Below, piece after piece: positions 1-64,000 of a stretch of 64,000 bases of DNA. This DNA comes from Bolinopsis microptera (taxonomy: Eukaryota; Ctenophora; Tentaculata; Lobata; Bolinopsidae), in NCBI RefSeq assembly GCF_026151205.1, contig NC_087076.1, forward strand, positions 14,245,675 through 14,309,674. The letters run 5' to 3'. Under the pieces are notes generated by a model. The model searched no databases, was not told the origin of the DNA, and worked only from the letters and a program-made list of their open reading frames with translations. How positions within the stretch are numbered: position 1 is the stretch's first letter; each line of letters opens with the position of its first letter. Position numbers and translations under genes: made by a program.

Positions 1-1138
1 TCAACATAATATGCATTTTCAAAGATCCAGCAGTCTTCATTTTAATGTCACAGACAGTACAGCACAGTAAGGTTTATCTCCGGTGTGAGTCCGTTTGTGA
101 GCAGTAAGATCGGTCGATCGACTCGATTTATAATCACATAAACTGCAAGAATAAGGTTTTTCTTCGGTGTGTGTCCGTTTGTGACGAGCGAGAGTGCTTG
201 ATCGACTCGATTTATAATCACACAAACTACAAGAATAAGGTTTCTCTCCGGTGTGTGTCCGTTTGTGATGAGCAAGACTGCTCGATTGAGTTGATTTATA
301 ATCACAAAAACTGCAAGAATAAGGTTTCTCTCCGGTGTGTGTCCGTTTGTGAGCAGTAAGATCGCTCGATCGACTCGCTTTATAATCACACAAACTGCAA
401 GAATAAGGTTTTTCTCCGGTGTGTGTTCGTTTGTGAGCAGCGAGATTGCTCAGTTGATTTGATTTATAATCACACAGACTGCAAGAATAAGGTTTCTCTC
501 CGGTGTGTGTCCGTTTGTGATTAGCAACAGTGCTCGAATGACCCGCTTTATAATCACACAAACTGCAAGAATAAAATTTTTCTCCGGTGTGTGTCCGTTT
601 GTGACGAGCAAGATCGCTCGATCGATACGATTTATAATCACACAGACTGCAAGAATATGGTTTTTCTCCGGTGTGTGTTCGTTTCTGTTTTTTCAACTTA
701 TGTTTAGTCCCAGACGGAGTGGTTTCTCCAATAGATAGAGTTTCAGCCTTAATACCACAATCAGACACCGTAGGTATAGGAACAGAAGAAGAATTTCTTT
801 TCGCAGGTCTTACGTTCGATGGTGTTAGCGCAAGATCACAATTATCACACTGAAGTTCTTTATAGTCCAAAGGTTCAGCTTTAGCCAGGACATCACCGAA
901 AATCCTGACATCCTCCATCTTTGCAACTTCACCTACTTGGTTGAGGTTTTCTGAACCAGTTTCAAACTGACTACATAGCACGGCTTCAGCTTTCAGTTTG
1001 TTTTTTTTCGTCGTTTTCTTCCAATTTACAAGTGCAGGCTGATGTTGGCCAGGTTGAAGTAGGGTAAACTGGTTGGGCGTCTGTCATCTCCTCTTTAATA
1101 TCAACCCCCTCGAACTTTTCTGTTTTTTCAAGTGACAT
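1..1138 (-). pseudogene. C2H2 zinc-finger array protein, two frameshifts
   Basis: Seven near-identical C2H2 fingers with THTGEKPY-type linkers form an 84-bp tandem repeat (about 70-680), after an acidic N-terminal region. DNA binding is the family role; the target is unknown. The main frame is open 37-981. It is preceded in another frame by a 47-codon ATG-initiated stretch (ATG at 1138) with an IKEE motif common in finger-protein N-termini; the switch falls at an A8 run near 1003-1010. At the other end, finger 8 loses frame after its KPY linker near 50-66, where the main frame meets a stop. In the next frame a correct C-X2-C-X12-H finger continues off the window edge. So the gene is either a recent pseudogene or intact with two assembly indels. 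The first ATG inside the main frame is at 918. The finger identity is sure; the status is not. Confidence 0.75.
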
Positions 1139-2665
1139 TCCTGATAGAAATTTTTGTATGAATGTTTGTTAAGTCTTCGACAAACAGAATTAAAAATAAC
1201 AAGATTATTATATAATTATATTATTATTTAAACTGTGGAGTTCCTAGCTGTTAGCGTTTTTACTTTATGGCGACAGTAGTGAAAAATAGGAGTGGCGTGC
1301 CACACCCTCTGCTCTGTAATCAATGAAATTTTGCGAAACGTTCAGAAATTCTAAGTTTGACCCATATCTATATTCTCTGAAATTTGTGTGAAATTCTGAC
1401 ACGAATTACGTAAGTTATTAATGGGTTGAGTGTGGGTAGTTACGTTTGGGCCACTCTGTATAATCAAATTGTATTTAGCAATAATAACCAAAAATTGAGT
1501 ACACTTTAAAGTTTGCAATATCGGTCAAATATTTTATTTTGGGATAACCGACAAGATTTTGCAAGTTATCGAAAATAAAATGAAGTAAAACTGCTCGTGC
1601 TGATTTAAATCAGGATTTTCTCCCTTTTTCATACAATTCATTGGTTGCGAGATTTTACAACATTGTCTAAGTTAGGTCTCGACTAAGACTCTCAGATAAT
1701 ACAAGTTATCATTCCACGTAAATAAAATAATGAGTTGATTTAGGGCCAAAGTCAAACCGCGATTTATTTACGAATTCATACTTGGGCCATCAATTAATAT
1801 GTTAATTAATAACATTGGCAAGATGAAAAATTCGTATTTTGACAATCTCTAGTGGTCCAAGATTTTCAAAATCGAATAAAGAATGTTCAAAGGCCTATCT
1901 CAAAACTCTGTCCCGAGTATCTCTTCTAGCATGCGATGGGGTGGCATGTGTCTCAATAGGATATTACAAAATATACATTAATTTCTAATATGTTTAAAAT
2001 CATAATATTACGGTATTATAATTCAACAATATCAATAAAATATTATCCCTAGAAGATCCTTAATTTTTAAGAGTATAATATAATATTTTCTGAGCATAAT
2101 ATAATATTTTTTGAGTATATACAGTATATATATAATATATAATATAATGTTCCCAGTAAATTTAATGAGTAAATGCAAAATGATGTACCACAATATATTT
2201 TATAAAGTTATAACAATGAGACCATTGAGTACAATTTACAAAATTATCAACATTTAAAATTTAAATTTTCGGTATCAAACATCAAACTTAAATGATAGGG
2301 AAAAAAAACAGATGAAAACACGATAGAAATAACTGTACTAAATTATAGTCAAAGTAAAATATAAATCCAGAAATAATTGTAATTTTTGAAACATCTATGT
2401 TTATAAATTATCAAAAAATTGAGAATAATAATAATTGATAGACATTATAGTTTTGAATCCCTTTAAGTTTGAGCAGTTTTTCATCAAATTATAATTCATG
2501 AGTCGTGAAAGGACGTCATGTTTCTACTTAAAATAACTTAATAAACCGAGGGGAGATTGACCGAATTTGTTTTTACACGTGACAGCTATCCCCGGTTTCG
2601 ATTGGTCAATGCTGGAAACTGATTGGCTCATCTTCCCATCTGTATTATTCAGATCGATTTAATAT
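1139..2665. other. AT-rich intergenic DNA, nothing recognised
   Basis: No supported exon, RNA gene or clear repeat was seen. The stretch 2100-2170 is a run of TATA-rich low-complexity sequence. Confidence 0.5.
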
Positions 2666-3877
2666 TCAGTAATCCGTGTCTATCCTGACATTCACGCGCA
2701 GTTCTTTAAGTTCCCTTAAAAATGAATGGCTTCCAAACATGCTGTTCCTCATAGGTTCAAGTGGTAATGTTATTTTCTTTAGCTTTTTCAACGACATTAT
2801 TTTGCTCATATAATCAAAATATTGACATGGTTCAAATCTGCGGTTCATGGGATGATCGTCTGTTAATATAGTGAGACTCTCAACGTTCACCATGGATCTA
2901 AACAAGCTCAATACAACATTTTCATCGTGTTCCCTGATTCCACCATTTTGGCAGATCTCATACATTGTTACACATTTCAACTTCTCCATGATCAGCCCAG
3001 CGGGGACTGGTAGTGTCATGATGGATGTTGGGAAATGTAGCTCTTCAAGGGTGCCATGATAGGCGGTGAAGATAAACGGGAAAATAGCCGGTTTAAGTTT
3101 ATAGCATCGGGTAAGATCTAGAACCTTCATCTTACAGCCTCGTAAGTGCTCAACTATGGATAGCCCCGAAAATAATCCAGCTCTCGATAATTTGAGTTTT
3201 TGTAACGTCATGCAGCTTGATTTAAGAATATGACTCAAAGAGGATTCCTTTATCCACTTGTTTGTAATTGAAAGTTGGTGCAGGTTTGAAGGAAATGGAA
3301 ACGGTGGAACCTCATCCTCTGGATCTATTTTGAAAATGCCTAAGCAATTATCGATGGACAATTTATCAAGATTAGGACACAATTCCACTATAGCCCTATA
3401 GCGAAGTTTAACAGTGCTCACCAATGGAGGGCCCCCAAAAACTTTGGTTTTATCGGATATGTTAAATGGTGTAGATATCTTCGATAATATCAACTCAGAA
3501 ACTATCTCTTCTGTACAATACAAGGCCTGAACAAAATTGAAGACACTCTGTCCGATTTGAACTACACCCTCATCTCTAGGATATTTGTCAGCTTTATGAT
3601 ATTCAGTGGTCGTGAACAAACTTAGTTTTGGTCTACGAAATATCATCGAGTTTGTCAGTGTAAACCATCTTTTGCAGACCAATTGGACATGGACTGATCG
3701 AAGAGTCTCTCTAGTAATAAACGAAAATATTAGTCTCAAGCAGTCATCGTTAAGCAAATGAATGGAAATTCTTTCGATGTCGTCTGCTTTACTGTCAACA
3801 GTGTTCACGATCGATCCGATGAAAGTTAAGGCTTCGTCCAAAACAATGCGATCATTGTTTGAAACAATATCTTCCAT
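2666..3877 (-). CDS. F-box / LRR-like protein, single exon
   Basis: A 403-residue open frame from ATG 3877 to TGA 2666. Residues about 40-80 form an F-box-like segment: a leucine-rich helix, then NDDCLRLIFSF, then a CKRWF motif. This segment contacts Skp1 in SCF ubiquitin ligases. The remainder has irregular leucine-rich stretches (residues about 160-390, e.g. LDKLSIDNC, MKVLDLTRC, LEELHFP), as in FBXL-type substrate receptors. The substrate is unknown. No intron is needed. It lies between the two zinc-finger genes and shares their strand. The F-box is weak, so an LRR-only protein is the alternative. Confidence 0.65.
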   Translation of the reverse strand: MEDIVSNNDRIVLDEALTFIGSIVNTVDSKADDIERISIHLLNDDCLRLIFSFITRETLRSVHVQLVCKRWFTLTNSMIFRRPKLSLFTTTEYHKADKYPRDEGVVQIGQSVFNFVQALYCTEEIVSELILSKISTPFNISDKTKVFGGPPLVSTVKLRYRAIVELCPNLDKLSIDNCLGIFKIDPEDEVPPFPFPSNLHQLSITNKWIKESSLSHILKSSCMTLQKLKLSRAGLFSGLSIVEHLRGCKMKVLDLTRCYKLKPAIFPFIFTAYHGTLEELHFPTSIMTLPVPAGLIMEKLKCVTMYEICQNGGIREHDENVVLSLFRSMVNVESLTILTDDHPMNRRFEPCQYFDYMSKIMSLKKLKKITLPLEPMRNSMFGSHSFLRELKELRVNVRIDTDY

Positions 3878-4409
3878 CAAAGTACCGGGTAAATTGAGCC
3901 CAAATACTCAGCGATCATCTCTCCTCCTTATAGCATCTACCTGTGGTGGTATGTTAGAGATGATTTCATGTATGTACATCAGAGTTCAACTACAATCATC
4001 TAGGAAGTTAAGTATAAAGTACCACTTCAACTTTCTGGATCTTAGTTTAATATCAAATTTTAGATTTGTCTGTGTTAATGGAATAATTGATGTCCCCCGG
4101 CCCCGCCCCACGTGTCTACTGTCTAAATCATACTGCATTAAAACAAGTTGGTGAATAGAACTGCTCACATAATATCATTATTTACATTGTGTATACAGCA
4201 GTAGTGATTACCAAAAAGACAAAACTGTTAGAAGGGAGCATATGAAATAGGAAGTAGAAAGGCATTCGGAGAAGTAAAATGTCATAACAAACCAAAACTT
4301 TTGAGTTTAAATATTACGGATTCTATCAAAATGGATAAATTCACTTAAAATCTGACCTAGTCATTGGTCGATTTGTGCAAATAATAATAGTTTTAACAAA
4401 CAGATGGTT
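3878..4409. other. short intergenic region
   Basis: No supported gene. It separates the F-box start from the stop codon of the upstream finger gene and probably holds that gene's 3' UTR. Confidence 0.4.
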
Positions 4410-7400
4410 TTAATCAAACCGGGAATCAGTGGTTATGATAACGTCATCCGAACAGTTCATCAAGGCAGGGACCTGATAAGTTGTCTCGCCTAACGGAGAA
4501 GACAAGGTCTCTGACGGCGAAACAGCCGTCTCAACAAAAGTTCTGTCTCCGACTGGAGACGAAGGAAAGTCTGTGTCTCTTTCAGGAGAGGAGGCGGTGG
4601 AGGAAGAGTCTCTGATTGGAGACGTTTGAAATTGTCCGTCCCTGAGTCTTGATGCAGAAGTTGGGAACTCTTGATTATTTGAACTTAATTTTGGATAGTG
4701 TGGGCTAGTTCCAGGTTTGGAAGAGGGTGAGGGAGGTACACTCGTCTGAGAAGATCTGGAGTTACATGGTGGTTGATTTGTTTGAACTGCATCATCTCGA
4801 TATTTCCGGTGAGGCCGGCCTTTTCGAAGTTTCCTCTGGTTCGTCCTTGCTCGAGGTTTCACATCGTTCTGAAAAATAGAAATTATTAATCTGAAGAAGA
4901 AACCATTATTTATCAGTCTGCAATATTTAAATGTGGCACCTCTTCGGCTCTTCTAATAAACTCAAACACAGAATACAGATTTAACTTGTCTAGTTATACC
5001 TACGAAACATATCGCTCAACATAGGATATAACGAACTACTCACAGGGTTGTGTCCCTTGTGTTTCTTAATGTTGTGGGACCTAAAGCCGCTTGCTGTGGC
5101 GTACTTTTTACCACATATCCTACACTTGAACCACTCGTCCGGCGTGTGGACCCTCTCGTGTCTCCGTAACTGGGCTGTGTTAAGGTTGTCATACACCATG
5201 TGCCATTAGAATGTAGGAGGAAACAGTTGGTATCAGATAATATGGTAAAGACTCAATTATAATAAAGTTGTATGGAATATCGAGTGAATGTCTAGGTTCT
5301 CCTCCTGTTTTCGTCATAGTATGCTCCGTTGCATAGAATGGTAAACAATACAATAACGTTAAGACATAAAGGAACTTGATACATCATTTACTAACAAAGC
5401 TAGATCAAAGGAGGATCATATAAAAAGTAATTATTGAACCTAGCAACACCTGTTGAAGAAAGTAAAGAACAAAATACAGATTATTGCCTTTTTAATGTAA
5501 CAGACCTAATTCTTAAGTCAATTGTTACGCAATAACAGCTCTGAATATATCAGCACTGAAACTCTTGTTAAAATTCAGATTTCTATCTCGTGCCAAAATA
5601 TCTTGTTTGGTTTGTTTACGAACCTTGAGTATTGAAGCGATCATTGCAGACGACACATTTGAACTTGCGTTTATTCTCCTGATTCAGCATGTGGTTCAGT
5701 AACCCCTGGTTCCTTGTAAAACTCTCTCCGCAGTACGGACACACGAATATCCGGGTCTTGCCACAACTGTGGCTTTCAAAACTTGCCACTGTCTTGAAGG
5801 AAGCCACACATTCCTTGCATTTGTAGCAGATATGATCAGGTTCTTTCAGCCTACCACAACTCAAGCATTTCTCCTCCTTTTTGTGGATCTTTTTGATGTG
5901 ATCTCGGAGAGAAGTGCCTCTGGCGAAGGATTTATCACAATAGCAGCAAATAAACTGTTTCTCGTTGTGAGTAGCAGTGTGATTTTTGAGACAGTAGGTG
6001 GTTTTAAACCCTCTCAGACAGACCCCGCACGTGTACAGTCCCTTGTGTTTAACCAGGTTGTGATCCCGCAGTTTAGTCGGGCTGGAGAATATCTTGTTGC
6101 AGTCTCTGCAGAATGTCTGGGAGTAGTAGACGGGGTTGTGATCTGTATTCTCTGGAGGAGGGAGGTGTTCCTCGTAGTGTGTCCTCTGGGCTCCTTCTAT
6201 TGGCAGCAGCTCCTCGGGGGAGTCGCCGGGCTGGGATTATAATCAGTTAATTATATTACAGTTTTTGGAATCGTTATATTATTACGCTTTAAGATTTCGG
6301 AGCCTTTGAATCTTTTACATTTGTGATTTTTTTGTTGGTACGGGGTTTACTGGCTTCGCCTGAATATGACCTCTTTTTACGTCACAGACTGCAACATGAT
6401 ACCTTGTCGACGAAGAACGTAACGTTTAAAAGTTAAAATGTAATTTAAAACAGGAAGTCAAATAATGTCCCGTATTACCCCTTAGTTCCATGGCCAAATA
6501 ATACGGTAAAATAATTCGGGCAAATTTTATTTGTGAAATAAATTTATTCGGGTGACATGTTCCATGCCCAAATAATTTGCGTGCGGAAATCGATACGCGT
6601 ATTGGTTGCGTCGGGTGAGATCTAGACTGCGACCACCTAAGTTTAAATTAGGATGAAAATTACGTAAACATCACGTAAACTAGTGTAACAACCAATGTGC
6701 AGAAGCAAATTAGTGTCCTTCATATATTTTCTATAAACTTTTTTGTGTAAATTTAAGAAAATAGGGTTGACATATCTAAATTAAGTTGTTTGAACTTTCA
6801 TAGTCAAGAATAATTCCTTCGCAATTAACATGTTTGACCAACTTAAATTAATATAAAGATATAAGGACTGGGGAGGGGATCATGTTTTGTGTCCGTTTTT
6901 GTCCGTTCGGTACCCTATATTTTCAAAACGGACAAAAAGTAGGGCGGACAAGAACGGAACAAAAACAGACAAGAATGTTGTGGAAATAACATTTAGATGC
7001 TTCCTCCTCCTCTTCCTCAGTCCTCCTCAGTCCTCCTCCTCCTCCTCCTCAGTCCTCCTCGTCCTTAGTCCTCCTCGTCCTCCTTCTCAGTCCTCCTCGT
7101 CCTTCGTCCTCCTTCTCAGTCCTCCTTGTCCTCCTCGTCCTCCTCGTCCTCGTCCTCCTCCTGAGTCCTCCTCCTCCTGAGTCCTTCTCCTCCTAAGTCC
7201 TCCTCATCCTCAGTCCTCCTCCTCCTCAGTCCTACTCGTCCTTAGTCCTCTTCCTCCTCCCCCTTCTTCTCAGTCCTCCTCCTCCTCTTCCTCAGTCCTC
7301 CTCAGTCATCCTCCTCAGTTCTCCTCAGTCGTCCTAAGTATCAGATAATAAAACATTGGTTCTTGGGAACCCGAAAATGACTCACTGCAGCTCCTCAATA

Positions 7401-10400
7401 AAATGGCTAATCGTGTAATCGATGTGTAGTGTAATAGCGTTGTTATCATTAGTGTTATGATGATATGCGTTAGGTAATCCCAGAAACATTTAGGACAACG
7501 AAATGCAATTATAGTATTGATTACAACCGCAGCGACTATATTATTTGAGTGAAATTTAAAAAATTCGTGCGCAAGTTCACGAATTTTTTTAGCCCGAATA
7601 TTTCAGTCGAAGCGAAAAATGTGGGTTAAAAATTCGGGCAAATTTTATTTGGGTGAAAAATTTGAGTGAAAATTCGGGCATGGAACTTAGGGGTTATGTT
7701 ACCTGCTCAAGGCTGTGAATCAGGAGATGATTCAGCCCCTTTAGTTCAACTGATCGTTTTGTTTAACTTGTATTATTATATACTGTTCATGAAGAGCTAG
7801 CCTCTAATTTTCGAGCTTTTAGAGCATTTATATTGTTTTTTTGAGCTTTCAGAGGCAAGCTTTGGGCGGGCGAGGTATAGTTCGCATGCACTCTATCAGG
7901 CACCTATATTTAAATTATTTCAAGACCCCTATTTTGTAGCAGCCTGATTGTTGTTGTTGTTTGGGTTGTTTACCTGCTCATTGTGAGGTATGTGGTATGT
8001 GACTTGGTCCTGATTTTGTTCACTCCCCACCACCAGCACAGACTCTGAAATTGCACTGAATATTGTCGAATATTTTACGTTTTTCTGTGGAAAATCATTA
8101 ACAATAATTACCGAAGGGAGGTTCCATTGGGCCAGGTAGCGATAGTTGTAAGACAGCCGAGTGCTGAGGTTTGTTACGTAGATATCTATTGTTAATAATA
8201 GTGAGTGCTAGTAGGAGGTCCTCCCTTGGACCGAGGTCCCGGAGAAAAGGCTCCCTGTCCTATTGGGGGTCAGATACCACCGACCACACAAGAAGGAAGA
8301 AGAAAAACATTTAGTAATTAGCATATCATTACTTTGCATTCAACGTTAAAAATCGACACATTTCATATGTGAATCAGAAAGTCAGGAAATCAGACAGTTA
8401 GGGATAAAAGGGCCTACTTTTCAAATCATTGTCATTAGCTCTTGATAATAATTTAACCTCCTTAAACTCTGAATATTTAATGTTCAACGTCGAATTTTTA
8501 GTCTAAAATCGTTGATTTTAGACAAGGAATAGGTCTTGAATAGTGAATAAAGTATCTATATCTTGAAAGCAATAACAAGAATTGCGCCCGTTGTTTCGTT
8601 TTGGCGGACGCTAGATTTCCATTTCACTATAACTATTAATATAAGCTCTAATCAGCTCACCTTATAATATTAATAATAATATTGAACCATCAGTACACTA
8701 CGCGTGCCACGTTCAAGTTGGGCTTATTACAAAATATTATACATTACTAGTATACATTAAAATACGCTCGTGCGCCGCGCATTCATTGACCACAGACTGG
8801 CTATACACCACATCTCCGCAAGCAATCCCCGTGCGCGTGCGCGCGGCAAGTTGACATGGTAACGAACGGAAGCAAGTAAGTACGTAAGGAACACGACATA
8901 TATTTGACCCACCTACTGCAATCCCCAAAATCCACGTTTTTCTGCAAAAACGTCCATTCGTAACCTTTCACTATTGCCTTTTTTCAAAAGGGTGAAAAGG
9001 AAAAAATTCAGGCGATTTTCATAGAAAGGAGGGTCTGCTTTTAATAAAATAGAAATGAACCCTTGTGACCAGCAAAAATACTCTCTAGGAATTCCATGAA
9101 ATACAGTGGATCTCACGTGGATTGTTTCGTCTTGCTAGCTTATATCATGCTTACAGCAGGTATTTTGGTGATCGTTAATATCAAATTATAATGTAATATA
9201 TACATATTTTCTATGATCACGATTAACATGCGTACTACATTTTGTGGGTTTTCAATTTTCGTGATAAGGTTTCCAAACTAATTCAATGTATCAAAAGTTT
9301 CAATACGTTCTCAAACAGGTGTGACCACAGCAGCAGAATACGAATTTAAACACGAAACAGGCCAATCAAAACATGACGGAGGAGCAACATCAGGATACTT
9401 CTACACACTGGTGGGTAGCGAGGGTGAAACGGGAGAGCACGACTGTGTAGGAGACAGAGCAGGGGCCAGCTCTTGTACTGTGACTGATGAGAAGAATATT
9501 GGGGATCTGCAGGGGGTTAGGATACGGAACAGCGGAGAAGACTCCTGGACCTTTGTCAAGATGGAGGTGGAGATAGACGGGGTGGTGTGGGGAGTCTGGG
9601 AGGGCTCCCTTCAAGTGGATGATTATAAGACAAAAGATATAACTTTTACACGAACAGGTAAATTGTGTGCCAGAAGTCTTACCATGGCCTGGTAGATAGG
9701 GGCCTCACTAAATTGGGTAGATAGGGGCCTCACTAAATTGGGGGGGGGGGGGGGGGGCAACCATATTAAAGTATATTAAAATGTAGGATTTTTCCCGATT
9801 TTGACCCGGGGATATACTTTAATATACTTTAATATACCTACAATATACTTATATATCCCTATCTCCTTGGAGGCCTATATCAAAAATTGTTGCCCAAAAT
9901 AAGCTTGAAATGCAATTCTTAATCGATTCCAAAAAGTTTTTGAAAAAATATTGAAAACTGATGGAGTTATTTCAATTTTAATGGAGTCATTTTGGCTAGT
10001 ATTCCGAACTGAGATATTATGTGCAATTTTCCCAATTTTGTTCATGGAGGTCTTTTTACTTAGTATCCACTATATTCAACAAACACTGAGTTATATCTTT
10101 CACATAGAGTTAGTCTCATTAAAAAATATTGAAATTTCATCGAATTTGGGTAAAAGCGAATTTGGGCAAAAGCGTATGCCCAAATATGGGCATATTTTTT
10201 AAAGCTCATAACTCAGCCAATTTTTGACCAATCTGGATGGAAATTCATGTACTAGTCCTAAAACAGGCTTATCTTGCGAATCTGAGTGAAAAATATAGTT
10301 CATCATGTAAATCTTAACGAAGAATATAAATCTTCTAATTGTAGGTATATATTAAAGTATATTAAAATGTAGGATTTTTTCCGATTTTGACCCGGGGATA

Positions 10401-13400
10401 TACTTTAATATACTTTAATATGGTTGGCCCCCCCCCCCCCCCGCCCCCCAAATTGGGTAGATTGGGGCCTCACTAAATTGGGTAGATAGGGGCCTCACTA
10501 AATTGGGTAGATAGGGGCCTCACTAAATTGGGTAGAAAGGGGCCTCACTAAATTGGGTAGATAGGGGCCTCACTAAATTGGGTAGATAGGGGCCTCACTA
10601 AATTGGGTAGATAGCTATAGGGGCCTCACTAAATTGGGTAGATAGGGGCCTCACTAAATTGGGTAGATAGGGGCCTCACTAAATTGGGTAGATAGGGGCC
10701 TCACTAAATTGGGTAGAAAGGGGCCTCACTAAATTGGGTAGATAGGGGCCTCACTAAATTGGGTAGATAGGGGCCTCACTAAATTGGGTAGATAGGGGCC
10801 TCACTAAATTGGGTAGATAGCTATAGGGGCCTCACTAAATTGGGTAGATAGGGGCCTCACTAAATTGGGTAGATAGGGGCCTCACTAAATTGGGTAGATA
10901 GGGGCCTCACTAAATTGGGTAGATAGGGGCCTCACTAAATTGGGTAGAAAGGGGCCTCACTAAATTGGGTAGATAGGGGCCTCACTAAATTGGGTAGATA
11001 GGGGTCTCACTATATTGGGTAGATAGGGGCCTCACTAAATTGGGTAGATAGGGGCCTCACTAAATTGGGTAGATAGGGGCCTCACTAAATTGGGTAGATA
11101 GGGGCCTCACTACATTGGGTAGATAGGGGCCTCACTAAATTGGGTAGATAGGGGCCTCACTAAATTGGGTAGATAGGGGCCTCACTAAATTGGGTAGATA
11201 GGGGCCTCACTAAATTGGGTAGAAAGGGGCCTCACTAAATTGGGTAGATAGGGGCCTCACTAAATTGGGTAGATAGGGGCCTCACTAAATTGAGTAAATA
11301 GGGGCCTCACTAAATTGGGTAGATAGGGGCCTCACTAAATTGGGTAAATAGTGGCCTCACTAAATTGGGTAGATAGGGGTCTCACTAAATTGGGTAGATA
11401 GGGGCCTCACTAAATTGGGTAGATAGGGGCCTCACTAAATTGGGTAGATAGGGGCCTCACTAAATTGGGTAGATAGGGGCCTCACTAAATTGGGTAGATA
11501 GGGGCCTCACTAAATTGGGTAGATAGGGGCCTCACTAAATTGGGTAGAAAGGGGCCTCACTAAATTGGGTAGATAGGGGCCTCACTAAATTGGGTAGATA
11601 GGGGCCTCACTAAATTGGGTAGATAGGGGCCTCACTAAATTGGGTAGATAGGGGCCTCACTAAATTGGGTAGATAGGGGCCTCACTAAATTGGGTAGATA
11701 GGGGCCTCACTACATTGGGTAGATAGGGGCCTCACTAAATCGGGTAGATAGGGGCCTCACTAAATTGGGTAGATAGGGGCCTCACTAAATTGGGTAGATA
11801 GGGGCCTCACTAAATTGGGTAGAAAGGGGCCTCACTAAATTGGGTAGATAGGGGCCTCACTAAATTGGGTAGATAGGGGCCTCACTAAATTGGGTAGATA
11901 GGGGCCTCACTAAATTGGGTAGATAGGGGCCTCACTACATTGGGTAGATAGGGGCCTCACTAAATTGGGTAGATAGGGGCCTCACTAAATTGGGTAGAAA
12001 GGGGACTCACTAAATTGGGTAGATAGGGGCCTCACTAAATTGGGTAGATAGGGGCCTCACTAAATTGGGTAGATAGGGGCCTCACTAAATTGGGTAGATA
12101 GGGGCCTCACTAAATTGGGTAGATAGGGGCCTCACTAAATTGGGTAGATAGGGGCCTCACTAAATTGGGTAGATAGGGGCCTCACTAAATTGGGTAGAAA
12201 GGGGCCTCACTAAATTGGGTAGATAGGGGCCTCACTAAATTGGGTAGATAGGGGCCTCACTAAATTGGGTAGATAGGGGCCTCACTAAATTGGGTAGATA
12301 GCTATAGGGGCCTCACTAAATTGGGTAGATAGGGGCCTCACTAAATTGGGTAGATAGGGGCCTCACTAAATTAGGTAGATAGGGGCCTCACTAAATTGGG
12401 TAGATAGGGGCCTCACTAAATTGGGTAGAAAGGGGCCTCACTAAATTGGGTAGATAGGGGCCTCACTAAATTGGGTAGATAGGTGTCTCACTATATTGGG
12501 TAGATAGGGGCCTCACTAAATTGGGTAGATAGGGGCCTCACTAAATTGGGTAGATAGGGGCCTCACTAAATTGGGTAGATAGGGGCCTCACTACATTGGG
12601 TAGATAGGGCCTCACTAAATTGGGTAGATAGGGGCCTCACTAAATTGGGTAGATAGGGGCCTCACTAAATTGGGTAGATAGGGGCCTCACTAAATTGGGT
12701 AGATAGGGGCCTCACTAAATTGGGTAGATAGGGGCCTCACTACATTGGGTAGATAGGGGCCTCACTAAATTGGGTAGATAGGGGCCTCACTAAATTGTGT
12801 AGATAGGGGCCTTACTAAATTGGGTAAATAGTGGCCTCACTAAATTGGGTAGATAGGGGCCTCACTAAATTGGGTAGATAGGGGCCTCACTAAATTGGGT
12901 AGATAGTGGCCTCACTAAATTGGGTAGATAGGGGCCTCACTAAATTCGGTAGATAGGGGCCTCACTAAATTGGGTAGATAGGGGCCTCACTACATTGGGT
13001 AGATAGGGGCCTCACTAAATTGGGTAGATAGGGGCCTCACTAAATTGGGTAGATAGTGGCCTCACTAAATTGGTTCTTCCTCTGCAGTAATTCCTTCAGA
13101 TACAAAATAGTAGAAATTACTCTGAGGCACTCTAAATACAATGGCTGCCATTGCATTTGATATTATCATCACTATTTACATCACATTATCTAATTTCAGC
13201 TGCTCAATACAAGATTACTTACTCAATATGGGACGACAGTAACGCAAGGACAAGAGACCCCCAGTACGTTAAAATCAAAGGAACAAAGGGGGAGACGAAC
13301 GAAAATCTGTGTGATGAAAATTTTGATGTAACAAACCAAGATGTGGCGTGTGTTTTTATAAGTGATGTCAACATCGGGGATTACGAATGTGTGTCTTTGA

Positions 13401-15384
13401 GGACTACTGGAACTGATGGAATTGATCTTATAAAGGTGAAAGAGAATCTGGATTCTTAATAAAGTTATAACTTTATCAGGCGCGAACGATAGTACATTAG
13501 AAATGAAAATAAGAATACTATTTTCTAATCTGACAATATGACAACCCCACCAGGTGACGGTTCAAATAAATGACACAGTGGTCCACACCCTTGTACCTGA
13601 AAGCAACCAAGACTTTATAGGACTGGATAATAGAGAAACAAAAGAGTTTTGTAGAGAAGGTAATTGATAGATAGATACCTATAATTGATAGATAATTGAT
13701 AGGTAATTGGTGGACAATTGATATGTAATTGATAGGTAATTGGTATACAATTGATAGGTAATTGGTAGACAATTGATAGATAATTGATAGGTAATTGGCA
13801 GACAATTGATAGGTAATTGGTAGACAATTGATAGATAATTGATAGGTAATTGATATGTAATTGATAGGTAATTGGGAGATAATTGATAGGTCATTGATAT
13901 GTTATTGATAGATAGTTAGATACTTCCTTCTGTGAAGGCCAGCGCAAAAACTAACAATAATACAATTTTACCATGATTAAAAACTTTAAAATGAACAATG
14001 ACCTAATTTTATTGTTCAGTTCTTCCAAGGAATGGGTGACCACTTACTAATCATGCTAATAAATTGCAGATACTTTGACCCTGAGAATAACATGTGACGA
14101 TCGCTTGGAGTTGTATCTTGATGGCGTGCAACAACAACACAGTGCTCTCGGAATATGGAGCCAGGAGTCAACATTTGAGGAAATAACAACCGAATTAGAA
14201 ATTATAGCCTTGAAATGTGTAAACACTGGAGGAGCTAAAGGTATAATAGCATCACTAGAGAAAGAAGATGGAGACGTTGTCTACTACACCGATACTTACT
14301 GGAAATGCTCATCTGTCCTTGAAGAGGGCTGGCAACTCTCGGGGTTTCAGGATACTTCAGATAATTGGCACAATGCCATTAAAGTAGGAGACAATGGGAA
14401 CCCTACCTGGGGATACATTGGACAGATATCACATGATGCTGATTGGATCTGGGCGAGAGCTGGATGGACAGTTTACTGCCGAGGAGTCGTATTTAATAAA
14501 GGTAAGAATATAAACCCGAATACTTATTTTAGGCATTTTGTTAATATCACCACTATACCCCACTAAATCCACATGACTATATTTAGCTCATCAAGCATTA
14601 TACGAGTCACAACACCAACTTCACAACCTGATATAATATTTTTTGGTTCGCACGCGCATGTGGCTGCATGTTGCTCGAAAAAAGTAAAATAGTAACCACT
14701 TGTAACAGTAAGCTTATCCTTAACCAAGATATAAACAATAAGTTTCAGTCATTAACTTAGAATGAGATAATAATATGACTGAATGCTCGGAAAAAGTAAA
14801 ATATTTACCACTTGTAACAGTAAGCATATCCTTAACCAAGAAATAAACAATACGTTTCAGTCATTAACTTAGAATGAGATAATAATATGACTGCATGCTT
14901 ATAAAGAAGAGTGGCAGATTTCTTACCAGTCGGTAGTTGGATGAGTTGATGGACGACCTGTCCGTCAGTGTTATTAGAGAGGAGAATACAGGTGACACTC
15001 TCACTGGGAGCGCCAGAGGAGTACACAACATTTCTGGCAGATTCGCTCTGAAAAGACTGGGGGTAAAATCTTGTTAGGTATGAACTATGAGAAAATGAAT
15101 GCAAAGGAAACGTAAAATTGGGTAATTTAAGTGATCTTGACTTCGACCCTGTCATTATTATCGTAGACTATAAAGGCACAGTGTTTTTGTAGTTTGTTAA
15201 CAGTAATCTGTTACTCAACGATACTCGCTGTCACAACATATGGGATCAATATACATTTTGCCCCAGAAACATAAAACACAAAGAAGTGAAACCAGATTGT
15301 ATACATATATCTTATTCAGATTCATGGTGAAGTTGATAGTATTACCTGGGTTGTAGTGATGTTGGAAGGAACTGAATCATCCAT
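4410..15384 (-). CDS. C2H2 zinc-finger transcription-factor-like protein, six exons
   Basis: Exons in transcript order are 15384-15346, 15047-14927, 8044-7974, 6230-5624, 5174-5044 and 4868-4410. All have AG/GT borders and all phases close, giving about 475 residues. The first two exons encode a short N-terminal region with a VTCILLSN segment. Exon 4 carries about five C2H2-like fingers, one or two irregular. Another finger is split exactly across the exon 4/5 junction (C-X2-C in one, X12-H completed in the other), which supports that splice. Exon 5 has one more finger. The last exon is a Ser/Pro/Thr-rich tail with a basic RKLRKGRPHRK patch. A DNA-binding regulator is likely. The link between exons 2 and 3 rests on phase and strand only, across a 6.9-kb intron holding another gene, so exons 1-2 could be separate. 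Confidence 0.72.
6478..7693. mobile_element. PIF/Harbinger-like non-autonomous element (MITE)
   Basis: The ends are inverted: CCCCTTAGTTCCATGGCC on the left and the complement of CCCCTAAGTTCCATGCCC on the right. A TTA triplet flanks each side (6475-6477, 7694-7696). A 3-bp TTA/TAA duplication is typical of PIF/Harbinger. Subterminal sequences repeat an AATTCGGGCAAATTTTATTTG motif in similar form near both ends. No transposase frame is present. The 1216-bp element sits in an intron of the C2H2 gene and carries a pyrimidine-rich microsatellite. Confidence 0.75.
7001..7335. repeat. pyrimidine-rich (TCC)n / CTCAGTCC tract
   Basis: About 335 bases of almost pure pyrimidine on the plus strand, made of TCC triplets broken by recurring CAGTCCTCC units. 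It lies inside the Harbinger-like element. The open frames across it are low-complexity by-products. Confidence 0.9.
9096..14566 (+). CDS. secreted protein with two PLAT-like repeats and a lectin-like C-terminal domain
   Basis: Exons: 9096-9159, 9319-9657, 13200-13435, 13554-13659 and 14070-14501, all with consistent phases. Exon 1 gives a 21-residue leader ending in a hydrophobic run, a likely signal peptide. Exon 2 and exons 3+4 encode two related domains of about 100 residues that share GET..C, a C-containing strand, an NIGD step and a V-x-IN/ID strand, similar to PLAT/LH2-type beta-sandwiches. Exon 5 (about 144 residues) looks like a galactose-binding jelly-roll (LELYLDGV, AIKCVNTGG, W-rich end). 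The 3' end is open: either the frame reads on to the stop at 14564-14566, or the strong GTAAGA donor at 14502 leads to an unseen last exon. It lies antisense in an intron of the C2H2 gene. Function unknown; extracellular recognition is a guess. Confidence 0.7.
9691..13073. repeat. 25-bp minisatellite, about 100 copies
   Basis: Head-to-tail 25-bp units containing GGGGCCTCACTAAATTGGG run from 9691 to 9739 and again from 10450 to 13073, split by a 710-bp insertion. The units are nearly identical. Sparse variants (GTAGAAAGG, GATAGCTATAGG, CTACATTGGG) recur in the same order, which shows growth by duplication of multi-unit blocks. The whole array lies in the second intron of the secreted PLAT-like gene. 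Confidence 0.95.
9740..10449. mobile_element. 710-bp inverted-end element with G/C homopolymer termini
   Basis: The element begins with a run of about 18 G and ends with a C-rich run. The next bases are inverted at both ends (GGCAACCATATTAAAG against GGCCAACCATATTAAAG). Each end also carries the same 35-40-bp core, which includes TTTTGACCCGGGGATATAC, in direct orientation. AAATT flanks both sides (9735-9739, 10450-10454), a possible 5-bp target duplication, but AAATT is also part of the satellite unit. No coding frame with recognisable content is present. Confidence 0.6.
13661..13920. repeat. short-period TAATTGATAG minisatellite
   Basis: Degenerate 10-12-bp units such as ATTGATAGGTA and ATTGGTAGACA fill about 260 bases of the intron after exon 4 of the PLAT-like gene. 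The tyrosine/isoleucine-rich frames read from the minus strand are products of the repeat. Confidence 0.9.
14672..14895. repeat. 112-bp tandem duplication
   Basis: Two head-to-tail copies (from TGCTCGAAAAA at 14672 and TGCTCGGAAAAA at 14784) differ at only a few bases. They lie just downstream of exon 2 of the C2H2 gene. Confidence 0.85.
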
Positions 15385-16656
15385 AATATTAATCTGTGCT
15401 TATCTTTGATTTAATATCTATTATAAAAAGTAATTTTTGCTATTTAAATCATGCCTTATATATGAAAAAAGTTTGTTAGTTGTTATTTTTCAAATGCCCC
15501 ATCATTGTACTCACACATTTGTTACATGTTTGATTGTTGGAAATTGATTTATAATTTTACATTATTTTCATGTTCAGATAAATAGCTTTTATCGATTGGA
15601 TATGAATAACAATTGGTTGATGGTTATGGTCATTTTCTAATAAGCCAACATGCCCAGTGATAAGCAAATAAAGAATGTTGGAGCAAAAATATATCAGGAT
15701 GAATCCTTCAATCTAGTAAAATTATAAGGTCAAAAATAAAGCAATTTAAAACTTAAGTATTCATCTATCAGGCTTAAAAATTTCCAGACAGCTATACAAA
15801 CATGATAAAATTTCGAATGTCATCTTTGATATCAATGTATATGTCAAAATTCAAATGAAGTTTACATTATAGTTATTTTATATTTGGGCAAGAAGTAAAG
15901 TAAAGAACAAAGATTTTATTTTATACCCACAATCAATACATAGTAAGTTCAAACGTTCATGATAAATAACGCTGCTAAATTTCAATGAAACTAATAAATC
16001 AATGAAACTAATAAATCAATGTTTTAGCTCATTTTACAAAGTCAAATATTTAAAACAATTAAAATTGTATAGTGCTCAATTTGTAAATGACTAGTTGATC
16101 TTTGCTATTGGAAGTTTGTCAAGGACTGGCAGCTAGCGGGGGCAAGGAATGCACGGGCTTAGGGGCTTTTGTGCACACCAGAACACTAGCTCGGTAGATT
16201 TTTGGAAACTAGAAGGACTGAAAACTAAAATTGTTTTTGATGGAGGCTGAGGCATGTTTTTGAGAGGGACGGTATAATAGCTTGTGGTAACAACAGGCCT
16301 TTACTTTAATAGGATGAAGTTTTAGTTTTAGGACAGGAAGAAGGCATTAAGAAGATTTGCTCTTTGTTTACAAGGCAGAATATAAGCAATGTTGGTTATA
16401 ATATGTATCAATATCTAGATCTTCGTTTATCAATTTTCACTAAATGGGTTTAAAATTTTAATAGGGAGGGAAATTCATCAACTTTATTAAGTACCTATCA
16501 AAAATAAATCTTATATCAATGTAATATATTAAAAATCATAATCCTAAGTCTAATAATAAATCTGTTAAAAACACTTTCTCACTACACTGCGCTCACACAC
16601 GTTAGTAAGACAAAGGAAAATGCACACCTGGCAGCTAATTTTCAATTTCAAGATAA
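15385..16656. other. AT-rich DNA between the C2H2 gene and LINE 1
   Basis: No gene seen. The part near 16050-16656 is probably the LINE 3' UTR. A 17-bp unit, CAATGAAACTAATAAAT, occurs in tandem at about 15980-16020 and could be the LINE's 3' tail repeat. This is weak. Confidence 0.35.
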
Positions 16657-19600
16657 TCATTTTGGATGTGTGGACCCTAGGGTAGACTTAATGTCAAAAT
16701 TTAGATTAGAGCATTCGAAATCTTTGTTTGTCCAATCAAGATCAGCATGGTTATGCTGGTTGACGAGCAGTGATTGCTTCATCCTAGACTTCAGGCAGGC
16801 CACACTTAGACAGTAGTCACGTATACCAAGCTTAGGCACAATTACGTTCCAAATACGAGTCGTTCTGCTATTGAAGTTGTCAGGGGGGTCTGCTTGGCTT
16901 AGTATAAGGGTGGGTTTCCTACTTGAGCAGGTGAAATTTTCATGGAGGGAAATCGGAGCACGGAATTTCATGATTTTATAGAGCTCAAGGAAACAATGGT
17001 AAGTGTACAGGTTTTGGACGGCAAGTATTCCGTGTTCCTTGAACAAAGGTTTCGTGTGCTCTTTCAAGAAAAATTTTTTGTTCAGATTTTGGTTGCCAAA
17101 CGGTCGAGCACGAGCACAGGTCTTAAATTTATCTAGGTATGCCTCCCTGTCGCCAAACAGTACCCTGAGACAATATTTTTGTGCTTTGAATACAGAACTT
17201 ATACGAGTTTTGGCTGCCCCACCCCAAACCGTGATACAATAGGAGAGGTGTGATTCAAATAGAGTGTAATACAACTGGCGGTGTAAGAAATCTGGGAGGG
17301 AGCAGCGTAGGCGGCAGAGAGTTGATGTTGCATGGCTGAGAGAACGCCTAAGTGATTTTATATGTTCTTCCCAGGTTAGCTTTTCATCGATGACGACTCC
17401 CAGAAACTTAGCAGATGCAACTTGTTTTATTGGAAAGTTATCAATGGTTAGAGTATATTCAGAATTATTGTCAGTCTGGGAGGACGATGCTGGTTTAAAG
17501 TGAATGAAACAGCATTTAGACAAGTTGACATGGAGTTTGTTTGCTCGCATGTAGGAATATAAACTAGCTAAAAGAGAATTACCACGCATATATGCCTCCT
17601 TTTTAGATTTCCCAGTCACAAATATATTGGTGTCATCAGCGAAGGTGACAAATGATCCCAAACTGGAGCTGTTGGCGATATCATTAATATATAGGAGAAA
17701 TAAGAGAGGTCCAAGAATCGAACCCTGAGGGACTCCAAACTGTATTTTCAAGGCGTCAGATTTCTCACCAACAACTTCAGTATATTGTGATCTATTTGTT
17801 AGGTAACTTTTTATAAGATCATTTGCCACCCCACGTATCCCATAGCCCTGTAATTTGACAAGTAATGTACCATGATCTATTGTATCAAAAGCTTTGCTAA
17901 GGTCTATGAATATGCCTAAGACATGATGCTTAAGTTTTAGAGATTCAGTTATAAGGTTTACTGAGTGATTAACTGCATGTGAAGTAGAGTGTGACTGCCT
18001 GAAGCCAAATTGTGTTTTAGATATTATACCCTGTGAGCTAGCAAACGAATATATTCTTGAGTAAATGATCTTTTCAAAGATTTTACCAAATATAGAGAGA
18101 GTAGAGATTGGGCGGTAGTTTTCTATCTCTTCAGGGTTTCCCTTCTTAAATACAGGAGTTATTCTACCAGTCTTTAAAACGTCGGGGAACGTGCCATTAG
18201 ACATTAAGATGTTGATGTATCGACTAAGGATCGGTGTAATTACGTGAGATGATCTTTTGATTACACTAACAGGAATATCACTTGCTTTTCCATTTTCAAA
18301 TCCTTTTATTATTTCCGTTATCTCATAAGGTGTACAGTCTTCTAACATAATCGATTTTTCATTAGTCTTTCCAAGGAAATCATAGAATGTTTTTATAGGG
18401 AGAATTGGTAAACCAGAGGCCTCACTGCTACTAAGTGTTTCATTGAGCTTAGGGGCAATAGAAACAAAGTAAGAGTTGAATCCATTGGCTATGACTCTAC
18501 GATTCATGATTCGTTCGTTGTTTATGATAAAGGGAGGCTTAGTTTGCTTCTTTTTCTTGCCCCTGAGCTCATTGATTATCTGCCACGTTTTTTTGCTGTT
18601 TTCTATATTTTTATGGATTTCATTGCAGTAGTACGATCGTTTGGCGACCTTGATAATACTTTTAAGCATTCTTCGGTAGTCACTGAAGACTTTATAGAGC
18701 AGTACATTACCCTCAGGGTTTCTATTTGTTACAGTGCTTGACCAGTCTCTACAGAGTTCATGTTTTCTTTCAACTGAGACAATGATTCCATCGGTAATCC
18801 ACGGGTTGAGTTTGGGAGTCCTTTTGGTAACTTTTGGTACATCAAGCTTACAGTGTTTATCAAGTGTTTCATTGAAGCAGTCCAAGAACTCATTGAAGTT
18901 TACCGAGGGAGTTAAGTCATTCACCTTCACCTCGAGTTCATTAACAAAATTAGTGAGTTTGGAACTTGAATAATCATAGTAGCGAACATGTTTAAGTTTT
19001 TCAGTACTGTTTTTGGTAGGAATTGACGTGAAGGTGAATATAAAGGCATGGTCACCAATCCTATCATTCAATACACCGGAGAGAAGTACATGATCTATCT
19101 CTGATGTGAGGATATTGTCAATACATGAGTTTTTACAGTTAGGACGGAAGTGGGTAGCAAGTGATATAGTAGGATACATATTGTTACGAAGTAACGTGTC
19201 CTCAAATAACTGGCTGGAGGTTTGTACATTGAGGAGGTTAGAGTTAAAATCGCCAAGAATATGGAACTTTTTACCAGCCAACTGCTTAGATATATCCTCA
19301 AGAGTTTGACAAAAGGTCTCACTACAGCCATTTGGAGGACGATAAGCAACCCCATATGTCAGTTTATCACCCGAGCTAAGAGTAATTTCAACAAATAAGC
19401 ACTCAATATCTTTTGTACAGTGAGATAGATTTTCGATTACTACAGCATTCAGGCGATCAGAGACATATAAGGATACTCCTGTTCCTTTTTTCTTATCAGG
19501 GAATGGTACTTGACAAAATGTTGTATAGGAGGGGATTTGGTATAAGCCTTGTTGGCTTGGATCGATGTTGGTCTCAGCCAATCCAATGACATCAAAATTA

Positions 19601-20189
19601 CACGGGAGGGTCTTATGTTCTATTAAAAAGCTGTCAAAATTACTAGCAAACCCATCTATATTGCAAAACAGAGCTGGCAGATAAGGGCATATTTCAAAAC
19701 TGGTTCCACTTGGAGGAAATTTCAGAAATGCTTTTATCAATCCAATTTTGGAAATTTTAGAATGTTTGAACTTTATACTTTGAAAATCTGCAATATTGGA
19801 GACATCAATCTACTCTATCATGCAAAAATAGCTCATTCTATCATCGACACTAAAACAATCCTCAAAAGTGTGCTCTACTTCATAACGTCTCTAGATTAGG
19901 CCTTTGCTTGAACTAAACCCAAATTTTGTGTGTTAGTATATGAGATTTCATTTTTACAGACTGATATAAAGCCCAATCAAGGAGAATGAGCTAACATGGG
20001 GAAAATGTGGTTTAAAAATTTTTGTCACTCCGTAACAAAAAGGTGTCAAAAAGTTATCTATTCTCTTAACTACACGCCTATTGCATTCCATATTTTCTGA
20101 AGTATCTCAGTGACCTTACACTAAGATTTTCCAACATTTTCGATTGATAACATTATAATTTAAGAGGAAATATGATGAGCCAAACTTTG

Positions 20190-20220
20190 GTCACTCCGTA
20201 ACGCTGTGTTACGGAGTGAC
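20190..20220. repeat. perfect 13-bp inverted pair of the GTCACTCCGTAAC motif
   Basis: GTCACTCCGTAAC at 20190-20202 faces its exact complement at 20208-20220 across 5 bases. Further copies are at 20023, 20237, 20975 (one mismatch), 21336, 21350, 21547 and 21715 (one mismatch). All lie inside the 2067-bp transposon; none was noticed elsewhere in the window. Confidence 0.92.
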
Positions 20221-20278
20221 AAATTCAAGGGACATTGTCACTCCGTAACGAATTTTTTTTATTGACATTGGACACATA

Positions 20279-20893
20279 GTGTCCAATCAGGTTGTCATAA
20301 ATACACCAAAGGAGTTTGCAACCTATGCTGACAGTCTTCTCAAGTCAATCAATGTCGTGTATGTTGGAGATCTAGCCTCAGGTATGGAAGAGGAGTGCAG
20401 AAGGAAAGCAAGACCAGTTCCAGGAACCTTAAAAGTGCACCACATTGTCCGTTCTTTCAAAGATAACAGCTGCATCCTTACCTTTAGGGGCACGTCAGTT
20501 GATGGATCTTTGATAAAGAAGATAGAGTATGCCGATGAATCATCTGCTCAGACGACTTCAACAACAGTTATTGGAGAGGAGGAAACACCATCATCTTCTA
20601 ACAGCTGTGAAACTTACAACATTGATCAATTCGTGATTGTTAACTGGGAGGGTGAACTTTATCCAGGAAAAGTTATTGGCAAGCCAGACAGCAGTAACCT
20701 TACCGTTAAGTGCCTTGTACCAGCTGGAAAACCTGGATCAATCTGGAAATGGCCTGACAAAGAGGACGTCCATGATTACGAACTTAGTGACGTGAAAGGA
20801 GCTATTGGTATGCCGAAGCTTTTGCCGGGAACAGGGAGAAGAATAGAGTTTGAAGTACCTGAACTTGCTTATAAGTGGGGTGTAAAGGTTTGA
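20279..20893 (+). CDS. transposon-borne protein of unknown function (partial)
   Basis: About 204 codons to TGA 20893, carried by the 2067-bp transposon on the strand opposite to the LINE. The frame is open upstream and has no ATG at this point, so it is probably the last exon or the C-terminal remnant of a longer protein. Residues about 110-170 read VNWEGELYPGKV, a Cys step, then WKWPDKEDVHDY: a small beta-rich segment of the kind found at the ends of various transposon-derived invertebrate proteins. No catalytic triad is visible, so it is unlikely to be a whole transposase. Confidence 0.5.
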   Translation: MSNQVVINTPKEFATYADSLLKSINVVYVGDLASGMEEECRRKARPVPGTLKVHHIVRSFKDNSCILTFRGTSVDGSLIKKIEYADESSAQTTSTTVIGEEETPSSSNSCETYNIDQFVIVNWEGELYPGKVIGKPDSSNLTVKCLVPAGKPGSIWKWPDKEDVHDYELSDVKGAIGMPKLLPGTGRRIEFEVPELAYKWGVKV

Positions 20894-22129
20894 ATTTTCG
20901 TTAATCTGTGTACATTGTACAGTTTATAACTTTAAACAAATAAGCCCAGATTTTTAAACATTTCATTATGATATGTCACTCTGTAACAGATTCTTAACCG
21001 AGTAATATTTGTAGAAAGTAAAACCAATGAGACTGATTTTTATGCAGTTGTTTATATTTTTCAAACAGTGATTTAAATGTGCTGTATTTTAAGGGAAATT
21101 TACAGAGTTGTAAGCTCCAGGGTTGATTTTTTATCACATGATCGTATTTTTATTCATAATTGTGATCAAGACTAATGAATTGTACCAGATTTGATTTATT
21201 TCACATCAATAAATTTGTGTGTCTACCTTGTTTAAGTGTTATCTATCTAATTTTGAAAAGAATTCTACTATTTAGAGCCAGGCACAGGATGAAAAATGAT
21301 GAAAAATTCGAGTGGAATGAGAGACTGTTTGATGCGTCACTCCGTAACAGTCACTCCGTAACAATCCCCAAAATTTTTGAAGCCTCAAATTTTTTACTCC
21401 TTAGGCAATACACACTTTTTCCTGATTAATTATTGAAGGAAAATGTCTGAAAAGTGCCTGGAAGCCGTCAAAATGCAACTTTCAAGAATATCTGAGATAA
21501 AAATTAGGTCAGAATATGGGTGTACCAAAATCTGAAAATTTATCTAGTCACTCCGTAACCAAATTTCGACTTTTAATTACTCAAAAACGGATTGATTTCT
21601 CACTATTTTCTTTGGCAGATATGTAAATCGTAGGTTTGAAAAGCCTTAGAAACATAATTTAACCAATAATGAACCTGTTTTCTTGGACATTTTTCGGAAA
21701 AAATGGGTAAAATTGTCACACCGTAACATTCTATAGTTTTGAAATATGCCCATAAGCAGAATTTTTATTTTTCTCAGGAAAAAGTTTGCTGATTGAGTTT
21801 GCTAGTTCTTGTTTTGTGTAACACTTACAGTCTTCAAGTATTGAAGAGAATTTAGCTATGGTGACATCTTCCTGGTTGTTTGTATCATAGAATTTATCTG
21901 AATCATCATATCTTTGGCTGCTTGGAAATGGGCAATACCTATCTTCTATTGTACTACAGCAATCACTACACATCCATAGACCGTTTTTGCTTGTAAATTT
22001 CGCGGATCTGAAGCACTTAGTATGAACAACTTTGCTGCAATTTTCACATTCTAAGAGTGGCTGGCCAATATTAATGTATTTACTACAGGGGTCGCACACA
22101 TCTTTAATAAGTTTCATAATCATGATAAA

Positions 22130-24211
22130 CTAAGTGGGATAAACTCCCACTGGTCGGGTGGCCTTCCTTTGTCTTACTCTCTCCTGTCTCTCCCTCACAT
22201 ACACCCACTGTTTCAGACATCTCACAAATTTAGCAATACCAAGCTCTCCGAGATGGATTTCATCACCATTTCTCGTGAGTTTCATAGCAAGCAACCCTTT
22301 ACCGTCTAAAAAGTGGCCAACACCAAGGTGCCATGCATTCTGGTTAAAGCTAGAGTACAACATTTCATCAACCAAGCTGTTGAATGCCATAATGTTTTTA
22401 TTCATCTTAGGGAGTCTAGACGGTAAAACTGCTGTGACAAACAACTTCGCCTTAGGGCACAGTTTCTGGATCTGCTGGATTTTCAGGTGGAGAATGTCTA
22501 CCAGCTGGTGTATATCACCAGGTGACTGCACATTTTCAACTCGTAGATCGTTGGTCCCACAAACTAAGATGACGTTGCTATAACCAATGCAGAGCTTAGG
22601 GTCTATTGCACTGACCTTGTTGGCTTTAACACGTTCACCTGGGAAGGACTGTCCAAGGGTTCCAGTACCGACACCGAACTTGATGGGCTTGGTGTTAGAG
22701 TCGCCCATGATGATGCAGCTCCTGCTAAACTGTTTGCTCACAGTTCTCAGTGTGATGGAGAACCTTCCTGTCTGCACAGAAGACTGAGTTTCAGCAGGAC
22801 CTGTTTCATCAATACCGTGACGATACCAGGCTTGTGACGATCGTGTCATCACATACACTGAGTTAGATTCTGGACTCACACTATGAACATACTCAGTTGA
22901 GGCTTCGTTTCCGGTCTCATGGATGCACTTAAAGCACACCTTCCTGACGTCGCCTATGCTGATAGTAGCAATTTCTGAGTTAGCAATAATCTCAGACTCA
23001 TCGTCAGAGTGAAAAGGGAGCTTGCTACTAGTGGTGGTATCAACTGAGGGAGGGTAGTAGTTTATTAGGATGGAGTTGGGCTTATGGGTCAGTCTGCACT
23101 TTGATGTAACTGCGTCTATGGCTGAGGCAAGGGGTGCTGGGATTGTGGGGGATAGGGGTGGGTCTGAATCACCAGTATAAGAGTAGTCTTCCCCAAACTT
23201 GAGGACCTGTCTTCCATTCTTCGGGATGAACTTATTACTAGCTTGGCTCTCCAGGAGAAACTCTGTAACTTCTTTGAGGATCTCAGCACTTAGCACATCG
23301 ACCAGGTAATCACACACTGGAGGTTCTGTGCATTTAGGGAGGGGGATTTCTGTAGCAGGTGGTGCTTCAGATGGACTTCTGGACTGCTGAAATTCATGAA
23401 TCTCTTGACTCAGCTTCTTCAGTCTTGTCTCCAGGGATACAATCTCCACAGTAGGCATACTGTTACCAACAGCATTAGAAATAGCATCTGATATAGCCTG
23501 TATGTTCTGGCTGTAGTCTACAGAGCTCTTTAGGTTGTTGTCCATCTTGGCTGACATGCTGGAGCCTGGTCTGGGGAATGATGTATCGAAACACCATGGA
23601 CATAGCCATTCTGAGAGAATAATATTCAGAGAAGCTTCAAGAGGTGTATCGTGCTGAATGTTGTTAGCACCCTTGAGATTGGAACAGGAAGCATGCCAGT
23701 GCTGAAAACATCTGGTACACTTGAACTTCCATTCCTTACCATCTGATGTTGATCGGCAAGGACAATCACTCTTTGAAGCCCGTTGTTTTACTGTAGGTTT
23801 ATCCTGGATTTCAAGTTCTTCAGCAGACTCTTCAGCATGTGAGAATGGAGGAAAGGACTTGTACAGAGGGCTCATTGGACTGCTGGGGCTCTTTCTGAGG
23901 TTTGATGATTCTAAAGCTGATATCAGGTTTGGGCTGATCTTTTCAATAACCAGATTACCTGGAGGTTTAAGAACAGATGTCTCTGGTTGTTCTTGGGGTG
24001 ACTTTGATGGGCGTTTACCCAGCACAGCTTTCTGGGCCATTGCGCTAGGGCTGTTCCTGCGCAGGGCTTTGTTGTCTGCTAGAGGTTTCTTCTTTTGGGA
24101 GGTAGCTCCTCTGCCGGATGGTGACATGCTAGCTCTGGATCCTGGGTTGGTAGGAGGAGGAGTGTGTCTAGGGGAACGCCTTTGGGTACTAGCACTTGAG
24201 GTAGTAGCCAT
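22130..24211 (-). CDS. LINE 1 ORF1: PHD-like + AlkB-like 2OG-Fe(II) dioxygenase + SGNH esterase
   Basis: 693 residues, intact. Residues 1-145 are basic, Pro/Ser-rich and disordered. Residues 150-208 form a C4HC3-like finger (CPC, CTRC, HWHASC, CPWC). Residues about 303-492 match AlkB-type 2OG-Fe(II) oxygenases: INYYPP at 383, the metal pair H401-S-D403, SIGDVRK at 418, the third ligand H465, and the R-X5-R pair R483/R489. Residues about 500-665 form an SGNH/GDSL hydrolase with GDSN (503-506), CGTND (551-555) and GDEIHLGELG near 650. An ORF1 esterase with PHD is known in CR1 LINEs. The AlkB-like domain is read from motif order and spacing. Removing methyl damage from element RNA or DNA is an inference. 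ORF2 begins 6 nt after the stop, in the same frame. Confidence 0.85.
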   Translation of the reverse strand: MATTSSASTQRRSPRHTPPPTNPGSRASMSPSGRGATSQKKKPLADNKALRRNSPSAMAQKAVLGKRPSKSPQEQPETSVLKPPGNLVIEKISPNLISALESSNLRKSPSSPMSPLYKSFPPFSHAEESAEELEIQDKPTVKQRASKSDCPCRSTSDGKEWKFKCTRCFQHWHASCSNLKGANNIQHDTPLEASLNIILSEWLCPWCFDTSFPRPGSSMSAKMDNNLKSSVDYSQNIQAISDAISNAVGNSMPTVEIVSLETRLKKLSQEIHEFQQSRSPSEAPPATEIPLPKCTEPPVCDYLVDVLSAEILKEVTEFLLESQASNKFIPKNGRQVLKFGEDYSYTGDSDPPLSPTIPAPLASAIDAVTSKCRLTHKPNSILINYYPPSVDTTTSSKLPFHSDDESEIIANSEIATISIGDVRKVCFKCIHETGNEASTEYVHSVSPESNSVYVMTRSSQAWYRHGIDETGPAETQSSVQTGRFSITLRTVSKQFSRSCIIMGDSNTKPIKFGVGTGTLGQSFPGERVKANKVSAIDPKLCIGYSNVILVCGTNDLRVENVQSPGDIHQLVDILHLKIQQIQKLCPKAKLFVTAVLPSRLPKMNKNIMAFNSLVDEMLYSSFNQNAWHLGVGHFLDGKGLLAMKLTRNGDEIHLGELGIAKFVRCLKQWVYVRERQERVRQRKATRPVGVYPT

Positions 24212-25181
24212 GATGATATGATATCAGAGATATGTCCGGAGTCCAGGGGGCCAGCTTGGACAGACCCCTGCACCTCAAATTATTTGTTATATAGTAGTGT
24301 TGAAAGTATTAAAACTTTCAGGTTCAGGTTGCGCAAGCAAACTGAACCAGGAGCAGACCCATGTAAAAATTCAACAAAGTAAGGCAATAAAACAGCAAAC
24401 CGGTGAAATTGCAGATATATAAAATCATAAATTATTTTATACACTCAAACATTTTCAAATGAAAACACAATTTTTGCTCTGCAACGCTAACTTGACCTGG
24501 CCGCTGATACGTGGTAAAATTATTAGCAAAAATAGTAAAGTTTGATTCAAATTACAGCATACATTAAAAGTTAAATTACTTACTACAAACCTGCTAGTCA
24601 AAAGCTTTGTTCAAGGAAATTTTAAAAATCATTTATGTTTAAATTAATCTATTCTATTCACCATTTAGCTCTAAGCTCTGTACTGTAGAAAGTATGGATT
24701 TTATTTGACAATGACAACTACGTTGCAAGTATTCGGTTTTTCTAATCGATACTTTTTACCGCGTCAAAAAATATCAATCACAACCAAAGTTATGAATAGT
24801 AATAATCTTGAGCGTAAATGTGAGCCTTGTCTGTAGTAACGATGTATCATAAAGCGTTGCTAATCTGTGGTTGCTTGCACACGTGTAATTTTTTGATGTT
24901 GCTAAGCAACAATGTTAATTTTACCTCACTTACAATGTTAATTATATAAAATCTAAAGCTTAAATCAAAATTCTAAGAATGCTATCTACTATTCCTGTCC
25001 TTTTTCTACAACCCTACTAAAATTCGCGAGGTCTCAACTCCATTTGCGAGCTGAAATTGGTCAGGAAGAAAGGTCGATTTTTGGTCAATTAGTAAGCTAA
25101 AGGCAGCACATAATATGTAAGGAAGTGTACTGGAGGATGTTATTGAAACATGAAAATAAGACTATAGTTTCTAGATGTAAT
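24212..25181. other. LINE 1 5' flank and AT-rich intergenic DNA
   Basis: 24212-24290 is probably LINE 1 leader sequence. Beyond that nothing is recognised up to the hAT MITE. The LINE 5' border and its target duplication were not found. Confidence 0.35.
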
Positions 25182-25461
25182 CAGTGGCGTAACATTGCCT
25201 GTTGGCGCCCCCGCCGAAAAAGCGCCCCTCTGTTAGCGATCCCTCCCCTTTTCGTGCCCCTCCATAAAATTGAACAAATTAGGTGATTTTAGAGGATACG
25301 CCAGTAAAATCTCTAAAAAAGTGTGTATCTAGAGCAAAACGCGCAGTTTTGCTAGTACTTTAGTTAAGTTTTCGAAATTGTCCCACATTCAAACGACGAT
25401 TTGGCGCCCCCCCCTAAGACGGCGCACAGCGGGGTCAGCGGGGCCCTTCATTATGTCACTG
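25182..25461 (+). mobile_element. hAT-type MITE, copy 1
   Basis: It starts CAGTGGCGTAAC and ends with the complement of CAGTGACATAATG. The flanking 8-mers are gatgtaat (25174-25181) and gttgtaat (25462-25469), matching at 7 of 8. Terminal CAGTG and 8-bp duplications mark the hAT superfamily. Its 280 bp contain a GTGTATCTAGAGCAAAACGC core shared, in reverse orientation, with the copy at 61166-61464. Confidence 0.82.
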
Positions 25462-25827
25462 GTTGTAATGTCAATATCATTCGCCATTGAATCTGACAAT
25501 CTGTTTGCAAGTAGATTAGGACCACGAATGAACGTGTTACCTGTTTTAAGATGTGATTTAGGTGTAAGAAATATGTTTATCAATAGCTTAAATGAGCTTA
25601 ACAAGGTGAAAGATATGGCTGTATGCAATAAATGTTGTATTGGGACAATTTGTATTATGGGCACAGATTACCACATTAAGGTATTTATCTTTTAAATCAT
25701 TTTTGTTGGTATGATCCTGATGAATAAAGATAATAGTTTCTAGCATTGAAGTTATTCAAAAGTATAATTAATCGTTTTCTTGGACCATGTTATTACAGTA
25801 GAACTTAATAACGATGTCCCAGTTGTT

Positions 25828-26264
25828 AAACAAGAAATGCGGCCGCTTTTCTTTTGTGGATGGCCGCTCAATTTCCCAATCCTTGATGGCGTATTTTATC
25901 ATATTCCATACAACCTGGGGACTCCAGTCTTTACTGTTTATAAGCATGCAGAATGCAGATTTGGCGGAGTGACAGGCCAGTTAATATAATTCCATATTGA
26001 ATTTTAAAACTGTGTATATTTCTATGTAACCATATTTTTATTGTTTATGCAACCTGACACGGACACTTGGAGTAGCAAGAGAATGGACAGAAGGTATATA
26101 CCTAAAAACAACTTTGCACAGGTAGGAACGTGAGCGATAACTGAGCGCGAGGGCACGCACAACGGTTGCAAGCTGCCATATATGGGGGGAAACCCTTATT
26201 CGCTAACCCTTGTCCTTGACTCTTTTGTGCCTTGAGCATTTCGAGTAATGGATCGGGAAAAAAT
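25828..26264 (-). repeat. dispersed repeat R1, copy 1 (437 bp)
   Basis: The ends AAACAAGAAATGCGGCCGC and GGATCGGGAAAAAAT, plus inner blocks (CATATTGAATTT, TTGTTTATGCAACCTGACAC, GACTCTTTTGTGCC), recur in inverted orientation at 40077-40650. It has no coding capacity. It is probably a non-autonomous mobile element; its target duplication is unclear. Confidence 0.65.
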
Positions 26265-27480
26265 AAAACACTGTAAAGCAATCAAACACCAGGAACATTG
26301 TGATATCTAAGACAGACAAAAGGGATTTGATTGGTGACCCAATCATTTTACAATTGTCATACTAAAATATTTGGTCTGCAGTCAAGTACATCCAGTTTGT
26401 TCCCAAATGTCAAAATGTTCATCTGAATTATAACAATTTAGCCAGATTTATTTTCAGTCATAGTAATATTATATATTGGAGTAGTTAGTTTGTATGTCAA
26501 ATATAACATGTTAAATATAGCGTGTTCAATATAAAATATTACTATTATGTTTGCTGAAGGGTACTCTCACACTTTAAAAAATTTTACATCTTATGTCAGG
26601 GTCTATGAACCCTCAATCACAGATATACATATAATAATATATGATAACCTTTTCAATTCACACTCTAAGCTATCCGTGAGAGTAGCGGAAAATAAATTAG
26701 TAAGCTAAATATAAGTAACGACTTATACACGATTAACTTAAAATTAAAACAAATTTATAAAAATTTCAAAAAAACATCGGTTGTGATTTTTAAATAAAAT
26801 AAATACTAAAATAATATTTTTAAAAAATTCAGTTTAAAATTTGACTGATGATAGTTATAACCGACAGTGTCAATCCTTATTCACATCCCGGCGCGGCACA
26901 GTGGTGCAAGTTCATTGCGCTGCAATCCACTTATAATATTATTAAAATTATATATTATCAATTTGCGCTACAATTATGACAGCATAAAATGAATTTATTG
27001 ATTCATTATTAATTTATTTTAAAACCACACACGTTTTAAAATTAAAACTTAATTCAAAGTTTTTGATGCTAGTATTGAAATTGACGGATGATACTCGTTT
27101 AAATTTGTTCGAATTAGCGCGCGCCGCTTTCTTCTCGAAGGCACGAAACTTTAAAGTAGCGCGCGCCGAGTCAGTTCATTAATAATAGAGAAATATTGAA
27201 ACGATTATTCTATAGCCTTGTACTTTAAAACATTGTATACAGGTTTTGTAAACCTTGATAAAACATTATACAGACAAGCACGTGCTGTGCAAATTTTGTC
27301 ATTTATAAAACACATTTTATTTTCAAAATCGAGCGCCTCGGCAAAAAATTTTATGTCTACATTGTTATGTCGTCTGTCATATATATCCTGTCATCACTCC
27401 TGGAGTAATGGATATTATATGTTTATTTCAATAAATATAAGAATCAATAAATTAGAATAGAATATTGTCTTCTTTTCATA
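26265..27480. other. AT-rich DNA with a GC-rich island
   Basis: No gene seen. At about 27110-27180 a short GC-rich stretch containing GCTTTCTTCTCGAA resembles one at 62430-62465, so it is probably part of a degraded dispersed repeat. Confidence 0.4.
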
Positions 27481-27960
27481 TCACTCTTCTGAAACCTCTT
27501 CCTCTACATTTGCAACCTCATCGCTGATCATCAACTTCCTCATCTTCATCATCAACATCATCACCCTTGTCTTCATCGCTGGTGGTGTGTGCGAGATCAG
27601 ATTTAGGTCCAGTTCGTCAACAGGTATTGCTTTCTCATAATACCGTCCTCTGTGTCCTCTCACTGCAATCAAAACTGTTTTAAGTAGCTCAAATCGCAAA
27701 CGACGTCTTAGATTTGCCATGATGAGGCTTTTGTCCTGGCTGGTCTTGGCTGCCAGAAGTGTTGCCACTCGTTTAAGGAACATGGTAGCCTGTGGGCCCA
27801 TACCTCCGGTGGTCGAGAATAGGAAAGAAAAAGGCCATTGCAGTTCCTTTTTCGATCTGTACACAGCGGTCTCCATATTTCCTTTCTTTCTCTCTCTCTC
27901 ATGCTTATTGTACATCTTTGCTGGGGTGTTGTGATTAGCGTTGGATTTGGCTCCGGGGTG
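27481..27960 (-). pseudogene. retroelement C-terminal remnant
   Basis: About 144 open codons. The protein has a charged KHERERKK stretch, then STTGGMGPQAT, a hydrophobic FLKRVATLLA helix and LRRRLRFELLKTVLIAVRG. This order closely resembles a conserved tail seen at the C-terminus of many reverse-transcriptase-containing predictions in marine invertebrates. No reverse transcriptase lies upstream, so this is a fragment. The last 40 residues are acidic and may be unrelated. Assigned from memory of the family, so moderate confidence. Confidence 0.45.
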
Positions 27961-28694
27961 TAAAACCCTGTCATCTTTTTAAAAATTTATAATTCACAAT
28001 ACATGTATTATAAACAATTTTGACCAATCATATTTTAGAGCAATAGCATCTCGAAGTTCTTGTTTGTTACAAATATTAACCCTAGTTGTCAATGGCTGGC
28101 TCTATGCTAATAATGACTGGCTTTGAAGCATCAATTAAAGGAATGCAAGCGAAAATAGTATCCTTTACCAAGACAGGCAATTATAAAAACTAAAAGCATC
28201 TAAACTTGAAATTTTCAATATTCTGCAGACTTCGACAAATATGACGGAAAGGGCAAAAAGGCAAAGATGTCATTTCTTTCAGTAATGTGTATGTGTGTAC
28301 TGTTTGAAACAATTTATTTATATTATTTCTTTCAGTAATTGCATTAGTCAATCCTCTCACTTATATTGATCTTTGCTGATCTGTTGGAAGGTGCTTTATA
28401 TAAGAATCTTTGTCAACTTTTTTAAATGTTTCATTACACGATCAATGTGCTTAAATAGTCAAATTGAAGCAGGTTATTATTATCAAACAATGCGTCACTT
28501 AAATTACAATTTTTTTATGTCATGTAGCTTGGAACTGCAGACTCCAATTTGCAATTACAAGTTACAGTCTGCATCTGCAGACCATTTTATTTAGTAGTTT
28601 ACTTTGAATATAACTGTTTCTTAGAAGTTCAATTGTACACATCTTTGCACTTTATTATCTCACTAACACAATGTGTTGTAGCGTGAAATAGAAC

Positions 28695-31600
28695 ATGGTT
28701 GTTCCAAATTCAACCCCCAAAGATGAAGAGAGCACAAACAAGAGGATCACCCTCAAGATTCTGATACCCGGAGTTGTGGCAGGTAATCAACTTAAGTTTA
28801 CTGTATCTCTCATGATGATAGTTTTAATACTTTCAACACTACTATATAACAAATAATTTGAGGTATGTGACATGTACAAATAGTGGAGAAGTAGTGGAAT
28901 CGTAGACAAGCTATAACGTAGACTCTGACCAGACAAGGCCTCCAGACCAGTCGCTGAAGACCTTTCTTCACTTCTCATCTATATCTTTAAAGGGAGTCCG
29001 ACCCACAAGTCGGAACCTCTCCGGTGGGTTATATCTTTCTCAATTTTGTTTCGACATCTCTGGATTGACGTACACCTTGGAAAACGTTTTGAATGGCTAC
29101 TTCTAATTCTAAATCCCTGATTCTATCTGAATTAACTTCTCCTCAGCTTGATAGTGTTTTGTACAAATTCCAGCTGATTGCTCCGGATGGGTATGACGAG
29201 GATGGAAAACGTGAACTACTGCGCAGCAGCAAAGTCTTCATACGAGGAATTGGGGACCAGGCTAATGAGAACATTTTGGCGATATTCAGTAACAAAGGTA
29301 CATTTGTCGATTTTGAGTCAGCAGATGGAAAGGTAAAAGGAATTTTTGCTAAATCAGAATCTGGTAAGGTGATGTATCCATGTTCTGTTTGCTGTAAAGA
29401 GGTTACAGATAGGTCAGATACATCAGGTCTTGGTATCGAATGTAGTGGATGTGGGTGGTATTTTCACACTAGCTGCACATACAAGCCTGTTAGTCTTGAC
29501 CTTTTTAAAGCTCTTAAGGACTCTCCAAGCTACATCAAGGTGCTGTGCCCCCCATGCAACTCCGTGTATGGTAGTGCTCTCTCCAAGCTGAAGCGTGTGG
29601 AGCATAAGTTGGATGCTATGGCTGTGAAGGTTAACAGTGTAGAAACTAAGGTAAAACAGGCGGCCACTAAAGTACCCTACAGTACTGCTGTTTCAAATGG
29701 TATCTCCAAAAACAGTCCTATCCCACAAAAGGTCATGGAGGGTTTGAAATCTATATCAAAAGCTAAACAGGAGTCTGATGATGTTGAGCGACTCAAACGT
29801 ACCAGAGTTGTTATCCGACCAGAAGATACTAACATAAGGACTAGTCGTGATATACGTAAGGCTTTCAATCAGCATTACAAAGGCATGGTGATCAAACATT
29901 GTAGGCTAACGGCATCAGGATCCATCACATTTGAGTTTGAAGATGAAAACACAGCAAACAATGTGCAGTCTAACTGGGAAACAAGTCATTTTGGTGGTAA
30001 TAAAGGTATGAAAATACCAGGAGACTATAACACTGTGGCCATGGTTAAGCATGTGTATGATGATCACAATGAGGATGACATGAAAAATGAGATTATGCAA
30101 AACTACTCTGGTATTGTCACAAAATGCGAATTTCAACGGAAAAGGTCTGATAAATCATTCAATGGAATGATCAAACTTGAATTTTCGTCTCGAGAAGAAA
30201 TGATGAAGGTAGTCAAAGACAAGATACAGTTTTGTCATCAGCGCTATATTGTTGAAGAGTACAAAAGAAGGTCCAGGGTTATCAAGTGCAACAAGTGCCA
30301 AGGTTGGGGACATATTCACCGGTATTGCACCAAGCCAGCTAAGTGTGGAAATGTGCAGAAAATCATGAAAGCAATAGCTGTTCAATAACCAGTGGGTTCA
30401 AGTGTGCACATTGCAACAAAGATCACCAAGCAGGATCATTTGATTGTGCAGTGTACAAAGAGAAATTGGTTAAATTCTCTCATGATGCATTATGATCGAT
30501 TATAACACTTCAAGTAGAAATGCCCAAAATAGCACAGTGTTTGGTAAATTATGCACAATCAACATCTGCGGACTATCCCAAAGAAGCAACATGATGCTAA
30601 GCAAGTATGCGTTTGACAACGACATCCTTCTATTTGGTGTGCAGGAGACAGGTGCTGGAAGCCAATGGAAATCATTAACAAACATGAAAACTTTTGAAGA
30701 TACAAATAATAATAGCAACAAAGGCTGTGCAATCATGGTTAGACAAGAGATCATGTTCACACAGCTTCCTGTTATCTCAAACATTTCATCAAATATTGAC
30801 TCAGTTTGGGGAATGTTATCTTGGAACGGCAAAAGATACATAATTGGCAACCTCTATTTGAAACTGGACTACCTATCAGGTGTGAAAGAGATGTTGGTTA
30901 TGCTTGATAAGGCTCATGAAATGAGCAAGCTTCACAAGTGTACAGGTGTGATTGCTATGGGGGATTTTAATGCTCGCCACTTTATCTGGAATGATACTGT
31001 GGTAAATAAGTATGGAAAATATATTGAAGAACATCTAGACTGGTCCAAGTTCTGTGTCCATGCACCTTCGTCAAGCACGTTCTTGGCAAGGAATGGGAGC
31101 AGCCATATTGACTTTTTCATCACATCCACACAGCTCGATAAGTATATAGATCATCCAATTGCAGATCACTTTGCTAACTTGTATAGTGGGGCTCCTTTGA
31201 GAGGTCACGTTCCAGTATCAATCAATGTTCAATCACAACCTGTGGCAATCAGGTCAGAGAATGTTCAGAAGTATAACCTTCAGTCAATGGACTGGTTTAA
31301 CTGGACTAGAGACATTGAGATTGACTTGACACTCGAAAAAACCGATAGCTTAGCAACTGATGGGACTATCAAGGAATTGCTGGAAGTTATTAACACAGCT
31401 ATTGATGTTTCTACAAAAGAAAACTGCCAAATGAAATGTGTCTCCAAACACAGTAAACCGTACTGGACCCCCAAGCTATCTGTGCTTTCTGGGAAACTAA
31501 GATTCGACCTCAAATCGTATTTAACCAGAAATACGGACACTGCATTTGAAGCAATGCAGACCTCAGAGAAGGAATTTGAAGAAGCAAGAAAGCAGGCATG

Positions 31601-34600
31601 TCAGCAGTTTATCCTTCGAAAGACAAATGACCTGAACACCTCTCAGGCAAAAAAGTTCTGGAAAGAGTTCAATAAGCTCTTCAAACCCCCATCTGATCAA
31701 ATGGTTGAAGCTCTTATCTCAGAGGATGGAACTATTCTCACAGAAAATGCTGACATCGAGAAGGAAATGTTTGGAACGTTTTTTCAGGCTAAACACATAG
31801 TTCATAATATCGATCAATTTGATGATGTTTTCTATCAGGAAATAAACAACCTGTATGACGACATCAAAAACAGCAACTTCCAGCCCAGTGAGGATATGGC
31901 AGATAGATTTACAAGCAGCTCCGCCCTTTACTGCCCGGTTACACCATGGGAGATCACTGCTACTCTGAAAGGTATTCACTCTACAGCGGCTAGTTTTGAT
32001 AATCATGAAGTACATCAGTCTATGCTAAAGAAACTAGGTCCAAATGCAATTCATGCACTAAGCAGGCTCTTCACACTCTGCTTGCGTAATGGACTTTGGT
32101 TGAGGAACGACTCTAAGATCGTGTTCCTCAAAAAAGATGGAAAGTCCTCATATTCCAAAGCAGGTGCATACAGGCCAATTTCAATCTCCTCGTATGTAGG
32201 CAAACTGCTTGAACGAATCTTGGCACAACGACTTGAGGTATATCTAAAGAAAGTGGGAATTATTGATGTAAATCAGGAAGGTTTCTCCAAAGGTAAAAAC
32301 ACTATCAGATACCTCAATAGGCTGACTGCTGGTATTAAAGGTGATATTATGAAGAAGCTTACGGTACTTTGTTTGTTCATTGACTTCGAAAAAGCTTTTG
32401 ATTCAGTGTGGAAAAAAGGACTAGTTGTTAAGCTCTGGAGAGCTGGCGTTCATGGCTGCTATCTTAAAACTATAGACAGCTTTCTGTTTAGTCGTACAGT
32501 TTGCCTTCTAATAAATGGATTTCTCGGCCCAGTTAGAGACTGCCTGGACTATGGGTTACCACAAGGATCTGTGCTGTCCCCTATGTTGTTCAAATTCTTC
32601 ATTATGGATATCGAGGCTGTCTGTTCAGTGTACCAACAGATTAGTGTCTTGAAGTTTGCTGATGATGGGACAGTTAAAGTGGTTGGCAGAGACTTAGAAG
32701 AGTGTCTTTTCTATCTCAACCTGGCTATGGACAGCATTGAATATTGGACATCTTGTTGGCGCCTGGTTATAAACTGTGATGCAAATAAGACTGAGATTAT
32801 ATGCTTCAACTCATATGATCAAGCCGGAATCCCAACCTCATTCAAACTAGGAGGGAAACTAATTCATCTAACAGATCAAACGAAAGTTCTGGGTGTCATA
32901 CTAGACAGTAAGTTGACCTTCAAACAGCACAGCAAGCATGTCTACAATAATCTAGTCTACCGCTGGGTTTGTATGAGTCGTTATGCAAACAGAAACTGGG
33001 GCATGAACCAAGCAGTGCTAGTTAGAGTTGCCAAAACCATTCTCTTCTCAACACTGTTCTATGGATCTATTATATGGATGAAAAATTCAAATATGACAGA
33101 CATAAACAAACTGTGGTACAGAGTGTCTAAAGCTGCAGTCGGGGCTGTTTTCAATGTACACGGGGCCATTCTTGAAGTCATTCTGGGTGTACCACCACTC
33201 CAAACAATGGGGAGAGTAATTTCGATCAAACATTACCTTAAGGTTCTCCATGACTCAGACGACATTCATTTTGACTTCGTGAGAACTCAACTAGATGAAA
33301 TGAACCCAACAGTACTCTTCCATCTCCGAGACGTGCAGAAATTCTTAAAATGGAAAGTAGAACATTTCAGCACTGAAGGTCAGACCTGTCACTTAACCCA
33401 GAGAAATCTAGAACAAGTTCTGTTACTACCCAAAAAGATTTATAAGTACACTAAAGGAATGATGCAGCAATTCACAGAGCTTCTTTGGCAAGAGAGCTTA
33501 CAAAACCTACTACTGACGGAAGGATGGTCTGAAATTCCAAGAGTCTCCTGCAACCCCCTTCCTATCCCCTTTGGAGTGAGCCGCGAAGTGGAAGTATTAG
33601 TTATGAGTCTCATGTACAAGAACAATCTACTGAACTCGTTTCTCTTCAGAGTTGACAGAGCAGTGGCCTCTCCGCTATGCATCTGTGGCTCGGATGAGCA
33701 AACAGCACTGCACCTACTATCAAGTTGTGAGCTTGTGGACGCGAATCTACAATGTCAAGCTGAACGAATCATCACCCTGTGTAACAGCGGTAGGTCCATG
33801 GTCGATCTAGCAGCTGAGCAGGGCTCCATCATACTGAACTGTTCAAGGGACGAAATGTTTATAAGTGTGTGTGTTGAAATTGTAGAAAGCGAGGGGCTAC
33901 ATCTTAAGCGAAAGATTAATCTTTCGAAAAGATAAGGATTTATTATAGCATCTAATTTTGCTAATCTTGCTACTACTATGATAAAGAATGAAATACCATG
34001 TATATTGAAGTGTAGTAAAGTGTTATTGGACTTTGCTTATTTGATAACAAACACCTTTAAATTAAATATTGTTTTAATAACAAGGGAATGAGTTTTTCTA
34101 TTTGAGCTGTTTAGTTCAAAGAAAAGCAGATATGGACTGCTTTAAAACTTTTATTTTGGAAAAAGTTTGTTTCAGTAACCATTGAGAACCAGTGGCCTTT
34201 TGTAACTGCATCTTTAACCTCAGTTTCACTTTGAAACGTCAAGTGACTGGTAAAGTCAAATATTCTGTTCTATGAACATTTATTCTAGTATTTTGAAGTG
34301 TAGAAATTGTTAAGATCTTTAAGTTTGTACTAAATTACTGATGTTTTATAACGTTTTAACGGGGTGTAATTTTGTTAGGTAGGTATTTAAAATTATTAGT
34401 CTTTTGGAAATTGAAGTTTTGATCTTTACTATTTATTGTTAATAAAATGCTCATTGTAGCCAGTTATTTTAAGATTTTCATCATCATCATCATGATGATA
34501 TTTTTAATGGCCAACAATTATAATCGGATTACAATGAAATTTGGGTTGCAAAAACTGAAATCTCAAAATGTCCACTGGTAGGATGTTTTCATGATTTTCC

Positions 34601-37600
34601 TTTAGTTAAAACTTTTTTTGGATATTCAGCTTCCAGTACTTCCATCTTGGATGGTGTCACTCTCATGTCACCAACCTCACTGATTGGACAATGGTAAAAA
34701 ATTCAGCCAAAGCTGTGAAATTTGGATCAAGGAAACATCAAAAAAGCTTCTACTTAAAATTCTTCCAAATTGGAGATTACATATTTCAAGGGATACAAAA
34801 TAAATTCAAGATGAAATCAAATGTCTGTGAGATCCTAAATCATTAAGTTGAAAGGTGGTCGAATTATCTTCTTATCTAAGTTTTCTGTATCCTCAAACAC
34901 TTTAGTCAGTCCTCTCCTTACTAGTCACCTGAATAATTGAATATGATTGGTGAACTGAGGGTTATTATGATTTTCTAGTTGTTTAAGGGTAGAATGAAGT
35001 CAAATGTTTGTCACACCAACTGTAAAGCCTCACTTTAACGTTTACAGCCACAACTACTCAAATATAGTGTTTATTGTCACTCTTCTGATAAAAATTATCA
35101 ATATAAATGCTTCACACTTTCTTGCTACAGTAAAACCCTGATTTACTACTACGGTAATTCCAGGTTTGCGGTAAATCAAGGGTTTTGTTTGTTTACGATA
35201 TGTGTATGTTTAACCCTATTTGGGGAAAGGAAATGACCGCAGTTAATCGTGATTTGCAATAAATTGGGGTTTTACTGTATTGGGAAAGTAAGCAATATTT
35301 TTCAAATCATCTCAAAAAGAGGTTAATGCGTATGGCCCCACCTCTCCAATTGTAATCAAGTTGAGAATAATGATAATTTACTTACGCTTGAAATTATCAA
35401 ATCCTCCGGTAATATCCTCTCGCTTTGCTTGGACTACTTTTGAGAGGTCGAACTCTTGAACCTGCATCTCTATCCTGTTTGCCACTACTTCTTCAAAAAT
35501 ACCCTTTTCTTTGCAAATACATTCTAAGAGAAAGGAACTTTAAGTAAAAGTCTTAGATTAGGAACAGCAGTTAAAAAGTGAAAAAAAAACGTGTTCGTTA
35601 ATTTTGAATATTTAGATGATCCATTAAAGTGTGTTACATAAACAATCAATTGATTCATTGCCCTACGTTTGACCTTGCCCGTTATAACCCCTATAACCTG
35701 AGCTTACCGTCCATTCTTTTGTGAGACCATGTCAAAACGTAAGGAATGTCAACTCTGTTCTTTAGCATCACAGCATTACATACAGCCCTCTTCCTTGGTG
35801 GGGCAGTGCATGCAAACTCAACTGACATTGTCTTTGTTACTGTCTTATCATTACCTGCAAGATTACATATAAATATATATATATTATGATATGACATGAC
35901 TGTGTGGTATGTATGGCACAAATAATAACGAATACATCTAAACCACTGAGCAACCACAAGATGCAAGCTGACATTCGATTGAATGCCAAGAAATCTTAAA
36001 CAGAATTGACAACGGAGCATAATAATTGTACTATATATTCTGCTGTTACCTGCGCTGAACTCATATGATGCACTGATCTCAGTCGAAATTTCAGCAGAAG
36101 TTATCAAAGGAACTCCAACTTCAAATGAAGTTCCAACTGTGACTGAGGCACCAGCAGTGTGAGTAAAAGATATTGACTCAGACACCTCAATGGTTGAAGT
36201 TATCGGAACGACCAAATCTCTGCTGCCACCATTCTTAAGTTCTTTGTGGCTGAAATTATCAACTCATCAACAGAGTTAGTGATGAATGAACAATTGAAAG
36301 GCCAGGATCAAAATGACTAGTTTTTACTATTTTGCATAGTTACCATATTACTATTTACTACTTACACGACAAAATCAGGTTTAGCTGAGTAAACTCTGCC
36401 AGCATCAATGTCGTAGTCAATGTCGGTAGCTTTGAAGTCATAACCATTGATGTTTTCGCAGTCGCATCCTAAAAGAATTGGTTTTCACTATCTCACTGAC
36501 CACTGTAAACTGTTTAATAGAATCTTGTTCAGTTTTCTAATAAAATTTAATAGTTTTATTTAAAGTAAGGTTATACCACACACACACACACACACAGCTA
36601 TAGACGAGGAAAGTTATCTGGAATATCATTGTATAGTTTGAACTCACCTTCTATTGCAGTTCGCCAAGCATTACCCTCACCATGTTTGTTAACCTTAACC
36701 TGATATCCTCTCCACTCTCTCCACCTCCCATTTATCAGAATGGCTGCCATGTTAATGTAGGCATCATCCCCGGAGTCAGACAGCACTCGAAACTCTAGTT
36801 TCTTCAAAGTATCAAACAAGGTATATCGACATGAGCCAAATTTACTCTGACGGTATTCGCTGTAATGGAGGTTTCGCTTTGGTTCGTCAATCGTTGCACG
36901 AATCGTTTCACAGCTCTTGGATCCCTGTCGAACTCCAAATCTTATCTTCCCAGAGGTTCCTGCATAGCTTCTATCAGAAGTAATGATACGGACTCCATCA
37001 ACATGCTTGTAGGCGCAAAGTGCTGCATTAAGCAGACTGCTTACCAAAATAATGGAAAATGTGAGTCTCATCCTGGAGAGAAAAAATGTTTAAAAGTTAC
37101 AAAATTGATCGGCAAGTTTTGTGCCGACAGCTATATGATGTAACTGTCTGCTGATTTAAAAACGGAAGGGAAATGTAAAAAAACCACTTCAAGTAAATGT
37201 GCTGTAAGGAATTGTTCTTGTAAAGGATAAGATATTACCTCCTACTAACGGTATACTTATACTGACCAGCTGATTCAGTGCTCTAACCTTATCGGGGCTC
37301 TATTCCCAGAGATGTCCGTATAGATTAAATTCTTACGATTTTATCAAATGTTTTATATTATTGAACACTGATAATATATTAGTCTCCTTTCACTCTTATG
37401 ATGCTCATAACACCTGGTTCATGTGAAATTTTCTGTCTACTAACGGACCAACCAGCTGTAAATGAGCTCGTACTCAAACTTAACATAATTATATACTAGA
37501 TATGCACTGAGAGTGCTCACACACCAAATTGAAGACTAATGTTTTCCATTGCCCTTTAAAGAGATTGGTATGGAGGGTTTGTGACTGACCCTGGTCATTA

Positions 37601-40600
37601 GGAAAGGCCGCAGCTAAGTTTCACTATTTTTCGCAATTTGACTTCTACAAAATATTATGGAAAAACTTTTAATATTTTGATATTATCATATTTCACCACC
37701 GCACCAGTATAAGTTTGATTTTGTCTTTTCCAGCAGTTGCAAACTGTAAGGCACTGAAAAATTGTTGTGAAATCATCGAGAAACTGAAGCCATAGAAAAA
37801 CTGTAAGCGTTAGAAGATACTACTGTATAAGTCGGTGCAAGTTAAAAAGGTGCAAGCCCGTGCAAACAGGAATCAGTGTATTAACCTCAGTTTGACCTCA
37901 GCTCATGTAAATGATAGAGTATAAGTAAATTTGTTCAATCCAATCTCTTGTCTGTTAATGCCAGAAACTGGAAATGACCCTTCCAAGCATCTGCTATCTT
38001 TTTAAGGTTGCATCTGTCACCGTACAGACGGTTTTTTAATGGGAACCGTTCACTTAGCACCTAGGGCGTCCTTCTCTGCTCCTTTGTTTGATCATAACCG
38101 ATAATAATCAATATCACACTTGAAATTCTAAGACTCTTTGTTGACCTGTCAAAGAATCTTAAGAGGGACCGCACCCCTCTCAGATTCTAGTCGGGTAGAT
38201 TCTAAGAATCTGCTAGAGAGTTAGAGCACTAGCGAGGTGACAAACGGACATAAAAGTACTATTTTGGAGCAGGTGTTCTACAATTATTATTCGTCTGTCA
38301 TCGAATAGAAACAAATCGCCTGAATCTCAGTTTCTTAGTAATAGAGTTTCACGAACATTTGTAATCTTTCGATATTAATAATTTCAATATTAATAATTAT
38401 ATAATAGCAGATCGTTATTTCAGGGAGCATCATTGGTAAAGGAGGGGAGTCGATTAAAGAGCTGAAATCTAAAACGAATGCGGTGGTTAGGGTTTCTAAC
38501 CGGGATGAGATATTCCCCTTTACTGACGAACGGATTGTATTGGTGGTGGCTCCTCCTGACAGTATAATGGAAGCAGTCACCTTCATCCATTCCAAGTTAG
38601 TTTTAATCAAATAGGGTGGTTAGAGTCTATAGAGTGTATGGTGTTTAAATGTTTAAGTCCGGCAATAATTGGGAATATCATCAATTTTCAATTTCTCTCT
38701 CAGTTTAAATGGGAAGTGATACTGATATCAAGGTTAATGCTAAGACTAACATATTATGTGTATAAGGACACGTTCATTTGAGTTTGAGGATATTGGTAAA
38801 TATAAGTGACCCTATTAAAAGGCACAGTGTAGTTGACTTTGTCACACTATTGAATTACTTAAACCCTTGATCGTTAGGATAATCGTCTCATCCTCTAGGC
38901 TAACTTTGTCACATAACGATATCTTAATCAGGTGATAAGATATCGCTTAAATACGACCGGCACGGAAATGGTTACATTGTCACACTATAAACATGTGACG
39001 GAGTAAATATGAACCCCTTGCTGCCGTTTTTGAACAAATGTTTGAGTGTCCAGTTGATTGGATGGGTACATATGACCATTACCTACATATTTGACGACTT
39101 TTTTCGTTATATGGTGCATTCAGGTTTACTCTGTCACACATTAAAGAAAATATGTGATGAATGTTTAGGGCACCCTGATAAGCAATGCTGAGTAGTATAA
39201 GTTTATTTGATGGCCTGGAAGTGCTGGGAATTGTTATTATATCATATAGTCGTAATAATAATAAGGAATTAAAACACAGAAGGCACAACCAAGCTTATTT
39301 TGTCACATAATCTTGATGATATCTGAACATGTGTGAAATTGAAAAAATAATGATATACCAGCTTAAACCCCTTATATTATACGTACTATGGATCAAACAA
39401 CACTGCTAGAACCATGCACCAGTCACATAAATCATTATTAGGTGGTAATATGTTAACAGTGTCACAATTAAACTACCGCTACATGGTCAAAAATAGGGTA
39501 ATTTCGTCACAAAAAATTATTATAACTCTGTTAGCTCCTTGCTGGCAAAATAACTAGTTTATCGAAATTTTTTTGATGATAAGGTTACATAGTATTCTAA
39601 TAGAGGTATAGTTCTTCAAAATAGGGGCAAGACATGTTTACTTTGTCACATCAGTTATTATAAGAGTTAGGTAATCGTCATCAGACTAAAAGATATTTTT
39701 CGTAGTTTGGATCGATTAATACTTTAATATACCTGTAATAAATCCTATGCCAATTTTAACACACTATCTTGATACTGTTGGGGCAGAAAAAGTTAATTTT
39801 GTCACATTTTCAATGTCTTTGACAAATTGATCTAAATTTTTTAAATTGAGCTCTTATGTTCTGGACAATATTCTTCCAATCGTTTCTGAAAGAATATTGA
39901 ATTCTAATAGAGTTATAGATCTTCAAAATAGGGGCAAGACATGTTTACTTTGTCACATCAGTTATTATAAGAGTTAGGTAATCTTCATCACATTAACATA
40001 TATTTTTTTGTAGTTTGGATTGATTTATATCTAGGTAATAAAGCAGCCTATGCTAATTTTTACACACTATCTTGAAATTTTTTCCCGATCCATGACTCAA
40101 AGTGCCGAAGGCACAAAAGAGTCAAGGACAAGGGTTAGCGAACGAGGTTTTTTTTGTATATGGTAGCTTTGCGACCGTACCTGCGAGCGTGCGAGCGTGC
40201 GCGCGACCGTACCTGCCTGCACACACTGTAATCGCCCACGTGACTACCTGCGCAAAGTTATTTTGCGGAATAATCCGAATTAGCTAATTGTTGGCGCGCG
40301 GCGCTGAACTGACCAAGTACATTGTTAATTTCACCATGTACATATCCCACTAGGCACTAATTGATAGCATACTATTATTATTTTGAGTTACTTATACTAT
40401 TTTGCACACATCCGTGTCGGGTGTCAGGTTGCATAAACAATAAGCATATGGTCACATAAAAATATACACGATTTTCAAATTCAATATGGAATTATATGGT
40501 GGCGCTCGGCCTGTCACTTCGCCATATCTGCATACTTATAAACAGTAAAAACTGGGGTCCCCAGGTTGTATAGAAAATGACAAAATACGCCATCACGGAT

Positions 40601-43085
40601 CGGGAAATTGAGCGGCCATGCACAAAAAAAAGCGGCCGCATTTCTTGTTTGGGCATGAAAAGTTAATTTTGTCACATTTTTAGTGACTTTGACAAATTTA
40701 ACCTAAAATTGTTAAACTTAATCTCTGATGTTCTGGACAATATTCTAATAGAGGTATAGAATATAGATCTTCAAAATAGGGGCAAGACATGTTTACTTTG
40801 TCACATCAGTTATTATAAGAGTTATTATTAGAGACTATTTCATTCTATAATCATTGTTTTTAATCTATTTACGATTTCGTATAATTTTTTGTGACAATGT
40901 AATCTCCTTTCCTTAATAAGAGCATTTTTACTTGTCGCAACAACCGGGATAAAGATAATTTTACCCAGAATACATTACAACAATGCGACTCATAAATAAT
41001 ACTCCAATCCGGATTTTACAATGTAAACATCAACTGATCTTAACTTGCATCAACTACATTGTCATCATATAAAATTTTCCCGCCTTTCAAACCAAAATCA
41101 GATATAAATAATTCGCCCAAAATTTTAAATTTCATATATTGTGACAGAATTAACCTCATTTCCCAATAACCAAGTGCCTGTATTAGCTAACTATTCAAAA
41201 CAACATATTTTAGGGCTATGATTGGTAGAGCAACCATCAAATAATGAGTTGAAAGGGTTTTTAGGACACCTCACAGTAGAATAGAGGTATGGTATCATGA
41301 GTGTGACAAAGTTACCTAAATATTGCCTTGTAACCGTTCGATCCGTGCCCATTAACCAATGTTGTATCATAATTGTTAGATTGACCTAATTTACTATATT
41401 TCAGACCAAGGAATGATAATTAAACAAATGCAGTTAACTAAGTCACACAAAATGTGACATTTGAAACATTATAGTGCCTAACAACAATAGATTTTCTTTC
41501 TGAGCGGTGCATATGGGAGTATGGGTTACGTGGCTAATGTTCAGAACTTCTGAACGTGCTAGGTTAATAGATGTCAAAATTAAGCCACTATCGTCAAAAA
41601 CGCTATTATTTTTGTTTACCAATATCCTCAAACTCAAATGAACGTGTCCATAAAACATCGGCTCATTCCACATATGATTATCTTGTTTTGCTTGTTATTG
41701 GTTTGGTTTGTAACAACAACATTAAGGTTGAGAACAAGTCTGTCCGAAGAAAAAGGCAAAACCTCTAAAAGAAGGGGTGTTAACAGACTGAAAGAGATGA
41801 AACTTATTGTAGCAGACACTTCAGCTGGTAAAATCATCGGGAAGAAAGGAGAAACTGTGAAAAAGATCCAAGAGGTATGTATGATTGGTGAACTAACATT
41901 TTAGCTCCGGTTAATTACTTTTGAATTTTGTGCAATATTTCAGTCTAGTCAATAGCGAATTTTAATAAAATCAAATTCCCAGAAATATCCTGCTTCTTGT
42001 TCTTGTGTCAAGATTAATAATAAATCACCCGAATAATAGAATGAGAAAAGAACACTTTCAGGAGAACAAAGTGAAAGTGATGCTGACAAGTAAAGGAGAC
42101 TGGGGCGTGGTCCCAGGAGAACGAGTAGCAACCATATCTGGAGAGGAGGACAATGTTAACCATGCCATTGAGGAAATGCTCGCTGTTGTAGCGGTTAGTC
42201 TTGCTTTTATAAAGCTTTCGATGTACGTTCAATTGATTTGTTATGGGATTGCAAAGTATAATTAAAGGGTAAATTATTATTCAATAATTAGGATTAGATG
42301 TAATTTATTAAATTTCGAATCAGCATTTTTTCTATTTTTAGAAAGACCCCCACGCTCGGCTGGAGAAGTCCCTGGTGTACCCCCAATACCCCATGTTTGA
42401 TAACTTTCTCTACCATGGACCTCCAGACAGTTTGTACAGAGGACCTCCCTCTCCTAGGTACATTATGTATTTAAATACATTATAGTGTATGTACATTGTA
42501 TAATATATATTTAGCTTACCTTCATCAGGATATAATATATTGCCTTACTTGATTACTAGATTACTAGACATTTTTTTTGCATTGCTTGATTACTAGACAT
42601 TTAAGCTTGAATCTTACTATATATAAAGCGAGACGATATATTATATATATGGTTCCGTGCCATTTTACTGACACCATGGCATCAACTTTAACACGACTTT
42701 CCGCAAAAACCGTAAAAGATATACAACTGAAACTTTTTTGACTGGGTCAAATGCTTTAATGGCCTTCAAATCAGCATGAAAAAATAAAAAATTGGCCAAG
42801 AAATAGGAGTTAAAGAGCCCAAAATTTGGACCCCCAAGTGGTGTCAAAAACGCGAATTAAATAGGTAATAATTATTTTATTTTTTAACTGATGCTTCAAA
42901 CGATCTCTTAAAATACGTGAAATTTTTTATCTATTTATTATCAAAATAACCTCTTCTTCAGGAAAAACGTAGGCCCTCCTCCGCGATGTGGCCGAGGTGG
43001 ATTTGACATCACCCCTCGATACGATGGTTATCAGAGTGAGCAACCCTTCCCCAGGCGAGGCAGGGCACCTCCTCCCTTTTACTAA
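28695..43085 (+). CDS. NOVA-like RNA-binding protein with two KH domains, six exons
   Basis: Exons: 28695-28782, 38424-38595, 41727-41874, 42062-42193, 42342-42457 and 42962-43085. Every border is AG/GT and all phases close, giving 259 residues with a TAA stop. KH1 is split by intron 1 just before its SIIGKGGES loop. KH2 (KLIVADTSAGKIIGKKG, ending in ERVATISGEE) is split after its GXXG helix. The ERVATISG end and the order resemble NOVA/PCBP proteins, which bind short pyrimidine-rich or YCAY RNA motifs and control splicing. The tail is Pro/Tyr/Arg-rich with RGG-like pieces (RCGRGGF, PRRGRAPP). NOVA has three KH domains, so a third is missing or lost. Intron 1 (9.6 kb) holds LINE 2 and an antisense gene; intron 2 is mostly one transposon. 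Confidence 0.85.
29093..30495 (+). pseudogene. LINE 2 ORF1 (gag-like), one frameshift near its end
   Basis: The ATG at 29093 opens 431 codons. Residues about 97-160 form a PHD-like finger (CSVCCKEV..CSGCGWYFH..CPPC). The middle, about 235-390, has two RRM-like regions typical of Jockey/I nucleocapsid proteins. The first CCHC knuckle is CNKCQGWGHIHRYC. The second knuckle starts AKCG and is then lost near 30350. One base later in frame, the expected C-X2-C..H..C pattern continues, then a third Cys/His cluster, ending at TGA 30493-30495. That stop overlaps the ORF2 start as ATGA. So one base has been lost (or is missing from the assembly) at TGTGGAAATGTGC. Confidence 0.82.
30492..33935 (+). CDS. 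LINE 2 ORF2: AP endonuclease + reverse transcriptase
   Basis: 1147 residues, intact. Endonuclease blocks: NICGLS at the start, VQETGAG, IGNLYLK, MGDFNARH, SSHIDFF and the final GHVPVS. Reverse transcriptase blocks: YRPISISSYVGKLLERIL, LCLFIDFEKAFDSVW, GLPQGSVLSPMLF and the catalytic LKFADDG. Near the C-terminus is CICGSDEQTALHLLSSC, the Cys/His motif that ends many LINE proteins. No RNase H follows. The start ATG overlaps the stop of repaired ORF1 by ATGA, which suggests coupled translation. The group call (Jockey/I) is from domain content and could change with a tree. Confidence 0.9.
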   Translation: MIDYNTSSRNAQNSTVFGKLCTINICGLSQRSNMMLSKYAFDNDILLFGVQETGAGSQWKSLTNMKTFEDTNNNSNKGCAIMVRQEIMFTQLPVISNISSNIDSVWGMLSWNGKRYIIGNLYLKLDYLSGVKEMLVMLDKAHEMSKLHKCTGVIAMGDFNARHFIWNDTVVNKYGKYIEEHLDWSKFCVHAPSSSTFLARNGSSHIDFFITSTQLDKYIDHPIADHFANLYSGAPLRGHVPVSINVQSQPVAIRSENVQKYNLQSMDWFNWTRDIEIDLTLEKTDSLATDGTIKELLEVINTAIDVSTKENCQMKCVSKHSKPYWTPKLSVLSGKLRFDLKSYLTRNTDTAFEAMQTSEKEFEEARKQACQQFILRKTNDLNTSQAKKFWKEFNKLFKPPSDQMVEALISEDGTILTENADIEKEMFGTFFQAKHIVHNIDQFDDVFYQEINNLYDDIKNSNFQPSEDMADRFTSSSALYCPVTPWEITATLKGIHSTAASFDNHEVHQSMLKKLGPNAIHALSRLFTLCLRNGLWLRNDSKIVFLKKDGKSSYSKAGAYRPISISSYVGKLLERILAQRLEVYLKKVGIIDVNQEGFSKGKNTIRYLNRLTAGIKGDIMKKLTVLCLFIDFEKAFDSVWKKGLVVKLWRAGVHGCYLKTIDSFLFSRTVCLLINGFLGPVRDCLDYGLPQGSVLSPMLFKFFIMDIEAVCSVYQQISVLKFADDGTVKVVGRDLEECLFYLNLAMDSIEYWTSCWRLVINCDANKTEIICFNSYDQAGIPTSFKLGGKLIHLTDQTKVLGVILDSKLTFKQHSKHVYNNLVYRWVCMSRYANRNWGMNQAVLVRVAKTILFSTLFYGSIIWMKNSNMTDINKLWYRVSKAAVGAVFNVHGAILEVILGVPPLQTMGRVISIKHYLKVLHDSDDIHFDFVRTQLDEMNPTVLFHLRDVQKFLKWKVEHFSTEGQTCHLTQRNLEQVLLLPKKIYKYTKGMMQQFTELLWQESLQNLLLTEGWSEIPRVSCNPLPIPFGVSREVEVLVMSLMYKNNLLNSFLFRVDRAVASPLCICGSDEQTALHLLSSCELVDANLQCQAERIITLCNSGRSMVDLAAEQGSIILNCSRDEMFISVCVEIVESEGLHLKRKINLSKR
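35128..35277. mobile_element. pogo/mariner-like MITE, 150 bp
   Basis: It starts CAGTAAAACCCTGATTTAC and ends with the complement of CAGTAAAACCCCAATTTAT. TA flanks both sides (35126-35127, 35278-35279). Termini of this form and a TA target are typical of the pogo branch of Tc1/mariner. It lies just beyond the 3' end of the aerolysin-like gene. Confidence 0.82.
35378..37071 (-). CDS. secreted aerolysin-like (natterin-type) pore-forming protein
   Basis: Exons in transcript order: 37071-36648, 36468-36366, 36249-36050, 35854-35708 and 35523-35378. Phases close for 339 residues to TAA 35380-35378. A hydrophobic signal peptide covers residues 1-20. Residues about 25-140 form a PLAT-like domain related to those in the secreted gene at 9.1-14.5 kb. 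From about residue 180 on, Ser/Thr-rich alternating strands (exon 3) look like the pre-stem and insertion region of aerolysin-fold proteins, with paired cysteines in exons 4-5. The family assembles beta-barrel pores in membranes; many animal members act in defence or digestion, so the role here is open. A GTAAGT donor just before the stop may mean another exon. It is antisense in intron 1 of the NOVA-like gene. Confidence 0.68.
36577..36596. repeat. (AC)n microsatellite
   Basis: A run of ten CA dinucleotides in the first intron of the aerolysin-like gene. Confidence 0.9.
37072..38423. other. intron 1 remainder, 5' flank of the aerolysin-like gene
   Basis: No further exon or repeat is supported. 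It must contain the promoter of the antisense gene; no core element could be singled out. Confidence 0.4.
39594..40850. repeat. three-copy internal repeat of the 2884-bp element
   Basis: A block with TCTTCAAAATAGGGGCAAG followed by ATGTTTACTTTGTCACATC begins near 39594, 39897 and 40740. The first spacing is about 303 bp. The second is about 843 bp because R1 copy 2 (574 bp) has landed in the middle unit. The undisturbed unit shows roughly what the empty site looked like. Confidence 0.85.
40077..40650 (+). repeat. dispersed repeat R1, copy 2 (574 bp)
   Basis: Shares both ends and inner blocks with 25828-26264 in inverted orientation, but is longer by about 140 bp in a GC-rich middle part (GCGAGCGTGCGAGCGTGCGC). 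It is nested in the 2884-bp element. An inner TTTCCCGATCC end is repeated in inverted form near 40600, so the element may itself be composite. Confidence 0.65.
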
Positions 43086-44000
43086 AAAAACAGCTCTAAT
43101 GTTGAAAACTATAATTTTGGTTGCATCAGATACTCAGATATATAGCTTTTTTCTCTTTTACGGATGATAAATGATAATGATACAATGTTGATTTGCAACC
43201 TTTAATAATAATTTAATAGTTTTTTGTGATATGCGGATCAAGGTGACCATTAAAATATGTTATTATGTACTTGATGTAATTTATATGAATTTTCTGTACG
43301 GGATTTGTAGAATTTGTAATAAGCTTGCCATTTATGTGATGACTCAAGTAGAAGAAAAAGGGGTCGCGTGTTGTGGTTCAACAAATTTCCTTGCTTTAAA
43401 TTATTGCAGTGAAGCTTCATAATGGGGTTAAAACGGTAGCTGGTTCGGAAGGTTTTTCAATTTTATGTAGAATATTTGGTATCCAAAGAAGAGTTTTGCT
43501 GTTTAATGTTTATTTCTATTTATATCGGTTAAATATATTTTTATTGTTGGACAATGATAATACTTTCAAAATTAAATGAATGTTTCTTTGTAAGGAAGTA
43601 AGCACTCGATGTTTTTGTAGCTGTGTTCTGGAAGAAAATAAGATGTGATTTTTAATTGTGTGTTTCGAATTTATCATTTGCATTTATAGACATATTATGG
43701 TATTTTCATTTGCGTCGGAACCTAATAATTTCTTTTATATTATATTATAGAAGAAATTAATATTTCTCTATAATAATATAATGAAAAGCATTAAAAGATA
43801 CAGACCTTCAAATCTGGGACTCATAACATATATTATTATGGTGAACTAAATTAACGATCAAGGCGAGAAAATAATCAATACTTTTTTAGTGAAATTTTGG
43901 TGCGGCCAAGATTCAACCATCATTAAATGAGAGAAAAGTAATTTCTATTTTAATTTATGGCAACAACCGTAATACTATTACGATAGTGTGTAATGTTTAA
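43086..44000. other. 3' UTR of the NOVA-like gene and intergenic DNA
   Basis: AT-rich, no supported gene. The open frame at 43231-43422 has no features of a protein. Confidence 0.4.
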
Positions 44001-45329
44001 ATGCAATTATCTTCAGAGATGATGGCTGCAGAAGGCCCAGCTAAGACTGAACTAAAGAGGACACCCGACGAAACAGAAGAAGATTCTAAACGGTGTAAAA
44101 CAGAACTTCCTGAAAACGACACAAAACCATCAGATATCGTAAAGCCTTTAAAGAATGACGAAAACAATGGTCAGTCAAAAGATAGTAATGGTTCAACAGA
44201 AGCTAAGGATGAAACTAAAATCGCATATCCAACTAAAAAGAAGTACGCTATAATGATGGGGTTCTGTGGGGACGGTTATAGAGGGATGGCGCTGAATGTT
44301 GGGGTCAACACCATCGAAGAAGAGCTTATCACCGCTCTGCTCAAGTGCCAGTTCATAAAACCAGAAAACGCCCGAGAAATGGGTAAGATGTATTTCCAAC
44401 GAGCCTCCCGCACCGACAAGGGGGTTTCAGCTGCACGACAGGTGGTTTCCTCAAACTTGAACCTGGGGCCAGATCTGAAAGCTGCTGTGTCTCAGCTGAA
44501 CGAGGCGTTACCAGATAACATCACTGTTTATGATATCATCAAAGCAACCAAACATTTTGATAGCCACAAGTTTGCTTCCAGCAGAGTTTACGAGTACAAC
44601 TGTCCCTCGTTTGCCATGGCTCCCACGCTAGGTGACACCTGGAGTGGATATAGGATAACTCCTCAGGTGCTGGCAAAAGTGCGGGAATTTTTACAGAATT
44701 TTGTGGGAACTAAGAATTATTACAACTACACTTCAAACAAATCCGCATCCGATCCGAGTTGTTTTAGGTACATTAGGTCAATAAGCGTATCAGATCCAGT
44801 TATTGTTGAGGACATTGAGTACATCAGGATATTCCTACATGGCGACAGCTTCATCTACCATCAAATCAGGAAGATAACCGGAATGACTATTGCTGTAATG
44901 CGCAATGTCACGCCATCAGACCATCTTGAGAAATCCTTTACAAAAGACCGTGTTGACATCCCCCTGGCACCAGGTTTAGGCTTAGTGTTGGACGAAGTGA
45001 AGATGGAGCGCTATAACAAGAAGTTTGGTAAAGATGGTTGCCACACACCGCTTGTTTGGGACCCCTACGAGGAGCAAGTTCAGGATTTCAAGATGAAGCA
45101 CATTCTGAGCGTGATACACAGAAAAGAGAAGGCTGAGTCGATCATGTTTAACTGGTTACAGACCCTGAAAAAACACAAGTTCTACACCGGGGATGTTTTA
45201 CCTGAAATATTGACTGGTCAGTCTGGGGAATCTAAGGGGGCAGACATTTCGGATTCCGGTGAAAAGAAGGATTCCACGACGACTGAGAGTGCTGTCAGTT
45301 TAGAAAGTTCAACAAATGCTGCTAAATGA
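44001..45329 (+). CDS. PUS1: tRNA pseudouridine synthase 1 (TruA family)
   Basis: 442 residues in one exon from ATG 44001; further ATGs follow at codons 7 and 8. Residues 1-80 are a charged, disordered N-terminus with a KRCK patch. The TruA fold begins at KYAIMMGFCGDGYRG. The catalytic aspartate is D139 in RASRTDKGVSA. Later motifs are SRVYEYNCPSFA, the NYYNYTS/FRYIRS step and IFLHGDSFIYHQIRKITGMTIAVM, which closes the active site. PUS1 converts uridine to pseudouridine in tRNAs and some mRNAs in nucleus and mitochondria. Length matches animal PUS1. It lies 0.9 kb after the NOVA-like gene and 0.4 kb before RWDD1, on the same strand. Confidence 0.95.
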   Translation: MQLSSEMMAAEGPAKTELKRTPDETEEDSKRCKTELPENDTKPSDIVKPLKNDENNGQSKDSNGSTEAKDETKIAYPTKKKYAIMMGFCGDGYRGMALNVGVNTIEEELITALLKCQFIKPENAREMGKMYFQRASRTDKGVSAARQVVSSNLNLGPDLKAAVSQLNEALPDNITVYDIIKATKHFDSHKFASSRVYEYNCPSFAMAPTLGDTWSGYRITPQVLAKVREFLQNFVGTKNYYNYTSNKSASDPSCFRYIRSISVSDPVIVEDIEYIRIFLHGDSFIYHQIRKITGMTIAVMRNVTPSDHLEKSFTKDRVDIPLAPGLGLVLDEVKMERYNKKFGKDGCHTPLVWDPYEEQVQDFKMKHILSVIHRKEKAESIMFNWLQTLKKHKFYTGDVLPEILTGQSGESKGADISDSGEKKDSTTTESAVSLESSTNAAK

Positions 45330-45734
45330 GGATTTTTAAAATGTTTTAAATTATTATTACGCCTGCTTTTACCATCAACGTATTCTATTTCATGACTTTG
45401 TGAATTTGTTTTCTAGTCTGGGACTATGTTTTCAGTTTGGGCAAATTTAAATATTTTAGAAATTTAAAAGGCGTGTGATGAAGTTTTAATATATAATACG
45501 GTACATTATATTATACAGTATCTTTGAATGATTGAATAATTTTACAACTAACATCGCGTGACTTTATCGAATCATTTATTATCGACCGATTTATGTCAAA
45601 AGTCCTACTGAAAATGTGCTCAATCATTCAGTGAAATTACCAATGATCCGAATTTGAATCTCTATTAATAAGTACCCTATCCCAGAATGATAACATAAGA
45701 AATGGTTCCCTAACCTGCACTGTAACTATACAAG

Positions 45735-46406
45735 ATGACAGACTACAAAGAAGAACAGGAAGGAGAGTTAGAAGCTCTAGAATCTATTTTCGTTACTGAG
45801 CTAGAGATACTATCGGATGATCCTATCATCTACAACATTGCTATCCCATGCGAAATGAGGAATGTGGAAGGGGATGGACCCGACAGAGAGTTTACAGTAG
45901 GTCTAAAGTTCATTCTCCCTGACGAGTATCCTGATGTCCCACCTGAGATTGAGTTTTCAGAGTGTGAAGAACTCGACGCTGATCTTCAGAAATCCATTCT
46001 CATAGAACTTCAAAAATGTGCTGAGAATGAAGTTGGATGTGTCATGATCTTTACGTTAGTGTCAGAGCTACAAGATAAAGTAAACGAGTACGCAGATAAT
46101 ATTTACAACAAGAAGTTACAAGAAAAGGAAGAGAAAGATAAGGTTCCCGTGTTTCATGGCACTTTAGTTACTCTTGAAACGTTTACTGAGTGGAACATCA
46201 AGTTCATCAAGGAAATGAACGATTCGAAGAAGGTTAAAGTGGTATCTGATAAACTGACAGGAAGACAAATATTCATGGCCAAGGAGGGTAACATTGAAAT
46301 CGGCGATAATTTATTAGGGGATGCTGAAGAAGATGTAGAAGTCGATGAGTCGTTGTTCGATGAAGAATTGGAAGACGAAATGCTCGAAGTCTCTGATTCC
46401 GATTAG
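45735..46406 (+). CDS. RWDD1: RWD domain-containing protein 1
   Basis: 223 residues, single exon. The RWD domain spans residues about 5-112: the opening EEQEGELEALESIF, then LKFILPDEYPDVPPEIEF. The C-terminal half has a helix-rich linker, then TLVTLETFTEWNIKF and KLTGRQIFM, the DFRP-like segment of RWDD1 that binds DRG2 GTPase. The end is strongly acidic. Length is close to the vertebrate protein. RWDD1/DRG2 associates with translating ribosomes. Confidence 0.95.
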   Translation: MTDYKEEQEGELEALESIFVTELEILSDDPIIYNIAIPCEMRNVEGDGPDREFTVGLKFILPDEYPDVPPEIEFSECEELDADLQKSILIELQKCAENEVGCVMIFTLVSELQDKVNEYADNIYNKKLQEKEEKDKVPVFHGTLVTLETFTEWNIKFIKEMNDSKKVKVVSDKLTGRQIFMAKEGNIEIGDNLLGDAEEDVEVDESLFDEELEDEMLEVSDSD

Positions 46407-46872
46407 TTTTTGTTATGTTTTATCAAATTTGTTCGTTTTAGTTAGTTAGAAACATAAATACATTGTAGGGAAAATTGATCGTGCGTGGTGTAACCACGAC
46501 GAAATTCTTATTTCATATTAGTCCTCTTGTGTGGCAGAATAACATATAATATATTAAAACTCGATTCGAATAATAGCCACTAATGTAGCACAGAAGGGCA
46601 AAAATTATTTCAAAAGCTAAAAATTAGGGCGCGAAGACCATTCTCTTTTCTTGTTAACGCAGTCGCGCAAAACTAAAATTTGTATCCGCACGCACGTACG
46701 AACTTATATGTACTACAGACGTGAGTTACTGCATAGTATTAGTACAAAGGCCGTTCGACGCGACCTTTTATTTGATGATCCGCCGCTTTTCAGGACAGTA
46801 CTCAGTGCCCAGTGGCATTCTTAATTTTGTAATAAACTTCCGGGAACTGCAGTATAATTAAAAATATTGTGA

Positions 46873-47175
46873 TCACAGCTTTTCAGCGGTATAGACTGCG
46901 GCTTAAACAAACACCTTCACACCATTTGCAAATCAAACACCAGTGCTTGTCCTATGTGCGGCGACGGAGAGGAAACTGTCTCACACTTCCTTGTATTATT
47001 GGACAGTGTCCGGCTGGCGGCTATTGCCCAAATTAGAAGTCAATATGTCCAGGACTACTACCTCTCTGTCAATGACATATTCGACAACCAACACATCACC
47101 ATGATTGCCAATTTCGCAAACCGCACCAAACGCTTAATTGTGCCGGAAGAGCTGAGCTGGATCAGACCGGGGTGA
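46873..47175 (+). pseudogene. 5'-truncated LINE ORF2 tail
   Basis: The frame GIDCGLNKHLHTIC..ACPMCGDGEETVSHFL carries the Cys/His motif that ends LINE ORF2 proteins, followed by about 55 residues and a stop at 47175. No endonuclease or reverse transcriptase remains upstream, as expected for 5' truncation. It differs from the ends of both longer LINEs here, so it is a third family. Confidence 0.65.
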
Positions 47176-48368
47176 CTTAAAGTATTATATCATATGCTGT
47201 CTCGTCTCGTTTTACTTTTCCAAACCCAGCTGGCATTTAAGTGTATCATTTTGACTCATATCACTCCTTACACCATCCTCCACCATTCACTCTGATTTCA
47301 CCGGCAACCTTCCCCAGGGTTGCCACACCCCAGAGGTAGGCAGAGCATCTCAATTGTCAATGCTATCCTCTCGTAGGCTATCTTGGCCCAGCCTCTCTTG
47401 AAAATTAAAAAAAAAGAAAAAAACGGTATAGAGTGATAGATGACCCATGAATGGCAGCTCGGAGCTAAAAAACCACTGCAGTCTCGACCTAGCTGTAGCA
47501 ATTAGCATCATTAATATTCTGCTGCCGCTGCGATGCAAATTCCGTGGGAGATGTAACCGATAGACCGTTGTCATGACAAAGATAAGTTCTTCTTCTCCAA
47601 GCTTACACGAGTCTTCAAATTGTTTTTCCCTTAATTTTAATAGTTGAGTCAATGCTAGCAAATTATATAATGCTGTTGGTAGAAGGGATGAAAATAAAAC
47701 CAATCAATAAAGCTGTAAGAAATTAAATGAATAAATTAGGAGCTTGAAATAGCAGTTATTAAATAATTTAAAATAAAATTGATGATAATTTAAAATCTTT
47801 CGTCGTTTCAAATTCGTGTTATTATTTGTGAAAATTATCTACACAGACTATCACAATGTTGTAGTGATTCGATATCAAGTTCACTTTAAATCTCAACCAT
47901 TCAAATATTCAGGATGCTAAAAACAACCAAGCAAACAACTAAGCATATTTGAAGAGAATATTCAAACAAGGATGCGTTTGAGGATGTTGAGAGCAGATTA
48001 TCCAACTTTTATAAGTATTAAACTAAAAAAATAAAAAATACTCCAAATTTAAAATTCTGCCATATTCGCTATCATGCTATAAATGAATTTCGCGAAAATT
48101 CTATTACAAAATAAATACTTTAATGGAGTTCCGCCGTATTTAAAGTAATAATTTAAGAGATAATAAAAACATCTTTTGATCTATGTAAAATTGTTTTAAA
48201 AAACACTTGTCCAACAAATAGTGATCGCAATAATCGCAATACAGTTTCTGTGTGAGAACCTCTTCAAATTCCAGTCTTCACACCGAAGTTCAGGAAAATT
48301 GTAACCAATAATCCTTTAAAACCGGGATATTATTATAGGTACCAGGATATTTCTAATAATTCGCTTGT
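47176..48368. other. intergenic region between convergent genes
   Basis: AT-rich, no supported gene. Part of 47176-47500 is probably the truncated LINE's 3' UTR. The 117-codon minus frame ending near 47350 shows no family features. Confidence 0.4.
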
Positions 48369-49862
48369 TTAGTAAGATTTCTGGAATGTGGTTTTCTTGT
48401 AGGGCCAGGTCCAGTCCTCATCCTTACGTTTCCACAGCTGACTCTTCCTGCAGCATTTTACAAATTACAATATTGAACAATCTCAGTTTATTTAAATCAA
48501 ATCAAAACTCCATTAAGCAAACACCGACAATTTACATCTAACTGTTAGTAACTTCAAGTTTCGATAAATCTGACCTGCTATTAGTGGTGTTCTCCACCCA
48601 TTCCTGGTGTGCGAACTTAGACTTCCAGTTCTCCGACCACCTCTTGTTCCACAACTCACTAGCAATTCCTGGACAACATGTTGGTATAATATAGGGAGAC
48701 AGGACATTTCAACCATTCCATGATTGAGTATCGAGTCAAACTCAGTTTTAAAGTCAGAATCGCAAACACACTTCAAAATCCATTCAATATTGAAAGTATT
48801 AGCTGCTAATTATCTGAGATTCAAGCTGACTGAACAATAACACTAACCGAGATAACAACAATAACACTAACCGAGATCCTTGCAACACCTCGTCAGGGCA
48901 GAAAACTTTATTTTCTCTGTAGCATCAGAGTAGTACTGTTTGCCGGTGTAAAAGGGTGTTTCACCAAATGCTTGGGATACAAATCGCTCGTGGCAATACA
49001 GAGAGTATTCCCTTATCAAGGTAACAAACTGCTCTGAAATTTCATATGTCAGCGGCCCGGTTAGCAGCCTGCTTTTTGATCTACAGTAAGTTTAGTAACT
49101 CATAACTTCTAACTCATAGAACCTTCGTAATAACAATAACTTTCAACCGAATTTAAAGTTTACATTTGTGAAACGCCATGTGTAATGTATTTACTAATTA
49201 CTAATTACTAACATTACTAATGTAATGTTATTACTAATCCTACTAACTTTGTTCTCCACTTTCTGACAGATCCAAATCTTTGATTTCTCCACAAGGAACG
49301 AGAGCCCAGCCACCAACTCCAAAAGCTTTGTTAAGTGTGTCCTTGTAGTACTCCTCTGACACTTTGAGAGTGCCGCCTCTTTCTAGAATAACCTGTCAGA
49401 TCGAGGGAATCATTCGAGCTTTTTATTAAGAATTAAAACAAGTCCTCCATATTATGGGACTGGCTATAATGTTAACACAAGTTCGGTACATTGGATGAAC
49501 ATAGGAAACATACGAACATACAATAATATGTTCGAATAGTATGAAAATTAGAGCAACAGAAAAATAGCTCCATGGGGCAAGGAGCTCTTAGCCTAGTGCA
49601 AATGTTCAAAACTAACCTCAGCATCATCGAGTGGCTGGGAAAGAATTCCTGCGATTTGCTTATCAAAAGGTTGTCCCACCCCTTCAAATCTATTATCAGG
49701 CAAAGAGCTGACTTCCTCCGGTTCTTCAGTAGCCGAACTGAGGGTACGGTGCGACACGTGCACCCCAGATAAACTTGAGAGAGGATTTGTGTGCGCTAAT
49801 CTCGACACTGTACGTGTTTGAGTTAACAGCCTGCTGGAACTGCGTGCTATCAGACCAAACAT
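48369..49862 (-). CDS. Mgm101-like mitochondrial DNA recombination protein, five exons
   Basis: Exons in transcript order: 49862-49617, 49392-49248, 49033-48872, 48668-48575 and 48447-48369. All phases close, giving 241 residues. The N-terminus is rich in Arg/Ser/Thr with no acidic residues until about residue 46, a likely mitochondrial presequence. Then come the Mgm101 hallmarks: GVGQPFDKQIAGIL..PLD, LNKAFGVGGWALVP, a YSLYCHERFVSQA..E strand, FSALTRCCKDLGIASELW and a C-terminal LWKRKDEDWTWPYK. Mgm101 is a Rad52-related single-strand annealing protein that maintains mtDNA in fungi. Vertebrates lack it, so a clear animal copy is of interest. Symbol withheld because the animal gene has no settled name. 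Confidence 0.9.
48833..48877. repeat. 24-bp duplication covering a splice donor
   Basis: AACAATAACACTAACCGAGAT occurs at 48833-48853 and 48857-48877, so the Mgm101-like exon 3 donor (CTCG/GTTAGT on the minus strand) is present twice, 24 nt apart. Use of the outer copy would add an in-frame TAG at once, so only the inner one keeps the frame. Confidence 0.85.
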
Positions 49863-50401
49863 CCTGCCCTAGTATCAGAGCTGAGAATTAGGATTATTTG
49901 CTGTGATTGATGATGTGATTGATGATGTGACTAAGAGCGTTACAGCCGCTAAGTTTCTGTAATTTTACGATGGCAACAATCGACATCCACAAATTTCACG
50001 GATAAATGGTAAAGTAAACAGTGATTGTACTTTTGCTTTATAAATTCTGACTTTTAAGATTGTACACATCAAAAAATCTAAATTTTATAAAATTTCAAGC
50101 AGCAAGTGGTTTGTAGTAAAGATTTGATAAGAACAACAACACTCTGGTATCTTTAACAAATATATAACAATTCGTTTAAATCATATCCATTCTAAACAAA
50201 AATTAGCAATTTTTGAAGGTATTATTAACGGTCGAAAAATAGCAGGTACCTCTAGGATTAAATCATGATATTAGGATAAATCACACATTGAGAAAGTGAC
50301 TAGTTTCTGGATTGATAACTGAACAGGCATTGCGTTCTAATTTGCTTTCGTTTGCCAAAAATATTTTGTCACGGAAAAATTGAATTTCGGAAAAAAATCA
50401 T
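49863..50401. other. intergenic, 5' flank of Mgm101-like and 3' UTR of ELAV-like gene
   Basis: AT-rich, no gene seen. Confidence 0.4.
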
Positions 50402-51601
50402 TCACTTCTTAGCATTCTTAAATCTGACTTGAAGAGGTTTTCCTTGCATGGGCGTTCCTTCAAGGGACTGAATGGATCTACAAGCGTCTTCATAGTTCAC
50501 CATATGCACGAATCCATATCCCTTGCACTTCTCATTCTTATCTACCACTGGCTTGACTGAGTTTATAGCTCCAAATTTGGAGAACAACTGATATAAAGTC
50601 TCGTTGGTAGCAGTTGGAGGTAGGTTGTAAACGAACACACACCACCCTTTCTCAGGATCGTAGGAAGACTTATGGCTCTCAGACAGCACACCACCACTGC
50701 TGATGCTAGCCATATCAGGTTGTAATACTGGACTCGCAAACTCGCCCCAAGTGGACCCTGCCTCAGGGTGGTATGGGTGTGCTCGTGATGCACCCCACGT
50801 TGCAGGATGTCCCTTCTCTCGAACAACAGGTTCGTTAGGCATGTGGGGCAGCAGCTTGCTTCTGGGGGGACGGTTAAACGCTGGTCGAACTATTGCTCTA
50901 GAAGGGGAGACCTCCATCCGGTGGTGTTCTAAGTAAGGGTCCCGGCCCGGTTCCCGCATGTGGGGGAGTGTAGAATAGGGCAGATCACGGGGAGCCCGTG
51001 CTGGTGAAGGGTAGGGCTGCGCGGATGTTCTTGTGTTTTTCTTAGTAATCAGTTCGGGTGTAGCTCTCACCACGGGCGGGTCTGCAAACCGAACCACCAG
51101 CTCGTCTTCTCCACCGATATTTATACCACTCAGTGCCGTGATGGCGTCCTCTGCCTCTGCCTTTAAATTGTAACGAACGTATGCTCTGCACTTGCTCTGA
51201 CCCTCCATGTTCTTGACCACACGGTGGGTTATGATCTGCCCGTACACCTGGAACTGCTGATGAAGCCTGTCGTCGTCCCAGGATTCTGGAATGTTCTCAA
51301 TGAGAAGGTTTGTTTCTCTTGTTTCTTCTCCTGCGGGTCTTGACAACGACACGCGCAATGTTTTCCGTCCCATCTTAAAACCGGTGTACTTTTTCATAGC
51401 TTTGTCTGCCGATTCTCGATCAACAAACTTAACAAAAGCAAATCCTCTGCTGATCTGAGATTTTCCATCTCTTATCACTTTTACAGCCTCGATCATCCCG
51501 CACTCAGAAAATAGCGTACTCAGCTCATCCTCATCGACCGTTTGTGGCAAGTAGTTAACGATTAGATTGGTACCGTCATTGTGGGCCCTAGACTTGGACA
51601 T
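50402..51601 (-). CDS. ELAV/Hu-like RNA-binding protein, three RRMs, intronless
   Basis: 399 residues from ATG 51601. RRM1 is residues about 11-90 (NLIVNYLPQ as RNP2, SRGFAFVKF as RNP1), RRM2 about 96-175 (NLLIENIP, CRAYVRY), and RRM3 about 318-397 (CVFVYNLPP, KGYGFVHM). A long Pro/Arg-rich linker separates RRM2 and RRM3. The layout, the NLIVNYLPQ start and the GWCVFVYNLPP start of RRM3 are ELAV/Hu traits. These proteins bind AU-rich RNA and act in stability and splicing, often in neurons. The coding part has no intron, unlike most ELAV genes. RNP1 of RRM2 is divergent. Confidence 0.9.
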   Translation of the reverse strand: MSKSRAHNDGTNLIVNYLPQTVDEDELSTLFSECGMIEAVKVIRDGKSQISRGFAFVKFVDRESADKAMKKYTGFKMGRKTLRVSLSRPAGEETRETNLLIENIPESWDDDRLHQQFQVYGQIITHRVVKNMEGQSKCRAYVRYNLKAEAEDAITALSGINIGGEDELVVRFADPPVVRATPELITKKNTRTSAQPYPSPARAPRDLPYSTLPHMREPGRDPYLEHHRMEVSPSRAIVRPAFNRPPRSKLLPHMPNEPVVREKGHPATWGASRAHPYHPEAGSTWGEFASPVLQPDMASISSGGVLSESHKSSYDPEKGWCVFVYNLPPTATNETLYQLFSKFGAINSVKPVVDKNEKCKGYGFVHMVNYEDACRSIQSLEGTPMQGKPLQVRFKNAKK

Positions 51602-52900
51602 GCCTTACCTCAAAAGTGAAAAATGTTAAAATCGAAAAATGTAAAATGAGGCTATTATGTTGCTGTCTGATTTTTCTTTCAAATAGAAAGCTGGAAAATA
51701 GAAAAACGTCAAAAGGCTTTTTGAAATCGGAAAATGATTTAGAAAAGTCAAGATAACTGAGAACATGTTTGGCATAATCTATGCAAGATAGAGTATTCTT
51801 TTTTGTATGTCAAGGATTTGAGGAGACAAAAATTAAATTGCTGAAATGCATCGGTTGAAGCAAAAACAAAATATCTTATGGAAATTCATCCAATGATATC
51901 AGAGCCATTATTTGTAAAAGGTATATTCAAAATTACTGTCATATGAAAAGCCATGTAAAAAGTTTAGTCGGCCAGAAAATCGTGTGCGGTAAAATCTAAG
52001 AGATCATTCAGATAAAGGGGGAGATGTTACGTCAGCAACTTTAGGGAGGGAGGGTCAGTCTGCCAAGGGTAGAAAGTTTCGTGACAGAGAGTTTACATTC
52101 GAAAAAAGAATTAGAAACTGAAAAAATTGATCAACAAGGAAACTGGAAAGCCAAAACTTGAGACTTTGTTCATAAATTTGGAATGTATGCTTAGTGCTTG
52201 CGAGAGCGAATATGGTCATTCACTCGATACTTAATCATACTCATGTTGGAAAAGGTGTGGAATTGCAAAAAGCTAACGAACGTACGTGTGAATGATCCCT
52301 TTTATAATGAAACAGTAAAGACGCATCAAAAAGGTGTGTATTTCTGAAGTCGATAACGATTAAAACTGTCGTGCGCTGCTCAGAAATCGGGGGAACAACG
52401 ATGTGGTAAGTGCTAAGTCAACGTGTTTGGCGTTCGCGCCTTCCGATAAAGTGGCCACATCACTGGGCATATTGTGCGATGACATTGCCAGAAGTAAACA
52501 TTACGCCCAAAAAAGATAAAAATACAATCAACTGTGTAACAAATGTTTCACGGTTGAGTGTTTACTGTTTGTAATTCTTGATCTCGGAGATAAAAGTCTC
52601 CAGAACGAAGCAAGACAACATGGTTCATGGCTTGTTCATCCCTTGGCGTGGTGTTGAGCATCGTTATAAATAGGCTGAGGCTGATATACAATGTCAAATA
52701 CTTGGTGTTCGATTAAATAAATAGCGATCCGATTCGTTGACATCCCTGAAACATAATTTAAGAATTTAGATAAACTAATGATAAATACCAAGGAAAATCA
52801 ACTCATTCAATTCCAAAAACTTGCTTCAATCAGCCAGAGCTGCATTTGCTTCAATTTGAAATTTAAAGAAAACTCATACATTTATACAAACCTTGATAAT
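51602..52900. other. upstream region of the ELAV-like gene
   Basis: No supported coding sequence. It may hold 5' UTR exons; none could be defined. Confidence 0.4.
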
Positions 52901-55900
52901 TTAAGGTGATATGTCTCTATATTGAGGACTGCGTGGTTCTTGTTTGACATCTTTTCTTTTCTTGCTACGTCTATCTGATCGCGATCTACTTCTTGACGGT
53001 GACCTATTACAGCCAAAATTACCTTCACTGTACGAGTCATTCATCGCCCAATTAAATTAACAGGTGAAATGCGAAAACATTACTTACAAAGAATTAATTA
53101 AATGGGGGAGTTCTACATACTCATAACTTGTACTGACCTTGATCGAGAACGTGAGCTCTCCGAACTGGAACTAGAAGATCTGGATCGTCTTGAGTTGCGT
53201 GATGAAGGAACAGCACTGGCGGCTTCACGCTCGATATCTCTCCGACTGTACCCGAATCCTGGCCTATCAGCCCGCTTTCTATCGTTGTTGCTACTGCTGC
53301 TACTCCCTAAACCTTCTCTATTGTTGCTACTGTAATCGTATCCTCCTCTGCCACCACCGCCGCCACCACCACCACCGCCATGGCCACCTCCGCCACCGCC
53401 ACCCCTCTTGTCTTTGAACGGCCGATCTCGTTTCTGTAGTGATACGATTATTGATGATGATGGTTTTACGTTGCAGTAGGGTAAAACATCAAGAGTCAAT
53501 AGAAATTTTATTTATCAGGTTTTTAAATGTGTGCATGGGATCTTTAAATATTAATCTTATATTAATATTTATATTAATCGCATTAATAGGCCGAAATCAA
53601 AATATTACTGACTCATACAGGGTGTACCATAGAAAATGTGACTTTTTTGAGAAATGATACAGAATATTATGAAGGAGCAGTTGCTAAAAACTCTTCATCA
53701 CATTGTGTCACTAGGTGTCGAATTTATGCATACCAAATTTCAGGTCCCCATCAATTTTTGATTTCTTACAAATTGCTATTTTGTTATGGTGCTAATTTAG
53801 GAACTTAAGCTTGCTCTAATTTAGGGGTCTCAAGAAAAAAATTTTCGAAATCAATATTTTAGCTATTTTTGACAGTAAAGAGTAATGTCTATCATTTGCT
53901 TTTGTTCCTATCAAAAAATTTTGTTCCTAGCCGAAGATATCGCTGGTCAAAGGTCAGCGCTCATAAGTAATTGTATTGTGCGAGCGATTTTCTATCACGC
54001 GTAGTGAAAATCGAGTTTATTTGGCGTAGTGAAAATCGAGTCTAAAAATATTTTTTCTCCGACTGTTTTTGATTAATCACCCTGAAACTTTCAAAATATG
54101 TGTTAGGGATCATTTAGAAGAGATTGTCCAAGCAGAATTTTGAGGAAGGTCTTTAAAACGTTTTTATTATATTTTGAAAATCTTGGACCTCAGCCATGAA
54201 TAATGTCAATTTCAGACTAAAATATTTAATTTTTGGGAAGGGTGGCTTTTTTTGGAAGGTGCTTCACTATTAACCATATTTTTTATTACTATCATTAATT
54301 CAAATATATTTCCAACAAAATTTAGTTAAAAATAAATATGAAGTTTGATTTTGTAAAAAATTACAGAAGTGGAAAGAAGTCACACTTTCTACGGTACACC
54401 CTGTATTTCGAGCGCGTAAAACCCTGCTGGACCCAATCCGTGTTGATAGATTATCGCAAATAAAGCAAATTATCATCAGATTCTTTGTTTCTAATCGATG
54501 AATAGCGAATCATGATTGTAAAACACCTGTTCCAAAATTATACTTTTATGACAGTATAACACCTCTACGAGTTGGAATGGATTATAATTTCATGAAAAGA
54601 TGCTTTGACAGTTTTACACTTAAGGTGTGATATTGACTGTGTTTAGTTGTGATTCGATAAAAGATTGAGGAGTTGCGCTGAAGGTGTTAAGCGGATGGTT
54701 CTCATTGAAAAACATTTGGTACAACGACAAATAATAGGACATTTTTATATAAAAACGATTCTCCGATAGCTCATTTCTAGTTTCTTATATCATTTAGAAA
54801 TGAGTGTTCCCAGAGTTGCTACGATATTCTTTCTGCTGGGTAAGTTTGACAAAATATTAAAGTATAGTTTATTTTTATTGAATTACGGATATTTATTCTG
54901 CAAGTAAGAAGGTCAACTTATAACAGAAGAATCATAACATTCCCCCTAATGTATTTCAGCAGTGTCCAGCTGCCACAGCATGAAGTTTGAACCATGGCGG
55001 ACCCTTCCCGGTAAGATGAAGAAAGTAAGTGCCGGTGTAAAGGGAATCTACGGTATAAATCTAAACAACGACGTGTACCGCCTGAACGGTAAAACGTGGA
55101 CTGCAATTGGATCAGGACGAAACAACGTTGTGGTAGCGAGCGGTGTGGATGACGTGTGGATCTTAAAAGAGGACGGCAGTATCCGAATTGGGGACGGGGA
55201 ACGAGACAGCTGGACGACAATCCCAGGAAATCAGAAATCTCTGGACGTCAGCAATAACGGTAACGTGTGGAGTCTAAACAGGCATGGACCAATTTGGATA
55301 TACAGAGGGAGGGGAGCATGGGGGAAATTAGACGGTGGAGGAGTTCAAGTGACAGCAGGGAATAGTGGAGTGTGGCATGTTAACAGTAATGGGAAGGTTT
55401 ACTACAGACGGTACACCTACAACGACCCTAACACTGACGGGTGGGGCTGGGTGGAGGTATTTGCACCAGTCGAGATGAAGTGGCTCGCTTCAGGAACAAA
55501 CCTGCTACTCGCAGTCAGCAAGAAATCAGATCTGTACTACCGGGATGGAATGAGCAGTGGCAGTCCTACGGGTACACGTTGGGTAAAAGTATCCGGGATC
55601 AAACTGGATATGGTGGCGGTGCAGCACAACTTGGTGATTGGCACTGATTCCAGCAATAATGTCAAGTATTCGAAAATTTTCTATTAATTCTTTTCGTGAT
55701 CATTGCAAAAATATAAGTTTTTATGTGTCGCTACCGACTGTATTCTGATTTCTGATGTAAGGTCTCTTAAAATCGTTAAAAACGACCAGGCAATTAAAAT
55801 CAACCTTCTACTCGCTGATAAGAGTAAAGCAGGTAATTATCCCGGTATCTTAACTTACATAAATTCTGTTCATTGGTAAATAATTTCTCCGTACAATTAA

Positions 55901-57202
55901 CAAAAGAGTAAGATAAACTTGACCAACCTGTTTGGAGCTACTAGAGCCACCACCACTAGGACTCTCATTGAAGTCGGGAGGTTTGTAATCTCTCACGTGG
56001 TCCACCTTCAGAAACCTATTACACAATCTGATACCGTTTAGATTGTCAACTGATAATACCGTGCTCCTCTGGTCTTCAAAGTTGATGAAACTGAAGCCTT
56101 TTGGCTTACCCGTGTCCCTGTGGAGGAAATGTTAACTTTTGAAACTCGACTCTTACACTGTGTAAAATTACTTCATGTAAATTTCAGACAAACGTTTAAT
56201 TTGGACATGTTTTAAATATTGGCGCTACAAAGTTTTGAATTTGTCCGAGGAGAGCAGATCGTTTTCACAATCAAGAATTGTACAATATGTACATTGTACA
56301 GGGTGTACCAAAAATAAGGCGACCAAGTGATCAGTGTTAATAATTTAAGAATGGTTTAAGAAGTAAAAACTTTATTTTTCATTCTACAAATGTATGAATT
56401 TCTCCGAAGAGATGGGAGCTATCGATCGGTACTGTACAAATCTTAAATAAGGCCATGTGGTCTGAGCCGGTTAACCTTGTTGCTTTCAGAATATCATCGA
56501 CTATTATCTAATATCTCACCAACACGGTATGTACACATCAGTTAACTTGATCAGATTCATGAAGAGATGAAGTGATAATCAGTAATCACACCAGCCCAGC
56601 TACTATTAAACTTTTATCATTTCTTGGTGGGGTAATTATAGTTTCCCAAGTGACCCGTTTTTGTGCAGGCAATTACAGGAGCTGTGGTAAAAAGAACCAC
56701 CCGCAAAGTCAGAATTAATTAATGACGAATGATTAAATTATGACGGATTACTGTATGCTGAGAACGTCTGATTGCATCCACATAACTGCCGAGATTTCTC
56801 CTAATTCTCAGATCCTTGCTACAATTAGACATTGTACATTGTACATACAGTATGCAACCCAGTGCAAGCTAAGTTAACAAATGCAAAGCATATTTGTCTC
56901 ATACAAGATTGTCCTTTTTACATGAAATTGAATATCCAATATTTTAATTCATCATAATATTGATGTAGTAAATATCAATTTCTACAGTTAAAGACCAATA
57001 ATTACCTATCTTTAACGTAGTTGAGCTGAACTATTTTGCCGTACTGTGAGAACACAGCCTCAATATCACCCTCTGTCAGCCCATAGTCCAGACCCCCCAC
57101 ATATATCCACGAGCTACTCTTGTAGAGATCGTGCCAGCTTTTTCGGGACCCTGCTGCTTCCAGCTCAGGGTTTTGTGAATCCAACATGTCTCTCATTGAC
57201 AT
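52901..57202 (-). CDS. RBMX2: RBMX2-like spliceosomal RRM protein, four exons
   Basis: Exons in transcript order: 57202-57006, 56117-55928, 53433-53138 and 53003-52901. All phases close for 261 residues. One RRM spans residues about 32-108, with SSWIYVGGL (RNP2), LTEGDIEAVFSQYG, and KGFSFINFEDQRS (RNP1), then FLKVDHVRDYKPP. The WHDLYK lead-in, the LTEGDI step and the VDHV end are diagnostic of RBMX2/Ist3 (Snu17), a retention-and-splicing subunit of the U2 snRNP. Exon 3 is unusual: a long glycine run with His breaks, then Ser repeats and an RS stretch that continues into exon 4. Intron 2 (about 2.5 kb) holds a MITE and an antisense tectonin gene. Confidence 0.9.
53618..54403. mobile_element. 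Tc1/mariner-like MITE, 786 bp
   Basis: The ends are CAGGGTGTACCATAGAAA and the complement of CAGGGTGTACCGTAGAAA, with about 24 bp of near-perfect inverted match. TA flanks both sides (53616-53617, 54404-54405). No transposase is present. It lies in intron 2 of RBMX2. Confidence 0.85.
54800..55687 (+). CDS. secreted tectonin-type beta-propeller lectin
   Basis: Exons 54800-54839 and 54960-55687 join in phase to give 255 residues. Exon 1 plus the first codons encode a signal peptide (VATIFFLLG, then AVSS). The mature part starts at a Cys and consists of five to six repeats of about 35 residues with the tectonin pattern: VSAGVKGIYGINLNNDVYR, VVASGVDDVWILKEDG, LDVSNNGNVWSLN, VTAGNSGVWHVNSNGKVYYR and a last AVQHNLVIGTDSSNN. 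Such propellers (e.g. fish-egg lectin) bind sugars, including bacterial LPS, and serve in innate defence. It is antisense within RBMX2 intron 2. Confidence 0.9.
56297..56330. repeat. single mariner-like terminus
   Basis: TACAGGGTGTACCAAAAATA resembles the end of the 53618-54403 MITE for 13 bases, but no facing partner was found in the next 700 bp. Probably a broken or distantly related element in RBMX2 intron 1. Confidence 0.4.
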
Positions 57203-58005
57203 TCTTTTCTATCCAGCTCAGATGTTACAAGCTCAGATGTTACATAGACTTTTGAGTAAATATGTTAGTACAGGGTTATTACCGTGTATAGATCGTATTT
57301 GTACTGGGTAGGTTAAGGTATTAATTAAAAGTTGACGAGAGAAATTTAGAAAAATGCAGTTTATATAAACATTAAATACAGGTATGCTTCGGTAAATATA
57401 GAATTACAATTTACAACCGATATAATTCAATTTACATATTATTGAAACTTGGTTTGCAAGTACTAAACACACGATGACGTATTCTTTCATTATATCAAAC
57501 TCGAAAATAAAGTTGTGATAAAGTTACCTGACTTAAATAATAATTATTATACACATGATAATATCAGATATCTTGTACTTGTTCGTGGTCATAAAATCTC
57601 AGTTCAGTTAAAATAGTAACTTGACGACGCCCGAAGTTCGTACTTAATTTACATTTTGTTCAGCTAAAATGTTATGTAAAGAGATAATAATTCAAAAAAA
57701 CCCAGGCACAAATAGTTTACATAATCACACACTTGAATAGTTACGTTTTTAAAACTGATGAAGTGCAAACAATTCGGTCACAATTCAGGGTACAAAACTA
57801 AAACTTAGTTGACAAAGACAAAATATTCTGACAAACGGAACAGTGAACATTTTATCATAACGTCTAGAAAAACCAATAATAGCAACAAATTCTTAACAGT
57901 TCTGCTGATTCAAGCAGTGCTCAAAAAGTCTCATAAGAAACACATGTAATTCATTTTGCAGTTTAGCTCATCACATGTATTTCAAATACCACTTCTCCAC
58001 TTCTC
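57203..58005. other. intergenic, 5' flank of RBMX2 and 3' UTR of FAF2
   Basis: AT-rich; no gene seen. Confidence 0.4.
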
Positions 58006-59745
58006 TCACATCTCAGCCTCACTGGCACTGGATTCCTCGTCATCACTGATTATCTCCTGGACGAACAGGGTTGTAGCACTCTGTATTCCCATCTCCTCAC
58101 AAGTCTTGTGGTGTGCATCGCCCTCCACAGGTAGCACTCGTTTGGGGAAATTACTGACAAGCGTGAAGAAAATGGGGGAATCATCACATGTTAGGGCAAA
58201 CTCGTAGATATCTTTAATTGTGGCAACTGGAGAGAACTTTCTAGAGACTCTGGAACCGTTAGGAAGTCGGAAAAGCAAGGACAAAGTATCTTCTTTGGTT
58301 TGTTCTAGAAGGTTCTCTTGCAGCTTCAGACGGAGTGCTAATCGTGCTTCTATTTTCTCCTGCTTCTCCCTCTCCTGTCGCTCCTGCTCCTCCTGTATCC
58401 TCCTTATTGCCCTCTCCTCTTCCTCCTTCTTTCTGGTACGCTCCTGATCTCTTAACAAAGACTCCTGATACGCTACATCTTGCTCTTGCATAATCAGCTG
58501 AGAAGACGTGCTTTCGCTCACACGTTCATGGTTTCTACTTCTGCGTTGTCTGTTCAGATGGGGCTCATTTTCTACGATGGAAGTGGTTAATCGCGAGATA
58601 ATTTGCTCTACAGTGGCAGCGCCCTGGTGTTTGTAGACCATTCTCATCTGTCCTTCTTTGTAGCAGAGCAGGGCGATAAAGGGAGCTTTTGCATTGTTCA
58701 GACTTTCAGCAACACACGCTCCTTCCCTCTTCTTGACAGAGCAACTCCAGTACAGTAGGTTGTCCTCTACCACACTCTTCAGGAGATTGGTGCAGATGAC
58801 ATTGTTAGCAAATTGCACTGAGGTGGGGTTGTCCTCGTTGTGCAGATACACAAAGAGGAAGCGCAAGTGCCGCTTGGCATGGCTCACAGCCTCACGGTAT
58901 GTGCCGTGGTACAGCCTGGGGTGGAGGACACCGTGTTTGTTATCAAACTCGGTGATAAACCTCTCTACCTCCTGACCAGCTTGACGCTGGGTTGGTGGTC
59001 CTGGGCTAAAGAAAAGTGATAAAGCAAAGTGGAAGATTGTCTGTACAATTTTATAGGCTACTGTCATGGGCCAGAGAATTATGTTCCAAAAACTTCCGAA
59101 TAAAGTTTGAACAACTGATCTGTTCTGTCTGTTAATGACTGGTCCCTGCAAACTGCTCAGTCGTGGACCGATAAAGTTTGCATTTTCAGGATTCAATGCT
59201 GGGTTATTGAAACTGGTGATAAGGCGTTGCCGCACTTCATTATCAAAGTTGCTGGATGTAAGATGTTCTGAAAGTCTGGAGGTCTGGGGCTGGCTGCTTG
59301 AAGAGGGTACTTCTTCGTTACTGTTGGAGGGCATTGTCTCCATGGGAGGTGTTGGAGGTAGGGGATTGAAGGAGAGTTGCACTGCTTGTTCAAGGTTCCA
59401 ATTTGACTCATCCAGGAGTCTCAAACATTCTTCTACTTCAGTTTTACCTTGAAATAAAATTGGTCAATATTTGAATTACAATTAGCCTACATTATAATTA
59501 TATACAAAGTACCTGTTATCTCACTGTGTAGCATTATATGACAGGATGAGAAAATTCACAGCAGATCACATTTTGATAGAAATATAGAAAAATGAGTGGC
59601 AATTACCTGTTACTTCCTGAAAATGACTTAGAATCTCATCTTGATTTAGATTGATGTCATTTTGGTTTGGTTCCCTGGTACCATTGTCTGACTCGGGAGG
59701 GGTATTTTGATCGTTCACTTCATTTACATCTCCATAATTTACCAT
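58006..59745 (-). CDS. FAF2: FAS-associated factor 2 (UBXD8), two exons
   Basis: Exon 1 59745-59607 and exon 2 59447-58006 join in phase for 526 residues; human FAF2 is 445, and the excess is in linkers. The UBA domain (about 37-77) spans the junction and ends LLDESNWNLEQAVQLSF. A hydrophobic hairpin at about 161-194 (FGSFWNIILWPM..FHFALSLFFS) anchors the protein in ER or lipid-droplet membrane. A UAS thioredoxin-like domain follows (about 210-345), then a Glu/Arg-rich coiled coil (about 385-430) and the C-terminal UBX domain (about 440-520), which binds p97/VCP. FAF2 recruits p97 in ER-associated degradation. Confidence 0.95.
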
Positions 59746-60745
59746 GCTGTAAAATAAAATGTTACAGAAAATAAAGTAATTCGATAATTACAGATAATTT
59801 GAATAGAAAATAAGTCAAATAAGAAGTTATGATTACATCTCTGCATAAGCGGTACAAGCAAGCAATTGTTTTCTAAACTCCAATTCAGAGAGAATTTAAA
59901 GAGTCTATTCGAGCACAAAGTTGAAACTTACTTATTACACAAACTGTTAAATCTATAGACCCTATTAAACAATAAACATGTCGAACAACAGAGTACAGAC
60001 CTACGCTAGCATGGTACTAAATAATTAGTTGCAGTAGTGTACACCTCAAAAGACAGGGGATGAGTAAAAATAGTTGACAACTAGTGCACAAATTTATTTA
60101 TAATTTACAACCTTGAAAATACCAAGACGGATACAAATCCGTGAATGATATAAAAATTAATATAATTATTAAAAAATACAATTTAAAATAGAATTAAGTT
60201 TGATTTATCATAATATGTTTATAATAAACAAATAAATATGGTTACTACTCCTAGATATCATATTATTTGATTGGTATTCGATTTCTGATTATTTCTCTAG
60301 GAATATGATTATTATATCTCAATTTGGCTTTAGGTAGGGTGCCCCGCTAAAAGAACTGGATTCTTCCAGGAAGCATCCCGTGCACAGACCTTAGTCTACA
60401 TATATATTAAATTATTAACCATTCATTCTGTATGTGCACGAAAATTTATTTCAATCAATATTTTATTAAATACAATACATATTATATCAAGTTTTAAAAG
60501 TTAGTTGAAAGTGCTGAAACCATAATATTGTGATCATTTAAAATACTATGATAAAGTTTTACTGTCCTAAGTGATATAATAAACAAGCAACAAAAACAAC
60601 ACACAGCCTAAGTTGATGAAACCTTTACACATATATCACTAAAAGTTCATAGGAGTTAGGCAAGTTATGTAAGATCAATGAATGTGTCAGAGAGAAACAC
60701 AAAAATATTATGTTAAAAGTCAAGGAAAACACTGTGTACAGCCTC
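59746..60745. other. AT-rich intergenic region
   Basis: No supported gene or clear repeat. It contains several AATAAA-like strings, as expected by chance at this composition. Confidence 0.4.
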
Positions 60746-61072
60746 CTATCCTACAGAAGCCTTCTTTTTCTTCTTCGAATTCACAAGGACAGATCTCCTC
60801 TTAAGTAAACCCTCCCATGCTTCCTTAAAATTGTCAGAATCCTTCTTGTGAAGGTTCAATCTGTCCCGAAGTGACTTAACATCTATGGTATTTATAAGCT
60901 CATTTATGGGACAGGCCCGAGAGTCTAGAACTGTTTCAAAAAATAATTCATCAGAGTGTAAAAAGCAGTTGAGTTGTGGGGAAACTTTCAGGTCTGAGTG
61001 CTGGAGTTCCAGAAGTTCAGGAGATTGAATGGAAAAGATTTTGCAGAAAGAATCCTGTTTGATATTCACCAT
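60746..61072 (-). CDS. small lysine-rich hypothetical protein
   Basis: 108 codons from ATG 61072 to the stop at 60746. The protein has a middle segment with helical character (NELINTIDVKSLRDRLNLHKK, broken here after 20 residues at most by charge) and a KKKKK tail like a nuclear localisation signal. It is not recognised. The composition is unlike random AT-rich frames (balanced hydrophobics, low Lys/Asn/Ile bias), which favours a real exon or gene. A hAT MITE begins about 90 bp upstream. It may be the last exon of a longer gene. Confidence 0.4.
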   Translation of the reverse strand: MVNIKQDSFCKIFSIQSPELLELQHSDLKVSPQLNCFLHSDELFFETVLDSRACPINELINTIDVKSLRDRLNLHKKDSDNFKEAWEGLLKRRSVLVNSKKKKKASVG

Positions 61073-61165
61073 TACTGCACTGATTAGGAATCATGATATC
61101 AAAATTAGATATCAGTGACAAGATACTTCTGTTGCCAAGTTTTTCGATATTGTAAGGTGAAAGAG

Positions 61166-61464
61166 CAGTGGCGTAACGAAGGGCCCCGCTGACCCTGCTC
61201 GCACTGTGCGGGGGGGGGGGGGGGGGCGCTGTCTTAGGGGAGCGCTGTCTTAGGGTTGCGCCAAATCGTTGTTTGAATATGGGACAATTTCGAAAAATTA
61301 TCTAAAGAACTAGCAAAACTGTGCGTTTTGCTCTAGATACACACTTTTTTAGAGATTTTACTGGCGTATCTTCTAAGATCACCAAATTTGTTCAATTTTA
61401 GGGAGGGGGCGCCAACAGGGGGGCGCTTTTTCGGCGGGCGCCATCAGGCAATGTTAAGCCACTA
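61166..61464 (-). mobile_element. hAT-type MITE, copy 2, with exact 8-bp target duplication
   Basis: It starts CAGTGGCGTAACG and ends GTTAAGCCACTA. The 8-mer tgaaagag is repeated exactly at 61158-61165 and 61465-61472. The core matches copy 1 at 25182-25461 in reverse orientation. It also contains a G-run and a partial internal duplication (GGCGCTGTCTTAGGG repeated as GAGCGCTGTCTTAGGG). Confidence 0.9.
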
Positions 61465-61472
61465 TGAAAGAG

Positions 61473-64000
61473 GGAGCACGATTGAAGGTAGAAAGTTCCT
61501 GTATAAAAATTCAGCCATGGTTCGACAAGTTTTTGACATGGTTACAATCTTTGAATAGAATCTCTGAATAGGACAAATAATTAAAAACCATCATCATAAT
61601 CCCTTCAAACAGGCTAAAATAGGATGACGTTTGGTTAGGAATGGTTCCATAAGTTAAACATCTGGGAGTGACATCATGCTGTTTAACAATTAGTCCCGTT
61701 ATGTCATCAAGACGTTCAATCCGTTGACCAACATGTAATGGGCATTTAGATTAACATGGACATAATAAAGGATGTTACAAATGTTACATGGACAAATAGA
61801 AGTTCTCCCTGTATGAAGTACTGATAGCTGGCTATATAAATTAGATAAAATCTCGGACTAAATTAGTTATTTACTAAAAAAGCCAGTTAGCAAATACGTT
61901 AATCGAAATTAATGCAAAACACAAGAAAATAAACTTTTTCGTGGATGAGAATTTTAAAGTATTTTAGGTAAATTAATTTTGAAATAATAAAGTTGTAAGA
62001 ACGATACTTTTATTTTTATTGATTGACAATTCCAAACCTTTCAATCGTTGCTTTGCTCTGCGACACAAGCATGATAATGAGTGCGGCGCGTTTAAGTCTT
62101 TTGTTAACTTCAAAGTGTTTATAAACATTACCAGCCTGGGTTTCCGGTTAAAATTAAATTATAGCAGTTTAAGGTTTTTGAAACTTTCGCGGCAGAAATG
62201 AAATAAAATTAAAATATGATTATTGCTGTACTAACATACTAATTCACCTAGCTGCATGAATCTACGCGTACTGCGTGACGAGCGCTGCTTGTTTCGAAAG
62301 TAATATATCCTGTGCCGCCTTCGACGGTCGCGCGCTACTGCAAGCGAAAGGGCTCTGGATAGAGCAAACATACTAGCATGAAGCAAATTTTTTTAAATGA
62401 CTTTGACGGATGCATTATTCGTCTAAATTTTTTCGAAGTAGCGCACGCCACTTTCTTCTCGAAATGGTATGGCAAGTGCTACGAAACATGGTCAAAATGA
62501 CTGTTCTGCTTGTCATACGTTATATATATATATGACACGCGGCGCACGATTGGGCGGCTCCCCCTGTATCGTAAAAACTCTACCATAGTGAAACGACCGT
62601 GGGGGTCACGACGTAATACAATGTACTGCACAGTGGAAAATTAAATTAAACAAACACGTCAAATGAATTGTATTCACAGAGTCATGGATCTACGCGTACT
62701 GCGCGCGGTCGATGGGTGACGTGTACACTTAGCCTTGTAGCGCGATGCGTTACTGTGCCGTGCCGCGCACTCAAATATGATTCTCGCTAGATTGGCGAGA
62801 TGCGCTACTTAAGCCTCGCCGAGCTGCGAAGAATTGACATCGTCCGCGTCAATTGAAGTTAAGCAATGAATTGTAGGTTCATAATTTACCAAAATGCGAC
62901 ATTGTTTTGTTTAAATCATTGATACATGTTATGCATCACCGACTTCGCGCGCAAAATGGCATGCAACGTATGTCAAGTCAGTTAAGGGGGCTAAAACCCA
63001 CTTTGCTTAATATAACAGACCCTACACACAATCAGCTGCCTTTGTGTTTTCATGCTTTTCAAATGAAAATACGAGTTTTTTAACTTCAGCACGTATAAAT
63101 TCGGGTCCTGAGATCTATTTTAATTTTTATTGTTTATTAACTTTATAGGTTTTAAAGGTTTACAATATGATTTAAATGATAACTAGTTGTTGCTGCTAAA
63201 TCGAAATCGAAATTGGCACTAAATACCGATGATTGCAGTATTGTTCTTTCTGTTTGTTTGCCTACATATTTCGAGTTGTTAACTTGTTTGAAATAGGTCG
63301 ACAGGATATATATTGTATACAATTACTCTGCCACCTATGCTAATATGCAATTTGTACATTAACCTGATAGACTTTCCTAGATTCAAAAAGAAAAGGGGAC
63401 TCAAGCCCATGTAGCTGAGACACCTCACAGCAAGTAGACCAAAGTGGCTCTTGCTTGTGAACGGTGCATCAACTACCCGCCGAAACGGTCATAAGTACTC
63501 AGTACACCTGCAACGATTTTGGGATGACAATTTGATCGATTTTGTTTTTATTACGTTGGGTTCGGTGTGAGTTATATTTTAATGGGCTGTATTTTAAGTT
63601 GTGATGAACATTTTTTGATGCAACAAGCTGATTATCAACGAATACTATTAGCTTCCTATTTGTGACACGTTTCTAGTTACTGTATAAATTTATTCGAATA
63701 ATTTGTTATATGATGCAATGGTTAATTTGTGGATCTAACAAAATTTACATTGTGTGTCTGTACAATATTTGGACAGTGTTATCTTTCGTAGAAGAAATTA
63801 TTCCTCAATTCAAATATAGGAAAGAAAAATTTTTAGGAAAGAAAAATTTTTATTTACCACAAAACAATCAATACATAATGTTATATTCATAAAAAAATCC
63901 AAATTTCAATTTCAAACACATATACAGTACGCCGCGCACACAGCCACAATTTTCAATTGTTCAGAAATTCGTAGGTCAGCTGTAGGCGCCGCGCACAGGA
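61473..64000. other. AT-rich DNA with GC-rich dispersed repeat pieces
   Basis: No gene is supported. GC-rich patches with CGCG-containing strings (62270-62480, 62690-62850, 63900-64000) share fragments with each other and with 27110-27180, for example CTTTCTTCTCGAA and ATCTACGCGTACTGCG. These look like remnants of an old dispersed repeat. A short (TA)n run is at 62521-62532. Confidence 0.4.

Follow-up and report, generated by a model that had tools for sequence, protein, structure and literature searches.

Among the ORF1 proteins of LINEs, the esterase type has been described as the only one with an enzymatic function (PMC3905857). AlkB-type dioxygenases have been reported in Ty3/Gypsy elements of the orchid Phalaenopsis, plant LTR elements in which an additional ORF encodes an ALKBH5-like protein with m6A activity and for which no esterase is noted in the accessible part of the report (PMC9289625); as told in the same source, RNA repair has been proposed as the role of plant-virus AlkB. 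In a survey of ORF1 types in the Jockey superfamily, the words AlkB, dioxygenase, 2OG and oxygenase have 0 occurrences in the main text (PMC4120745). A literature search by title and beginning of the abstract, with Repbase and most preprints and subscription papers outside its scope, found no AlkB-bearing LINE. Here we describe an ORF1 that belongs to a two-ORF non-LTR retrotransposon (LINE) and carries both an AlkB domain and an SGNH esterase. It lies in a 64,000-nucleotide stretch of Bolinopsis microptera DNA, the whole of which is called the window. Judged from the literature without Repbase, this LINE combination appears to be new, with the caution that three relatives (P0016, P0044 and P0213) were already labelled AlkB by automatic annotation. 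The features of the window are as follows.

16657..19684, minus strand: ORF2 3' piece, endonuclease and reverse transcriptase, open to the stop (Pfam and PDB matches)
19681..19684, no strand: ATAA target-site duplication, left copy
19685..21751, no strand: insert of 2,067 bp splitting ORF2, with 17-bp perfect terminal inverted repeats
21752..21755, no strand: ATAA target-site duplication, right copy
21756..22123, minus strand: ORF2 5' piece, PHD/C1-type finger, ATG at 22123 or 22117
22130..24211, minus strand: ORF1 (P0001), 693 codons, ATG at 24211, TAG at 22132-22130
22172..22720, minus strand: SGNH hydrolase (esterase) domain of ORF1, about residues 498-680, with S505, D650 and H653
22733..23332, minus strand: AlkB-type 2OG-Fe(II) dioxygenase domain of ORF1, residues 294-493
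23381..23557, minus strand: long helices 219-250 and 257-277 of ORF1, probable coiled coil (AlphaFold secondary structure)
23591..23764, minus strand: PHD-like zinc finger of ORF1, residues 150-207, with C150, C152, C165, C168, H173, C176, C204 and C207
37-1083: C2H2 zinc fingers, host-like gene (read by eye)
44001-45329: tRNA pseudouridine synthase, host-like gene
50402-51604: protein with three RRM stretches, host-like gene
58006-59463: UBX/FAF-type protein, host-like gene

ORF2 opens two codons past the ORF1 TAG in the same frame (TAG TTT ATC ATG ATT ATG). This arrangement (window 22108-22144) permits readthrough or termination-reinitiation, and ORF2 could be made by either route. The insert that splits ORF2 has the terminal inverted repeat GGGCATATTTCAAAACT and several gtcactccgtaac-like subrepeats inside; its 214-codon plus-strand ORF (20249-20893) gave no Pfam match at E<=1, and the insert is probably a DNA transposon. 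Joining its flanks restores one ORF2 frame, which reads KLFPEKNKNSAYLPALFCNIDGFASNFDSF as compared with KLFPAKNKNSAYLSALFCNIDGFASNFDSF in the uninterrupted relative P0091, a protein with 95% identity to the query over ORF2 among the matches listed (120 of 398). The reverse transcriptase of ORF2 matched RVT_1 at 1.9e-35 and, in the PDB, LINE-1 ORF2p (4.2e-16) and R2 (8e-16), and the endonuclease matched Exo_endo_phos at 9.6e-5, just below the curated cut-off (22.7 vs 24.5 bits). Furthermore, a Mnemiopsis leidyi gene model, P0229, holds the C-terminal part of AlkB, the endonuclease and the reverse transcriptase in one protein, which shows the three at one locus and does not imply a fused product. 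Contigs matching ORF1 and ORF2 share five sizes (6223, 6323, 6377, 7628 and 47785) where 0.88 would be expected (a count of five was reached in 35/20000 trials), which is circumstantial evidence that the same contigs carry both ORFs. As a target-site duplication of the LINE itself, only exact repeats of 9-11 bases, taken as chance, were found between 24212-24900 and 15901-16660, and with ORF1 and the ORF2 PHD piece as queries, no second copy was found within the 64-kb window at E<=1e-3. The reverse transcriptase part of ORF2 matched another LINE at 31941-33188 with 27% identity. In this second, different element (29093-33935, plus strand), ORF1 has 431 codons and matches PHD weakly (0.0092), and ORF2, open over 1149 codons, encodes endonuclease and reverse transcriptase.

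Within ORF1, AlkB is placed between the probable coiled coil and the SGNH esterase. The PHD-like finger of the window protein gave weak Pfam matches (PHDvar_NSD 0.017, PHD 0.63), and its C4HC3 zinc ligands are present, all eight being kept in 58 of the 60 aligned sequences spanning this finger, the window included. The two predicted helices probably form a coiled coil. Note that a distant relative, P0090, has two AlkB-like stretches (HADDE at 103 and HSDDE at 395) followed by a GDSL hydrolase, and that the ORF1 zinc ligands fail to align in this protein.

The initial annotation had read an AlkB signature next to an SGNH hydrolase from the letters of ORF1, namely INYYPP at residue 383, H401-X-D403, SIGDVRK, H465 and R483-X5-R489, then GDSN and GTND, and each of these motifs sits at the residue given for it. 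The Pfam family proposed at that time, PF13532 (2OG-FeII_Oxy_2), matched residues 340-489 with an E of 1e-18 (68.7 bits against a cut-off of 31.2), by which a chance motif was rejected, and it was matched by 42/42 members of a 42-member ORF1 profile (A1). The structural overlay that had been suggested gave the same answer, the predicted fold being the AlkB double-stranded beta-helix with ALKBH2 and ALKBH3 as top fold matches. These two were the best solved matches by the 42-member profile as well as by fold, with ALKBH2 on top and an identity to the human proteins of about 16-21% in structural alignments, a nearness that is a ranking of profile and fold matches and not a phylogenetic placement among AlkB families. 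When the single window protein was the query, however, the search at E<=0.1 gave ALKBH8 (4.6e-4) and no other solved relative; ALKBH2 and ALKBH3 did not appear. Because ALKBH8, ALKBH5, ALKBH6 and FTO likewise match the predicted AlkB fold, the fold leaves the substrate unfixed.

We then asked how far the site is kept among relatives. A search with query residues 290-693 gave 89 relatives, with PF13532 precomputed in 88 (none listed for P0076), and a profile search from distant members, in which 7992 candidates sharing most words were scored, gave 23, of which 20 were new, with PF13532 in 23/23. In the alignment of 110 sequences (the window, the 89 and the 20), H401, D403, H465 and R483 were invariant and R489 was kept in 109, with Cys in P0055, so the five residues on which the initial annotation had staked its reading are conserved. 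Pairwise identity of the AlkB domains had a minimum of 0.19 and a median of 0.37 (5671 pairs), and in alignment A2, 10 of the 14 invariant columns fell among the 15 active-site positions (p 1.5e-14). AlkB and SGNH sites were both complete in 95 of the 110 sequences. This protein-level evidence suggests that the ORF1 family is under constraint, in a protein collection that may favour intact copies. The only organism named by the sources of the relatives was M. leidyi (2 of the 89, 3 of the 23 and at least one among the 120 listed of 398 in the ORF2 search). In one M. leidyi gene model, P0070, the AlkB-SGNH ORF1 runs into a C-terminus unaligned with the family, and this model is probably an annotation chimera. 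When viral contigs were scanned with P0001, A1 and A3, patterns matched in 80, 142 and 42 stretches, and they matched in 50 stretches when genome contigs were scanned with A1 for a prokaryotic home. No relative is encoded in any of these stretches, which is a weak negative given that the scans used between one and six peptide patterns.

The SGNH blocks and the Ser-Asp-His triad are present in the window ORF1. The GDSL Pfam match of the single window protein was weak (0.16), and the 42-member profile matched solved SGNH enzymes, including the zebrafish ZfL2-1 ORF1 esterase 4c1b (9.1e-6); with an 8-member SGNH-only profile, 4c1b was weaker (9.4e-4) and ranked behind three other chains. Among the 110 sequences, S505 was kept in 110, G525 in 108, N554 in 109, D650 in 98 and H653 in 106. 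The D650 column holds Ser, Cys, Thr or Pro in nine sequences, and several of the other missing residues belong to short proteins. Since the full triad was kept in 96/110 as compared with 109/110 for the five AlkB residues, the AlkB site is more strictly kept than the esterase triad. The transposon-specific His of ZfL2-1 (H191) corresponds to V550 in the window, and His occupies that column in 19/110. Taken together, the claim that a LINE ORF1 carries AlkB next to an SGNH esterase is supported by profile, fold, conservation (109/110) and physical linkage to ORF2.

In the AlkB pocket, HSDDE of the window aligns with HRDDE of ALKBH2, with the acidic pair after HxD present. Such an acidic pair has a role in reading 1-meA and 3-meC. 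E405 was kept in 110/110 and D404 in 96/110, with N at D404 in 10 sequences and R in 4, which points to a possibly variable pocket. HSDRE replaces HSDDE in M. leidyi P0220, P0222 and P0229, and these proteins may read a different base.

The explanation to which we give an even chance is that the ORF1 protein clears its own template of methyl groups. It would oligomerise through the probable coiled coil, and its AlkB domain would hold element RNA and/or nascent cDNA, giving a ribonucleoprotein with element RNA and doubling as the nucleic-acid-binding module said to be missing from esterase-type ORF1 proteins. AlkB would oxidatively strip base methyls of the m1A/m3C type from the Watson-Crick face; such methyls stall reverse transcriptase, and with them removed more full-length insertions would be obtained. 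The esterase would act on lipids or membranes, as proposed for zebrafish ZfL2-1. The methyl-clearing role fits the conserved active site and is supported by the alignment of HSDDE with HRDDE of ALKBH2 and by work with the OTTR method, whose R2 reverse transcriptase is hampered by m1A and relieved by AlkB treatment (PMC12140624). The variation at D404 and the ALKBH8 match of the window protein alone count against it. More tentatively, and with somewhat less than even confidence, a whole LINE group may have evolved its own template cleaner, the ORF1 protein accompanying the element RNA and stripping RT-blocking methyls ahead of the reverse transcriptase, possibly to counter host methylation of RNA or DNA.

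The best match by both profile and fold is ALKBH2, which was crystallised on dsDNA, and the domain could instead repair alkylated DNA, acting on 3mC or 1mA in the first cDNA strand, at the nicked target or in element copies that carry methylation. RNA is a substrate of some AlkB enzymes as well, however, and the present data fit either. ALKB2, which co-occurs with DNMTs, repairs 3mC, and CG methylation is found within genes in Mnemiopsis (both PMC9246332), both in line with DNA repair, whereas the presumed task of ORF1 proteins is the packaging of element RNA (PMC3905857). On balance, we consider this DNA-repair reading rather unlikely.

An eraser of m6A on element or host RNA, altering translation, stability or host surveillance, has a precedent in the orchid Gypsy elements (PMC9289625). 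We judge it unlikely here, as ALKBH2 and ALKBH3 rank above by profile and fold (a ranking, not a tree), and the pocket aligns with that of ALKBH2. In addition, L1 benefits from m6A in human cells and is suppressed by the eraser ALKBH5 (PMC7873242), so that such an activity would not be obviously useful to a LINE.

The AlkB fold might also be a structural module, gag-like or for binding nucleic acid, with catalysis incidental or lost, and a binding module would be useful because esterase-type ORF1 proteins are without defined RNA-binding domains (PMC3905857). A pure binder needs none of the metal and 2OG ligands, however, and all five are kept in 109/110, with E405 in 110/110, at a median identity of 0.37, which makes this reading improbable. 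Finally, a host gene, or a chimera of the assembly, lying beside a LINE could be argued from the interruption of ORF2 in the window and from the relatives having been read as proteins, but this is almost certainly wrong: the two ORFs lie side by side in a single frame, what interrupts ORF2 is an insert with terminal inverted repeats and a target-site duplication whose joined flanks match an uninterrupted relative, P0229 joins AlkB, endonuclease and reverse transcriptase, and 89 relatives were found; a stand-alone host gene was rejected on this linkage and on the in-frame ORF2 restored across the insert.

If clearing of the template by ORF1 is true, the LINE AlkB would be the natural counterpart of the laboratory AlkB pretreatment used for tRNA sequencing. 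A second ORF1 enzyme, one with a family-wide active site that would work directly on methylated nucleic acid, gives testable grounds for thinking that retrotransposition is limited by base methylation and that elements evolve to overcome this. AlkB-bearing LINEs would also supply natural AlkB variants that are matched to a reverse transcriptase.

Among known systems, Type IV is the nearest LINE architecture. Its esterase ORF1 (zebrafish ZfL2-1, 4c1b) has in common with ours the SGNH catalytic blocks, and a coiled coil near the N-terminus is probably shared too, whereas the window ORF1 adds a complete AlkB domain and is without the transposon-specific His (V550). This is a likeness of layout, and because that His is not kept here we do not claim a common esterase origin. 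Plant RNA viruses (Alpha-/Betaflexiviridae and Closteroviridae) are likewise genetic parasites with AlkB and, to our knowledge, are without reverse transcription, esterase or PHD finger. CR1/L2-group LINEs with a PHD-bearing ORF1 share the ORF1 PHD finger and an ORF2 with endonuclease and reverse transcriptase (PMC4120745). The orchid Gypsy elements share the principle of a retrotransposon encoding its own AlkB-type dioxygenase (PMC9289625); here, in contrast, the element is a LINE, and AlkB lies inside ORF1 and ranks nearest to ALKBH2 and ALKBH3. Human ALKBH2 and ALKBH3 themselves are stand-alone repair enzymes, unlike the AlkB domain described here, which is embedded in ORF1.
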